In this document: positions 1 through 64,000 of the stretch, one piece after another
How the letters are laid out: each line of letters opens with the position of its first letter
Position numbering within the stretch: the first letter of the stretch is position 1
DNA from: Brachionus manjavacas
Taxonomy: Eukaryota > Rotifera > Eurotatoria > Ploima > Brachionidae
NCBI GenBank assembly: GCA_019054805.1
Contig: JAHQIY010000004.1
Span: 434,001 to 498,000 of the forward strand
Direction: 5' to 3'
Length of the DNA: 64,000 nt
Notes under the pieces: model-generated
Seen by the model: the letters and a program-made list of their open reading frames with translations, nothing else
Database searches by the model: none
What the model was told of the DNA's origin: nothing
Position numbers and translations under genes: made by a program

Positions 1-695
1 TTTTATTTTTTTTTTTTCAAATAAAATTTCTATAATTTAAATTTTCATTTATTTTGGAAATTATAATTTTGGATGCTTGATTTATTTTAGGAATTAAAAT
101 TTTCCTCAATTCTACTTGAAAGTCGAGCGAATGCATGCATGAATGATTTAGCTTAATAAAATTTTTTTCCAGATTATTCCATTTTATTTTACAAACAGGC
201 TTTCTGAAGAAAGTCGAAAAAAAAAGAAAAAGCCTTGGTATACCAAAGTAGACAGTGTGAAAATTCCAAGGCAACACAAATAGTGGTCCTTTGGTCGAAC
301 TCTTGAGTTAAATTTTTTTTATTTTTACATTTTTGAATAGTTTATTTTAAATTTTAATAAATTCAAATTAAATTCTTAATGTAGTATAGTGACAAGTTTA
401 GACTATAAATATAACTTGTATTTTTCTAAACTCATTTTTAAATGGCAATCAGATGAACCGATGGTAGCTTAAGAGCCGCCGAAAAAAAAATCTGGTAAAC
501 TATTTATTTATTTATTAAAAATTAAAGGCCCATGGACAAGTAAAAAAAAAAGAAAAAAAAGTAGAATATAAAAAGTTATTTTAAAAAATTATTTTTAAAA
601 AATTTCATAATTTATGAAAAAAAAAATCCTTTTCAAGCCGTATTAAGCTAAATTTCTGATATGCGCACTTTTGGTGACAAATTATTTATTTATTT
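1..695. other. AT-rich sequence, no gene seen
   Basis: Low-complexity A/T-rich DNA. A short minus-strand open frame (277-17) has no recognisable domain and looks like chance. No splice-consistent coding segment was found. Confidence 0.6.
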
Positions 696-1407
696 GGGTC
701 TGTTATACCTCAATATCATTGATATTTAATTTTCAATATCAGTGATTTTCAATATCGCACTTGATATTGAGATTAATTAATTGATATTGAAATGAATTGA
801 TTGTTATTGAAATTAATTAATTGATATTGAAATTTTATTTTATATGAATATCAAAATTAGTCAATTCAAAAAAAGATAAATAAAGTTTTATTTTTGAATT
901 ACAACTAAGTTTTTATATCATTTGGCAGACTTGGAGACTGCAATGGAATATTTTCTTTAGATTTTTTGCCGGTGGTAGATCAAATTGAGAGAGAATAACT
1001 ATTGTTTCTTCATGACTTGGATTCACCGCAAGTTGTACAACGCCAATAATATTTGTCATTTTTTGCAAAGAGGTGCTTTATTTTGAATTAAATCATTATC
1101 TTTTAGAAATTTTACTATTTCGTCAATATTGTTAGAATTAATCAATTCTGTTAGAAAATTAACTTCAAACATTTTTGGTTTTTTTTTTTAATTAAAAATT
1201 GGTTGCACGAAAAATATAATTTACATTTAGATTCAAAAAATTTACAACATATAAAAATGTGCAAATTTAATTATCGAATTAACCAGTTTGATATTGAAAT
1301 ATTTGACTTGATATTGAAATTAATTCATTGATATTGAAATATTTACATTGATATTGAAATTAATTAATTGATATTGAAAATCACTGATATTGAGGTATAA
1401 CAGACCC
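696..1407 (-). mobile_element. Merlin/ISXO2-like DNA transposon, internally deleted
   Basis: A 712-bp element with inverted ends starting GGGTCTGTTATACCTCAATA. Flanks share ATTT repeats, consistent with an 8-9 bp target duplication, although the flank is low complexity. Subterminal parts on both sides are tandem repeats of a TTGATATTGAAATTAA-type unit. The centre encodes, on the minus strand from an ATG at 1172, a degraded N-terminal transposase-like peptide with CKKC..YYWRCTTC cysteines and a SLSQFDLP-like stretch, resembling the zinc-binding start of ISXO2/Merlin transposases. The catalytic part is missing, so this copy is non-autonomous. The superfamily call rests on ends, duplication size and the WRC motif. 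Confidence 0.6.
930..1172 (-). pseudogene. ISXO2/Merlin transposase N-terminal remnant
   Basis: Starts MFEVNFLTELIN and continues to PLCKK. After a frame change it gives KYYWRCTTCGESKS and then SLSQFDLPPAKNLKKIF. Paired cysteines before and after a YYWRC core are typical of the zinc-ribbon start of ISXO2-like transposases. Stops and a frameshift make it non-functional, and no DDE region follows before the element ends. Confidence 0.45.
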
Positions 1408-1593
1408 ATTTATTTATTTGAATGAATTAAGCATCATAGACACAAAAAAAGAGATTAGAGAAATTTAATTAAGTTGTAAGATATGTACAAAACATAAGTA
1501 AAATTAAGTGAAAAAATCTACTTTTAAAAAGTCGTTTAGAATATTAAACAAGTAAAAAAATTCAAATTCTGTGACATGAAAAAAAAAATTGTT

Positions 1594-2117
1594 TAAGTAG
1601 TAGTAGTAGTATTATAAACTGCTGCATTGAGATGCGGTACAGTAAGTACCTAGCCCATAAATGAGCCTTAGCAGTTTACATTCATCCATTCGTCTAATTG
1701 CGCTTTTAAACTATTCAAACTTTTCACTGTTACTATTTCATTAGGAAATTTATACCATATTGGTATAATTCTATTTATTAAAAACGTCTGCTCTGACTGG
1801 TTTTAGTCAATTCACGATTTAACCTAAACTGATTTCCCCTGATCAAATGGTTGTTATTCGCATAATTGATTCCATTAACAAGATTCACTCTCTCATAACC
1901 ATGGATAATTTTAAAGAACTGGATTAAGTCACCACGATCACGTCTCTTACTTAAGAGTCTAGTGATAGTTGTTTGAGTCTTTCTTCATATGCAACACTGT
2001 GAAAGTTGTCAACCAATTTTGTAGCCCTTTCTTGTACTTTTTCCAACATGTTTATGTCACGTTTTTGAACTGGGCTCCAAACACAAATCGCATATTCAAG
2101 TTGAGGTCTAAAAATTG
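1594..2117 (-). mobile_element. Non-LTR retrotransposon 3' end (CR1/Jockey-like), ACT-tailed
   Basis: Minus-strand translation gives PQLEYAICVWSPVQKRD, then LEKVQERATKLV and YEERLKQL, the post-RT C-terminal signature of CR1/Jockey-type LINEs. The reading frame breaks afterwards. The 3' end is a run of ACT trinucleotides near 1594-1612, the same tail seen on the plus-strand copy ending near 56595. It is 5' truncated and dead. Confidence 0.75.
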
Positions 2118-2634
2118 TTTAATATTCTAATTTTTACTGAAATTTTCTTTTTGCCGTCAAAAATTATATTTTGTTATTATTTTTTGAATTATTTGGTCGC
2201 ACTAAATTTTTTTTTTGTCATTCAAAAATAATTTTTTTGTCTAAATTAGATACAATTAGTCACTATTTAAAATTATTTTGTCAGTCGAAAAACATTTTTT
2301 TTTGACAGTAAGAAAAATTAAAAGCCAAAAATAATCATTAAAAAGACTTAATCAATTAGTCAATTTTGGATATTTATTTTTTTGAAAATAAACAAAAAAT
2401 GAAAAAGTGGCTTTTAAAGTTTATCAAAAATCGAATTTTTTCCTTTACTGTTCCACACAATATAAAATTGGTTACTCTTTTAAAAGAATTTATTTTGGTA
2501 GAATCAATATTTTTCTAAAAAAGATTTTCATTTAATTACTTTGGTAAATTTTTTAAATTCACAATTTAGCCCAGAAAAATCAAGTTTAAAATGTTTCAAA
2601 ACAATTTTAATTTAATTAATAAATAGACAAAAAT

Positions 2635-5600
2635 TTATGATCGGTTTTTTGTCAGTTTTCCTTTAGTAAAATCAAGTATTTGGTTGATATCTAGACACTC
2701 TCCGAATTGAATGCCGTATCCATGCTTAAGACCATTGGGATTCGACGGACTAACAAAATCCAAATCCGGCTCTTTTCTCAAACATTTATCAATATCTACT
2801 CCACTGAAAAAAGCAACTGACTTGAAAAAAAATTTATTTATTTTTTTTAATTTTTTTCAAATTTTTATACCATAGGTAAATCGTCAAAGCCCATTTTGTA
2901 AGAAAAAATTGCTCTAGTGTACAAATTGGTCAATTGGAGTGCTAGAGCAGCTCTGTGTCTTAATCAAAATAAAGTCAGGTTTTAATTTTTTGTTGTTGAA
3001 CTTTTACTTGTCATTCTCTTTGACAATGTATCTAATTTCGTCATGAATGCTGATTGAGAATCTAGCTTGTATGTCATACTTTTCAATGAGCCAATTTATG
3101 CACACCAGCATTATATGAAGATAATCGACTGCAGAGCTCTGCACAACCCAATTTATCCTCGAAGTAATAAACTAAAAAAAATTAAAAAAAATTTTTTTTA
3201 TTTTTTTTAATTTACATTTTTGTCAACCACATCAGGCTCAAGAGCTTGGCTGATTCTTGCTTCCAAGACGGGCGTTTTGGGCTTTTCGGAGACTGCGATT
3301 TCTTCCAATTTATTGAACATGTCCGATTCCGTGCCACCAGACCATTTCCCGGCATTTACATCTTCATCTGGATCATTGGACATCTCTTTCAGCTGCTTTC
3401 TCAGCATTTCATCTTGATATTTTTTATTGTGTTTTTTGCGATTTCCCTTTGTTTCACTGTAAAGTTTAGAGGCTTTCATATGAGCTTCTTTTTCGCTCAT
3501 GGTCGGATTAAACTGCATCAAGAGCTTTTGAGTAAAATTTCTTCCCGCTCCGTAAATTCGACCATAATTAAAAACTTTTGCTTGATCTCGACTGATTCCA
3601 ATGATTGAAGCAGTCTTGCTATGCATATCGGTGCCATCTGATTTTTTACCCTGCAAATTCATCTTAAAATAAAATTTTCTTTTAAAAAAATTTTTTAAAA
3701 TTCATAAATTTGTATTATTTTTTTTTTTTGGTTTTACTTAGAAAGTTATGGTGGTATACAAACTGAAGAGATTGATCAAAAAATATTATTTTAAAAAAAA
3801 TAAAATAAATTTAAATGAATAATATTACATTAAAAATTTAATCTTTGGAATATTTTGGTCACGTAAATTTTTTTTTTGGTCATATAAAAATAAGAAAAAT
3901 TTAGATTAATTTCTATTTTTTATTTAAAAAAAAGATTGGTCACACATCCAGCAAGAAAAAAAAAAACTTAAATAATATGAAAGAGAAAAAGAAAGATAAT
4001 TAATTCTTTTAAATTAAAATTTATATTCAATCGCTGAAAAACCTGGTCTAGTCGGTGAACCACAGTTTACCTATTATGCGAAAAATTCTTGTTCGCAGAT
4101 TTCTGATCTAGTTCGCCTAATTTTTTTGTTCACGTAAAGGTGAGCCAAAATAGAACAAATTTCAAATTATATGAACAAATTGAATAAAACTATTTAACAA
4201 ATGAGTGCCTAATTCTAGTAACTGATAAAAAAATAAATAATTGAAGTTAAATTTTTTTTTTTTTTAATTTGAAGGAGCTTTAGAAATAGCATTTGCTCTG
4301 ATCCGGTTGACCCGGTATTACTTTTTCAATAATCCCAAACACCCAAATGGGCTCTCTACTTAAATATTTCCCTTTAAATATAAAAAATAAAAATTAAATA
4401 AAATTAAAATTAATTTTTAATTAATTATTGGGAAACATAGGTTCATCTAAAAATCGCAAAATATTACCTTCTCTGCCCAACTTCAAAATTTTAATTTAAT
4501 TGTTTTTTTTATTCTATCTTATTTTTTAATTTTATATTTAGCTTTTTTCTAAATAGATGAAAAAAACTTAAGACAGGTGAGCTAAAATCTGAAAACTCTA
4601 TATTAATTTCTTAATTTTTTCTTAATTCGAGCTTAATTTCCGGCACTGTAGAAAAATTATTTTTTAAAAATTTATTCACTTGTATTCTGATTTTTTTTTC
4701 CAAAGCAACATCATTTAATTATATCTAATTAAGGATATTGTATCAATTGCAGACTTGTTTTTAAGTCACAAGTCTTAAGTCAAGTCAATGACAAAAAATT
4801 TTTTTTTCGTTTTTAAGTCAAGTCAATGATTTAATAAATCCATATTTGATACCAATAAAGTAGTTGCTTCCAAATTCCTGGATATAAGAGACAATGTTGA
4901 TCTATGCGCTCTGTAAATGTAACCAGATTTAGAAAATAATTCTTTCATTTGGTCCTGATGAAGCAGGTATTGATAAAAATTTTTGTGCAAGTCAAGACTT
5001 TGACTTAAATTTTTGTGACTTATAAACAAGTCTGATCAATTAATTTAATAATTAATGTGAATTTTATTTATTTATTTAATTAAAAATTATAGTTTTAAGA
5101 ATTTTAATTTTTTTTCCAAATTAACAATGTCTAATTTTATAGCATTTATAGCATTAAGTGGACTCAAGATTGGCTTCTTCTCTTCAACACATCAAAATGT
5201 GTGGTTATGCATTACGGTCATAAAAACAAAGAATTCACTTATTCTATTAATGGTAAACAGTTATCAACGTCTGAAACCGAAAGAGATCTTGGAGTTATCT
5301 TCAATACAAATCTCAAATGGAAAAACCAAGTAATAGAGGCTACAAACAAAGCAAATCAAATGTTGGGTCGCATCAGGAAATCATTCGCTCGTTTTGATTG
5401 TAAGTTATTTAGATCATTGTATTTAACTTTTGTTCGTCCTCTTTTGGAATTTGCTGTGCCTGTATGGTCTCCATTTCTTAAGTCGGATTGTGAGAATCTT
5501 GAGAGGATTCAACGCAGAGCTACGAAATTTGTTTCTTCAATTAGAAACAAACCGTATGAAAGCAGATTGAAGGCTTTAAACATTCCAAATCTGGTGGAAA

Positions 5601-8600
5601 GAAGAAAAAGAGGTGATCTAATTCAATTATACAAGTTCATGCATGGAATAGAATTGGTTGAAAAAAGCAACAATTTTAATGTCACCAAAATCCAAGGAAG
5701 AGGTCACTGCTTCAAATATCACAAAGAAATTTCGAGGCTCCAACATAGAGATTTGACCAAGGCAAATAAATTCTAGGATTTTCCATAAAACCCGAATTGT
5801 TACATTAACAGAGCTAATTCTAAACTTTTAGAAAAAAATTATTCAATTTTTACATTTTTCAGCTTAAATTATTATTTTGTACCGAATTTCACAAAAAAAT
5901 TTTTTAACAATATTTCAAAATAAGTATTATCAATCAAATCAGATTCTCAAAGAACAATACTTCTTTTCTGAATAATGGAAATTTAAAAACAAGTTAAATA
6001 TGCTGAAAATATTTGGATGTTGAGTAACTGCTCTTGTCTACACTGCTAAAACATTCTAGCCAAATAATCGTTCGGTTCATGCGAAAATTGTCATTCAGAA
6101 ATGAAATTAACAACTCGGAAACGTAACCAATATGGAAATGCATTGACTACTTTGCGGTGTAAAATTATAAATGCCAAAAGTATCGTAGCATTTGCAATAG
6201 TTATTTCTTTTTGAGTTTGTTTATCAATGAAATAATTAAACTATGGGCTTTTAAGATTTCAATTGAAAATTCTATTGCGTTCCTTAATTTTGATTTATAT
6301 AATGTGCGTTAAATGACCAGCTACAGAGCCTCAATAATGCTTCCAATCCAGTGAATGTTCTGGCTTTAGACTTGGAGAAAAAATCTTATGAAATTGTACC
6401 AGTTTCGGATGGAGCAAATGCTAAAGTTAATGATGCCAAAAGCACATAAAAACAAATAATTATTTTTTTCAAAAAACAAAATCTAAAAAAAGAAAAGCCG
6501 GTGCTTGGCATTAAATTAATCAAAATAATAAACATTTTTTGTTAAATTAAAAAAAAAATAAAAAACCTTATTTCATCATTTTTTTAAGATTCTAATCTAT
6601 TAAGTTTTGATCATCTGGTCATGATCATGAACTTCAAGTTGCCAGTATTAAAACAAAAAAAAAGTATTATAATAGTAATTACTTAATTATTAATAGCTGA
6701 TTATTTTATAAGATAAAATTAATAAATTTTTAAAATTCTTTTGAATTTTATATTGATACTAATGTCACTGTTAAAACAAGTAGAGGCAGAGGCGTCATAA
6801 TTACTGAATAAGAAAAAATTTCCTTGTTTCCAATAGATTTAAAAAATGTTAATATTAAAATAATTGCTGAACTTTCCTTTAATTTTTTTTTCTAAAATAA
6901 ACTCTGTTATAATAAACGATTTCATTTTTATTATTTATTACGATGATTTTATATAGGTGTATTAGCTATTTGAGTCTTACTATTTTAAATCTAGCTAATT
7001 TGAATCGTCCTCTAAATATATTATTAAACTGTCTTAAACATTCGTCAATAGAACCTATTCCTGTCTTTATAGTAAAAAACAAATCACAAAATAAATTTTA
7101 AAAGAGACTTCTTTAGTTGTGTTTTAATTTGCAACAAGGGTTTTAGAATAAACAATTATTTTATATTATACAATTTAATTAATAAATTTAAATTTATTTC
7201 TAAAAAGTGTAGAATAAAAAATTCAAAATTAAAAATTTTTCTGTCTTAAAATAAAAATAGATAAGAAAAAATTATTTTTTCCATATTAGATCTACTTTGG
7301 AAGACCTTTGTAGAGGTGTTATAAAAATGTCCAATCTTATTCAAAAAAAAAGAAAGTGTATTTCACTTGAAGCAAAAGTTGAAATAATAAAAAAACGTTG
7401 CTAACAAAAAATCGCTACTTCAATTCTCGCAAAAGAGTATAGCGTCAACACATCGACCATTTCGACAATTCTCTCGTCTAAAGAAAAAATTTTAGAGCAC
7501 TTTGAGAAGAACTTGTGCGGTACAGAAAAAAAAAGAATCAAATTATCGAGTTTCGATGATGTCGATAAATCGCACAGATATTGCGAGAGAAAAACTAAAT
7601 GCAATCGAGTATGGTTCAGAAATGCCCAAAATAGATATTCTCTCGGCAATTTATAAAATCAAATGTGCATGGGATGATGTTTCGGCATTAACAATCCAAA
7701 GATGTTTTCGAAAAGCTGGTTTCAAGGGCGATTTTTTATTTGGTGATTCATTGAGTGGATGTGAAGAAAACGACGAATTTAATGATATATCTTCGTTTGA
7801 AAAAAAGTTAAACTTTGACAAATATGCTAATGTTTCAATCGACTCAAATTTTCCTGCACGCGGCTTATTATCAGATGTTGAGTACAGTTAACAATACAGC
7901 ACCAAGTGATGACAGTGATTCTGATGTCGAAGAAATCGAAAAACCTAAAAAACCTGTTATAAGCTCAAAAGAAGCTTTCGATAAAATTAATGATTTAAAA
8001 GAATTTTTTTTGAATAAAAACCAAGATTTCTCAAAAATAGTTGATTTTTTGTTTAATATTGAAAATGTTGTGATTGAAACAAACATCTATTAAAGATTTT
8101 GTAAAAAAACAATAATTTTGTATTTTTTTTTCCTTTTTTATTTATTTTTTTACCATTAAACATTTTGAAAAAAAAAAATTTTTTGCCCATCTTTTTCAAT
8201 GCAATTTCGATATAACGAGCAACGAAATTTTCGCCCAACTTGCTCGTTATATCGAGGATTGACTGTATATATCTTTATTTATTTAATTGATTATTAAAAA
8301 AATAGATATATATATATATTAAAAGTATAAAAAAAAAAAAAAATTTTAGTAATTAAATAGAGTTATTGATTTAATAGTCATTTGAAAAAATTTAACAATG
8401 TTCAAATGTTTTTTCTCCGCTTTTTGACTTGGCCATTGGTTCAATACGGTTATTATTGTTCCTTAAAATATTATCCAAATTTCGAGTTATTTTTCTTTAA
8501 TTTTTCTTTTAGATTTAGCGGAGAATTGAAAAATAATAGACATTTATAAGAGAAAGTTAACATTCTTTCAAAAATTCGATGTTGAAATGAATAAAGACCA

Positions 8601-11600
8601 TACTTTTCTAATGCGTTATTTATTTAATTAAAGCTATTTGCTTCAAGCTTAGCATTTAAAAGTTTTATCATATTAATTAATTTATAAAGACTACATTTTC
8701 TAGTATATATGTTACTATGATCTACGATCCTCAAATTCAATAACTTATCAAGTTAATTATCTTGATGTTTTAATTAAATTAAATTAATATAAAGTGTCAT
8801 CGTTATCGCAATGACCATTGTCTACTATCTTACTTACTTTTAATATTTTATTAAATTGATTTGTGATTGAAGTTTTTTAAATTATTTCTTCTACTATTAT
8901 AAAAATGTAAAACTTTATTTCATTTATTCGTCTTATTCGAATATTTCCACAAACAATAAAAATTTTTACCTAGACCTTTTGTCGTAATTGTCATAAGTGT
9001 TATTTTATCATTTAATAAAATAAAATATTAAAAAAAAACAAATAAGAAATTTTATTAACTTAACATTATCCGAGTGTTAACATATATCTTTATGCTCTTT
9101 TCAAATATATTATCAGCTTATAGATGTACCTGGAAAGGTATGAGGGTATTTTTGGGGTTTGGGTTTTTATGGAAAATTTAGCGATTTACACCCGGCATTG
9201 TTTTTTTCGCAATATTAATGGGTGTAGATTTAAGACAAACAAAATCATGAAAACAGAATACAAATTTGAATTTAGAAAAAAAAAAGATTCAATTTTTGAA
9301 TAACATACCCATCCGAGCGGAGTTGAACCATGTATTTTGTATTCAGAATCGCCTAAGGTGGCAGCTATCCACAGCTCTTGGGAGTCAACATCAGCTCCGA
9401 CCAGATAATACCCATCGGGCGATTGAATCATAGCTTTTAATTCACTTCCAATGCGATCTTTCTTTAAATTTAGAATTTAAAAATAAAAAAATTGAGCAAA
9501 TTTTTTAAATTTACTGAATAATTGGTCGCTGTTAACCAAGTAGGCTCAACAGCTCTTCTTGTTACTGTTCCACTTACAACTGAAATAGGCAAAATAGCTC
9601 CTGTGTCATTATAAAAAATAGCTTTTTGATCCCTAAACAAAATGTTGCTTTAAAAAAAATTATTACCACTCTAATTTTTGTACCTAATTCTTTTTTGGTT
9701 CATCTCCCAGTACGAAATTTGAGTGTGAATTTTAAGAGCTAGGCCAGCTGCTTTTTCTGGTATTGAGCTAATTACACCTTGATTTATTTTGGGTAAAAAT
9801 GACTTGGCTAGCGGATTACCAACGTTGAATTTTTCTCCATTCTGTCACACAATCATTGTTAAAATAAAGAAAAAAATTGACAGTAAATTAAATGAATACT
9901 TTATGTGGAATTTTTTGGAATACATAGGAAATTTCGCCTAGTTTCACTTCGGTCAATGGAGTATTTTTTTTATTTTTTTTATCACTTTCGGCCTCAGCTA
10001 CATTATTAAATTAAAACAAAAATTAAAAAGTCAAATTGAAAAAAATTTTACTAAAGCTGCTTTTTTCGACTAAATATCCCCAAGCTGATTTCTTGAAATA
10101 ATTCATCGGATAGCCATTCCAAGTCAATCGGAGAAGATACGGAGTTGATCTGGTCTTGGTCGAAATCAAACTCGGACCGGGCTGCCAATTGGTTTCAGTA
10201 AACCTCGAGCACAGATCACGGTACCAACTAAAATATAAAAATATTTTACAACAAAATTTTTGGTATTAATTCTAAAATTTATGCATCTAAAATAACTTTT
10301 TATAAAAAAAAAATTTTGGTTTGATAAAAAATCTTTATTGAGCTAATAATTATTTCCAAAATTAAAATAAAGTTTTTCACCCAAATTATAAAATGGTTAA
10401 TTTAGAAAGCTCATCTGATTGTAGTTTTACTGAAAGAATGATCACTAAAGACAGTCAAGCAATTGCTAGATAAAGATAAAGGCCAAAAGGAAAGAGGCGC
10501 CGAGTATTTTTGAGTTTAAAAGTCTTTTTAAGATATTTATTTTTTTTTGAAATTTAATTTAAAATTTTTTTTAAGTTACAGAAATAAAAAATTAATTTCT
10601 ATTTTTTTAACTTTAAATTTGAAAACTTCGTCCTTTGAAGCCCTAAGTTTCATTTTTTTTTTGGAAGGATCAAAAAAATTCTTTACCTTAGGGTCTAAAC
10701 ATAGCTAACCCTTTTAAAAAATTGTAGTTCTGTTTCAGACATTGATGAAAATAAAGTTTCTTGATAATAATTGCTATTAACAGGTTCAACATCAACTTCC
10801 ATTAAAACAATATTTTTCTGGCAAAACCCCAAGGTTGTCAATTCGAAAACGGATAAATTAGGACTTTACTGGCATGTAAATAATTTTAATTGAGATTGAG
10901 TTTAAAATTTAGTTTGAATATTCAAAAAATTATCAATATAATTATTATAATTAAAATATTATAATTAAAAAATTAAAGTAAGACCAAAGGTTTATTCAGA
11001 AGTTTTTATAAAAGACCACAAAAGAGAAACTAATTCTTACAAAACTTAATATAAAATATTTACATGCATGTAAATCTTTATAGTTTCACACTGTCATATT
11101 CAGTAGAACCTCAAATAACATATATTAGTTCAATACATTAATACTAGAAATTTTCTTTGGCTTAATCTTTTATACTTTAAACATTTCAAGTATATGGGTC
11201 TTGTTGCTTATAAGGCTAATTGGCCAGGCAAATTAACTTTTTGTCAATGTAATACAATTTAGTTCGCTAGGAATCAACTTGCGATCTTGCAACCATGAGA
11301 TAACTTCTAAGTTAGTTATCTTTGGATTCAAAGATTTCATTTATTTTTGTCTGTTTATCTGATGAATTATTCATTTTTAAAATTTTTGTTCTCTAAGTTT
11401 TAATTTTTTCTTAATTTAAATAACAAACAAACAAACAGTTGAGGTGCAAATTTTAAGTTTCAATTTTTTATTTTAAATGTTGTCATATTTTGTGGCCAGA
11501 TAAAAAAATTGACGCTCAATAAATTAGGTTTTTTGGCCACTAATTGACAATAAGTTAATTGGCCTGGCCAATTGGCCAAATAAGCAACAAGACCCAAGTA

Positions 11601-14600
11601 TATAAACAAATCCTAATCGCCGGCATTTAACGGCCGTTTTCTACATTACTTTTTTTAGACACAATTAATTAATATTTAATAAGACTATATTAAATATAAT
11701 CATATAGATAGATTCAAGGTTAATCAACAGGCTAGTGAAGTTATTAAACTTCATTTTAGACTGTGAATTTTTGAAAAATTGATCAAAAATTTACATTTCG
11801 ACAACGTATCATGGAACTTTCATGGCACAAATAAATTAGCCGATTGCGATAAGCATACATTCGATTGTAAATTTCAAAAGAAAGGTTGCAAAAAATCAAT
11901 TTATTTGAAAATTAAAAACGATGAGATTAATGGATCAGTTTATATTTCCGACAATGAACATTCAAATGAATAAAAGAAGATATTGGGCTTGCTCAAACAA
12001 ATGTGGAAAAATTTAAATTTTTGTGGTAAAATTGAATTTTTTTTTAATAAATTTGGTGTATTTCTATTAAATTAGGTGATAATGTGAAAAAAATAGTGTC
12101 ATTTTATATTTTTATTTTGTTTTTGGTGTTATTCTAATAAATTTGGGGTAAAAAATTTAAAATTTGGTGTATGAGAACTAATTAAGTCAAAGAGATTTGA
12201 AAAAATTTAACAACAAGCTATTTAAGTTAAATAATTCAAATTTAGAAACAAAATCTGTGTAAAAAAAATTTATTTTATTGAAAATTGAAAGCTTAAACGT
12301 TGAAAACTTCAGCATTGATCTCTTGACCACAAAGCAATTTATTAATCTTGAATAAAAATGTTCAAATGTTTTTTCTTCACCTTTTGATTTGGCGATTGGT
12401 TCAATTAGGTTATTGCTGTTCCTTAAAATATAATCCAAATTTCTTGAGTAATTTTTGTTTAATTTTTCTTTTAGATTTAGCGGAGAATTGAAAAGTAATA
12501 GACATTTATAAGAGAAAGTTAGCATTCTTTCAAAAATTCGATGTTGAAATGAATATAAAGACCATACTTTTCTAAAGCGTTATTTGTTTCATTAAAGCTG
12601 TTTGCTTCAAGCTTAGCATTTAAAAATTTTATGATTGAGATATAATAACTCTCAGCTAATTTATTAATTGCTTATTTAAAAAAAAACATAAAAGCGTGGA
12701 ACAATAGTCAAAATACGGGAGGATAAAGGTCTTAAAAAACTGGATCTTTACTGAAGTAGCAAGATAGAAAATTCTCTTGATAGAAAATAATTTCCTATAA
12801 GTTGATTAACATAACCAAGAGCGTTCAAGTTTAGGAGGAGCAAAATGTATTTGTCTTAAAAGAAGATCGTAACGACGGGCCCAAAGGTACTAATGTAAAC
12901 ATTACAGAAGTTAAATTAGTGATGGAAAAAGTTATCAACAAAATGTTATTAGTAATTTACCGATAAATATTGGTTGTGGAAATATCGTGGTGCTGAGTTT
13001 TGAGGGAAAAAATTTAACCAAAGCAAAATTTTATAAAAATTAAAAAATAAATTTATAATTTTGAAAATTTTCAGCTTTTAAATCAACAAAAAAGGTTTAT
13101 TTTTTTAATAAAAAGTCCAACAAAAACTTAAATTTAGTTTGATTTAATCGATATTTGATCAATTATCTAAATTTAAAGTTTTTTAATTTTTTTTAACCTT
13201 TTTTACGTTTAAACAATTTAAAAATTCATTTAAAAATTTAAACAGTAGTTTTTTAAAAATAAGTGTCAATAATTGAACTAGAAATGTTCTGAAATTAAAA
13301 TATAGATAGATGAAGTGTAAACCGGTCTTATATGGACAGAAGAATTTGACTTAACTTTGTACCTGAACATTCAAAAAAATTTGGTTTGAACTTAACTTAC
13401 TAAAAAAAATTTAAATTGTAATTGTTTTTTCACTAAAATTTTATTCGTAAAAAGTAGGTATAAACATATTACTAATTAAAAATTTCCTCTTTCAAATTTT
13501 CAAAAAAAAGGCTTCATTAATTTAAAAAAATAAGACATACTTTGGATATCCGCATAAAAATGGCGTATTCTTTGGAATGAATTGAAATGTGTTAAAAGCT
13601 TCTTTTGTTTTACTGTCAATATACAAATCATTAAAATCACTATCTATCTATTCAAAAATTCATACTGTAAATAAATTTACTAGCCATAATAACTTACTTC
13701 ATTTTTCAATTTTAAAGTTGAAATTTTATAAAAAATATTTTTGCTAAAATCTTTTTTGATTATTTTCAAAAAATTAGAGTTTAATCTTTCAATGTTGGTT
13801 GATTTTATTTCTTTTGATATATCGAACTTTTTAATATTTTTGGAAGTCCAGTCTAATTGGGACAACCACGGGTCATTCCTTGGATTTTTTATTTTTATTT
13901 TTATCATTTAATTCAAGAAAAAAAGCTAAAACCTACTTAAATTGATCCTTAAATTTGCACGCTTCATTTGCAGACCTCTCAAGCAGTTTTTTTAGTACAT
14001 TCTCTGAGTCTTTGAAAGCAGAATCGCAGCTTTGAATGTACTTGTTCCAATTTTTGTTTACAGGCAAATACATCGTGCCCATTTCAAGCATTCCAGCCAG
14101 TGTAGCTGGATGCTGAAATCTTTCCAAAAAAATCTCCAGCAAACGAGCAAAGACCTCAAATGTAGCTTTGCTATCCGTGGCACAATAAGTCATGAGATTC
14201 TGGAAAAAAATAATTATTATTTCAAAAACGCGTTTATTATTTTTAAATATAATAAATAATAAAAAAAAATATTAATAAAATGTAATTAAAAAACTAAAAT
14301 ACTCAATTGAGAACAAAATAAAAACATTTTATTTTTTTTGTTGAAATCAATGTCAATTACATTTAAAGTGATCACTATTTTAATTTATTGATACATAATT
14401 GATTGAAATGAAACTCTTATACAATCAAAAAAACCTAAATTAATTAAGTTTTTTAAAAATGTTCAATAAAAATTGACACTTCGAAATTTTTTTTATCTTT
14501 TTTGTTTTTTATTTTATTGATTTTCAGCAATAATGAGTAGATTTGAAAAAAGTGAAAAAGTAATAAAAAAAAAAATGCATTAGACCTGCCCGATCGAAAA

Positions 14601-17600
14601 ACATATTTTATTTTTATTTTTAATTTTTTTGTTCTACTTAGATAATTAAAGCCATATTTTTCTAGAAAAAAGTAATTAATAAAAATTTTGTTCAAAATTC
14701 AGTATTTTAGTTTTTTTGCATAAAATAAACAAAGGTAATAATTACATGCCTTTCAAAAATTTTTTAATTCTAAAAAAATTTAAAAAAAATCCTAAAAATA
14801 ATATCAATTTAATTTCTTCTATATTGCAAAATTGTAGAATTTCAACAAGAAAAAGTGATAACGATTCTCAAAAATAAAAATCTGTTTTAAAACAAAGTGC
14901 AAAATTTTTTAAAATTTGGATTTACCTTCATGTTTTTTTTTAATTCAAAGTTTTTGTCAAGCATTAATGAACACGTTACTAAAATTTTCATCAATGTGCA
15001 AATTTGTTTTAAAAGTTAAATTTAAGAGATTAAATAAATGAAACAGATTTTTAATTGTTCATAGAGCCCAAAATCATTAATAGTTTAAGACATTCTAATT
15101 TATACTTAGATAAAAAATTAAACTCAAATAAAAAAAATTTAAAAACAAAATATTTCACAAAAAAGTTTTTAGAGTAAGATAATATTTTTGGGCTTAAAAA
15201 AAATTTGATTAATTAAAGAATGATTATAAAAGGAATAATCAATTTAGACTTGAGCAAAATTTAACTGATATTATTCTATGATTCCTATGAAGAATAACAA
15301 ATAAGCAAAGTAATTCAAAAGGAAACTTTTTTCAATTTATGAATAAATATTAATTAATTTAAATTTAAGAATTAAGTAATAAAATTAAGTAAAAAAAATT
15401 TTTAAATGAAATTTTTATGCGAATAATCATAAATTTTTTTCAAATTACGGTAAAATTCTTTTAGAGTAGCACCACTGTATTTTTTCTATGTGCCTGAATT
15501 TAAGATTTGATATTTTTTAAATTTTGTTTTAATTTTTTGAACTCATATTTAAATCAAATTTGATCTTAAGATACAAAATACGTCAGATCATCAAGCATTT
15601 TTTTAACTAATTTTAATGAAAATAAACCCCTAAATTTAAGTCACGACTTAAATTAAAAAAAAAGTTAAATTAATTTAATAAAGAGATCCTAACCCTCCGC
15701 TTTCCCGAAACCCTAAACCCTTTTAACCTGAGCCCATTTTCCCTAAACCAGGGCTGCACCCGCTTCTAATTTAGATGATTTTTTTTTTAAATAGCGGTTT
15801 CAAAAAATTATCAAAAAACAAATGCCAAAAATAATTTTTTTTGTCACCTGAAAATCATTGATTATATCCTCGGGCTCGCCGTTCACAAATAAATTGCGGG
15901 TTTCTTTGTTCATTTTAGTATTTGAATCAGCACAATAAAATTTATGAACATCCTTTAAATTGTTCAAGGAGCCCATATACCTCCACAAAAATCCCTACAC
16001 GACGACAAAACAATACAAAAAAAAGTAAATAAAAATTCTATTAATTAATATTACCGGGTGGCTGGTTCTTTTAAAATCACCATTGTCTGACTTATCTGAT
16101 TGAATTTGTTCATCTCGGGAGTTGAATGCAGCATCACGTTGCTCATGTGTAAAGCCGGAACAAGCAATGTGCATGCTCATCGTATCCAAAAACCTCATGG
16201 CACTTTTCTTTAAACAAAAGCAAAATTAAAATCAAACTTGGAAAAAAAATTCATTCATGGGCAATTTGAAAAAAGTTTTTTCACATTTGGGCCAATTTGG
16301 ATTTAACAATTTTCTCAATTATTTCAATTATTCAACAATTCCAAATGTACAACTTTCTTCATATATCTCAACTCTCATCCGTAAAAAAACCTTCAATTTT
16401 TTCAATTATTCAGCTATTCTAAATGTATAACTTTCTTCAACTTTCCTAAACTTTTTCAATTCCTATCCCTAAAAATGCCTTCAATTATTTCAATTATTCA
16501 ACCTTCTTCAACTTTCTTCAACTTTTCATTTATTCAATTTTTCACTTTATTACTTATTTAATTTTAAAACTGCTCATTTATTCAATTTCTCAACTTTTCA
16601 ACTTTTCAAATAACTTATTCATTATTTTCTAAATTTTTCTTTTTTTCCATTTTAGAACTTTATTAATACAAAAAATATAAAATATATAGCGGATCATGAT
16701 TCAGAGCATTTTTTTGATTTATAAACAATCAAAATAGCCCAGTATATTAACATAAATTTTATAAATTGTAAGTTAAAGAAACCTCATTTTAGAGTAAACC
16801 ATATTTTGACTATACGTAAAACGTCGCCAGACGTATAGCGATTGATTTTTAAAAATGTATAAACACTCAGTAAAACATTTTACAAAAAATCACTTTATTT
16901 TCCTTTTTATTTGTTTATTTCAAGGATTAAATGAAAAAAGATGCCCAAGTTTGGAAAAGAATACAGCTATTAATGAATAAATTTTTTTTTAAATTTTAAA
17001 ACAATAATTGGTTTCAATGGAGCGAAACGGGAACAGTTGAAATATTAATAAGAATTGGAAAATTGATTAGTTGAATAAAAGAATAATTCTAAAAAGTAGA
17101 ATAATTGGAATAATTGAAGGGTTTTTTACATTGATAAAAATTAAAAAAGTTGAAGAAAATTGAAGGAAGTTGAATAATGTAATAGTTGAATATTTGAAAT
17201 AATTGAAGGGGTTTTTATATTGATAAAAATTGAAAAAGTTAAAGGAAGAAATTCAATTATACGAATAATTGAATTATTGAATAATAAAAGTAAATTGCCC
17301 ATTAGTCAAAAAATTATTTTTTTTTATTTTTCAAAGTAAAAATCACTTTGCACCACACGTAATAAAAAGATATAAAATCTTTTTGCAAGTCTTATTTTTA
17401 TATAATAAAAAAATATGTTAAAATAAAAAAATTCAAATTTTTTTCTGAGAATCGGTTATATTTCTGGAAATTATTTAAATGTAAGGGTGCATCTTCATTA
17501 CACTATAGACCAGGCTGGCATCTGTTAGTTGATGAACAATTGGTACCAAGCAAAAATCGGTAAAAGTTTATTATTATTATTATTTATTATTTTTTAGTTT

Positions 17601-20138
17601 AAAGCCTCATAGGCAAAAGAGAAATATTTGGTGTAAAGTCTTTAGAATAATAAAAATTAAAAACTTTCTTACAAATTATTTTGATTAAAATATTTAAGTA
17701 AAAAAATCTCCCTTCAAAAAATCATTTAACATATTATAAAAATAAAAAAAGTTTAACATCGATTCCATATTTAGTTTTATTTGTGAGAAAACTAACTTCA
17801 CCGAGTCAACTAGACCTTGAAAGTTTAAATGTTTAAATTTAAAAAAATTCAAATTTTTTTTTGAGAATTGGTTGTCTTTTCTACTTCCGGAAAGGATCGG
17901 ATATACATTTTTATTTTTCTAAAGTAAAATTGTATGTTTTTGGTAAACTGCATAGGGTCTCCTTTAACACGCAATTAATTTTTAAAAATTCATAAAAGTG
18001 TCTTAAAAAAGGACAAATAGGAAAAAATTAGAGTTCCTTTAAAAGTCCTAAAATAAAGAATGAGTCATTAAAACAAAGGACCGTACTTTTTTTTCACTTG
18101 CTTGGTCGCCAAAATTGCTTGGCACGGAAAAAAATTTAATTTGTCCTTGATTCTGACTGACGAATTTCCGATGCTATCTATTTGACTCAGTTTAATTTAA
18201 AAATATTTTAAAAATATAAAATAATCAAAACAAAACTTATAAAATTTTGACATAAGAACAAAGAACAAAGAATTAATGTCTTTAAATAATTATAAAAAAG
18301 AAAATTGATTAAAAATGAACACTCAAACGATGAATAGTCAAGCAAAAAAAAGATTTATTTGAAAAAAGCAACAAACAAATTTATCGCAAATGTTGGAAAA
18401 AATGAATGATTAAAATGCTCGTCTAGAAAATGTGTCTTTAAATATTGTCAAAAGGAATGCTTTGGCCATTGAGAAAGTTTCTTATGAACTCCAAAGCCGA
18501 GTAATGAAGCTGTGCAGTCTGTAAATGTTCTTTTAAATAAAAATAAAGCAGTCAATACAAGTGGTATTTAATCTGAATTGTGTAGTCAGTTGGGGAAAGA
18601 TAAAAATTGTATGAATGAGTGGGGTCTAAAAATACATGTAAGTCGGACTCATAAAAAAATTGAAACACTGTGATACTTTTTTACCATATTTACCGTAAAA
18701 TATGGTAATCTAAAAAAGGGTATTTTTCGTAAAATAACGATAATTATCGTATAATACCGATAATTACTGTAAAATTCAGTGAAAAAAAAAATTTCCAAAA
18801 TTTCTCGAAAAAACCGATTTTCATGAAAAAAAAATATTTTTTGAATTTTTGAAAAAGGAAAACAAAAAAAAATCTTTTGACAAAAATTGACGTAAATTTC
18901 GGTAATTTCTTGTAAAAAAAGGTGAAAAATGCTAAAAATTCAACAGAAAAGGAAAAAAGGATTTTTTCGTTCTCTCTCTGCTTCGCTGTTCTTTTTTCTA
19001 GCTTCTTTCAACAAATTTCTCTCGGGTTCTTTCTCAAATCGGGTAAGTTCAGATTTAAATAATTCATGAACAATTTTAGAATCAAGTTTTTATCTTATTT
19101 TTGAATTAATTCAGAGATAACCCGAGAAAAAATTTATTGAAAGAAGCTAGAAAAAAGAGCAGCGAAACAGAAAGAGAAGAAGATTTTTGCCTCAGAGTTG
19201 CTTTTAAAGTCATAATTTTTTTTTTAAATCAAGTCAATTACCTTAATTAATTAAAAAATTAATTAAATTTTCTTCAAATTTTCTGCCTTAATTAAACGCA
19301 GGAAATTTGAAGTTCGCCTAATTCCTAAGAGTTTATGGTTTCATTTAAAATAAATTGGTAAAAAAATAATTTCTTTTGATTAATTTGAGAAATTGTGCCA
19401 TTAAAAAATTTGAAAAAAAATTTACTTCTAAATAGTACTGCTGTTTGATGAAGGAACGATCAAATCCAACATTGTGTCCGATGACAATTCTTTTGCGCTT
19501 TTTGCGCTCACCTATATCCTCACTTTCCAAAGGTATTAGGTCACTTAGCTGCAAACTTTTGACAAATTTAAAATCATTTTTGATGAGACGCTCACTGCAC
19601 CATGAATACCAGGCTCTGGAAGACAAAGCCGTGGCCATTACGGGCATGTTTTTGTACTTGACCAAGCATTCCACGTCTAGAACTAGCGCGTCCTCGTCCG
19701 GATAGTCTACTTGGCTTGTTTTTCCAGTCACTGGATCATACCTGAACAAAATTTTTGAATTTTTTTCTAGCTTTTACTAAACTACCTGGTCCATCCGGGC
19801 TCGAATTTAAAGCTAGAGGGCATTGCTGGAATGCGCTGATTTGAGAAAACATTCAAAAATCTCAGATAAGTTTTAATTTGGTCATCGGCTATGCTCAGTA
19901 TGTGTTCGTCAATGTTTCGGCCAGCTATTTTGGGAAGTTCAAGTTCTTCGAATGCGTTTGTGGCACTCGATTGAACATTTGAAGCCGGTTTTTTTTCATC
20001 TATGAGATTGAATTTACTCAAGGAGGACAGGATATTTTTTTCTAAGTCTGCATTGGTTTTGTTACGGTGGTTGAAAAGGTATTTTCTCAGCCTCGGATTT
20101 AGCATCCGAATGCCCAGATTATTTACATTCGAGCTCAT
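2635..20138 (-). CDS. POLG: DNA polymerase gamma catalytic subunit (mitochondrial)
   Basis: Replicates and proofreads mtDNA in the mitochondrial matrix. Sixteen GT-AG exons: 20138-19786, 19741-19426, 16207-16055, 15994-15848, 14199-13937, 13878-13698, 13647-13541, 10227-10052, 9997-9900, 9841-9684, 9632-9515, 9461-9309, 3662-3216, 3171-3008, 2958-2871, 2820-2635. They splice to an open frame of 1035 aa (human about 1239, fly about 1145). Exo I is LDVE (D140, E142), Exo [11 protein letters not shown] (D212), Exo III YCATD (Y328, D332). Pol A is [11 protein letters not shown] (D714), Pol B runs from R766 through K770 and Y774 to Y778, and Pol C is HDE (933-935). All key residues are present, so it looks functional. 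The spacer between exo and pol domains is shorter than in human. The N-terminus is basic and may be the import signal, with no classical presequence obvious. Introns 2, 7 and 12 are 3.2, 3.3 and 5.6 kb and hold transposons; others are as short as 36-58 bp. Confidence 0.96.
4750..5034. mobile_element. hAT-like MITE
   Basis: A 285-bp element in POLG intron 12. Its ends are inverted: CAGACTTGTTTTTAAGTCAC at the left and its near-complement ending ACAAGTCTG at the right. The flanks ATCAATTG (4742-4749) and ATCAATTA (5035-5042) agree at 7 of 8 positions, as expected for an 8-bp hAT duplication. Subterminal AAGTCAAGTCA repeats recur. There is no coding capacity. Related ends occur at 42160-42207 and 54486-56716. 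Confidence 0.7.
5156..5776 (+). mobile_element. CR1-like LINE fragment (RT C-terminal part)
   Basis: The open frame 5201-5776 is nearly identical to the C-terminal part of the longer copy at 55852-56430. It contains [28 protein letters not shown] and [12 protein letters not shown], typical of sequence after the reverse transcriptase palm in CR1-type LINEs. Homology starts at 5156 and fades near 5754, before the normal 3' end, so the copy is truncated at both sides. It lies antisense in POLG intron 12. The high identity to the other copy implies recent activity of this family. Confidence 0.85.
6321..6449 (+). other. Possible terminal exon or coding relic, unknown product
   Basis: A 43-codon plus-strand open stretch ends in TAA. 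It contains [20 protein letters not shown] and then a short polar tail. An AG acceptor (TGACCAG) directly precedes it. The composition looks coding in otherwise AT-rich intron sequence. I do not recognise the family and no companion exons are evident. It could be a nested-gene exon, a retrocopy fragment or chance. Confidence 0.25.
7327..8265 (+). mobile_element. Pogo/Tigger-type element with internally deleted transposase
   Basis: The transposase begins at ATG 7327 with [16 protein letters not shown] and, after one [23 protein letters not shown], a psq/CENP-B type helix-turn-helix. The frame then jumps to [20 protein letters not shown] and RCFRKAGF, the C-terminal part of TIGD-like transposases. 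The DDE catalytic core is absent. A final frame (to 8093) gives [15 protein letters not shown]. The right inverted end at about 8209-8265 reads, on the minus strand, CAGTCAATCCTCGATATAAC and is followed by TA at 8266, the pogo/Tc1-mariner target. The left end is not recognisable. Confidence 0.8.
8276..8660 (-). mobile_element. LINE 3' fragment (family with [12 protein letters not shown] end)
   Basis: The minus strand matches the region at 21410-21945 (plus) and the copy at 12187-12660 (minus): the LRNSNN..EPIAKSK and FEHF-type segments and a shared AT-rich 3' untranslated end with ATAATCAATTAAATAAAT. It carries only a degraded C-terminal ORF end. Confidence 0.65.
8661..9308. other. POLG intron 12 sequence, nothing recognised
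   Basis: AT-rich intron DNA between the LINE fragment and exon 12. No repeat or coding segment was recognised. Confidence 0.5.
11196..11595. mobile_element. Merlin-like MITE with perfect 8-bp target duplication
   Basis: A 400-bp element in POLG intron 7. Its left end is GGGTCTTGTTGCTTATAAGG and its right end is the near-complement finishing GCAACAAGACCC. It is flanked on both sides by AAGTATAT (11188-11195 and 11596-11603). The ends share the GGGTCT start with the element at 696-1407, and the 8-bp duplication suits Merlin. There is no intact transposase. Confidence 0.7.
11779..11973 (+). pseudogene. FLYWCH-like zinc finger fragment (MULE-associated)
   Basis: A 64-codon open frame contains [21 protein letters not shown] and a final EHSNE. 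The order aromatic strand, C..C, then a terminal histidine resembles a degenerate FLYWCH finger, which often precedes MULE transposases in animals. No MULE catalytic sequence adjoins it here, though a MULE remnant lies at 57440-58020. Confidence 0.4.
12187..12930 (-). mobile_element. LINE C-terminal fragment
   Basis: The minus-strand frame 12525-12187 (112 aa, starting [15 protein letters not shown]) is almost identical to the plus-strand frame at 21508-21840. Upstream at about 12660-12760 lies the equivalent of the [17 protein letters not shown] segment seen at 21298-21350, typical of the post-RT region of CR1-like LINEs. The copy is 5' truncated. Sequence near 12865-12915 instead matches the small repeat at 47240-47401. 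Confidence 0.75.
14260..15790. other. POLG intron 4, AT-rich
   Basis: Contains only AT-rich sequence apart from a short C-rich patch at about 15688-15770 with CCCTAAACCC-like text. No coding or transposon signature was recognised. Confidence 0.5.
16259..17300. mobile_element. Foldback-type element in POLG intron 2
   Basis: Begins GGGCAATTTG and ends with the complement AAATTGCCC. The left about 370 bp is a degenerate array of TTCAATTATTCAACTTTCTT-like units; the right about 310 bp is the same array in reverse orientation (GAATAATTGAA, GAAGTTGAA). The central about 350 bp is unique and contains ACGTAAAACGTCGCCAGACG. Long inverted subterminal arrays are the hallmark of foldback elements. No clear target duplication and no ORF. 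Confidence 0.6.
18313..18675 (+). pseudogene. Retrotransposon ORF1-like remnant (coiled coil plus zinc finger)
   Basis: The plus strand reads [15 protein letters not shown], then [30 protein letters not shown] and, after breaks, a [13 protein letters not shown] stretch resembling a C2H2 finger. A heptad-like coiled coil followed by a GL.IH...H finger is usual for ORF1 of animal LINEs. Stops make it dead. It directly abuts a Tc1/mariner arm at 18680. Confidence 0.4.
18680..18965. mobile_element. Tc1/mariner-like terminal arm, partial
   Basis: Matches the subterminal arm of the element at 23593-24644: TTTACCATATTTACCGTAAA, a GGTATTTTTCGTAAAATAAC stretch, then CGAAAAAACCGATTTTCATG. The terminal CAGTGCTGC end is missing and the arm is interrupted at 18966 by a palindromic insertion. 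Confidence 0.6.
18967..19180. mobile_element. Palindromic MITE, about 60-bp arms
   Basis: The left arm (18969-19028, including TTCTCTCTCTGCTTCGCTGT and CTAGCTTCTTTCAAC) pairs with the right arm (19118-19177) over about 60 bases with few mismatches. The loop is about 90 bp. It sits at the break in the Tc1/mariner arm, so it inserted later. Confidence 0.6.
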
Positions 20139-20800
20139 TTTTTTAATTTTAATTTTTAATTTTTAATTTTTTTTTGATTCATTTTTGAAAAGTGTGCGCA
20201 AAAAAATTGACTTTTTCAAAAAAAAAATGAGAAGATTTTTATATTAGTATTCTGAAATAAAATGTAATTTTACTGTCAATTTGATTAATTAAAAATTAAA
20301 TATTTTATAATTTAAAAAGACTAATTTCATAATTTAATTTACTTGCACTGCTAAAATATTTAGTTTTTATCTGAACTAATCAATTTTACATTACATTTTT
20401 TCAAGAGTTTTTTTTGCGTAAAATATTTTATTAATGCCACATGCTGCTATAAAAATTGTTTTTTTATTCAAATATTCTGGATAAATTTTAAATAATTATT
20501 TGTATTTATGTCCGAGTCTAAGCTCCATCAAATTTGTAGTAAAAAAGTTAAAAAAAATTAAATAATAATTTAAATTATAAATTGGGTAAGATAAAATTTA
20601 GAAAATTTTGCGGTTGATTTTGGACTTTTTAAACTTTTATAATGAAACATCATTAAACAAAATATGCTTCACTAAATTCAACAATGATCAAATAAAATAT
20701 CAATATTTTGAGATTTATTTTTTTATCTCTATGATCTATTCTAATTAGAATTTTTTTGCAATTTGTAAATTATTAAATGGGCAACTTGAAGTTTCAGATA
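20139..20800. other. Upstream of POLG, AT-rich
   Basis: The 5' flank of POLG: A/T-rich sequence with no recognisable core promoter motif and no coding segment. Confidence 0.5.
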
Positions 20801-20814
20801 AAATTTTAAGATCA

Positions 20815-21945
20815 AAATGATCACTGATTTTTCCAAAGCCTTTGAAAAAGCTTCTCATCAGAAATTATTAATCAAAATGCGCTGACATGGATTTGTTAGG
20901 AAGGCTTTAAATTGAAAAAAAGCTTTTTAATTTAAAGAAAACAGCATATTTAAGTCCTCTCATATGCTGACGAAATGAAATTGATGGGAATTTTCGATCG
21001 TACATTAGAGAGTTACATGAAGAATAAAGAAGATTGAGATTGAAGATTGACTCTCAGTTGAGTTACAAGAAGATTTGGAGATGTTAGGCGAATGGAGTAG
21101 AGCATGGTCTACAGAGTTAAATTTCAGAAATGTAAAGCGATGTATCGTGGCAGAAAATGGTAGAAGAATGTTTACAAAATGTCAGACTCGAATAATATTA
21201 ATTCACTCGAGGAGACGAGTCAAGAGAAAGATCTTGGCGAAAGAATTATTTCTATCAAGAGAATTTTCTATCTTGCTACTTCAGTAAAGATCCAGTTTTT
21301 TAAGACTTTTATGCTCCCGTATTTTGACTATTGTTCCACGCTTTTATGCTTTTTTTTAAATAAGCTATTAATAAATTAGCTGAGAGTTATTATATCACTA
21401 TCATAAAACTTTTAATTGTTAAGCTTGAAGCAAACAGCTTTAATGAAATAAATAACGCATTAGAAAAGTATGGTCTTTATTCATTTCAACATCGAATTTT
21501 TGAAAGGATGTTAACTTTCTCTTATAAATGTCTATTACAGTTCAATTCTCCGCTAAATCTAAAAGAAAAATTAAAGAAAAATGACTCAAGAAAATTGGAT
21601 TATATTTTAAGGAACAGCAATAACCTAATTGAACCAATCGCCAAATCAAAAGGTGAAGAAAAAACATTTGAACATTTTTATTCAAGATTAATAAATTGCT
21701 TTGTGGTCAAGAGATCAATGCTGAAGTTTTCAACGTTTAAGCTTTCAATTTTCAATAAAATAAATTTTTTTTACACAGATTTTGTTTCTAAATTTGAATT
21801 ATTTAACTTAAATAGCTTGTTGTTAAATTTTTTCAAATGACAATTAAATCAATAACTCTATTTAATTACTATAATTTTTTTTTTATACTTTTAAAATATA
21901 TATAAATATTTTTTTTTAAATAATCAATTAAATAAATGAAGTGTT
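20815..21945 (+). mobile_element. LINE with RT fragments and C-terminal ORF
   Basis: Plus-strand pieces in order: ITDFSKAFEKASHQKLLIKM (RT domain with DFSKAF), SYADEMKLMG-like (the YADD box altered to YADE), [48 protein letters not shown], then a 110-aa frame (21508-21840) starting [10 protein letters not shown]. This is the standard order of a CR1/Jockey-type RT and thumb. Internal deletions and stops make it dead. The 3' end near 21945 has ATAATCAATTAAATAAAT. Confidence 0.8.
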
Positions 21946-22019
21946 AATCGGTCTCATGAGGCATGGGCACTAGCCTGTTGATTAACCTTGAAATTGAAAA
22001 ATTGTATTTATTTCAAATG

Positions 22020-22660
22020 ATCTAAAATGGAACAAGAAATGTTACGCAGCGACTGCTAAGGAAAATAGCGTTTTGGGTCAGATCAAGAGTTCTTTTTCAT
22101 ATTTGGACAAAGAGACGATTGTGCCATTTTACAAGAAGCTGGTTCGCCCTCATCTTGAATATGCGGTCAGTAAATGGTCGCCTTCGTTTAAAACGGACAT
22201 AAATATTCTAGAGAAGTTTCAGAGAAGAGCAACCAAATTAGTTAAATCAGTTAAAGAGAAACCTTAAGAAGAATGACTTCGAGATTTAGATCTGATTAGC
22301 TTTGAGGAACGCCGATTAAGAGGTGACTTGATCCAAATGTTTAAGATTGTGCACAAGTTTGAGAATATAGAATTGGTGAATGATGTGAATTATGCTAAAA
22401 TTTTGTCTCTAAATTTTAGAATATCAAATGATAATAAGCTGGTAAGGGAAATAAACAAATAATTTTCGAGAAATTGAACAGGTTTTTATCAGATGCAATT
22501 AATGCCAAGTCAGTCAATTGTTTCAAAGCTTTTATAGACCAGGAAGTTTTTTGAATAGCTCAAGACAACGACTTCAATGGCCTTTATGGTGCTGAGGGCA
22601 ATTACGCACAAGTATATGCAAATGCTAATACTTCAGTTTACTACTACTAATAATTTAAAT
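22020..22660 (+). mobile_element. CR1-like LINE C-terminal fragment, ACT-tailed
   Basis: Contains NSVLGQIKSSFSYLDKETIV, FYKKLVRPHLEYAVSKW, LEKFQRRATKLVKS, then ERRLRGDLIQMFKI in a shifted frame. It ends with ACTACTACTAATAA near 22645. Homologous to, but distinct from, the copies at 5156 and 55852. Stops and frameshifts are present. Confidence 0.75.
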
Positions 22661-23049
22661 AATTCAGGTTATGTAAATTCAGAAATTCAAATTTATAATT
22701 TTTGTATTCATTTATTTAAATTATTAAATAATTTTACTTTTCTACTTATAAAGAATTTAAAGATTTAAAACATTAAATTTTTTGCCCTAAAAATTTAGTA
22801 AAATACAGTGCCGATTTGACACGTGGGTTTTTGATAATTTCACGTAAAATTACGCGAATTTACGAAAAAATTTAAAAGCCCAAAAAAGCTCAATTTTTTG
22901 AATTTTTATTATTTTCTAATAATTTTTGAAAAAAGTAGTTTCTATTTATTTGTGTATATTTTTACCAAAAGTTACTTTTTTTTCCTAATTTTTACATAAA
23001 TTTAGGCATATGTAAAATATGGTAAAAAATAAGTATTTATTCGAAAATT

Positions 23050-23500
23050 AAACTAGCTAATTCTTCATCATTTTGAGGAGCATTTGCTCTAATAAATCTT
23101 TTCATTTCATTCTAAACCATTTCTAATGGGTTTAGATCTGGTGAGTAAGCAGGCGCTTTTACCTTGACATTAAATTAAAATTTTTTTGTTTTTTGTACCT
23201 TAAAAGGTTGTACATACGTATGACTTGTGTTTAGGATCATTATCTTGATGAAGTTTAAATTTTCATTTAAATTAGAAGCAGTATACGGAAATAAATATTT
23301 TGCTATCTCAAAAATTTATCCATATTTTCTTTAAATACCTTTTTAAATTTAGAAATGATAACTAAAGAACAAAAATTTTTTAAGAAATAAATTAACAGCG
23401 AATTCTGTAATTCCTTTACGAGACAACATAATGATCAAAATCACAGCATTTATGTCTTAGACACAAAATCAGAGGAGCTAACTTATGCAGCTCTGTTAAG
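23050..23500 (-). pseudogene. Tc1/mariner transposase remnant (DD34E type)
   Basis: Minus-strand segments in scattered frames: HQDNDPKHKS (second catalytic Asp), APAYSPDLNPLEMV followed by a stop in place of the usual Trp, then NEMKRFIRANAPQNDEEL. The SPDLNPLE motif holding the catalytic Glu is diagnostic for Tc1-like transposases. Stops and frameshifts show it is inactive. The N-terminal DNA-binding half was not found. Confidence 0.8.
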
Positions 23501-23592
23501 TTTGTCGTCTACAACGAAATCCTAATCGAATTTAATTTAGGAGTATTTTTTCTGCGACAAGTCTAAACTCTTTTAAAAAAACACAAGTTATA

Positions 23593-24644
23593 CAGTGCTG
23601 CTACGATACCTTGAATTCACCATATTTTACGTAAATTATGGTAAATTCACGATATTTTACCATATTTACCGTAAAATATGGTAATCTAAAAAAGGGTATT
23701 TTTCGTAAAATAACGATAATTATCGTAAAATACCGATAAAATTCCTGTAAAATTCAGTGAAAAAAAATATTAATTTTCAATAAAAAATTAATATTTAAAC
23801 ATTATTTACAAAATAAATTTTATTTTCTAGCTTTTTTTGCTTTTAAGCTGTTAGCTGTCTTGTCCCATGCTTGTTTGAATGTGGATCTCTTTGGAATAAA
23901 TTTTACAAGCCCAGCTTTTTAAAAAAATTTATGTCTAACTTTTGATTTCATTTAAAGCATATTATTTTACTTTTGATATTAAGCATTTCAAAAAACTTTG
24001 ACAGTTGAAAAATGTAAGAAATATATAAATCATCTTAAATATGTAAAAAATATTAAAAAATTTTATTATTTTAATTTTTTAATAAAACATTTCTAGGTTG
24101 TTGAGATTGTAAGTGAAAGAAATGGTGACTGGTCACATCATTAAATTTTGATTGTATATCTTTTTTTTAATAGAGCTCTTTATAAATGATTTTTGATAAT
24201 TTTTGCATATAAGAAAATAATTTAACATTTTCGTACTTAATATCTTCAAATAATTGACAAATAAATATTAATTTTCATAATTTGTTTAGAGAAAAAATTG
24301 AATGAAATAATAAAAAATCCTTTTTTCCTTTTCTGTTGAATTTTTAGCATTTTCTACCTTTTTTTACAAGAAATTACCGAAATTTACGTCAATTTTTGTC
24401 AAAAAAAATTTTTTTGTTTTCCTTTTTCAAAAATTCAAAAAAAATTTTTTTTTCATGAAAATCGGTTTTTTTCGAGAAATTTTGGAAATTTTTTTTTCAC
24501 TGAATTTTACAGTAATTATCGGTATTTTACGAAAAATACCCTTTTTTAGATTACCATATTTTACGGTAAATATGATAAAATATCGTGAATTTACCATAAT
24601 TTACGTAAAATATGGTGAATTAAAGGTATCGTAGCAGCACTGCA
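23593..24644. mobile_element. Nested Tc1/mariner-like non-autonomous element with long arms
   Basis: The ends are CAGTGCTGCTACGATACCTT and its exact complement. The left flank is TA; the right flank is CA, so one side has mutated or the insertion differs. Arms extend roughly 170-300 bp and are built of smaller palindromes such as CCATATTTTACGTAAATTATGG. The interior holds a small minus-strand coding-like tail (about 23935-23820, containing FKQAWDKTANSLKAKKARK) that I cannot assign. Confidence 0.7.
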
Positions 24645-25495
24645 TTTGTTAGTTTGTAGAAGCACTGCTGCTTATAACAAAGTTTTTTTATACTCGCTTC
24701 TTACGTCTTTCGACGCCATTATTTAAAGTCCCCTTGACTCGCGAGTCCTGACACGTTCCCATAGGAATATAATCGCTGTTCTAATGCCAGGTTCCATTTT
24801 TTAGATGAATGGTAACAGCCATCTAGAGAAATGATCTGGCGATGAACTCAAACCAGATGGCAAGTAGAAGCCCAACACTGATAGCACTAGCTCAAATCCA
24901 TAATTTTTTTTTTTTTATTAAGTTATTTTTTGTTCCTTAGGTAATTGATATAATAATAATAAGCTACGGCAAGCAAGATTGCGGAGGCGGTCTACTAGGA
25001 GATCGTCTATGGTGGCACATTACGCAATAAAAGGTAAATTACAGAAATAAGAGAAACTGATAAGATTATGTAATCTAATAGACATTATTAATAACTTTGA
25101 TATACAATACATTATACAAATAATAAGTCAAGAAATTAGAAGAAACTGAGAGGGGTATATAATAAAGAAATTAAAAGGAAATATAAATAAAATTATGATA
25201 TGGAAAAAACTTGGTGGCCGGTTTTAAAAGCATCATAGCGCTTTTTGAATTGATTGATTGACTGGGTCAGAGATATAGTGATGGATAAAATGACGGATGG
25301 TCGGACTGTTAGTCTATTTGGAAAAATAAAAATTTTTTGTTTTTTTTTACCATTTTTCTTACCTTTTTACCTAAATTTACGTAAAAATTAGTAAAAAAAA
25401 TAACTTTTGGTAAAAATATAAAAAATTAAAAATAGAAATTACTTTTTTCAAATTTACTTAAAATTACCAGAAATTCACGTGTCAAATCGGCACTG

Positions 25496-26274
25496 TAAAT
25501 AAAAAAGTTCAATAAAAAAGAATGTTTTAAAATTTTATTTATGAACAAACTTGACATAACATGTAAAATAATTATTTATTCCTTAAAAAATATTACAATT
25601 TTTATTTAGATCTTTTGAGCTTGATCTCAAACTTCAATTTGCCTTTAAATGATAAAATTCTGTCATCGCTCCTTAAATAATTTTGAATAAAGAAGTTAAA
25701 ATTTAAAAAATTTAATATTCTTTTATAATTTTTTCTCAAAACTAGGCAGTTAAATGAAACATTGAAAATATGTTTTAAAAATTCAAATTAAGAAAAAATT
25801 TAAAAAAACTGCTGTAAGTTTTAAATTTTTTTTTTTAATTTTAAAAATAAATACTTCTTAATATTTTTGGTCACGTAATTAACCAAATATTAAAATGAAA
25901 TTTTTCTTAAGCTGTTGGTCAATTAATAGGTGACCAGGTATCATCAGTAAGGGGTTTTGGTCACATAATAACCAGAATAAAAATTTGTCAATAGCGATTT
26001 ACAAATGAATCATTTGGTGATTTTTTTGATTTCCTTTGATTGAATTAATAAAATAGTTTGCATTTTTGCAAAAAGAGTTGCAAAAATTTTTGCTTCTTTT
26101 AGGGAGTCGTCAAAGTTTTTTTTTATTTAAAATTTTTTAAGATACTTTCCTTCATCAATTCAACTTAAAAGTGGGAATTTTTACAAAAATTTTCAAATAT
26201 CAAGAATTAAGAATTTTGAAAAATAATTCTTTAAAATTTATTTAAAATAATTTAAAATTCGCTTAATGCTGTGA
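25496..26274. other. 3' flank of EIF3K, AT-rich
   Basis: Nothing coding is seen. Sequence at 25860-25980 has several TTGGTCAC-containing units that also occur near 3840-3960, possibly a weak dispersed repeat. Confidence 0.5.
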
Positions 26275-27156
26275 TCATAGAGTAACTTGAGTTTTGACAG
26301 ATGCAGACAAAACTGATGAAACATCATCGAATTTTATTTTCTCAACAATATTCTTAGTCTTAATGTTCTCTTCATGATTGGCAACAAAAACGTAGTTGTC
26401 GTCCTGTTTCTTCCAGCTCTTGCTTTTGATAACCTTGTTCAATTCGTCATCTTCACAAAACAATTGATCATTCTGCCACAAAAACTTTTAACTAAAATTA
26501 CTTGATAAATTTCCCACTATTTCCTTGAGCTCGTTGAAATCGATAGTTTGGTAGGTCTTGCTGACAATGTGAAGAATGACTAGTAAAAAAAATTTTTTTT
26601 AAATGTGTCTAACTCGGCACAAAATGCATACATTCAATGATTCCATCTTCGAATCCATTTACATGAGACACAACATCTCTGTAGTTGGCTTTTTCTTGCC
26701 TCAATAGCTGCCAAAAATCTCTGAATTGACATCTTTCGAGCAGGTCGGATAAATCAACTATCTTGTGCAGCAATCCTTCGTCTTCCAACTAAAAAAATGT
26801 AAAATGAATTCATTTTTTTTCTTTGAAAAAATTTTGTTGAATAAATAATTTCCAAAAAAAAGTAATTTCTTTGATTTTTTAATTACCCTCGAGTTGTCTA
26901 TGAGACACTTGCAGAGAAGAAAATCCGAGTGCGGTAAGTTGGTGAGTGCTTTAAGAAGAATGTAAGCAGTGACCACTGTTTGGAAGTGATTGGGATTGAA
27001 TTGGTAGAGTTTTAACAAAGCCAAATTGGCGTCCAGGTTGTATTTTTTTTCCTTGATTTGATACTGTACGTATTCTTCGAGCAGCGGAATGTTGTCCGGG
27101 TTGTAGCGTTCAATGCCCTGAAGCATGGAATCAATGGTGCTCCAATCGTGGCTCAT
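26275..27156 (-). CDS. EIF3K: Eukaryotic translation initiation factor 3 subunit K
   Basis: A peripheral PCI-family subunit of the eIF3 complex in the cytoplasm. Exon 1 (27156-26887) encodes GIERYNPDNIPLLEEYVQYQ, ANLALLKLYQFNPNHFQTVV and LLKALTNLPHSDFLLCKC, nearly colinear with human eIF3k from residue 15 on. Exon 2 (26788-26632) gives LSDLLERCQFRDFWQLLRQ and NGFEDGIIE. Exon 3 (26579 to about 26502) gives ILHIVSKTYQTIDFNELKEI. The last exon (from about 26485-26475 to 26275) gives YVFVANHEENIKTKNIVEKI. Estimated length is about 230 aa (human 218). The junction between exons 3 and 4 is not settled: the candidate introns are only about 29-33 nt. Confidence 0.93.
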
Positions 27157-27659
27157 TGTCTCTTAATCTAAATTCTTTTAAAAGATAATCAAATTTTTTC
27201 CAATTTAGACAAACATGCTTTCAGCAGGCTCTTTTGCTAGCATTGATTTTGATCTAAATGCAAAACTTTGGTTTAAAAAATTTCAAAATTTTTGAAATAA
27301 AATTTACATTTTTTCAGCTCAAAATTCATCAATCAAAATTTTTAAGAGTGGAAAAAAAATTTCTTTTTTAAACAAACAAACCGCAATTTTCACTTCTTTT
27401 TCCAGATGATTTGGCTACTTTTTTTATTTTCAAAAAGATAGGGGTTAAATGTGTCTAACCCTTAATTGTTTTATTTAGTTTCAAATATTTTAGAAAATTT
27501 AAAATTTGGGTAAAAAATTTAAAAATTTTGCATTTTTGCTTATATAATCAATTATATTATATTGTGCATTTTGTTGGACAAAATAAGATCGGCGATCGAA
27601 TTTTTTTTTTCAAAAATCAAATATCCTCAGAAAAAGCCAAAAAAAATACTACAAAACAA

Positions 27660-28066
27660 ATGGTTTTTAAATTTTTTATTAAATCTTCATCGTCAAAATT
27701 TTAGGCCAAGTCTCAATGGAGATCCGGCACCGTCCAATTCTAGATTTATATTTATTCAAATATAAACTCGCTTTAAATTCAGAGAATTTTGGTATAAATA
27801 CAGGCTGAATGAATTAGAATTCTTTTTTTGCGTGAAAGCTGGTAAAATTCTGTACAAAATACATTGTGGGGGACAAGTGATGGTGTTTTACTTGTTTGAG
27901 AGACAAGTATGGGTCCGTGCTTTAGTAATAGCCACCAAAAAAATTGCTTAAAAAAACAAGTAAATCCCAAATATTAATATTTGAGTGAAACTTTGTATTA
28001 AAGTCTTTTCATTTCACAAAATAATATTAGGTGTATCTCAGGAATCATTTTTGGGCCCACTTCTTC
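27660..28066. repeat. Dispersed repeat, inverted copy of 41222-41603
   Basis: About 400 bp highly similar to the reverse complement of 41222-41603. It includes CTCGCTTTAAATTCAGAGAA, GGTATAAATACAGGCTGAAT, GGGGGACAAGTGATGGTGTT and GACAAGTATGGGTCCGTGC. It ends in a plus-strand RT-like [11 protein letters not shown] segment (28031-28063). The unit appears inserted into, or fused with, a LINE. Confidence 0.6.
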
Positions 28067-28075
28067 GCTCAAGGC

Positions 28076-28830
28076 TCAGTAATTACTGCCCTTTTATTTA
28101 GTATATTTATTAATGACATCCCCAAAAGAAACAAAACAAATAACGAATACTCTCTGCTTTTTGCAGATGATCTAGTTACATTCTTCATTTATAACAAAAT
28201 GGGGAACCTTGAAAATAAGATAAATAAATACATCAGCGAACTTCGTGTTCAGTTGTCTTCTCCAGGTACAAAAAAGAGAGTGATAATCTAAACTTAAAAA
28301 ATTTATGGGAACAGAATACTGAGCCAAAAAGAAATCAAGTTTCTTGGTATTAAATTTGAATCTAAGTTTAATTTTAAAATACTGGTAGACGAAATTAAAG
28401 AACGCTGCAACAAAAGGTTAAATATTATTAAAATATTGTCACACAAAAAATGGGGTCTTACTCAAAACAAACTAGGAAATTTATGCAAATCTTTAGTCGG
28501 ATTAATTTTAGACTATTCTTTTCCTTGCTTGAATTCATCTTCAGAAAATAATATCAAAAAACTACAAGCATTTCAGAATACAGCAGTTAGATATATCCTT
28601 TAGTTATAACAAGATACTCCCTGGTCCAACATGGTCCATAATGAGGCTTTTAATAAACTTAAATTATTAACAGTCTCGAATCGGCTTTTTGAGTTGAGTG
28701 AGAGATAAGGGTTGCCTGACTGGTGGAGGAATTCAAAGAAGGTTTCGAATCAAGATATATTGAATGCCCAACTGCATTGTGTAATTGCTACCTTACTATT
28801 TCCTCTTTTTTTTCATGAAGCTTCAACTAT
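28076..28830 (+). mobile_element. LINE RT C-terminal fragment
   Basis: Encodes FINDIPKRNKTNNEYSLLF and the FADD catalytic box, then KIKFLGIKFESKLNFK-like, CNKRLNIIKILSHKKWGL and LDYSFPCLNSS in interrupted frames. The order matches the family whose best copy is at 52380-51349. It is degraded. Confidence 0.75.
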
Positions 28831-28869
28831 GTAAACATCTGTCACATGTAACACCCTATTTCAATGTTT

Positions 28870-29604
28870 ATTTATTTAATTAAAGTTTAATTCCCGTGGA
28901 CAAATTGAAAAAAAAATTAATAGACAGTTAAAAATCCATTTTACAATTAAGTAAAAAATTCAGTTTGTTATATACAAAAAAATGATTAAGATTATTTAAC
29001 ATACAATATTCTATTAAATAAAAAAAGTATTTTATCGAGTCGGTTAGTCCATAGTTGCCACATTCAAGGCACCATTCAATCAAAATAACACTGAATGCTA
29101 AATCATATTCAGTGCAATTTATATTTATATTATCAGATCTTCTACTTTTGATAACTGTTTAATAGAAGAAGTATTCTCTCTATCAAATATCTTGTTATCT
29201 TTCTTTAAGTATTCAAATGCGTTTGTACATAATTGGTTATTGAAAATTTGTTTGACCAAGAATATTTGATGCTTATAATAAATTTGTCTAATCGACTCAA
29301 ATTTTAGTGCTTTGTTCATGGGTGTTGTTTTTTTAAAATTTAATGAGTTTAATAAATGGTTTTATTAAAATATTTTCCGTATATCAAATTCCTTCAAACT
29401 CTTTTCATTAATAAAGATATTATCTAAATGATATCTAAAGACTGATTGAGAGAACTGTTTGCTTAAGAAAGCTACAGTTTCTGGCTTCATTAGTTTTGAT
29501 TTGCAACCAACATTTTTCCTTTTTAATTTATTTTTAAGAAGCTCTAGCTCGGTACAGAAAACAAAATAATAAATAAAATAATTAATTTTTAAATTTTTCA
29601 CCAT
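28870..29604 (-). mobile_element. Unclassified retroelement-like fragment with AAATAAAT-type tail
   Basis: Two minus-strand frames: 79 aa with LMKPETVAFLSKQFSQSVFR, and 64 aa with KALKFESIRQIYYKHQIF and VKQIFNNQL. The 3' end, by the plus-strand text TTTATTTATTTAATTAAAG at about 28868, is an AAATAAAT tail of the kind ending local LINEs. The proteins have no domain I recognise. A third, diverged copy of the first frame lies at 34380-34510. Confidence 0.45.
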
Positions 29605-30273
29605 ACTGTATTTATATATTTACTATATTTTCAACTTTTAGTGATTTTTAAAATTTTCTTAATGCAGCATCAGCTGAGGTAAACAATAGAAAAATGGGGA
29701 CTGGTCAAATTACTAAAATTTACGTATACAATTATTTCAATATTAATAAAAAAACTTAATTTAATTTTATTTTAATACTTTTTACAAAAATCAAAGAAAA
29801 TTTACCAAAATTAGCTTGACAAATATTTTTATTGAAAACATTTTTTTAAATTAAGATTTTGAAAAATAAATAAAAAAAGTGAATAATTGCACAAAAATTG
29901 GATTTTTTTGTCCCTTTTGGTTTTTACGAAATTTTACGTAAAATCCGGCAAGTTTAAAAAATTAGAAAATGCAAAAGAACCGAGTGTGATTTTTGTACGA
30001 GAGATAATCAATGTTTTTGCAACAAATTTTAACAAAAAAAATTAAAAATTAGTTTAATTTTTTCTTTCATTTTCTTAACGAGTCATTTAGCTAAAAAAAA
30101 TATTTTTAAATTCAAAATTAACACAATTCTTTATTGAGTTATATGTTTTCAAAATAAAATACTTTGACAGTTTCCAACTTTTTTCTAAATTGAATTAAAT
30201 TTAAAAAAAATATACAAATTAATTTTATTTATTTTAATTTAAAACAATAAACTTGAACCCACAGTAAACTATT

Positions 30274-33200
30274 TTAAAAAAGATCACTTTTTCGCTTGCG
30301 GCTTATTTTCTCATTCAAAATGTTGGATTCGGATGTTTTCAACTTATCCAGTGCACGATCGCTCTGAGCTATTTTTTGTTTGATGCAGTCTAGAGTTTTT
30401 TTGTCCGCATTTCGATTCCGAATCAAACTTTGCTTCAATTTAGCATTGTGTTTCTCTTCATCCCTAATCTTGTTGTGGGTGTCGAGCATTTTAATGTTCA
30501 AGCCTTTGTTGTTAGCTTTAGAAATGTCTTTTTTCGAGCTATGCGCCTCGATCTGTTCATTTTCACTGATCAATTTCGAATTAATAAACTCAAAAACATT
30601 TAAATCAGGCTCTGGGTGAGAAACTTTCACTTTTTTTTCTCTTTTTTCCTTTTTAATCTTTTTTTTCCTCTTTATTTCGAACGCTTTGTCAAGCGATACT
30701 CCTCCAGGAAGAACTGTCACTTCGACAGGCTCGACACGGCCTTCTCCCTCACGGCCCAAGCCCTTTCCCAACTCGTAGCCCATTTTGAGCATTAGTTTAG
30801 ACCCTATTCCTCTTGTGTGCTTCTCCCAGCTTGCCATAGTGCCATTGTAGCTCGGCCTCTCGGCCTCAGACACTTCCACTTCGAGATCGGACAATTCACT
30901 TGTCGACTCGAACTCTTCGTCATTCTCCGGCAGGTCCAAAACAAGCACATCCTCCCATTCAAGTCCCGTTTGTCTATTGAACCTTTTGAATTGAACATAA
31001 ATGAACTGTTCGTCAAATGACTGAACCTCGGCCAGGTGCCACAAATTGTCCCATTTAGCAAGACACAAAATTCCACTCTTTAAATTTCTTAATAGTTTAA
31101 TTAATATTATTTTCTTGAATAGCTGAACCGGGCATTTTTTTACTCGTAGCATGGCTCCAAGTAGAAATGCAAATCCTCAGGTTGGACTTTGAAGCCATGT
31201 GAATATTTGCAGGCTGAGTCAAATTTGCACTCGTCGTTCATGAAATGTTCGCATGTTTTCATGTTAGTTTGGGTCGGATTGCAGAAAAGTACTCTAATCT
31301 GAGAAAAATGTGAATTGGAATAAAAATTTTTTTGTCCTTTTTACTGTCTGATCCGACTCGGAATCAGTGCCCAGAATTATTGCATTGTGTAATTTTAGGT
31401 TGGTGTTTTTGCAGTCAAAATACACACGGCATTTGGTACCTTTAATATTTTTTTATTTTAATAAAATTTTTTTTTTATTTCTTGAAAAAAAAATTTGACA
31501 CAAAGATGTTGAAAACAATTTATAAATGCTGACGGTCAATCTTAAGTCTATGTAAGCTATTTGCTGATGATACAAAAGTTATTTGTCCTGTTGAAGATTC
31601 AAAGAACATATTAAATTTACAAAATGTTATTTACAGTCCTGCTTCGATAAATGGATTTTTGGTAATATTACGTAAATTGACGGTAAACTATAAATTGCCA
31701 AAATATCTTCAATTATGTGTTAGCTTAGGTTAAGGTAAGACTAAAGTTTTGTATTTTCAAGAAATAAAAATGATATTATAAAAAATTTTTTGTCTTTTAG
31801 ATTCTATTTTATTTAACCGTATTTTACCAAAATTTACCTGTAAAATTTTGGATTTTACCATTTTTACGTAAAAATTAAATTAAAATTAAATTAAATTAAA
31901 AAAAAAATTCAAAAGTCAAAATCGTATTTTTTAACAAAATCTTAAGAAAAAAGGCAAAATTTAATATTTTTTCGGTATAATTGGAGTTCACATAATTTAA
32001 CGTGAAATTTAGTTAATTTATAAATTTTTACAATTCTTGTTTTACGTAAGAATAAGAAAAATTACAGGATGGCAGTTTAGTATTTTGGCCCGGCTTAGCA
32101 TCATCTCTTTATGCGAATATGGTACAGAATTATATATATAAAAATTTAAAAATTTAAGGTTTGTTGTCGGCACTGTATCAAATAAAAGCAGACTAAACAA
32201 TAGTCGTTTCAAAAAAAAGTAAATATCAAATAATAGTTTTTAAATAATTTTTTTCAAATAATAGTTTTCAAATTCTTATTCCTCGGTATAACGAGCAAGT
32301 TGGGCGAAAATTTTTGTGCTCGTTATATCGAAACTCGTTTTATCGAAATCCCATTGAAAAGGATTGGAAATTTTTATTTTTTTATTAAAATTTTTATTGA
32401 AAAAGTTAAAAAAAAAAGATAAATAAAACTAAAAATTAAGCTTTTTTTACAGAATCTGTAATACTGGATTGTTTGGTTTTACATTTTTCTAGTACAATAT
32501 TTTCAGTATTAGACAAAAAGTCAACAACCTTGGAAAAAGACGAGAGAATTGTTGATATGTCGATGTATTTACGCCGTGTTCTTTAGAAAGTGTAATAATT
32601 TTACCTGAAATTTTATTTGAAAATGGTAATTTTTAGTAAAAAAAAAGTAGATTTTGCTAAAATTTTAAAAAATTTTACAAAATTAAATTTTAATCATTAA
32701 TCAAAAACTCAAAATTAAAAAATGTTCAGTTATAGACATCCCAATATAATTTAATGATTCGACTAATCTCCATTTTTTCTATTACCACCTTCTATTTCCT
32801 CTTTTTTTCATGAATTTTCAGCTATGGACTATTTCAATATATGTCTTTTTAACTTTCTTTAAATTTTAGCTTATTTTACTATTTTTGATTTTTATTATTT
32901 TTAATTTATTCTGAAGAAGCTCTAGCTCGGTACAGAAAACAAACAAATAAAAAAATAAATTGAAGCTAGAGCACAATGATGAATGACTTAGCAATTCCAA
33001 GACTCTTGGTAAAATCTTTTTTCAATTAAAAATTTTTGTTCGTTTTTTATTGCTTCAAAAATCACAATGCCAATTTTTAATAAATTTACTTACCTACTAA
33101 ATTATCTTGATCATTTTTGTGTACACATTCTTCAACACTATCTAATTCAGCTAGAAGTTTTTGTTTTTTAAAGTCCAGGAGTGTTTCTTTAAAACAAAGG

Positions 33201-33461
33201 CTTAGAAAAAATTTAATTTAATTGAATTTTATTAGTCTACCTTCACTTAATTTTAAAAGTAATTCCAGATCATTTTTTAAGCTGGTGAACTCAGCTCTGT
33301 CGACGCTTTCATCGTTTGAATTTAGCACCGTGTTTATTTGATCTATCTTAAATTTCAAGTCAGAACATGTTTTATCTCAGATTATCAGCTGCGAGGCACT
33401 ATACTTGGTTTTTGTAGTCGGTAATTTCGAGTTCCAAAATTTTTTCCTCATCACCAGACAT
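30274..33461 (-). CDS. ZGPAT: Zinc finger CCCH-type with G-patch domain protein
   Basis: A nuclear protein; in mammals a transcription repressor and splicing-associated G-patch factor. Six exons: 33461-33405, 33346-33241, 33186-33094, 31439-31345, 31298-31144, 31075-30274. All are GT-AG and close a 435-aa frame (human about 531). The N-terminus DYKNQIDQINTVLNSN followed by a helical segment matches ZGPAT. A tudor-like region includes HNAIILGTD. The CCCH finger is C133-x7-C141-x5-C147-x3-H151. LCLAKWDNLWHLAEV follows. The G-patch starts at RGIG (about 257) with KMGYELGKGLG and ends VEPVEVTVLPGGVSLDKAF. The C-terminus is a basic coiled coil. Intron 3 (33093-31440) holds LINE and pogo remnants. 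Bracketed by 2.1-kb inverted repeats. Confidence 0.95.
31533..31690 (+). mobile_element. RT fragment in ZGPAT intron
   Basis: Plus-strand CKLFADDTKVICPVEDSKN, a FADD box with its usual downstream context, then CFDKWIFG-like text in a shifted frame. It is antisense to ZGPAT. Downstream (31690-32175) lies sequence with ACGTAAA motifs, as in local Tc1/mariner arms, ending GTCGGCACTGTA near 32175. Confidence 0.6.
32279..32600 (-). mobile_element. Pogo/Tigger deletion derivative in ZGPAT intron
   Basis: The right inverted end (plus-strand CCTCGGTATAACGAGCAAGT) matches the end of the element at 8209-8265. The minus-strand coding joins the end of the helix-turn-helix (VNTST followed by a frame change) directly to the transposase tail FSKVVDFLSNTENIVLEK and SITDSVKKA with a stop at 32437. 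Compared with the copy at 7327-8265, almost the whole transposase is deleted. Confidence 0.7.
32775..32960 (+). mobile_element. LINE 3' end
   Basis: Shares the 3' untranslated end of the local LINE family: ACTATTTCAATATATGTC, then CTCTAGCTCGGTACAGAAAA and an AAACAAATAAAAAAATAAA tail. A similar tail in opposite orientation lies at about 34260-34350. Confidence 0.6.
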
Positions 33462-34260
33462 TCTAAAATATTAACAAAAAATAATATTATAGAAATATAA
33501 TACAATTTAAAGAAATTTTTGATTATTTTTTTAAATTAAAAAAATGTTTATATTCCTGACCCCTTGAAAAAATTGTGTAAAAAATTAATTAAACACTTTG
33601 AGTTTGGTATAATGATTTAATTTACAGCTTTACTTAAATTTCGTTAAAAACAAATATTAATATTGCAGCAGGTTACATTCAGAAAACTGATAATGAGCAT
33701 TTTCAATTTTTAAAATTTTTTTGGTGTTATTTTGAAGTGAATTTAGCAAGGCAAAATAAAATCTAAATGAAAAAAAAAAATACATTTTTTGTATTTCAAA
33801 TAAGTCATCAGAGAAAAAAATTTGAAACACATCAAAATGACAACCCATTAATAGATTAATTCTTCTAGAAACTTTATCTAAATTTAGAATTTATTTTTTT
33901 GAAATAAAAAACTTAATCTTATTTGAAAAAAAGTTTCACTTGAAATTTAACAAAATATACAAATGGGTTGAAAAAAAGATTAAATAAAAGATAATTTTAC
34001 TAGTGAAGGCTTATCAATGCTTGGAAATAATTTGGCTTCTTTTAAAATGAACAAATAAAAAAGTAAAAAATTTGAAAATTTTTTTTTCAAAAAGTTAAAA
34101 CATGGTTCTGTGAATGTACCCTTGTGCAATATTTAAATTTTCATCAAATATCAGGAATTAAATTTCAATCAAGAAAAGTGCATTTTGCAGAGATTTTGCA
34201 CACCATTAACTTTTACAGTTGATACAACTTTGAATGTAGCAATAAATAAAAAAAAATAAA
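33462..34260. other. Upstream of ZGPAT, AT-rich
   Basis: AT-rich DNA with no gene. A 63-codon minus-strand frame (33848-33657) has no domain signature. Confidence 0.5.
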
Positions 34261-34523
34261 AATAAACCAAGGTTAAATAAGATCAAATATTAATCAAAAA
34301 AATTAAAATAAGCTAAAATTTAAAAAAAGTTAAAAAGACATATACTGAAAAGAGATTTTACTCTCTAAAAAGTGTTGGTTGCACACCAAAACTAATGAAG
34401 CCAGAAACTGTAGCTTTCTTAAGCAAACGGTTTTCTCAATCAATATTTAGAAATCATTTAGATAATATCTTATTAATGAAAAAAGTTTGAAGGAAATTGA
34501 TATACGGAAAAATATTTTAATAA

Positions 34524-36704
34524 TGAATTTTATTCAATTTAGAAAAAAGTTGGAAACTCTCAAAGTATATTATTTTGAAAACATATAACTCAATAAAGAA
34601 TTGTATTAATTTTGAATTTAAAAATATTTTTTTTTAGCTAAATGACTCGTTAAGAAAATGAAAGAAAAAATTAAACTAATTTTTAATTTTTTTTGTTAAA
34701 ATTTGTTACAAAAACATTGATTATCTCTCGTACAAAAATCACACTCGGCTCTTTTGCATTTTCTGATTTTTTAAACTTGCCGGATTTTACGTAAAATTTC
34801 GTAAAAACCAAAAGGGACAAAAAAATCCAATTTTTGTGCAATTATTCACTTTTTTTATTTATTTTTCAAAATCTTAATTTAAAAAAAAGTTTTCAATAAA
34901 AATATTTGTCAAGCTAATTTTGGTAAATTTTCTTTGATTTTTGTAAAAAGTATTAAAATAAAATTAAATTAAGTTTTTTTATTAATATTGAAATAATTGT
35001 ATACGTAAATTTTAGTAATTTGACCAGTCCCCATTTTTCTATTGTTTACCTCAGCTGATGCTGCATTAAGAAAATTTGAAAAATCACTAAAAGTTGAAAA
35101 TATAGTAAATATATAAATACAGTATGGTGAAAAATTTAAAAATTAATTATTTTATTTATTATTTTGTTTTCTGTACCGAGATAGAGCTTCTTAAAAATAA
35201 ATTAAAAAGGAAAAATGTTGGTTGCAAATCAAAACTAATGAAGCCAGAAACTGTAGCTTTCTTAAACAAACAGTTCTCTCAATCAGTCTTTAGATATCAT
35301 TTAGATAATATCTTTATTAATGAAAAGAGTTTGAAGGAATTTGATATACGGAAAATATTTTAATAAAACCATTTATTAAACTCATTAAATTTTAAAAAAA
35401 CAACACCCATGAACAAAGCACTAAAATTTGAGTCGATTAGACAAATTTATTATAAGCATCAAATATTCTTGGTCAAACAAATTTTCAATAACCAATTATG
35501 TAAAAACGTATTTGAATACTTAAAGAAAGATAACAAGATATTTGATAGAGAGAATACTTCTTCTATTAAACAGTTATCAAAAGTAGAAGATCTGATAATA
35601 TAAATATAAATTGCACTGAATATGATTTAGCATTCAGTGTTATTTTGATTGAATGGTGCCTTGAATGTGGCAACTATGGGGACTAACCGACTCGATAAAA
35701 TACTTTTTTTATTTAATAGAATATTGTATGTTAAATAATCTTAATTATTTTTTTGTATATAACAAACTGAATTTTTTACTTAATTGTAAAATGGATTTTT
35801 AACTGTCTATTAATTTTTTTTTCAATTTGTCCACGGGAATTAAACTTTAATTAAATAAATAAACATTGAAATAGGGTGTTATATGTGACAGATGTTTTCA
35901 TGGTTGAAGCTTCGAAATGAAAAAAAAAGAGGAAATAGTAAGGTAGCAATTACACAATGCAGTTGGGTATTCAATATATCTTGATTCGAAACCTTCTTTG
36001 AATTCCTCCACCAGTCTGGCAACCCTTATCTCTCACTTAACTCAAAAAGCCGATTCGAGACTGTTAATAATTTAAGTTTATTAAAAGCCTCATTATGGAC
36101 CATGTTGGAGGGAGTATCTTGTTTTAACTAAAGGATATATCTAACTGCTGTATTCTGAAATGCTTGTAGTTTTTTGATATCGTTTTCTGAAGATGAATTC
36201 AAGCAAGGAAAAGAATAGTCTAAGATTGATCCGACTAAGAATTTGCATAAATTTCTTAGTTTGTTTTGAGTAAGACCCCATTTTTTGTGTGACAATATTT
36301 TAATAATATTTAACCTTTTATTGCAGCGTTCTTTAATTTCGTCTACTGATATATTAAAATTTAACTTAGAATCAAATTTAATACCAAGAAACTTGATTTC
36401 TTTTTGGCTCAGTATTCTGTTTCCATAAATTTTTTAGGTTTAGATTATCACTCTCTTTTTTGTACCTAGAGAAGACAATTGAACACGACTTTTCAACTGA
36501 TATCTTCATTTTCCATTAAGCCATTGTTCTAGTTCGCTGATGTATTTATTTATCTTATTTTCTAGGTTCCCTTTTTTGTTAAATATGAAAAAATGTAACA
36601 AGATCATCTGCGAAAAGCAGAGGGTATTCATTATTTGTTTTGTTTCTTTTTGGGGATGTAACTAATAGATGTAATAAATAAAAGAGGACTAATTACTGAG
36701 CCTA
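34524..36704. repeat. Right arm of inverted repeat flanking ZGPAT
   Basis: The mirror of 28073-30200. Plus-strand frames 35124-35363 and 35409-35603 equal the left-arm minus-strand frames apart from a few substitutions (for example QLCTNAF versus QLCKNVF). Beyond 36704 the LINE continues to about 37100, whereas the left arm switches to another repeat at 28066, so the breakpoint lies inside the RT. Confidence 0.8.
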
Positions 36705-37110
36705 GAGGAACACCTGCAGTTATTTGATATTCGTCGCTCAAGTGGTCATTCACATTTACCTTAAATGTCCTCCTATCTAAAAAGGATCTAATCCAGTTAG
36801 TCAAGTAATTAGGTGGATTCAATTTAATCAATTTAAAAAGTAAACCTTCATGCCAAACCCTATCATAGGCTTTAGAAAAATCAACAAAAAGGCAACAAAC
36901 CCTTTTTTTACTATTAAATGACTTGGCAATTTTTTGAAATAGAAAGAAAAGATTATCTGAAGTTCGCCGGTGTTTCCTAAATCCAGATTGCTCCTGGATA
37001 ACAAGTGAATTTTGTTCTAAATAATTAGCAACACTGATGTAAGTTAATGTTTGAGGATGAGTGAAAATCCTTTCCACCTTCCGCACTGAAAGCCTGCTGA
37101 AGATTCTCGT
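35880..37110 (-). mobile_element. LINE reverse transcriptase region
   Basis: The minus strand encodes EQSGFRKHRRTSDNLFFL, VDFSKAYDRVWHEGLLFKL, FKVNVNDHLSDEYQITAGVP and LGSVISPLLF (RT motifs). The FADD box and thumb follow in shifted frames to about 35880. It is clearly the same family as 52640-51349. It lies immediately 3' of GCC1 and is dead by frameshift and truncation. Confidence 0.85.
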
Positions 37111-37519
37111 GATACACTGACCTGTAACATTTTCGAATGCTGACCTATGCAGAAGAACAAATTTAAAGCCATTTAGACAATGAATTAGGAATAAAAGACT
37201 CCTGGAAATGAAGTTAATTTTGTTCTAAAAAATTGTAAAATATTACATTGACTATACGTTCCAGTAACTTTCCTAAACAATTCTTTATACTAAATGGTCT
37301 TTATATTTAAGGATCGTGTGTGAAGTAGGGGCATTTTCGTAAACTTACCTGTGTATGTTTAATTTCCATTTATAACAAAACAAAACTTATGTTCCAATTA
37401 AGTAAAACTGGAAATATATTAATAAATCTCAACAACTCGCTGATCCTTTTTATTTTTTAACTTTTTTCTTATTTTTGATTTGCGTGAAAATAATTAGTAA
37501 AAACTTAAATGTTTTTTAG

Positions 37520-37650
37520 GTGTATAATTATTTCATTTATTTTCAGATAGCTTACCTGAAAATATTCGTTTTCAAAAATTTAAGCTACATGGATATTTGA
37601 AGACCCATTTGTACGAAAATCTCATTCACATAATAAATTAAAAAACAAAA
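37520..37650 (+). mobile_element. LINE C-terminal fragment
   Basis: Plus-strand SDSLPENIRFQKFKLHGYLK then a stop, matching the usual LP..IR....FK..LK ending of CR1-type ORF2. It is a short relic between the LINE above and the GCC1 stop. Confidence 0.5.
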
Positions 37651-37731
37651 AGAAAATTAAAAAAATAATTTTTTATTTAAATACTCAAAATATTAACAAC
37701 GCGCCACTCGACAAAAAAAAAACTCCTCCCC

Positions 37732-40700
37732 TCAAGGACTCTTGGCCAATTGATTGATTTTGTGTCTTTCACTTTTGGTGAATTTCAATATTTGCATTAT
37801 GGCATTTATCATGCTCATTTTTACATTGAGGTCCTTGGTAGTCAAATAACTGTACATGACATTTTTAATGTATTCAAAATTATGTCCATTAAGTTCATTT
37901 CTAGACTGGTTCAGCTTTAGGCGTTCTATTTCCTCTTTAAGCAATTTGATCTGACAATCCAACCGCTCCACATCAACGCAATTCTCATCACACACTTGTT
38001 TCAATTTGTACTCTAGATCAGCCTTGGCTTTTCTCAAGCGAGCCAGTTCGCCTTCTTTGTACGCATTGGCTTCGGTGATGTAAATGAGCCGGTTGGGCGC
38101 CGGCTCGTCCGATTCCGAGTCCGTATTGAGCAGAGAGTTCAGGCCCTTGCTGTTTTTCAGCGACTCTATTTCAGCATCTTTTTCTGATATGAGCTTTAGA
38201 GTTCGTTCTCTTTGATTGACCAGTTGTTTTTCCATTTGATTCAGCAGCTGTGAACGCTCTGAGTCCATGTGTTCCATCTGGCCTTTGAACTTGTGCTCCA
38301 AGCTATCGAGTTGGACTTGATGAGATTGCTTTAGGTCGCCTAGTTCTTCGCTATGGTCTCTTTCCATCAGACTAATTCGCTTTTTTAGCACGTCTATTTG
38401 GTCTTTGAGCTCCTGGTTGCTGGACGCTGAAGGCGCTGATTGATTTGGCTTGGCAAATGATTTGATGGTGCTGCTAGTGCGGATTTTGTACTTTTCAAAT
38501 TCGTCCCTTATTTGCTTGTTCTCATTTTTTAGGCGTTCAATTTCAAGCTCTAAATTTTCTAGCTTTTTGTTTTCAATTTTTGTGTTTAATTCATCGTTTT
38601 GTTTCCATATTTCTTTACAAAATGAAAAAAATTCACCAAATTAGTCAAAAGAGATAATTTGAATAAACATTTAACTATAGGGTTCTACTCTAAACCTCAG
38701 AACGGGTACTTTTACATCATTTTATTTAATGTTACATCAATAAAGTCAGAAAGTAAGAAAATCTTCAATATTTTTAAAGTCTTGAGCACAATTAATGTTG
38801 ATGCTTATTTATTTATTTGTAAATCTGTACCGAGCTAATGCTCCTTTAGAATAAAAAAAATTTAAATAAAAAAGGATCAAATAATGAACAAAAAAATTTT
38901 ATAAACATTAAGTTGAAATAGCTAGAGGTTAGTTAGACATGTGTAAATATTTGATAGTTCAGAAAAAAAAATTATTAATTACACAATGGAGTTGGATATT
39001 CGATGAATCTTGATTTAAAGCCTTTTGAATATTCTTCAGTATGGCGACCAGTGGAACAGAATGACTCAATCCTTCGCTGACATTACTCTTACTCAACTCA
39101 AAAAGTCGATTCGAAACTGTTAGTAATTTAAGTTTTTTAAAAGGCTCTTGTTGCAATATATTGGAGGAGGTATCATTTTTCAGCTTCAAAATAGATCGAA
39201 CTGATGAATTTTGAATGAATTTAAACGGTATTCTTTAAAAACAGGACCCGTCAAAAAAGCGAAAAAAAAGCACCCTAAAGATTAACTATTAATCTTGATT
39301 TAGACAATCCAGGCCCTCAAGAGCTTTTTATTTAAAAATTTAATTTCATATTATATTACAAAAAGTTACTCTAGAATCAACATTAAAATATCCAAGTCAA
39401 AATTCAATTCAAATTAATCTTTTAGTGGACTCTTGAGGGCCTGGATTGGCTAAATCATGATTAATAGTTAATTTTGTAAAACCGACCTCAAAATCGTATA
39501 TCTTGACCCCAGAAACCTCTTAAAGATTGTTGTTTCTTTCACTGAAAAACATTTTTTAAAAAGAAATATTCAGGTTGTTTTAAAAAATCCGGTCTAAAAC
39601 TGTTTTAGCGGTTTTTTTAGGGTTTTCACACGTTCAGACCTTTTGAAAAATAATTTGCCAAGTAGAACTTTTTGTCCTCTATCAGAATCAAAAGGGTGTT
39701 TCAGGGTGTTTTAAAGCGTTTTGTACAAATTATTTTTAAACTTGAAAATTTATTATAATGACAATGTTTTTTTTAATATAAAATTGATGTTTTTTAAAAT
39801 TGAGGTTGTTAGAAATAAATAGATAAAAAAAAAGGTATTTTATAATATTTAATGCAGTTTACACTGGGCGCTTTTTTTTCGCTTTTTTGACGGGTGCTGT
39901 TTTTAAAGAATAACAATTTAAACAAGGAAAAGAACAATCCATAATTGATCCTATCAAAGATTTGAAAAGATCACCTAATGTTTTTTGTTTTAGACGGCAA
40001 CTAGAAAGTTATGATCAATTTTTGATGCTCAAAATGATCATTCTTGAAACTTTACAAAACATATGTTAGACCGCATCTAGAATACTGTGTGTCTGGCTGG
40101 AATCCTTACTTTAAAAAGGATATATTTAAGCTAGAACAAGTTCAAAGATTAAAGATTAATTCTCTTTAAAAGAAACATTTCATTTTATTTAATTATTTAA
40201 ACTAATTGACAAACTAAATTTTTATTTTTAACCGGAAGGCAAAAGAGCAAAGCTCAAGCCTTTTAAATCATTAAATAAACTATTGAACTATTGTTATTAA
40301 ATCAATTTTTTATTATGAAATAGATAAAAATTTCTTAACAGATATAACGCAGAGATACATTTTTGCCTTTAAAATTATAACTTTGTTTTAATAATGCACT
40401 TTAAAAATTTACATTGCAGACAGAGTTTATTCTATCTAGATGATGCTATATTAAGTGATTAATTTTTTGCAGACTTTAATTTTAAATTAAACAAAGTATG
40501 CCCTGCATTATTTCTATTAAATTTTTTTATCTATTCCATAATTAAAAATTGATTTGATCATTTTGATCATCAAAAATTGATCATAAACTTCAAGGTGCAT
40601 TTTAGACCCCATTTTTAAATTGAGAGATATTTCATTATATTAAGCCTTGAATTGCAGTGCTCTTTTAATTCATCCACCATTTGACCAAATGCAAGTTTTG

Positions 40701-43541
40701 AGTCCAATGTGATGCATAAGAATTTAACTTTTTTCTCATTATTTAAATTGTTAATATTAATTTTAAGGTCAAGATTGATTTTTCTCAAAGATCATGTAAC
40801 ATGCCTAAGATATATATTAAATTTTTTACTAATTTAAAAATAGCTTCTTTTGAAAAATAGCATTCTCCACGCTAGGATAAGGGTCTTAGAAAATTGGTCT
40901 CTTACTTTAAATAGCTAGATAGAAAATTCTTTTGATAGAAACTAATTTTCTATTAACTTTGATTGATAGATTAAAGTTATTCTTTATTAAGATTATTTTT
41001 GAAACTATTCTTTCCTATTAGGAAAAATCATAAAAGTATATTTAAACCAGCTGATATCAATTTTGTTAGAAGTACATCATTTTTTTAGAATTTTTGCTCT
41101 AAAATTTAAACTTTTCAAGGTCTTTATCAGAGTAACAAGTTGTTGTATCATCTGCAAACATTCTGGCATTTAAATTTTTAAATAAAAATGGCAAATCATT
41201 GACAAAAAAAACAAAAAGAATTGGGCCCAAAAATGATTCTTGCGATACATCTAATTTTATTTAACAAAAAGAAAAAACTTTAATCCAAAGTTTCACTCAA
41301 TTATTAATATTTGGGATTTACTTGTTTTTTTAAGCAATTTTTTTGGTGGCTATTACTAAAGCACGGACCCATACTTGTCTCTCAAACAAATAAAACACCA
41401 TCACTTGTCCCCCACAATGTATTTTGTACAGAATTTTACCAGCTTTCACGCAAAAAAAAGAATTCTAGTTCATTCAGCTTGTATTTATACCAAAATTCTC
41501 TGAATTTAAAGCGAGTTTATATTTGAATAAATATAAATCTAGAATTGGACGGTGCCGGATCTCCATTGAGACTTGGCCTATAATTTTGACGATGAAGATT
41601 GTTTTTTTAGCAATTTTTTTGGTGGTTATTACTAAAGCACGGACCCATACCTGTCTCTCAAAGTAAAACACCATCACTTGTCCCTCAAACAGAATTTTAT
41701 CAGCTTTCACGCAAAACCGAAATCAAAATTGTAACACATTTGTACTAAGACTTTCAATTCAAACTTAAATGGAGGTCGAACCGAATGTGCAATGGTTTAG
41801 ATTTTGGTCTTGCGTGAAAGCTTTTAAAATTATGTTCTTGAGAAAATAAGTTTTTTTTGAAAAGTTTATTTAATAAATTTTTTAAATGGCTCCGAGTAAT
41901 CAAACTCCTTTCGCCATTGATAGAAATTTTTTTAAATAGAGTTTAAATAATTTCAAAAAGAACAAATAACAAATACATTTTAGAAAAGTTACAAGCTTTG
42001 AACTGTCCACTGCTTCCAATTTTTTAAGTGTCTATTTTTTTTATAATTGTTTTTTTCACCTTTTTATTAATGTGCGTTATTCAAAGAAAAATATTTTTTG
42101 TCTGACGGCTGAACCCTAATGGATAAATGCAGATAACTCTGACCGATATAATTTAAGATTTTGGTTTATTTGACTTGACTTAAGACTTGTGAGTTAAAAA
42201 CAAGTCTGAGAAAATTATAAAAAATTCGCGGCAGTGTGACAAAGGGGAGATGGTAGATAGACTTGATTGAAATATTTTGAAGTACTTGCAACCTTTGGAT
42301 GTTTGTCTTATGAGACTAGGTTTATAATAAAAAAACTTTAATCTATAATTGAACCTATGAAAGCATTAAAGACCCCTACTAAAGTTTTACCATTGAGTTT
42401 CCATGATTTATGGCACAGAATTTTGATAATATTTTGTCAATCTTGACACCTAGACCGAACAAACTCGACTTGAGAGTTAAAGCAAAGCAAAAAAAAATTT
42501 TTTTTTTAAATTTTTTTTTTTAATTTTTTTTTAATTTTTTTTTTAATTTTTTTTTTAATTTTTTTTTAATTTTGTAACAAAATGTGCAGGAGCTAAAAAT
42601 TGTACATAACAATAAAAGAAAATGAAGAACAAAAACTTACCATTGAGATCAAAGTTAATGCTGGACTCTTTTGCCGCAGTTTCAATAAATTTCTTCAGGT
42701 AAACAATTTGCTCGAGAGCCGAGTCGAAGTCGAGATTTTGATTGAGTGCGGAGTGGGCGTTGGATTCACTGGGCTGATTGGCATGCAACGTATGGGATTC
42801 GTGGGCGGCAATGGTGGCGCACAGATCGCCAATTCTGCTCTCCAGCTCACACACTCGTCTCTCATTTGCCTCATTGGCCTCGTTGAGCAATTTTCTCATG
42901 TCGGCCAGCTTGGCCTCGTCAACGCAAATTTGCTCATTGTGCGCCATCTTCAACTGCTTGAGCTCACCATTTGCTTGGATCAATTCTTCGCACTTATTCT
43001 CGAATTGTTTGCTCAAATTTTTCATTTTCTTTTTCAAGTCGACATTTTCGTTCCTCAACGAAATCAAAAGTTGACTCTCTTCTTGGCCAAGATGGCTCCT
43101 GGACATCTCTAGCTTTTTCTCGCAGTCCAAGCGGTACTTTTCAAACCTCAGCCTCATCTCTTCGTAGTCACTGAGAAGCTTTTTTCTTTCGGCCTTGTAG
43201 GCGTCTTCCATTTTGGCCTTGTTGTCCAGCAGCACTTGGATGTTGGCCGTTAGACTGTGAACTTTGTCTTCGTCGTTGGGGCCGCTTTCGGCCGGGTGAA
43301 ACTCGGCCTCGGACACGTCCGAGTTGGACACGGAGCGCGACGAAGCCGTCAGCGCCGCTTTGGTGTCCACTGACTTCACTATTATTTCCAAAGCTTTTTT
43401 TTCGTTGAGCAAATTTTTGTACGCCTGGGTCACATCTCTGAACTTGGTCTGCAGTCGGCCTATCTGCTCGTTTTGCTCGTCGATGCGCTTGAGCAGGGCG
43501 GCCGCGTCTTCCTTGGGCTTTGTAGAACCTCGTCCCAACAT
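37732..43541 (-). CDS. GCC1: GRIP and coiled-coil domain protein 1 (golgin GCC88)
   Basis: A peripheral golgin of the trans-Golgi network that tethers vesicles; its GRIP domain binds Arl1-GTP. Two exons, 43541-42641 and 38612-37732 (donor GTAAGT), give a 593-aa frame (human 775). The N-terminus ([36 protein letters not shown]) matches GCC88 closely. The body is long coiled coil. After the 4.0-kb intron comes [15 protein letters not shown], then [20 protein letters not shown]. The C-terminal GRIP domain (about 540-587) has [13 protein letters not shown], with the conserved Tyr at 548, and [14 protein letters not shown]. Both exons have clearly higher GC than the intron. The intron is filled with LINE, MITE and dispersed-repeat sequence. 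Confidence 0.95.
38780..39227 (-). mobile_element. LINE 3' part, interrupted
   Basis: The minus strand has [20 protein letters not shown] and LSHSVPLVA, matching 51430-51360, with a TACCGAGCTAATGCTCCTTT-type 3' end near 38830. The LINE is cut at 39227 by a TIR element and resumes at 39913-39990 (FPCL region). Confidence 0.75.
39228..39912. mobile_element. TIR element inserted in a LINE, with inner palindrome
   Basis: The ends ATTCTTTAAAAACAGGACCC and the near-complement finishing GTTTTTAAAGAAT continue with CGTCAAAAAAGCG on both sides (about 45-bp arms). The interior carries a second palindrome at 39282-39471: TTAACTATTAATCTTGATTT and CAATCCAGGCCCTCAAGAG pair with 39430-39471. No transposase. 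It interrupts LINE sequence, so it is younger. Confidence 0.65.
40050..40178 (+). mobile_element. LINE C-terminal fragment
   Basis: Plus-strand [20 protein letters not shown], then [14 protein letters not shown]: the RPHLEY...W signature after the RT palm. Orientation is opposite to the flanking LINE pieces. Confidence 0.65.
40560..41240 (-). mobile_element. LINE fragments, thumb and RT palm
   Basis: Sequence at 40600-40860 matches the thumb of the 51349-52640 copy (KWGLKP, KLTFGPMVDE equivalents). Minus-strand 41240-41070 reads [20 protein letters not shown] and [11 protein letters not shown] from a second LINE. Both are degraded. Confidence 0.65.
41222..41720. repeat. Dispersed repeat, inverted partner of 27660-28066, partly duplicated
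   Basis: 41222-41603 is the reverse complement of 27660-28066. A second, shorter tandem copy (41605-41720) repeats TTTTGGTGGTTATTACTAAA, GCACGGACCCATACCTGTCT and CTTTCACGCAAAA. Parts of the unit (CTCGCTTTAAATGCAGAGAA to ATACAAGCTGAATGAAT) recur at 47805 and 48110. Confidence 0.65.
42160..42207. repeat. Solo end of hAT-like MITE
   Basis: TTGACTTGACTTAAGACTTG then GAGTTAAAAACAAGTCTG: the right terminal repeat of the family at 4750-5034. The left half is not recognisable. Confidence 0.5.
42486..42575. repeat. Low-complexity T-run array
   Basis: Tandem runs of 8-11 T separated by AA or AAA, directly beyond the GCC1 exon 1 donor region. Confidence 0.8.
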
Positions 43542-44640
43542 TGCTTCAAAATAGATTCTTTTTTTGTTTATCTACGTTGTTCTCTCCGAAACCCGATGAT
43601 TTATTATGCTAATTTGTTTTAGATGTTTAATTTAGTGAATTATGCTTGAAGTGAACGCAAAATGCAAAAGTCATTTGGGTTTTTACTCATTTTGTTACTT
43701 TTTATGAATATTTTAATAAAAATTTAAAAATATTAAATTGTTAATTACTTCACAATTAAAATATTAATTTTTTTTTCAGAATATTTTTTAATGTTAACAA
43801 TCAACAAGAGTAAAGAAAGACTATTGAGCAAATTTGATCTTATCTGAAATTTAAAAAAATATCAAGATTATCATAATTGGCAAGTCGCAAATTTTAAGTT
43901 TTAATTTATATTTTTGCAGCAATTTACGATATGTCTGACAATTCTTACTTTATATTTTAATAACAATTATTGTACAATTAGATTTAATTCTCAAATCAAT
44001 AATTTTTAATCAATAAAACGTTTGAAACTCAAGTCAAGTCATTTAGTCTAGTTAGGCACTGATTTGTTTAATCTTTAAAAATTATATGCATTTTTTTCTT
44101 TAGTAAAATGAAATCTAAATCAATATTTTTAAAATTTGCAATACAAAATTTAAACTTGTTTAGCTGTAAAATAATTTAATTAATATTGAAATAACATTTG
44201 AAGCCATAATTGGGATGCCTTAATATGAATTTTAATTTTTTTTTCAAATTTTCAAAAAAATATTTTTTAAAAATCAATTAGAGATCAATTGGGAAAAAAA
44301 ATGTTTTTTTTTAATTGATTAAAATAATAAACTTTTCGTGTTTAATTTTTTTTTTATATTTCAATGTGTCCACAGCAGACATAATTCTTGCTTCCATCAT
44401 GATAAAAAAGCGGACGCGTTAAAACAAATAATATTTTCAATATAATTGTATAAATTTTTTTTTTAATCTTTTAAGATATGTTTAATGTTGTATTAAATCC
44501 ACTTCTAAAATTATTTTTTTTTTTTAAATTTTATTATTAATAATATAAATCCTGTAAACAAATCCTGTCAACGTTAAAAGACGCTTTTTTGATAAAAATT
44601 ATTACGATTCATAATAATTTGAATTTTATTCAGATTGCTG
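43542..44640. other. Intergenic, AT-rich, weak inverted similarity to 50170-50340
   Basis: No coding. The stretch 44160-44345 (GAAGCCATAATTGGGATGCC, AATTGATTAAAATAATAAAC) resembles the complement of 50165-50330, which also resembles 6500-6650, so a dispersed repeat family is likely. Confidence 0.4.
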
Positions 44641-44960
44641 GTCTTCGTACAATAAGATCAGCAAATTACGCGATTACAAGCATCAGACTGTGAACTTCCG
44701 TTTTTTAATTAGATACTTGTGTCTCTAGCTAAATTTTAGAAGCCAGAGAGTTCAATGGAATATTTGGATTAGATTTATTTGCTAATCAATAGATATTGAA
44801 GATGCTATTGTTCATTGATCCAGATGGACAATCATTATTCGGTTCATTGATGGGGTCAGACCGAGAATTGGATAAAGATATGAATGATTTGATTATACAA
44901 ATGCACCAAGTGATTAAGATGACGCTACTGTTGCAAAAAGTCAGAGTAAACAAAGTGGTG
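44640..44960 (+). other. Unassigned coding-like stretch
   Basis: A plus-strand frame around 44796-44960 reads MLLFIDPDGQSLFGSLMGSD and DMNDLIIQMHQVIKMTLLLQ, with less biased composition than its surroundings. No family is recognised. At 44950-44977 it runs into a perfect small hairpin (CAAAGTGGTGC, loop, GCACCACTTTG) and then into a minus-strand LINE, so it may be a retroelement fragment. Confidence 0.25.
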
Positions 44961-44977
44961 CTTTGTGCACCACTTTG

Positions 44978-46540
44978 TCAGGAAAAAGGAAGCCAAATCA
45001 TCTGCAAAAAGAAGAGAGTATTGGCAGTTTGTTTTGTTTCTTTTTGGTATCTCATTTATAAAAATGCTAAAAAGAAGCGGACTAATTACTGACCCTTGTG
45101 GAACTCCTGCTTTAATAGAGTATTGATCACTTAGATGACCATTTATATTTGCTTTAAAAGATCTTAAGTGCATAAACGATCTTATCCAATAGATAACATA
45201 AGGAGGTAGATTAATTCTTATTAGCTTGTAAATTGGTCCATCATGCCAAACTTTATTAAAAGCTTTAGAGATGTCAAAATATACTTTCTTCTTTCTATGA
45301 AAGGAAACTTTTCGAATAAGAAAGCAAAGATCATCTGCACTGCGTCTATGTTTTCTAAATCCTGATTGTTCATGAATAAGTAGACTATTGTTCTCAATAT
45401 ATTCCTTCTGAAGATGATGCGTTCAAGTAACTTTCCAAGGCAGCTTGTCATACTAATTGGACGATAGTTATAAAGGTCTTCAGTGTGAGATGTTTTCCTA
45501 TTTAAAAGATTACTTAGTTCAATTGGGTCTATTGTAAATTATTGTTAAATGATTTTAATGTCAAAATAATTTAATGTCAAAAATGAAAAAAGGATTTTAA
45601 TGTGAAAAATGAAATAAGGATTTTAATGTTAAAATTTGCTGATGTTAAAAGCTATAGTCAATAAAGATAATTAAAAATTTGTATTTTTTGTAATTTTTAT
45701 TAAGCAAGGACAAAAAAAAACAAAAATTAATTAATTAAATGGTTGAACGCCATGTTTTTCCAAAAATTCGGATGCTAATTGAATTTTAACTTTTTCTTTT
45801 ATTTGACGCTTCAAACTTAAAACAGCAGCTTCCCGGTCTTTTTTCGAAATTTTTTATTGTTTAAAAAAGTTAATTTTGTTCAATTTTTAAGTAAATTTTG
45901 GACTACTCAATATTTTAAAGGGTAAAAATTTAATTTTTATCAAAAGAATGCTGTTTTCAAAACAATTTCGGACTTCTATTAATTCAAAGCTTTTTTTTAA
46001 GGAAGCGGTCAATTAGTCTTTTTTAATTAGCCAAATTAAAAAAGAATAGCATCATTTTTTAACATTAGATTATTAATTAAGATTTAGCAATACTTTCCTT
46101 ATTTAAGATTTAACAACAATTTCCTTATTTAGCAAATAACATTTAATTCCTTATTTAATTTTTAACATTAGATTCCTTAATTAAGATTTAACATTAAACT
46201 CACTGACATTAATTTTTTGACATTAAAATATTTTAACATTAATTTACAGTAAATCGTTCAATTAAAGTCTCTTTAGGTAAATTTTTTAACATTAGGTTGT
46301 GGATTTGATCTAATCCAGAGCCTGCTTCTTCTTTTAATTTTTTTTAAGCATTCGTTATTTCCAAAAGAGTATTAGGCTCGTTCAAGTAATTTTGTACCTT
46401 ATTTTTTTCTTAAGTCTGTAATGGTTTGTGATATTTTAAAACTATCCTCTGATTCACAACGAAGAGGATTGAGGAGCTTCGATCTAATCACTTGCGACAC
46501 TGCTCAAAGATCCAGATTTGGCAAAGTAATTTCCGACATT
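44978..46540 (-). mobile_element. LINE RT fragment split by a TIR element
   Basis: The minus strand contains RSFKANINGHLSDQYSIKAG, VPQGSVISPLLFSIFINEIP and YSLLFADDLASFF, and upstream LGKLLERIIF in broken frames. The LINE is cut at 45528 and resumes at 46259 with the segment equivalent to 52610-52690. Same family as 51240-53700. Confidence 0.8.
45529..46258. mobile_element. TIR element inside a LINE
   Basis: The ends (TTGTAAATTATTGTTAAATG at left; the complement, starting CTGTAAATTAATGTTAAAA, at right) are preceded by TA on each side. Subterminal TTTTAATGTCAAAAAT units repeat in opposite orientation at the two ends. The interior minus strand has a coding-like tail REAAVLSLKRQIKEKVKIQL then ASEFLEKHGVQPFN and a stop (about 45835-45735), not identified. 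Confidence 0.55.
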
Positions 46541-47238
46541 TTTAAAATTATTAGGCTTTAAGAAGTATGATATTATTTAAAATTTTAGAATATATGAGAT
46601 CAAATTTATAGTTAGAAAAATACATTTGATTGATTTATAGTGTAAAGTTGAAAAATTAAATGTAAATATCAAAAAAGGACAAACAAAACCATAATAAAGC
46701 TACGTAATAAGCCATCTCTCTTCGTATCATTTCAAATTTATTCTGAATCTGTTTACAAATAATATTTCATAAAAACTGACTTATTTTGTATCGTTTCATA
46801 TCTGCTTGAAAAACTGAACTGAATCTTCTCATTTTCTGTTCTAATTGAATAGGAAATTCATTTATTTGGCAAGATTTTTTTTCTATTTTATAATTTTCAA
46901 TAAAACTTTGAGTTAAAAGGCCCAAAAAAGGAATTGTTCTATAATAAAAAAAAAACTCCATGATAAAATTCAAAATGTCTCTTTTTATAAAGCTAAATCA
47001 TTTGATAGTTTTTCCGGTTATTCTTTTTTTGTATTGAAATATAATAAATGCACTTTTTTATAATTTTTCGAAATTTTGAAAACAAATTTAAAGAGAATTA
47101 TCGAACAGATTTTTTAACTAAAAATTTGGCAAACTTTGAAGACACAAAATTTAAAAATTAACAAATAAAAATAAATTGAAGTACTTTATTAAAATTAATT
47201 AATAAAACAAAAAAATAAAGTCAATACAAATTAAAACG
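46541..47238. other. Intergenic, nothing recognised
   Basis: AT-rich. A 68-codon minus-strand frame (46973-46767) has no domain signature. Confidence 0.5.
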
Positions 47239-47401
47239 CCAGGTGTAATGTTTACATTAGTACCCTTAGGCCCGTCTATCCGATCTTGTCGTAAGACGCA
47301 TTGGAGCAGCTATTTAAGCTCCTTGTTAACTTAAACGCTCATGATTAAGTTATCAACTTTCCAGTGATATCGACAAAGATGTCGCTATATCACACCTGGT
47401 G
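47239..47401. repeat. Small dispersed repeat with inverted ends
   Basis: About 163 bp of unusually balanced composition. Ends CCAGGTGTAAT and ATCACACCTGG are inverted (10 of 11). The part GTACCCTTAGGCCCGTCTAT and TGTAATGTTTACATTAG recurs in reverse near 12865-12915, so it is a multi-copy unit. Either a MITE or a SINE-like sequence. Confidence 0.5.
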
Positions 47402-47754
47402 TTTCATAAATTAACTAATAAATAAAGTTTTAGATGTTTTATCTAATGGCATCTAAAACATTATTAAGCTGCTTATTTTCGCTTATTTTAGCTTTATAAC
47501 AAAGCAATCAAATTTTAAAATCAGATTTTTAAAAAAAATGTATTTTTTTACAAAATTCAAAACATAGTAGAGCAAAAAATTACATTCATTGGAAAAATTC
47601 AACTAATTAAACAAAATTAAATAAAATTTTTAAAAAAATGTAAGTCTTCTATTCTTTTGCCTTGAAAATATCAACAATTTTGTAAACATCAAACATCTTT
47701 AACAAATTTAATAGTTGTTCAATTTTTAGCAAAAAGATTTTTTTAAAAATGCTC

Positions 47755-48165
47755 AAAAAGATGTCGGTATTTGAAAAATATTGTTTTTTTATTCATTTAT
47801 AAACTCGCTTTAAATGCAGAGAATTTTGGTATAAATACAAGCTGAATGAATGAGAATCTTTACTAATTAATATTTTTAATAATATACGAAGTATGTATCC
47901 TTTACAAAATTGCTAAATTATGGCTACTACAGTGAAGAGTGCATCAATTTGGCAAATCTTTTTATAAGATTCGCTTTGAATTGAAGCAGAGTGGTAGCTT
48001 TATATAAAAATCAAAAAAGAAAAACTCTTTTAACAAATTTAATATATTTAATCTATTTTATTCAAAAAGATGTCGGTATTTGAAAAATATTGTTTTTTTA
48101 TTCATTTATAAACTCGTTTTAAATGCAGAGAATTTTGATATAAATACAAGCTGAATACTAATTAG
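47755..48165. repeat. Direct repeats with TATA-like core
   Basis: Two about 95-bp direct copies (47755-47850 and 48066-48160): AAAAGATGTCGGTATTTGAA, TAAACTCGCTTTAAATGCAG, GGTATAAATACAAGCTGAAT. The same core is at 27765-27815 and 41470-41525. The spacer between copies is about 215 bp. GTATAAATAC looks like a core promoter, so an LTR or promoter-bearing element end is possible. Confidence 0.5.
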
Positions 48166-48749
48166 TAAAAAAATAAGAAGTCTTTAGCTAATTCTATTCT
48201 AATCAAACATCAAACACGTGAAAACACTTGAATCTTTATTTAAAACTAAATTTCCGAAAAGGCAATGTGTTGGGGATATTTTTGTGTAAAAGTCACAGGC
48301 AAAGTCGTTGGCCTTATTCTAAAGAAGCTAAGCTACATCTGTAAAATTTGATAGCCATTTTGATTAGAGGAACATTCATTTTGAACACCTGCTAGAATTT
48401 TTACTTTTAACTGAAATTTACCCGAAATTCAAGGTAAAAGCAAAATAATAATAATGAGAGTAATTTTAGGTAAAATTTTGTGGCACTGCTCTTTTAAAAA
48501 TTAAAAACTTTAATCTTGTTTTCTTTATCGTTGTTCACAAAATTATTTGAAAATCTTGTTAGAAAAAAATTCTTTTTTGTTAATGACAAAAAATCTTGAA
48601 TGTGCAAATTAAAAGAAGAGCAAAAAAAAAAAATTGTTGGAATAATTTAGACTTGTCTTTCTTATCTAGATGAGTCGAATTAAAATTTTAAATCCAAAAA
48701 ATTTCAAAAAGAGATTAAATATTTAAAAGAAAAATTAATCAAGAAAATT

Positions 48750-49418
48750 TTATTTGGTTAATTTTTTTCCAGTCTTAGTCACAAAAGTCCAGCCTTCATC
48801 GACTTGCTCAAAATTCTGAACCTCTTGTTCACTCAAAGCATTTTTAGGCTTTGACTCGTCACCCATCTCCACATCAGGCTCCTCATCCCCGGACTCTTCA
48901 CTGCTAGTCTTAAAAAAAATCTAATTTAAAAAGCCTAGAAGCCAAATTTTATTTTGATTACATCTTGTTCAGTTTTGCATTTTTGGGACGCCTGGATGGA
49001 TCCTTGAGCGGCCGCATAGCGCTTCATCAGCTCATCGTGCAGCTCCTGCAAGCGCTTTGCCTTGTACAAGCCGTAATAATTAGTCAGGAGTCTTGCTATC
49101 TGCAGACAAGAGTTGTCGTCCAAGATAGTGTTAAACTCGTTGTTCATTGTGTTGAAGAAAAACTCTTCTAGCTCATCATCTTCCAGATCGCCTGTCTCCA
49201 CTATCCACTCATAGGTAGCATTCAAAAACCACTCGGCTATGTCTTTGGTTTCAGAGCCGGCAAAGTCATTTGATATGGCTAGCTAAAATCTAAAATTAGT
49301 CATTTAATTTCTCGCTAGCTTGTTAACTGACTTGGAGGGCGGTCCAGTTGTCGAACACGGTCTTGGTTGCTATGTAAAAAGGATCGCTAGGATTCACTAC
49401 AAACTCATTATCATTCAT
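48750..49418 (-). CDS. TSR2: Pre-rRNA-processing protein TSR2 homolog
   Basis: A small acidic protein that escorts ribosomal protein eS26 to the 40S precursor. Three exons: 49418-49332, 49282-48962, 48908-48750, all GT-AG, joined in frame to 188 aa (human 191). Exon 1 gives FYIATKTVFDNWTALQ. Exon 2 gives LAISNDFAG, then WIVETGDLEDDELEEFFFNT and NNEFNTILDDNSCLQIARLL, the conserved WGG/TSR2 core. Exon 3 is acidic (SSEESGDEEPDVEMGDE) and ends EGWTFVTKTGKKLTK, the usual C-terminal tail. Introns are only 49-53 bp. The neighbouring intergenic DNA is transposon-rich. Appears intact. Confidence 0.95.
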
Positions 49419-51060
49419 TTTTACCTTAAAATGCAATAAACACACATGCTCTAAAATTTATTTAAATATTGAGCCGGGTGCATGCAATAACAAACATGAT
49501 TTTTTCTTTAATTAATTTATTTTAATTTTTGAAAATTGTTAAGTTGGTTCTGACAATGACTAAATCATTTTTTTAAATTCATTTGAAATTCCCTTACTTT
49601 GCTTTCGGAATCAAATTAATCACTTTTGCCAAAATATTTAGAAATTTAAAATTAGTGCTCCCTTTAAAGGTGACTGATAATCATATTTATTCTATAACAT
49701 AATTATTTGTTATTATTACGAGATAAAGTTAAAAAGAATTAAATTAAAGTTTGAAATTTTTAAAAAAAACGAAAAAAAAAAGTGTTTAAAGAAATTTTAT
49801 TAAAAAAATCAATTGTATATAATTTAAATTTTTCTTAATTTTTTATATATTTATTTCTAATAATTTATTGCGATGAAAAGATTTCTAATAAATAGTTTCA
49901 GCCTCGTTTTTCATTCCTTATTTACATACATTCACCATTTTCAATGCTTAATTGATTTTTATTTAATTTTATTTATTTGTGGTATTAATTATTTGGTATA
50001 ATAACACTTTATTTTGACTTATAAAATACCTTTATCAAGCGACTGCTTGAGTGCCAAGGTAACTTTAAGTTCATGATCATGATCACATGATTAAAACTTA
50101 ATTGATTAAAATCTTTAAAAAATGATGAAAAAAGGTTTTTTAAAAAAATACTTTTTAATTAAACAACAAAATGTTTATTATTTTGATTAAATAAAAAAAT
50201 TTTTTTTCCCAATTGATCGTTGTAAACTGATTTTTAAAAAATTTTTATTGAAAATTTTAAAGAACAATTTAAAATCCACATTAAAGCATCCAAATTATGG
50301 CTTTAAATGATATTTTAATATTAATTAAAATACATTACAGCGAAATAAGTTAAATTACTAGCTTAAAATTCAATACTAGTATATTCTGATGACATTTCCT
50401 CATTAGCCCAAATAACTCTCATCCTCAAAGACTTTTTAACATTTGTAGCCAATTTAGTACAAAATGGAAAATTAAATTTGATACTGTAAAGCCTCATATA
50501 ATAAATTTTGGTCCTCTACTATTTAATTCAGAATTTTTATATTGTCTTGAAACTCTTACTCTGAATATTGGGACTAAAAACAGTCTTAATAACCTTAAAA
50601 GGCAAATGTTTAAACTTAGACCAACTTAATAATTCAATTTTTATCTTTATTTTATTTTTTTTTTTATTTTTTTTTTGAAACTTTTAAATTTACTTCTTCT
50701 TAAAAGGAGGTTAATTCAATCAATAATAAATAAATAAATTAACTAAAATTTTTCTTTATTTAAAGTAAAATCTTTATTATTTTCCAAATTATTTACTATA
50801 AAATGGGTTCACTAGTTCTCATAATGAAGGCAACGAAAATAATTTTTTTCCTTTTTATTTTTTTCAACTGATTTTTATAATTAAAATCACAATTCAAAAT
50901 TAATTAAGACGCTTGATTGAGGCGAATATTAATTCACATTTTTCTCAATAGCAAGACTTTATTTTCTGATTCAATAAGTTGCTTTCTAATTTGAAAATTA
51001 ATTAAAAGTTCTATAACTAGACAAAAAGTAGCTTGAGTAAATTTTAAAAAAAAGAATATT
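49419..51060. other. Intergenic upstream of TSR2
   Basis: AT-rich; no gene. 50045-50190 resembles the reverse complement of 6500-6650 (TTCATGATCATGATCACATG, AAATGTTTATTATTTTGAT), a dispersed repeat. 50390-50630 is LINE-like in composition (LRQMFKLRPT-type ending) but unassigned. Confidence 0.4.
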
Positions 51061-51127
51061 GTATTAATTTTTTTTTGTTTATCTTTACCGAGCTAATGCT
51101 CCTTCAGAGTTTAAATAAAAAGTAAAT

Positions 51128-51177
51128 AATGTAAAATAAAATAAAATAAAATAAAATAAAATAAAATAAAATAAAGT
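51128..51177. repeat. AAAAT microsatellite at a LINE 3' end
   Basis: About nine tandem AAAAT units follow the LINE 3' sequence TACCGAGCTAATGCTCCTTC. Confidence 0.85.
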
Positions 51178-51179
51178 AA

Positions 51180-53700
51180 AAAGGAATATAATAAACGAAA
51201 TTAAAAGATATGTAATAAATTGATTTTTAATTTTAGAGGTTAGACATTTTTAAATATTTTAAAAATCAGGAAAAAAGGAGGATATAGTAAGGTAGCAATT
51301 ACACAATGGAGTTGGATATTCAATATATCTTGATACGAAACCTTCTTTTTATCCTTCCACCAGTCTTACAACTAATAGAACAGAATGACTCAATCCTTCG
51401 CTGACATTACTCTTACTCAACTCAAAAAGTCGATTTGAGACTGTAAGTAGATTTAGTTTATTAAAGGCTTTTTGGTGTATAATATTGGAGGGGGTATCAT
51501 ATTTTAGCTTCAAAATAGATCGAACTGCTGAATTTTGAATAACTTGTATTTTTTTGGTGTCAGTTTCTGAGAATGTTTTTAAACAAGGAAAAGAATAATC
51601 CAAAATTGATCCTATCAAGGATTTGTAAAGATTACTTATGATTAACGATTTACCCGATGTTTTTGGTTTTAGACCCCATTTCCTATTTGAAAGATATTTT
51701 ATTATATTAAGTCCTGAATTACAGCGCTCTTTCATTTCATCAACCATTGGACCAAATGTAAGTTTTGAGTCTAACGTGATACCTAGAAATTTCACTTTTT
51801 CCTCATTATTTAAGTTGCTGTCATTAATTTTAAGGTTAAGATTTATTTTAAATTTAGTTATTTTCTCAAAGATCATATAACATGACTTCTCAATAAAAAT
51901 TTTCATTTTCCATTTGAAAAGCCATATTTCAACTTCTTTTAAATACTTATTAATCACTTTTTCAAGATTTCCTATCTTTTTAAAAGTAAAAAAGGTAGCC
52001 AAATCATCTGCAAAGAGAAGAGAGTATTGGCAGAATTTTTTTTCCTTTTAATATCTCATTTATAAAAATGCTAAAAAGAAGCGGAATAATTACTGACCCT
52101 TGTGGAACTCCTGCTTTAATTGGATATTGATCACTTAAATGACCATTTTGTTTACTGTAAACAATCTTAAATGCAAAAACGATCTTATCCAATGAATATG
52201 ATAAGGAGGTAGATTTATTTTAATTAACTTATAAATTATTCCATCATGCCAAACTCGATCAAAAGCTTTAGAAATGTCAAAATATAGACAGCATACCTTC
52301 TTCTTTCTATTAAAAGACTCTTCGACTTTTTGAATGAGAAAATAAAGATTATCTGCAGTGTGCTGTGTTTTCTGAATCATGATTGCTCATGTATAAGTAA
52401 TTTATTGTTTTCAAGAAAATTATATATTCTGGTGTAAATAATACGTTCAAGTAGTTTTCCAAGACAAATTGTCATACTAATTGGACAATAGTTGTTAGGG
52501 TATTGAGTAGGAAAAGATTTCTTAGAGTTCATGGTTATGCTTGCTATTTTCCAGGATTTTGGAACCTGGCCTAGTTCCATTCTCTTTTTAAAGAGTAGAC
52601 ATATTTCAAATAAAGTCTCTAAAGGTAAATTTTTTAACACAAGATTGTGGATACGATCAAGACCAGACCCCCCTATTTCTTTAAGTTTTTTTAAAGCTTT
52701 TGTATTTTCTAAGAGAGTGATAGGTTCACATAGATTATTTTGTAATTTATTTTTTTACTATGTCCCTTATTGTTTGTGAAACTTCACAATTATCATCAGA
52801 TTCAACAAAATCAAGATGAGGGCTAAAGGTTGTGGCTAAAAGATCACCAAAAATTTTTCCTTTATCTGTATCTGAATTTTATTCTTTGCAATCTTTAACT
52901 AATGACGGCATTTGTCTTGTAGGTTTTTTTGTCCTGAACTTATTTATTTTCCTCCAAAAAGGTCTACTTGAAAGTGGATTTTTTCCTTTTTTGTTCATAA
53001 ACTCGAGCCAGTTTTAATTCCAAAATTCTTTGAGACCGAGACGTAGCTCAGATGTAAGCTTATTAAATGATACCTTTAGAGAAGGACATCTTGATTTTTG
53101 GAAAAGTTTTCTCATTTTCCTTAGTTCTTTAATTAATATTACAATATTTTTTGGTAAGCTAGATTTAAAAAACTTTTGAGAGTAGAGTGGTATACTTTTT
53201 TGAGCAGCTAGAATGATCTATTTTGAGATGTGTTTATTCAGCTCGTAAAATTTTTCCTTATAATTATTGTGTCCATATCATCAAATGGTAATTCCATTAA
53301 CTTTTCTACTTAATCTGAATATATACTTGGTTAGAAAAGGAACACCTCGTATGGCCTACCATGCCACAGTCACTGCATTTTTGTTTCAGTTTAGGGCATT
53401 GTTTTCTAAGATGATCAAGTGAATTGCAAATGAAGCAGTTAGTTTTCTTCCCGACTTGAGTTACAAGGATCTTCCAATCTTTGAATTTTTTTACACCAAT
53501 AAAATTTTAATCTTTGATTTTTTCAAATATTTGATTTTTATTTTAATTGTACCATTTTCAACTTTAATCGGAGGCTGGTCAGTGTCTTCAAGTACTATTT
53601 CGCTATTATCCCTTGAAATGTTTTCTGTTTCAAGTCTGTTTTCTTGTTTCTTTCCTACACCATTTTCAATAAAATTTTTTACTTCATTCAAGTCAGTTGT
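51180..53700 (-). mobile_element. Longest LINE copy: ORF1 zinc knuckles, RT and thumb
   Basis: Read on the minus strand from 53691: an acidic ORF1 piece, then two CCHC knuckles (CFICNSLDHLRKQC and CSDCGMVGHTRC, 53450-53350). A short remnant of the endonuclease-RT linker follows (53300-53050), so most of the endonuclease is deleted. RT: LGQVPKSWKIASITMNSKKS (52580), LGKLLERIIYTRIYNFLE, ISKAFDRVWHDGIIYKLIKI, AGVPQGSVIIPLLFSIFINE, FADDLATFF. Thumb: FLGITLDSKLTFGPMVDEMK and [20 protein letters not shown]. Typical of Jockey/CR1-group LINEs. Frameshifts near 52020, 52140 and 52380 kill it. Confidence 0.85.
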
Positions 53701-53849
53701 CAGCTGAAGCCAGTTAATCTTGAATGTACAATGTTTGAAAGGATAGTTGTAGTTTGCATCTTGTATTTCTAATTATTCATCAGCTATATATCAAGTCTGA
53801 TTTTTTTCCTAATAAGTAGTTTGGTGTCGAAATCTTCCATAAATGAGGC

Positions 53850-54485
53850 ATACCAGTTTAGAAGGCTATTAACTTTATCGCAAATTGTCTCAAAATTGTC
53901 CTGACATATTTCTCTTGAATGAAATAAAAATTAACACGAATGATTCGAACTTTTACTTTAATTTTAAAAATTACTCGTCATTAGTAAAGGCCCGAAATAG
54001 ATATGGTAGAAGAATAGTCATGTTAGTAAGAGACGGTATTGATTTGAAACAAGATTACTCATTTAATTAGTTTAGTGCAGAGCTTCTTTGTATTAAAATA
54101 TTCAATTTTTAATTTTTAGCCTTCGGCTAAGGTATTCAGTAATTTCACCATAGCCGAAGGCTAAAATAATTAATATGAATAATAAGTAAAAAGATAGGTA
54201 ATTTTCCTTTTATACTTTTCTTATAAATATCAAGTAGGTGCGGAAAATTTATAATAAGGGGTGATTTCAATGCGAAATCTAAAAGTTTAGGTTGCGTTGG
54301 AGAGAATGAAAATGGTTTGATCTTATAGGAAATTTTTAGCATAAATAAACACATTTCAGAAAAGATCGTAACTGCTGGCCAAAAAAGTTTTCCAGTTTAC
54401 ACTCAAAAGTCTTTTAAATCAAGCTTACCCAAAAAATATTATTTTATTAATCAAAGAAAGAATTAAGAGAATTAGAAGATTTTTC
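53850..54485 (+). mobile_element. LINE endonuclease segment (left part of interrupted copy)
   Basis: Plus-strand NCPDIFLLNEIKINTNDSNF, ARNRYGRRIVMLVRDGIDLK and RGDFNAKSKSLGCVGENENG: the apurinic-like endonuclease of a LINE ORF2 (the GDFNA motif is diagnostic). A 50-bp palindrome interrupts it at 54115-54164. It runs into the EN-RT linker (FPVYTQKSFKSSLPK) and is cut at 54485 by a hAT-like MITE, resuming at 56717. Confidence 0.7.
54115..54164. repeat. Short palindromic insert (CCTTCGGC arms)
   Basis: TTTTAGCCTTCGGCTA and TAGCCGAAGGCTAAAA are perfect complements separated by about 20 bases. The sequence sits inside a LINE endonuclease frame. Could fold as a strong hairpin. Confidence 0.7.
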
Positions 54486-56716
54486 CAGAGTTGTTTTTAA
54501 GTCACAAGTCTTATTTAAGTCAAGTCAATGACTATAATTTTTTTTCATTGGTTATTACTTACTGCTCCTTTTTTTAATTTTCAAAAAAAAGCTCTTTAAA
54601 AAAAAAGGTCTTTTATTGGTAAAATATTATTTAAAGCTCTTTTTAAATTTATAAAAATAATCAATGATTTTTTTTTTTGGATTTTTTAAAGAATCATATT
54701 TGAATTCTTTAATTAATTAAAGAATCATTTTGGAAATAATCAAAAGAGATAGGCTAACTTATGAACAAAATTTAGTAGATAAAGCTAAGAAGAATCTAAA
54801 ATTATTATACAAATATCTAAATGATCAACAAGTAATCAGAGAATCAATCAAAGCATTAAAGAAGTCAAACAATGAATTAACGCAAGAACCGAAAGAGATA
54901 TCAAATCTACTAAATAAATGTTTTCAAGATGTTTTTGTTATTCAACAAGATGGGGAGCTTCCACCTTTTGGAGCTGAACTAAATGAAAACTGTTCAGAAT
55001 ATATTGAAATTGAACCAAATGATATTAGTTATGAAGTGGTTTAAAAAAAATTACAAGACCTTAATCAAAATAAATCATGTGGTGTAGACAAGCTTCATCC
55101 GCTATTGCTAAAAAACTGTGCAGAAGCCTTTACTGTTCCTTTAACTTTAATTTTCAGAAAGTCTTTATCTAATATTCAGCTTCCAAAACAATTCAGATCA
55201 GCAAATATTACACCATTGTTTAAATAAGGTGATAAATCAACGGCCAGCAATTATCATCCCGTGTCTTTAAATTCAATTCCATGCAAAATAATGGAAAGCA
55301 TAATAAGAACCAAAATGGAAGACTATCTTTATAAGAACAATATTATATCTAAAGAACAGCATGGATTTGTCAAGAAAAAGTCATGTACATCTAATCTTAT
55401 GGAAACTCTAGATTTCATCTCAATGAGTCAAGACAAAAGTATTCCTGTTGATGTAATTCTGCTAGATTTTGCGAAAGCATTTGATACTATTCCGCACAGA
55501 CGACTAATAGCTAAATTGAAAGCGTATGGCTTTGATGGTCTGACACTAAAATGGATTGAAGCTTTCTTGAAAAATAATAGACAACGAGTTGTTCAAGGTG
55601 AAATTTTGTCGGATTGGGTTGAGATTTTTAGCGGTGTACCACAAGGATCAGTGATTGGTCCACTTTTGTTCGTTTTGTATATCAATGATCTACCAAAAGG
55701 AATAGAGAATATTGTCAAAATGTATGCAGATGATACAAAAATATTCTCGCAAACGGTTTCAGAAATATGCGCAGTGAAACTTCAATCAGATTTAAATTTA
55801 ATTTTCAAGTGGACTTAAGATTGGCTTCTTCCCTTCAACACATCAAAATGTGTGGTTATGCATTACGGTCATAAAAACAAAGAATTCACTTATTTTATTA
55901 ATGGTAAACAGTTATCAACGTCTGAAACCGAAAGAGATCTTGGAGTTATCTTCAATACAAATCTCAAATGGAAAAACCAAGTAATAGAGGCTACAAACAA
56001 AGCAAATCAAATGTTGGGTCGCATCAGGAAATCATTCGCTCGTTTTGATTGTAAGTTATTTAGATCATTGTATTTAACTTTTGTTCGTCCTCTTTTGGAA
56101 TTTGCTGTGCCTGTATGGTCTCCATTTCTTAAGTCGGATTGTGAGAATCTTGAGAGGATTCAACGCAGAGCTACGAAATTTGTTTCTTCAATTAAAAACA
56201 AACCGTATGAAAGCAGATTGAAGGCTTTAAACATTCCAAATCTGGTGGAAAGAAGAAAAAGAGGTGATCTAATTCAATTATACAAGTTCATGCATGGAAT
56301 AGAATTGGTTGAAAAAAGCAACAATTTTAATGTCACCAAAATCCAAGGAAGAGGTCACTGCTTCAAATATCATAAAGAAATTTCGAGGCTCCAACATAGA
56401 GATATCTTTTTTTTTCAACAGAACCGCTAACATATGGAACTCACTGCCAAATCAATTAGTTGAAGCTCCTAATGTTAACAGCTTTAAAGCAGGCATTGAT
56501 TGCTGGATGAGCAGCAATCAATCACATCAGCTGTCATAGTGTGCCTTATCAGCACACTCGCTGGCTAGCCATCTACAGTCAAAACTACTACTACTACTAC
56601 TATATTTATTTTTAGTTTTAAAATCAGAAAATTAATTGACTTGACTTAATTTCACTAAATAAAGAAAAAAAAGATTTGTGACTTAGACTTAAAACTGTGA
56701 CTTAAAAACAAGACTG
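54486..56716. mobile_element. hAT-like MITE split by a CR1-like LINE
   Basis: The left end CAGAGTTGTTTTTAAGTCAC and the right end, ending GTGACTTAAAAACAAGACTG, match the ends of the 4750-5034 element, with AAGTCAAGTCA subterminal units on both sides. The about 1.9-kb CR1 copy (54721-56595) lies between. Flanks ATTTTTCC and ATTTTATC are only partly alike. The surrounding LINE resumes after 56716. Confidence 0.65.
54721..56595 (+). mobile_element. CR1-like LINE, near-complete RT ORF
   Basis: Frame 1 (54730-55044) is the pre-RT helical part (LLYKYLNDQQVIRESIKALK). The RT frame (55261-55818) has EQHGFVKKKSCTSNLMETLD, DVILLDFAKAFDTIPHRRLI, FSGVPQGSVIGPLLFVLYIN and MYADDTKIF, all expected catalytic motifs. 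The C-terminal frame (55852-56430) continues as in 5201-5776, then WNSLPNQLVEAPNVNSFKAG in a third frame. It ends with an ACT trinucleotide tail near 56595. Only a few breaks: stops near 55044, 55227 and 55818 and a frameshift near 56405. The youngest-looking LINE here, 5' truncated (no endonuclease). Confidence 0.9.
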
Positions 56717-57200
56717 AATTTTATCTAAAAAAACAGGTGTCCTTCTCTAAAGATAATTTTTAATAAGCCTAAATCTGAGGCACGTCTAACTCTTAAAGAA
56801 TTTTAGAATGAAAACTGGCAAATTTTTATAAATAAAATGGCAAAGAATGCTTTATCAAGCAGGCCTTTTGAAAAAAATAAATAAGTTCAGATCTAAGAAA
56901 TGTTCAAAAAAAATACCATCATTACTCAAAGATGGTATTGGGTTAAGACAGAAAAAGATAAAGGAAATTCTTTGGAAATATCTTAGCCTCAACTTTTAGT
57001 CCTCGTATAGATTTTGTTGAATCAGAGGATAGTTTTAAAAAATCACTAACCATTACAGACATTATTGACTCCATCTTCCAGTTGAGTACTCGTCCTGAAG
57101 AAAATATTTTGATACAGTATACTCACCACTTCCCCTCATTGCTAGGATGCTTTGATCAATTTTTGCGTCTACCAAACTTTTAAAAATATCAAAAATTTCA
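56717..57200 (+). mobile_element. LINE ORF2 linker, right part of interrupted copy
   Basis: Resumes with GTGTCCTTCTCTAAAGATAA (equivalent to 53085-53060 on the minus strand) and encodes NKPKSEARLTLKEF and SSRPFEKNK before stops. Together with 53850-54485 it forms one older LINE. Confidence 0.55.
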
Positions 57201-57439
57201 GATAAACATTTTTTTTGATTATTTGTATATTCTTTTATCTTATTATTAAAGCCTTAAAATTATCTATTTTACTTAGATTTTCCATTTTTTACCTTTAATA
57301 TCGTTTGTTGTATAATAATCTCTTTTAAAATTATCGATAGACCACATTATTTGACAGAAAAAATAAAAAATTTAACTTATCATGGATGCTTGAATTCTTT
57401 AAGTTTTTTTATTATAGAATCAGATCTTGAATAAAATTC

Positions 57440-58020
57440 ATTTTCATCTTCGGCTATTTTTACGCTCTTTATTCTTCCCAAAAATTTCACTGACAAGGTT
57501 TTCTTGGTCTTTTTTTTCCACTTTAAATTCATTTAAGACCCTTATCACAATTTTTATCAAATGATTGCAACATAACATAAAACTTGAATTTTTAAAAAAA
57601 ATTTTTAAATGCAGACCGTATAGATTGATCATCATCGGTGATAAAACACCTAATTTTCTCTAGCTTTTTTTCATTTAACAAGTCATATTTTTTTAGCTCC
57701 ATTGCGAATAATAAATAAGCTTGCTTGTCTTGATGCAAAAGTACCATGATTGGACCAATAAATACTGGATGAGAGTCATTTGTTGCCTTGCACAGTGACA
57801 AATTCTTATATGATAAATTAGTCACAAAATATTTTCCAATATGTAGTGTCAATGTTCACCATACTGAAATTCCGATCAGAAATGCAAAATCTTTTTTAAT
57901 GGCAATTACTATGACAGTAATATTTGAAATCAACTCACATTTAAATTTTACTTTCTCTCTGTTTTTTAAGGCATCAACAAATTCATCATGTGTTTTTATA
58001 TTATTGCTATTGGTCTGTAA
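57440..58020 (-). pseudogene. MULE (Mutator-like) transposase remnant
   Basis: Minus-strand pieces: MVNIDTTYW (first catalytic Asp region), YFVTNLSYKNLSLCKATNDS, HPVFIGPIMVLLHQDKQAYL, IRCFITDDDQSIRSAFKNFF (second acidic motif) and SSFMLCCNHLIKIV (zinc-like C..H). The order D, HPVFIGPxxxH, ITDxxxAIRxAF, C..H is that of the MULE transposase domain. Two frameshifts split it (57852-57592 and 57635-57444 are the longest frames). No flanking inverted ends were recognised. Confidence 0.75.
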
Positions 58021-58030
58021 ATATTTATGA

Positions 58031-58189
58031 GATGTAAGCTGGCTTCTAGATCGAGCTAGAGTTGACAGAAATCCTGTTGCCGAAACGAAACTTACAAACC
58101 CACAAAGTACCTTAAGAAGCGGCTCAATGAAGCTCGCTCAACTGGAACCCGGAGAAATCAAAGTGTGCGAAAGCCAGTTGACCGGCTGA
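58031..58189 (+). CDS. Unrecognised 52-codon open frame in GC-rich island
   Basis: Open from the base after a TGA to a TGA at 58187: DVSWLLDRARVDRNPVAETK, LRSGSMKLAQLEPGEIKVCE. Base composition is near half GC, unlike the surrounding DNA but like 58440-59330 downstream. No domain is recognised. It may be the upstream part of the same element or gene as the RING cassette, separated by about 290 bp of AT-rich sequence. Confidence 0.25.
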   Translation, partial: DVSWLLDRARVDRNPVAETKLTNPQSTLRSGSMKLAQLEPGEIKVCESQLTG

Positions 58190-58482
58190 ACTTTGATACG
58201 ATCAAATGTTAAGCCAATGTACATTTACAGCATCGATAATCTTAACTCCTTTTACTTTTCCTTCTATTATTTTTTCTAAAATCAAATTAATCAGCCTAAA
58301 TAGCCCAAATCTAACTCTTTCACTCACTTAATAGAGTTTAATTGGCTCTAGTCAGTGCCCAAAAATCTAAATCTATGTCAACCCCAATTCGATGCAAAGT
58401 ACATTTGCAATTGAAATAAATATTCAAAATTAGTATTCAAAGCGAATACTAATTGAGGAGCTCAATAGGGATTCGGGAAGGT

Positions 58483-58634
58483 AAGGTCTAATAAGAACCG
58501 TTGTACTTGGTCCGTGCCGCAACTTCCATAAGACGAACTTCGCATTTGTACGGTACGAAAACCCGGCCATCTATCAGGAAGCCGTCGAATTTCTGAACGG
58601 GCCAGGTACCGAAATTTGGTTTTGCGCTGAATAA
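58483..58634 (+). pseudogene. RRM-like C-terminal half
   Basis: The frame reads IRTVVLGPCRNFHK then TNFAFVRYENPAIYQEAVEF and LNG before a TAA at 58632. NFAFVRY resembles RNP1 of an RNA recognition motif, and AIYQEAVEFLNG resembles its second helix. The RNP2 half was not found upstream (stop at 58480). The frame overlaps the coiled-coil frame (open from 58597), a +1 shift away. Confidence 0.4.
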
Positions 58635-59311
58635 GAAACCATTTCAAACCCACCACGTGCTACAAGACACGCCAGCAACACTACGATTCGACAATCTCGA
58701 ACAAATAGAGCAGCTCATACGCGAGCTAATGGCTCAACACCGAGGACAATTAACCGAGCTAGACCGCCTCAAGGAATCGAACCGCCAATTAGAGAAGCAG
58801 GTACAAGCGTCACAACAGCAGACGACGCTGCAACAACAAGAACTAGGAGCGGCGAGGGAAGCAAACCAAGTGTTGGTCAACCAGGTTCAAGGACTGACTG
58901 AACAGGTGGAGAGTCTCCAAGAGATTACCCAGCTGCTTCTTGAACCTAAAGCTGGGGCTCCCAGCCGCGAGTCAACACCCACCTTAGACGCAGTAGTCAC
59001 TCGAACATGGATACCGCTGCCGATCAGGCAACAAATGGGGCAAGCCCAGAATGAGAAGTCACGGGAAGCCGAGTTTATCCCGATAGCAGAGCTCAGTCCT
59101 CTACCAAAAGCGAAAAGTCATAACTTCTCGGCTGGCAGTTGCGTGGTATGCATGGATGATTTTAGCAATGTTATTAAGCGTATTTAGCACGCAGTGTGGA
59201 CACCTCTTCTGCGAGCCCTGCATGAGGCGATGGGTTAAAGCTGAACAATGCCGTTGCCCACAATGTCCCGCGCGGTTGGGTCGAAATTACTACAGCCGAC
59301 TCCACTACTAA
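58597..59311 (+). CDS. Coiled-coil plus C3HC4 RING protein, frame-broken
   Basis: First frame (58597-59187): about 130 residues of glutamine-rich coiled coil (LEQIEQLIRELMAQHRGQLT, QQQTTLQQQELGAAREANQV, VESLQEITQLLLEP), then a Pro/Ser linker and CVVCMDDFSN, the first two RING cysteines. The next frame (+1) supplies STQCGHLFCEPCMRRW and CRCPQCPARLG, completing C-x2-C...C-x-H-x2-C-x2-C...C-x2-C, and stops at 59311. So one +1 shift splits the RING. Such proteins are usually E3 ubiquitin ligases; no substrate can be inferred. GC content and codon use differ sharply from all neighbours. It could be an accessory ORF of a retroelement, a recent transfer, or a decayed host gene. The start is not fixed: no ATG precedes the coiled coil (first ATG about 58728). 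Confidence 0.6.
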
Positions 59312-59409
59312 CTTCATAGAGCTATTCATTTTCTTTTTTTTTGTAGTTGTCGCCAATGTTTTTCTTTTTGTTTTTGCCTGTTTTTTTGGCACCTGAGCCA
59401 CTCTTTACT

Positions 59410-59639
59410 GAGGGGAAGGTGTGTTGAGACTCAAAGCTTGACACTACAAACGCCTCATTTCTCTAGTCCCTATTTCTTTATTTTGTTAACGCATGTTTTC
59501 AATTCATCTTCTAAAGCACATGTTCTAGCTACTTTATAAACCCCTATCTCTTTTGTTATAATTTTTGTGGATTCCAATAAACTATTAACTTAATTTTACA
59601 TTTGTTCCATCCTAGTGTTCCCACCCTAAAGTCACTTCC
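59410..59639 (+). mobile_element. Candidate LTR with polypurine tract
   Basis: GAGGGGAAGG (59410-59419) is a typical polypurine tract, directly followed by TGTGTTGAGACTCAAAGCTT. A TATA-like TTTATAAACC (about 59532) and an AATAAA (about 59576) follow in LTR-like order. A CACTTCCA near 59639 is a possible CA terminus. No second LTR, primer-binding site or pol gene is in the window. The alternative is an ordinary 3' untranslated region with a polyadenylation signal. Confidence 0.35.
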
Positions 59640-59643
59640 AAGT

Positions 59644-60175
59644 TTAGACTTTACAATTGTATAATCTTAATAAACTATTCGTTCCAGGAACTTTTCTAAA
59701 CAAACCAATTTTGATTACAGAATTTTTTAAAGAGGCCTTTAACTCAAATGTAAGTTGATAAAATTTTTTCTTGAGATTTTGGCAGCGAGTTTTTTGAAAG
59801 TTTCTTCTTACTTCCCTGCGTTCTTTTATCAGAATAACAATGTTCGGGGGAAGACTGGTTTTGTAGATTTTCTGAGAAAAATAAGGAATGCTTTTATGAT
59901 AAGCAGGAATGATTTTTTCTGTAATTTTATCATCATGTTGATCTATAGTGATGGAACTTTCAGGGAAAATAACTATTTGAGAATTTAAAATCTCGCTGAA
60001 TAATTGCCAGTTTGCTTTCTTATAGTTAAACTTTTTAGCTGCTGATTTATTTTCTAATTGATAGCCCATAGAAATCGATGCTTCGATTGGGAAATGGTCA
60101 CTAGTCATGTCTTGACTATTTAGGACACAAAAGTCGGTAATTTTTCCAATTAATGAAGATGAAACTAAAAAAGAT
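59644..60175 (-). mobile_element. LINE endonuclease C-terminus and linker
   Basis: The minus-strand frame 60108-59644 starts MTSDHFPIEASISMGYQL; SDHFPI is the last catalytic motif of the LINE endonuclease. FNYKKANWQLFSEILNS, KIYKTSLPPNIVILIKERRE and RRNFQKTRCQNLKKKFYQL follow. The RT is absent. Same linker type as 53300-53050. Confidence 0.8.
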
Positions 60176-60339
60176 CAAGAATTTCAAAGTAATTCTTGTT
60201 AAAAATTAATTATCAAATAATTAGTCTGATCTTAAAATTTTTTAGTTGATATTGAAATTCAGTATCAGAAAATGTTAATTGAAGATCATTGATCTTGAGT
60301 TTTAATAAACCCGAAGAAAGTATTAGCTCGGTACAGAAA

Positions 60340-61570
60340 AAAAAAATAATAAAATGTTGTCTATTTTTTGAAATTTCTAAAGCTTTTGATAAAGTTTGGC
60401 ATGATGAACTAATTTACAAGCTAATAAGAATTAATCTACCTCCTTATATTATCTATTGAATAAGATCGTTTCTGCACTTAAGATCTTTTAAAGCAAATAT
60501 AAATGGTCAAATCTATCATGTGACTGAAAGGAAGGACTAAGTCTCCATTCCAACCGGCCAAGGCTTCGCCAAAAATATTTTTTAAATAAATAAATATAAA
60601 TGATCATCTAAGTGATCGATACTCTATTAAAGCAGGAGTTCCACAAGGGTCAGTAATTAGTCCGCTTCTTTTTAGCATTTTTATAAATGAGATACCAAAA
60701 AGAAACAAAACAAACTGCCAATACTCTTTTCTTTTTGCAGATGATTTGGCTTCCTTTTTTACTTTTAAAAAGATAGGAAATCTTGAAAACGTGATTAATA
60801 AGTACCTAAACGAAGTTGAAAAATGGCTTTTCAAATGAAAAATGAAAATATTTGTTGAGAAAAAACAAAAGTTAAAACCAATCTTAACCTTAAAAATAAT
60901 GGTAACAGTTTAAATAACGAAGAAAAAGTGGAATTTTTAGGAATCACGTTAGACTCAAAACTTACATTTGGTTCAATGGTTGATGAAATGAAAAAGCGCT
61001 GTAATTCAGGGCTTAATTTAATAAAATATCTTTCAAATAAAAAATGGGGTCTTAAACCAGAAACATTAGTTAATCTTTACAAATCCTTGATAGGATCAAT
61101 TTTGGATTATTCTTTTCCTTGTTTAAAAACATTCTCAGAAACTGACACCAAAAAAATACAAGTTATTCAAAATTCAGCAGTTCGATCTATTTTGAAGCTA
61201 AAATATGATACCCCCTCCAATATTATACACCAAAAAGCCTTTAATAAACTAAATCTACTAACAGTCTCAAATCGACTTTTTGAGTTGAGTAAGAGTAATG
61301 TCAGCGAAGGATTGAGTCATTCTGTTCTATTAGTTGTAAGACTGGTGGAAGGATAAAAAGAAGGTTTCGTATCAAGATATATTGAATATCCAACTCCATT
61401 GTATAATTTCTCCTTAGAATTTCTTCTTTTTTTCTGAACTATCTAATATTTAAATATTTCAACATGTCGTTTTTAATTTTATTTTGATTTATTTATCCTT
61501 TTTTTGATTTTATTTCCTTTTTTTTTTTTATATATGTTCTGAAGGAACAGAAAACAAATAAATAAATAAA
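60340..61570 (+). mobile_element. LINE RT and thumb, with a SINE-like insert
   Basis: Plus-strand ISKAFDKVWHDELIYKLIRI, LPPYIIYWIRSFLHLRSFKA, then after an 85-bp insertion DHLSDRYSIKAGVPQGSVIS, NKTNCQYSFLFADDLASFF, FLGITLDSKLTFGSMVDEMK (60928-61356 frame) and [20 protein letters not shown]. The 3' end is GAACAGAAAACAAATAAATA near 61560. Nearly the same as the 52380-51349 copy over the thumb. Broken by stops near 60838 and 60910. Confidence 0.85.
60510..60594 (+). mobile_element. SINE-like retroposed fragment
   Basis: An 85-bp insertion in a LINE, flanked by 12-bp duplications TATAAATGGTCA (60498-60509) and TATAAATGATCA (60595-60606, one mismatch). It contains CCAACCGGCCAAGGCTTCGC and ends in TTTAAATAAATAAA, an A-rich tail as on local LINEs. 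Duplication length and tail fit LINE-mediated retroposition. Confidence 0.65.
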
Positions 61571-61886
61571 TGGAAGTTAATAGAAACACGATCTAGAGTT
61601 TTGATGAATAAATTTTTCATCAAAAAATCAAAGCACCAACAATTAAGATCAGACCTGGATGAATTCAACTCAATAGATGATACTTTAAACGCCAAGTTCA
61701 CTTCGCTCTATTTAGATTTTAAAACAATAGTTTCTGCATAAAAACTTAAAAATATTTTATTAGAAATTTTAAACTTAACTCTTTTTATTTACTAAAGCTG
61801 GGCAAAAAAGAAGGACTAAATTTCATTCTGAGCACCTGAGGTTCTCCTCGAATGTTTATATTCTCTATACTATATTTTGGCAGTGT

Positions 61887-62674
61887 GACAAAATATAGAA
61901 AGACAAAATGTAGAAAACGATTTTTTATTGGATAATATAGAATTTACCTGTAAAAAAAAATGTCGAAAAAAAATGTAGAATTTACCTGTAAAAAAAAATG
62001 TCGAAAAAAAAAATGTAGAAAAAAAAACAGTCAAATTAATTTTATTTTAATTTTTTTCTTTGTCAATTAGTAAATTATTTCCTAAACCTTCTAAAAATGC
62101 TTCAATATTCTCACTTTATAATCTGTCACTAACCGTAGAATTCTCAAATTAGTCTCATGTTTGTCTTTTTTTTGTTTAAATTGATCACCGTTTTTAATTC
62201 TAAGCTTATCTGAATCTACTTTATTTTGCTCTCTCCTGAATAATTCTACAACTTTCGGAACAGTCAACTAACAGTAACTTGAGACAGTACTTAAATTCTT
62301 TATTGAATAAATTTTGAAAACATTTTTTCTGGACTCTACGAATAAGTGATTGTGACAGGTGAAAATAGCATCCATATAAGACAAAATATAGAAAGACAAA
62401 ATGTAGAATTTTCTTAAAAATATAGAAAGACAAAATGTAAAAGTCAAAGTAAAAGTCTAAAATATATTATTATAATAATATAATTAAAATTTTCTATATT
62501 TTTTTACATATAGTACTATTCTATATTTTGTCTTTCTATATTTTGTCATGTCTATATTTTGTCTTTCTATATTTTGTCATGTCTATATTTTGTCTTTCTA
62601 TATTTTGTCATGTCTACATTTTGTCTTTCTATATTTTTAAGAAAATTCTACATTTTGTCTTTCTATATTTTGTC
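61887..62674 (-). mobile_element. MULE-derived foldback element with tandem units
   Basis: The ends GACAAAATATAGAAAGACAA and the complement finishing TTTCTATATTTTGTC are inverted; both sides continue with AAATGTAGAA. The right side (62520-62640) has three tandem about 31-bp units of CTATATTTTGTCTTTCTATA plus TTTTGTCATGT, and one inverted copy lies at 62380-62440. The interior minus strand encodes CYFHLSQSLIRRVQKKCFQN (62376-62221 frame), like the C..FH..Q...R..Q segment of MULE transposases. No clear 9-bp duplication. Confidence 0.6.
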
Positions 62675-62820
62675 TTCCTCCCGATTTTTCTCTTTTCTTC
62701 AATTAATGGAATCAATTTTAAAAAATTAAACTCAATAATTGAAAATTTTATTAACTAAAATTCAAATAAAAAAATTAATCTAATTTTTGAGGATAACCAG
62801 GGATGAAATTTTTGTCGAAG

Positions 62821-63851
62821 TCAAAGCACACTTTTCGACAAAGACTTGCTGAGTATTTTTTTTCTATTTACACTTTTTTTTTTGCACGTCAATCTAAAAC
62901 ACAGGTCATAGAACGAGTTTCGAAAGTTCTCGTTATAAAATGCGTATAGACACGGGTTTATGACCGGTGTCAAATAGGACAGAGTGTGCGCTATCAATTT
63001 AAACAATGACAAATAAGGAAACAAATACGGATACTCGCTTAGGCTAGGCTTGAAAATAATAAATAAATGAGTAGGAAGCCAACAAATGCCAAAATTAAGA
63101 GTCACGACTGCCACCATGGTCGTGACTTTTTTTTTCCTGTTCTCCGACTTTTTAGATTTCCTGGTCTTTTTGGTGTCGACCCGCACTGGCTCTGCTGCTC
63201 TCAGCTCCTTGCTATGACTGGCGCGATTGATCAGTGTTTTGGTGCGCTCATCCTTGTTGAACTTGGCCAGTCGGCGCTGATTCTTGGACAAATGAGACAA
63301 TAGACGGGTGTACGAAAGGATGATTATCAACAAGGGGATGACATAGGTGGTGCCTATTGAGATTACATGCGAAATGCTGATGTAGAAAACCAGTATCGAA
63401 TAGGTGTCTTTGTCATATGAGCACACCTTGAATGTTTCATTGTTTTCAAAGACAACTTTGGTGACAGTGTAGTAGATCAGGTCGGGGCTGGCGATTAGAA
63501 ATGAGAGGAGCCAAATACCGATTGTAATAAGCAGCACAGTCTTTTGTCTTCTCTTAATGTTGGCCAAATGTTGGGTCATTGTCTTGTTTTTGATGATCAA
63601 ATTGCATCGATGTATTGTCATGGCAGTCAGTGTCAAACAGGTTGATTGGACACTTGCGTGTGACATAAAATGGTTTAATTTACAGAATGTGACACCGAAG
63701 AACCAGTTGTCGTACAAGTATATGTACATGGTGAACGGTATGCAAAAAATAACAAAAAGCATGTCGGTTATGGCCAAGTTAAATATGTAACAGTTGGTTA
63801 TATCATTTAGCTTTTTGTAAAAGATCGCTATGAATATAACAAGACCATTGC
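62821..63851 (-). CDS. Rhodopsin-family neuropeptide-type GPCR, 3' exon
   Basis: A plasma-membrane seven-helix receptor, probably peptide-activated. The exon starts at 63851 after an AG acceptor (phase leaves GC of a Gly codon) and encodes 342 residues to the stop at 62821; earlier exon(s) lie beyond the window. GNGLVIFIAIFY is the end of TM1, FNLAITDMLFVIFCIPFTMY TM2, a Trp-containing loop, TM3 with the disulphide Cys (FCKLNHFM), TM4 WLLSFLIASP, an ECL2 Cys, TM5 with IPLLIIILSY, a long basic third loop, TM6 CWLP and TM7 NPCLYAFYNENFRNSF. The overall pattern is closest to allatostatin-A/galanin/kisspeptin-like receptors, by eye only. The DRY motif after TM3 is HRC (IHRCNLI), with the central Arg kept. 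The tail is basic and serine-rich. Confidence 0.9.
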
Positions 63852-64000
63852 CTTCAAAAATGAAGAATTTTTTTTAATTGTGGACTTTAGATTTTATTAA
63901 AAATAATTAAAAAAATTTTAAAAAATTAATTTTTTTGATTTTTTTTAAATAATTAAATTATAAATTAAAAGAGGATTGCAATTAGTTTACCCAAAAAAAA
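63852..64000. other. Intron upstream of the GPCR exon
   Basis: AT-rich; contains the polypyrimidine-like stretch before the acceptor. No further exon in the window. Confidence 0.6.

Follow-up and report, generated by a model that had tools for sequence, protein, structure and literature searches.

Between positions 58082 and 59655 of the window lie, in order and on the plus strand, the end of a pol gene, a third open reading frame (ORF3) at the env position, a polypurine tract (PPT), and one LTR. The window is the whole stretch of DNA analysed, 64,000 nucleotides of contig C4 (434001-498000), and searches covered 114 Mb of the same genome, whose contigs are given C-numbers here. The arrangement almost certainly marks what is left, at the 3' side, of a defunct Ty3/gypsy LTR retrotransposon.

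The pol remnant (58082-58212) is the C-terminal tail of an integrase frame, running to its stop codon and 92% identical in DNA sequence to C1:375448-375794, a stretch in which a 319-aa frame carrying the domains Integrase_p58_C and SH3_Tf2-1 comes to its end. Since the copy starts only near the end of pol, at about 58082, its gag, most of its pol, and its 5' LTR are gone. Directly upstream, 57952-58080 is part of another repeat (94.6% identical over 129 bp to locus L013 on C22), and likeness to the C22 repeat stops where likeness to C1 starts, at 58082. A decayed minus-strand frame with FITDDDQSIRSAF, which we take to recall MULE-type transposases, occupies 57400-58080, adjoining the Ty3 remnant, and a related repeat is found at C22:781812. 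Elsewhere, the window carries fragments of reverse transcriptases of non-LTR retrotransposons (5135-5776 and 55228-56430, recognized by eye from the frames) and a neuropeptide-type GPCR (62821-63873), whose best solved matches are the kisspeptin and galanin receptors and which marks the DNA as animal.

An earlier note on this DNA had described a GC-rich island encoding, in successive frames, an RNP1-like motif, a coiled coil rich in Gln, and a RING of the C3HC4 type. All three are present, and they align in order with a single open frame of 285 aa on C1. The RRM remnant, with the RNP1-like TNFAFVRY, spans 58434-58640, as placed by alignment to C1 and C11 and by comparison of the RRM profile of its relatives with the PDB; the Gln/Glu-rich coiled coil spans 58650-58960, within an open frame at 58597-59187; and the RING and C-terminus, identified by alignment and by the RING match of C1, span 59130-59311 and are split by a frame change. 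The island is equally real: 58440-59330 is 49.9% GC, as against 27.6% for the window, and the richest of 1263 sliding 890-bp windows begins at 58451.

The nearest relative of the window copy is that on C1, which has the pol frame, an open ORF3, the PPT, and the LTR in one piece, while C11 has ORF3 in broken frames together with an LTR. The start codon and first RRM strand present in C1 are missing from the window copy, leaving its RRM incomplete, and its frame is broken twice at places where C1 and C11 are alike. Because other copies have one open frame, the two breaks seem to be changes peculiar to this defunct copy, and decay would be the simplest account of them. The window copy is absent from the two lists of ORF3 protein matches considered below; what links it to the family is that its DNA resembles that of C1 and C11.

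The PPT, GAGGGGAAGGTG, occupies 59410-59421 and is identical in C1 and absent in C11. The 3' LTR that follows (59422-59655, 234 bp, TGTTGAGAC...GACTTTACA) contains a TATA-like box at 59533-59539, similar in C6, C3, and C37 and altered in C1 and C11, and an AATAAA poly(A) signal at 59576-59581, present in five of six aligned LTRs and changed in C1. The polypurine tract, TATA-like box, and AATAAA of the earlier note are thus all found, within or before the repeated LTR. Its LTR-like sequence also proved to be a repeated LTR, with boundaries that had to be moved: the start, TGTTGAG at 59422, lies two bases inside the proposed TGTG, and the end is TTTACA at 59655, not 59640.

Repeated LTRs and related elements

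When the genome was searched at the DNA level with 58031-59640, 24 matches were obtained, one being the window, and the stretch from 59422 was found again on C1, C3, C6, C11, and C37 (matches of 86-99%), so that the LTR is multicopy rather than single-copy. Aligned with their flanks, all six LTRs begin TGTTRAG and end GACTTTACA. Beyond these ends the flanks of C3, C6, and C37 are unlike those of the window, and the PPT is common to C1 only. The copies on C6 and C37 are solo LTRs, bounded by 4-bp duplications (ATGT and GTTA, respectively), and the element on C24 has AAAC on both sides, its two LTRs being 96.9% identical over 228 bp. A 4-bp target duplication therefore accompanies all three copies in which both outer flanks were read; the window copy has no 5' end. 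The LTR on C3 is evidently a 5' LTR, as it is followed by the PBS-like TTTGGTGCCCAAC and a decayed gag-like leader. A PBS of the TGGTGCCCAA type comes after the LTR in C24, C3:1100595, and C7, and tracts related to the PPT of the window and C1 precede the LTRs of C24 and C13.

The junction of LTR and PBS, allowing up to one mismatch, occurs at 12 places in the genome and nowhere in a reversed control. Judged by eye, eight of these junctions are followed within 8 kb, on the same strand, by an ORF3 match from the C24 search described below; those without such an ORF3 are at C3:1100820, C10:769363, C12:1035028, and C13:402664.

The element on C24 has two LTRs and a PBS; its gag, which bears a CCHC motif, and its protease, reverse transcriptase, RNase H, and integrase were recognized by eye, the frames of pol being broken. 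After integrase comes an open frame of 365 aa with RRM, coiled coil, and RING, and then the PPT and 3' LTR. This gene order is repeated in C7, C13 (where pol was likewise read by eye, in broken frames), and C3:111838. Translated frames of the C3 (L062) and C7 (L060) elements show the Ty3 order PR-RT-RNaseH-INT by Pfam, with RVT_1, RT_RNaseH, Integrase_H2C2, and Integrase_p58_C above the cut-off in both; rve passes in C3 and narrowly misses in C7 (31.4 vs 32.6). Within an 8-kb stretch around the C3 element, no two LTRs forming a pair were seen. Taken over the family, then, there are repeated LTRs of the form TG...CA, a target duplication, a PBS and a PPT, and the PR-RT-RNaseH-INT order of Ty3/gypsy. 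The choice that the earlier note had left, between a retroelement with a RING accessory ORF and a transferred or decayed gene, falls to the first: the genome search it named uncovered both matching LTR copies and pol-encoding relatives. The copy in the window is decayed as well.

Two further observations concern these relatives. Three copies of ORF3 lie on one strand of C13 (376147-390021), about 6.3-6.7 kb apart, forming a tandem array whose members probably share LTRs. Also, the start of Gag (positions 2120-3073 of the reverse complement of L061, C13:375500-384499; also L035) is strongly hydrophobic and resembles a transmembrane (TM) segment, with Kyte-Doolittle values of 2.34 in C13 and 1.88 in C24. 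It may possibly be a membrane anchor of the particle.

Occurrence, domains, and divergence of ORF3

Copy after copy of the element carries ORF3, a gene made up of an RRM, a coiled coil, and a RING, and lacking any membrane-like segment. A protein search with the ORF3 of C24 gave at least 24 matches in the genome and one with that of C3 at least 35; the two lists overlap and some elements are counted more than once, so both figures are lower bounds. Integrase lies upstream of ORF3 at 14 of the 24 loci of the C24 list, and no integrase is nearby at the other 10. Approached from the other side, 68 of 165 integrase matches were compared with the places of ORF3. ORF3 is found no more than 5 kb downstream of 17 of the 21 integrases that are at least 60% identical to the query but of only three of the other 47. 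The four exceptions among the 21 are fragments of at most 121 codons; where the match reaches at least 200 codons as well as 60% identity, ORF3 follows in 12 of 12, a count that includes the query and three C13 copies that are nearly identical. The distance is less than 1 kb in these 12, save for 3.4 kb at C10:2621866. From these co-occurrences it follows that ORF3 marks one lineage of Ty3 elements. Distances between integrases and between ORF3s, calculated over integrase pieces of unequal extent, correlate over seven elements with r = 0.72 (as high in 213 of 5040 permutations); over the same unequal pieces, without C7, r is -0.29 (as high in 572 of 720 permutations).

The ORF3 of C1 matches PF13639 with 44.0 bits (cut-off 27.3), and Pfam RING cut-offs are passed by C7, C13, and C3a as well, but not by C24 or C12; the RING of the window is broken. 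From seven different elements one complete RING each was picked by hand, and the profile built on them finds RNF4 nearest among solved structures (1.5e-24 for a two-RING chain, from 1.7e-12 for single-RING chains) and also matches RING2, TRIM5, and others. Invariant in the seven are six zinc-ligand Cys, the Pro of CPxC, and an Arg after the last Cys. The Arg at this position stimulates ubiquitin transfer in E3 RINGs. In a wider set of 24 rows, 20 reach the Arg and 18 of these keep it, the exceptions being L049 and the window copy (CPQCP). Zinc ligands have been lost in some elements (the second Cys in C24, the His in C12) and are changed in C11:294995 and others; rows with a lost Cys are L037, L048, and L058, and those with a stop are L038, L042, and L043.

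RRM_1 reaches its Pfam cut-off in C1 only (22.2 bits vs 20.7), falling below it in C5 (20.5) and C35 (16.2), and for the four intact ORF3s of C24, C7, C13, and C3a Pfam lists no RRM family at E 0.1. A profile made from eight RRM regions matches PABP in the PDB at 6e-11, and PUB1 and PUF60 also. Alignments show the RRM region and the coiled coil kept across elements. By a home-made score, the heptad pattern of the coiled coil is moderate in the window (reached by 12 of 300 shuffles) and C1 (13 of 300) and clearer in C24 (0 of 300), C7 (1 of 300), and C3a (0 of 300); Pfam, given the coiled-coil frame of the window alone, returns sub-cut-off matches only, several of them to coiled-coil families. 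No TM-like stretch is present in the ORF3 of C24, C7, C3a, or C1, the best 19-residue Kyte-Doolittle mean being 1.53, and the threshold for such a segment is usually put near 1.6.

One variant, C3:113376 (L055, L057), differs from the other aligned elements in its longer coiled coil and gives a sub-cut-off Pfam match to the baculovirus RING family PF05290 (24.7 vs 33.1 bits). TRIM/RBCC ligases were considered as a model and rejected: their order is N-terminal RING, B-box, and coiled coil, while the RING of ORF3 is C-terminal and Pfam lists no B-box family at E 0.1. Relatives elsewhere were sought in a collection of viral contigs with the ORF3 of C7 (17 pattern matches, none confirmed) and in a collection of genome contigs with that of C1 (60 pattern matches, none confirmed), neither collection being well suited to finding an element of animals.

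ORF3 has probably been under selection, since dN/dS between divergent copies is below 1. Synonymous sites are mostly saturated between subfamilies; where dN/dS was measurable, it ranged from 0.18 to 0.70 among the pairs listed. The values are 0.26-0.27 for C7 and C13 against C3:750236 (intervals 0.17-0.43 and 0.18-0.38), 0.49 for C24 against C11:294995 (0.26-0.88), 0.62 for C1 against C11 (0.45-0.84), a weak 0.68 for C1 against the window (0.50-0.97), and 0.70 for C35 against C3:3091357 (0.44-0.99; 0.52-1.20 at an overlapping locus). C24 gives 0.18 against L048 and 0.26 against L053, both at a dS near 2 or more and thus nearly saturated. Near-identical copies (the C35 group and the group of C7, C13, and C10) have dN/dS of 0.58-2.13 with intervals spanning 1, as expected of recent neutral copies or of few changes.

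Possible roles of the ORF3 protein

The best explanation of the whole, with a probability of roughly three in four, is that the window holds the 3' remnant of a defunct Ty3/gypsy element whose ORF3 would code for an RNA-binding RING protein, its role being read from its parts. A tentative proposal, at odds somewhat below even, is that ORF3 encodes an RNA-binding RING-type E3 ubiquitin ligase. The protein would oligomerize through its coiled coil, the RRM would recruit it to the element's own RNA or Gag particle, and the RING would ubiquitinate something bound there, perhaps Gag (for assembly or release) or perhaps, to have it removed, an RNA-binding or restriction factor of the host. E3 activity is predicted from motifs, in particular the Arg after the last Cys. 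Rather more speculative is the wider notion that the lineage encodes an RNA-guided ubiquitin ligase, the RRM keeping the ligase on the element's RNA while the RING clears away or alters Gag or host silencing factors bound to RNA.

The protein would probably be expressed from a spliced or internally started mRNA, because in C1 and C13 some 330-370 bp lie between the pol stop and ORF3, which forms a frame of its own. A simple pyrimidine-tract rule applied to 10 loci found a splice acceptor before ORF3 in four, one site being common to L038 and L039 and the others lying elsewhere; none is consistent. Runs of about 20 or more A occur within about 80 bases before the start of ORF3 at four of 10 loci (L036, L038, L039, L055). 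They may be an A-rich leader or a trace of origin by retroposition.

The main rival to a ligase is unlikely but deserves attention. ORF3 might chiefly handle RNA, exporting or packaging unspliced genomic RNA, with the RING as a structural or dimerizing zinc module. Conservation of the RRM region and coiled coil across elements is what one would expect of such a factor, and there is a parallel in CERV of the worm element Cer1, a protein at the env position required for export of genomic RNA, according to the accessible part of its description (PMC10309623). A purely structural zinc module, however, would not need the Arg found after the last Cys in all seven aligned rows, and the best solved match is to an E3, RNF4. 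Neither does the position of ORF3 between pol and the 3' LTR, the point in favor of a degenerate or divergent envelope protein, make that idea other than very improbable, as a TM-like stretch is lacking in four elements and the domains are RRM and RING.

Perhaps, instead, ORF3 is a captured host gene, a passenger of no use to the element. The GC fraction gives a hint of separate origin: in each of six elements (C24, C13, C7, C3a, C1, and C35) it is higher in ORF3 (0.41-0.51) than in integrase (0.34-0.41). No constraint is seen among near-identical copies, moreover. Against this, elements whose ORF3s share only about 30% identity have the same architecture, the protein is still recognizable where synonymous sites are saturated, and dN/dS is clearly below 1 for several divergent pairs, so that a useless passenger is improbable. 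Least credible, with a chance close to nil, is a host RING gene, marred by assembly errors or containing the programmed frameshifts entertained in the earlier note, that happens to sit beside an unrelated LTR. Both frame breaks do go in the same direction. But the block of pol tail, ORF3, PPT, and LTR is found again on C1, and ORF3 with LTR on C11, and the ORF3s of C1, C7, C13:376147, and C24 read from RRM through coiled coil to RING in one frame, which gives programmed shifts no support.

Comparison with known systems

The closest solved relative of the RING by sequence, RNF4, carries SUMO-binding motifs and is not known to have an RRM. Retrotransposons are usually thought to borrow both RNA handling and ubiquitin from the host. 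A selected ORF joining an RNA-binding domain to a RING would offer a direct way of studying how LTR elements resist host pathways or turn them to use, and an RNA-guided ligase, if it is one, would be the LTR-element counterpart of viral ubiquitin hijacking.

In the open-access literature, at the level of titles and the beginnings of abstracts, no ORF of an LTR element was found to combine RRM and RING. The words RING, ubiquitin, and RRM do not occur in the main text of a paper on accessory domains (PMC6338049), nor does RING in a review of extra ORFs in plants (PMC7264820). An ORF after pol combining RRM, coiled coil, and RING is thus, provisionally, novel, being without a precedent found in the part of the open-access literature covered. 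RING-labelled cargo in gypsy elements does have precedent, because the giant planarian Ty3/gypsy element Burro carries domains linked to ubiquitin and apoptosis, one of them described, in the part of the report available, as AIR1 "with RING Zn-finger" (PMC6431247). There they belong to one giant polyprotein, along with MATH/TRAF, BIR, and ankyrin domains, whereas here RRM, coiled coil, and RING form a separate ORF after pol. CERV, from Cer1, resembles ORF3 in being a non-Env protein at the env position that acts on genomic RNA; the accessible text names neither RRM nor RING in it (PMC10309623).

The LTR elements of bdelloid rotifers, Vesta, Juno, and TelKA, according to the available text have additional, family-specific ORF3s between pol and the 3' LTR, often not env (PMC5408684). 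The placement is like that described here, but the contents differ: the bdelloid ORF3s are Env-like or encode a GDSL esterase or a DEDDy exonuclease, and RING, RRM, and zinc finger do not occur in the main text (PMC5408684). In env-bearing retroviruses and errantiviruses, the ORF after pol encodes a membrane glycoprotein, while ORF3 has a RING and an RRM and no TM-like stretch. With Ty3/gypsy (Metaviridae) at large, the element shares TG..CA LTR ends, a 4-bp target duplication, PBS, PPT, the CCHC motif of gag (seen by eye), and the order PR-RT-RH-INT. It differs in that an extra ORF3 with RRM, coiled coil, and RING replaces env, a position that can evidently take up unrelated functional modules.
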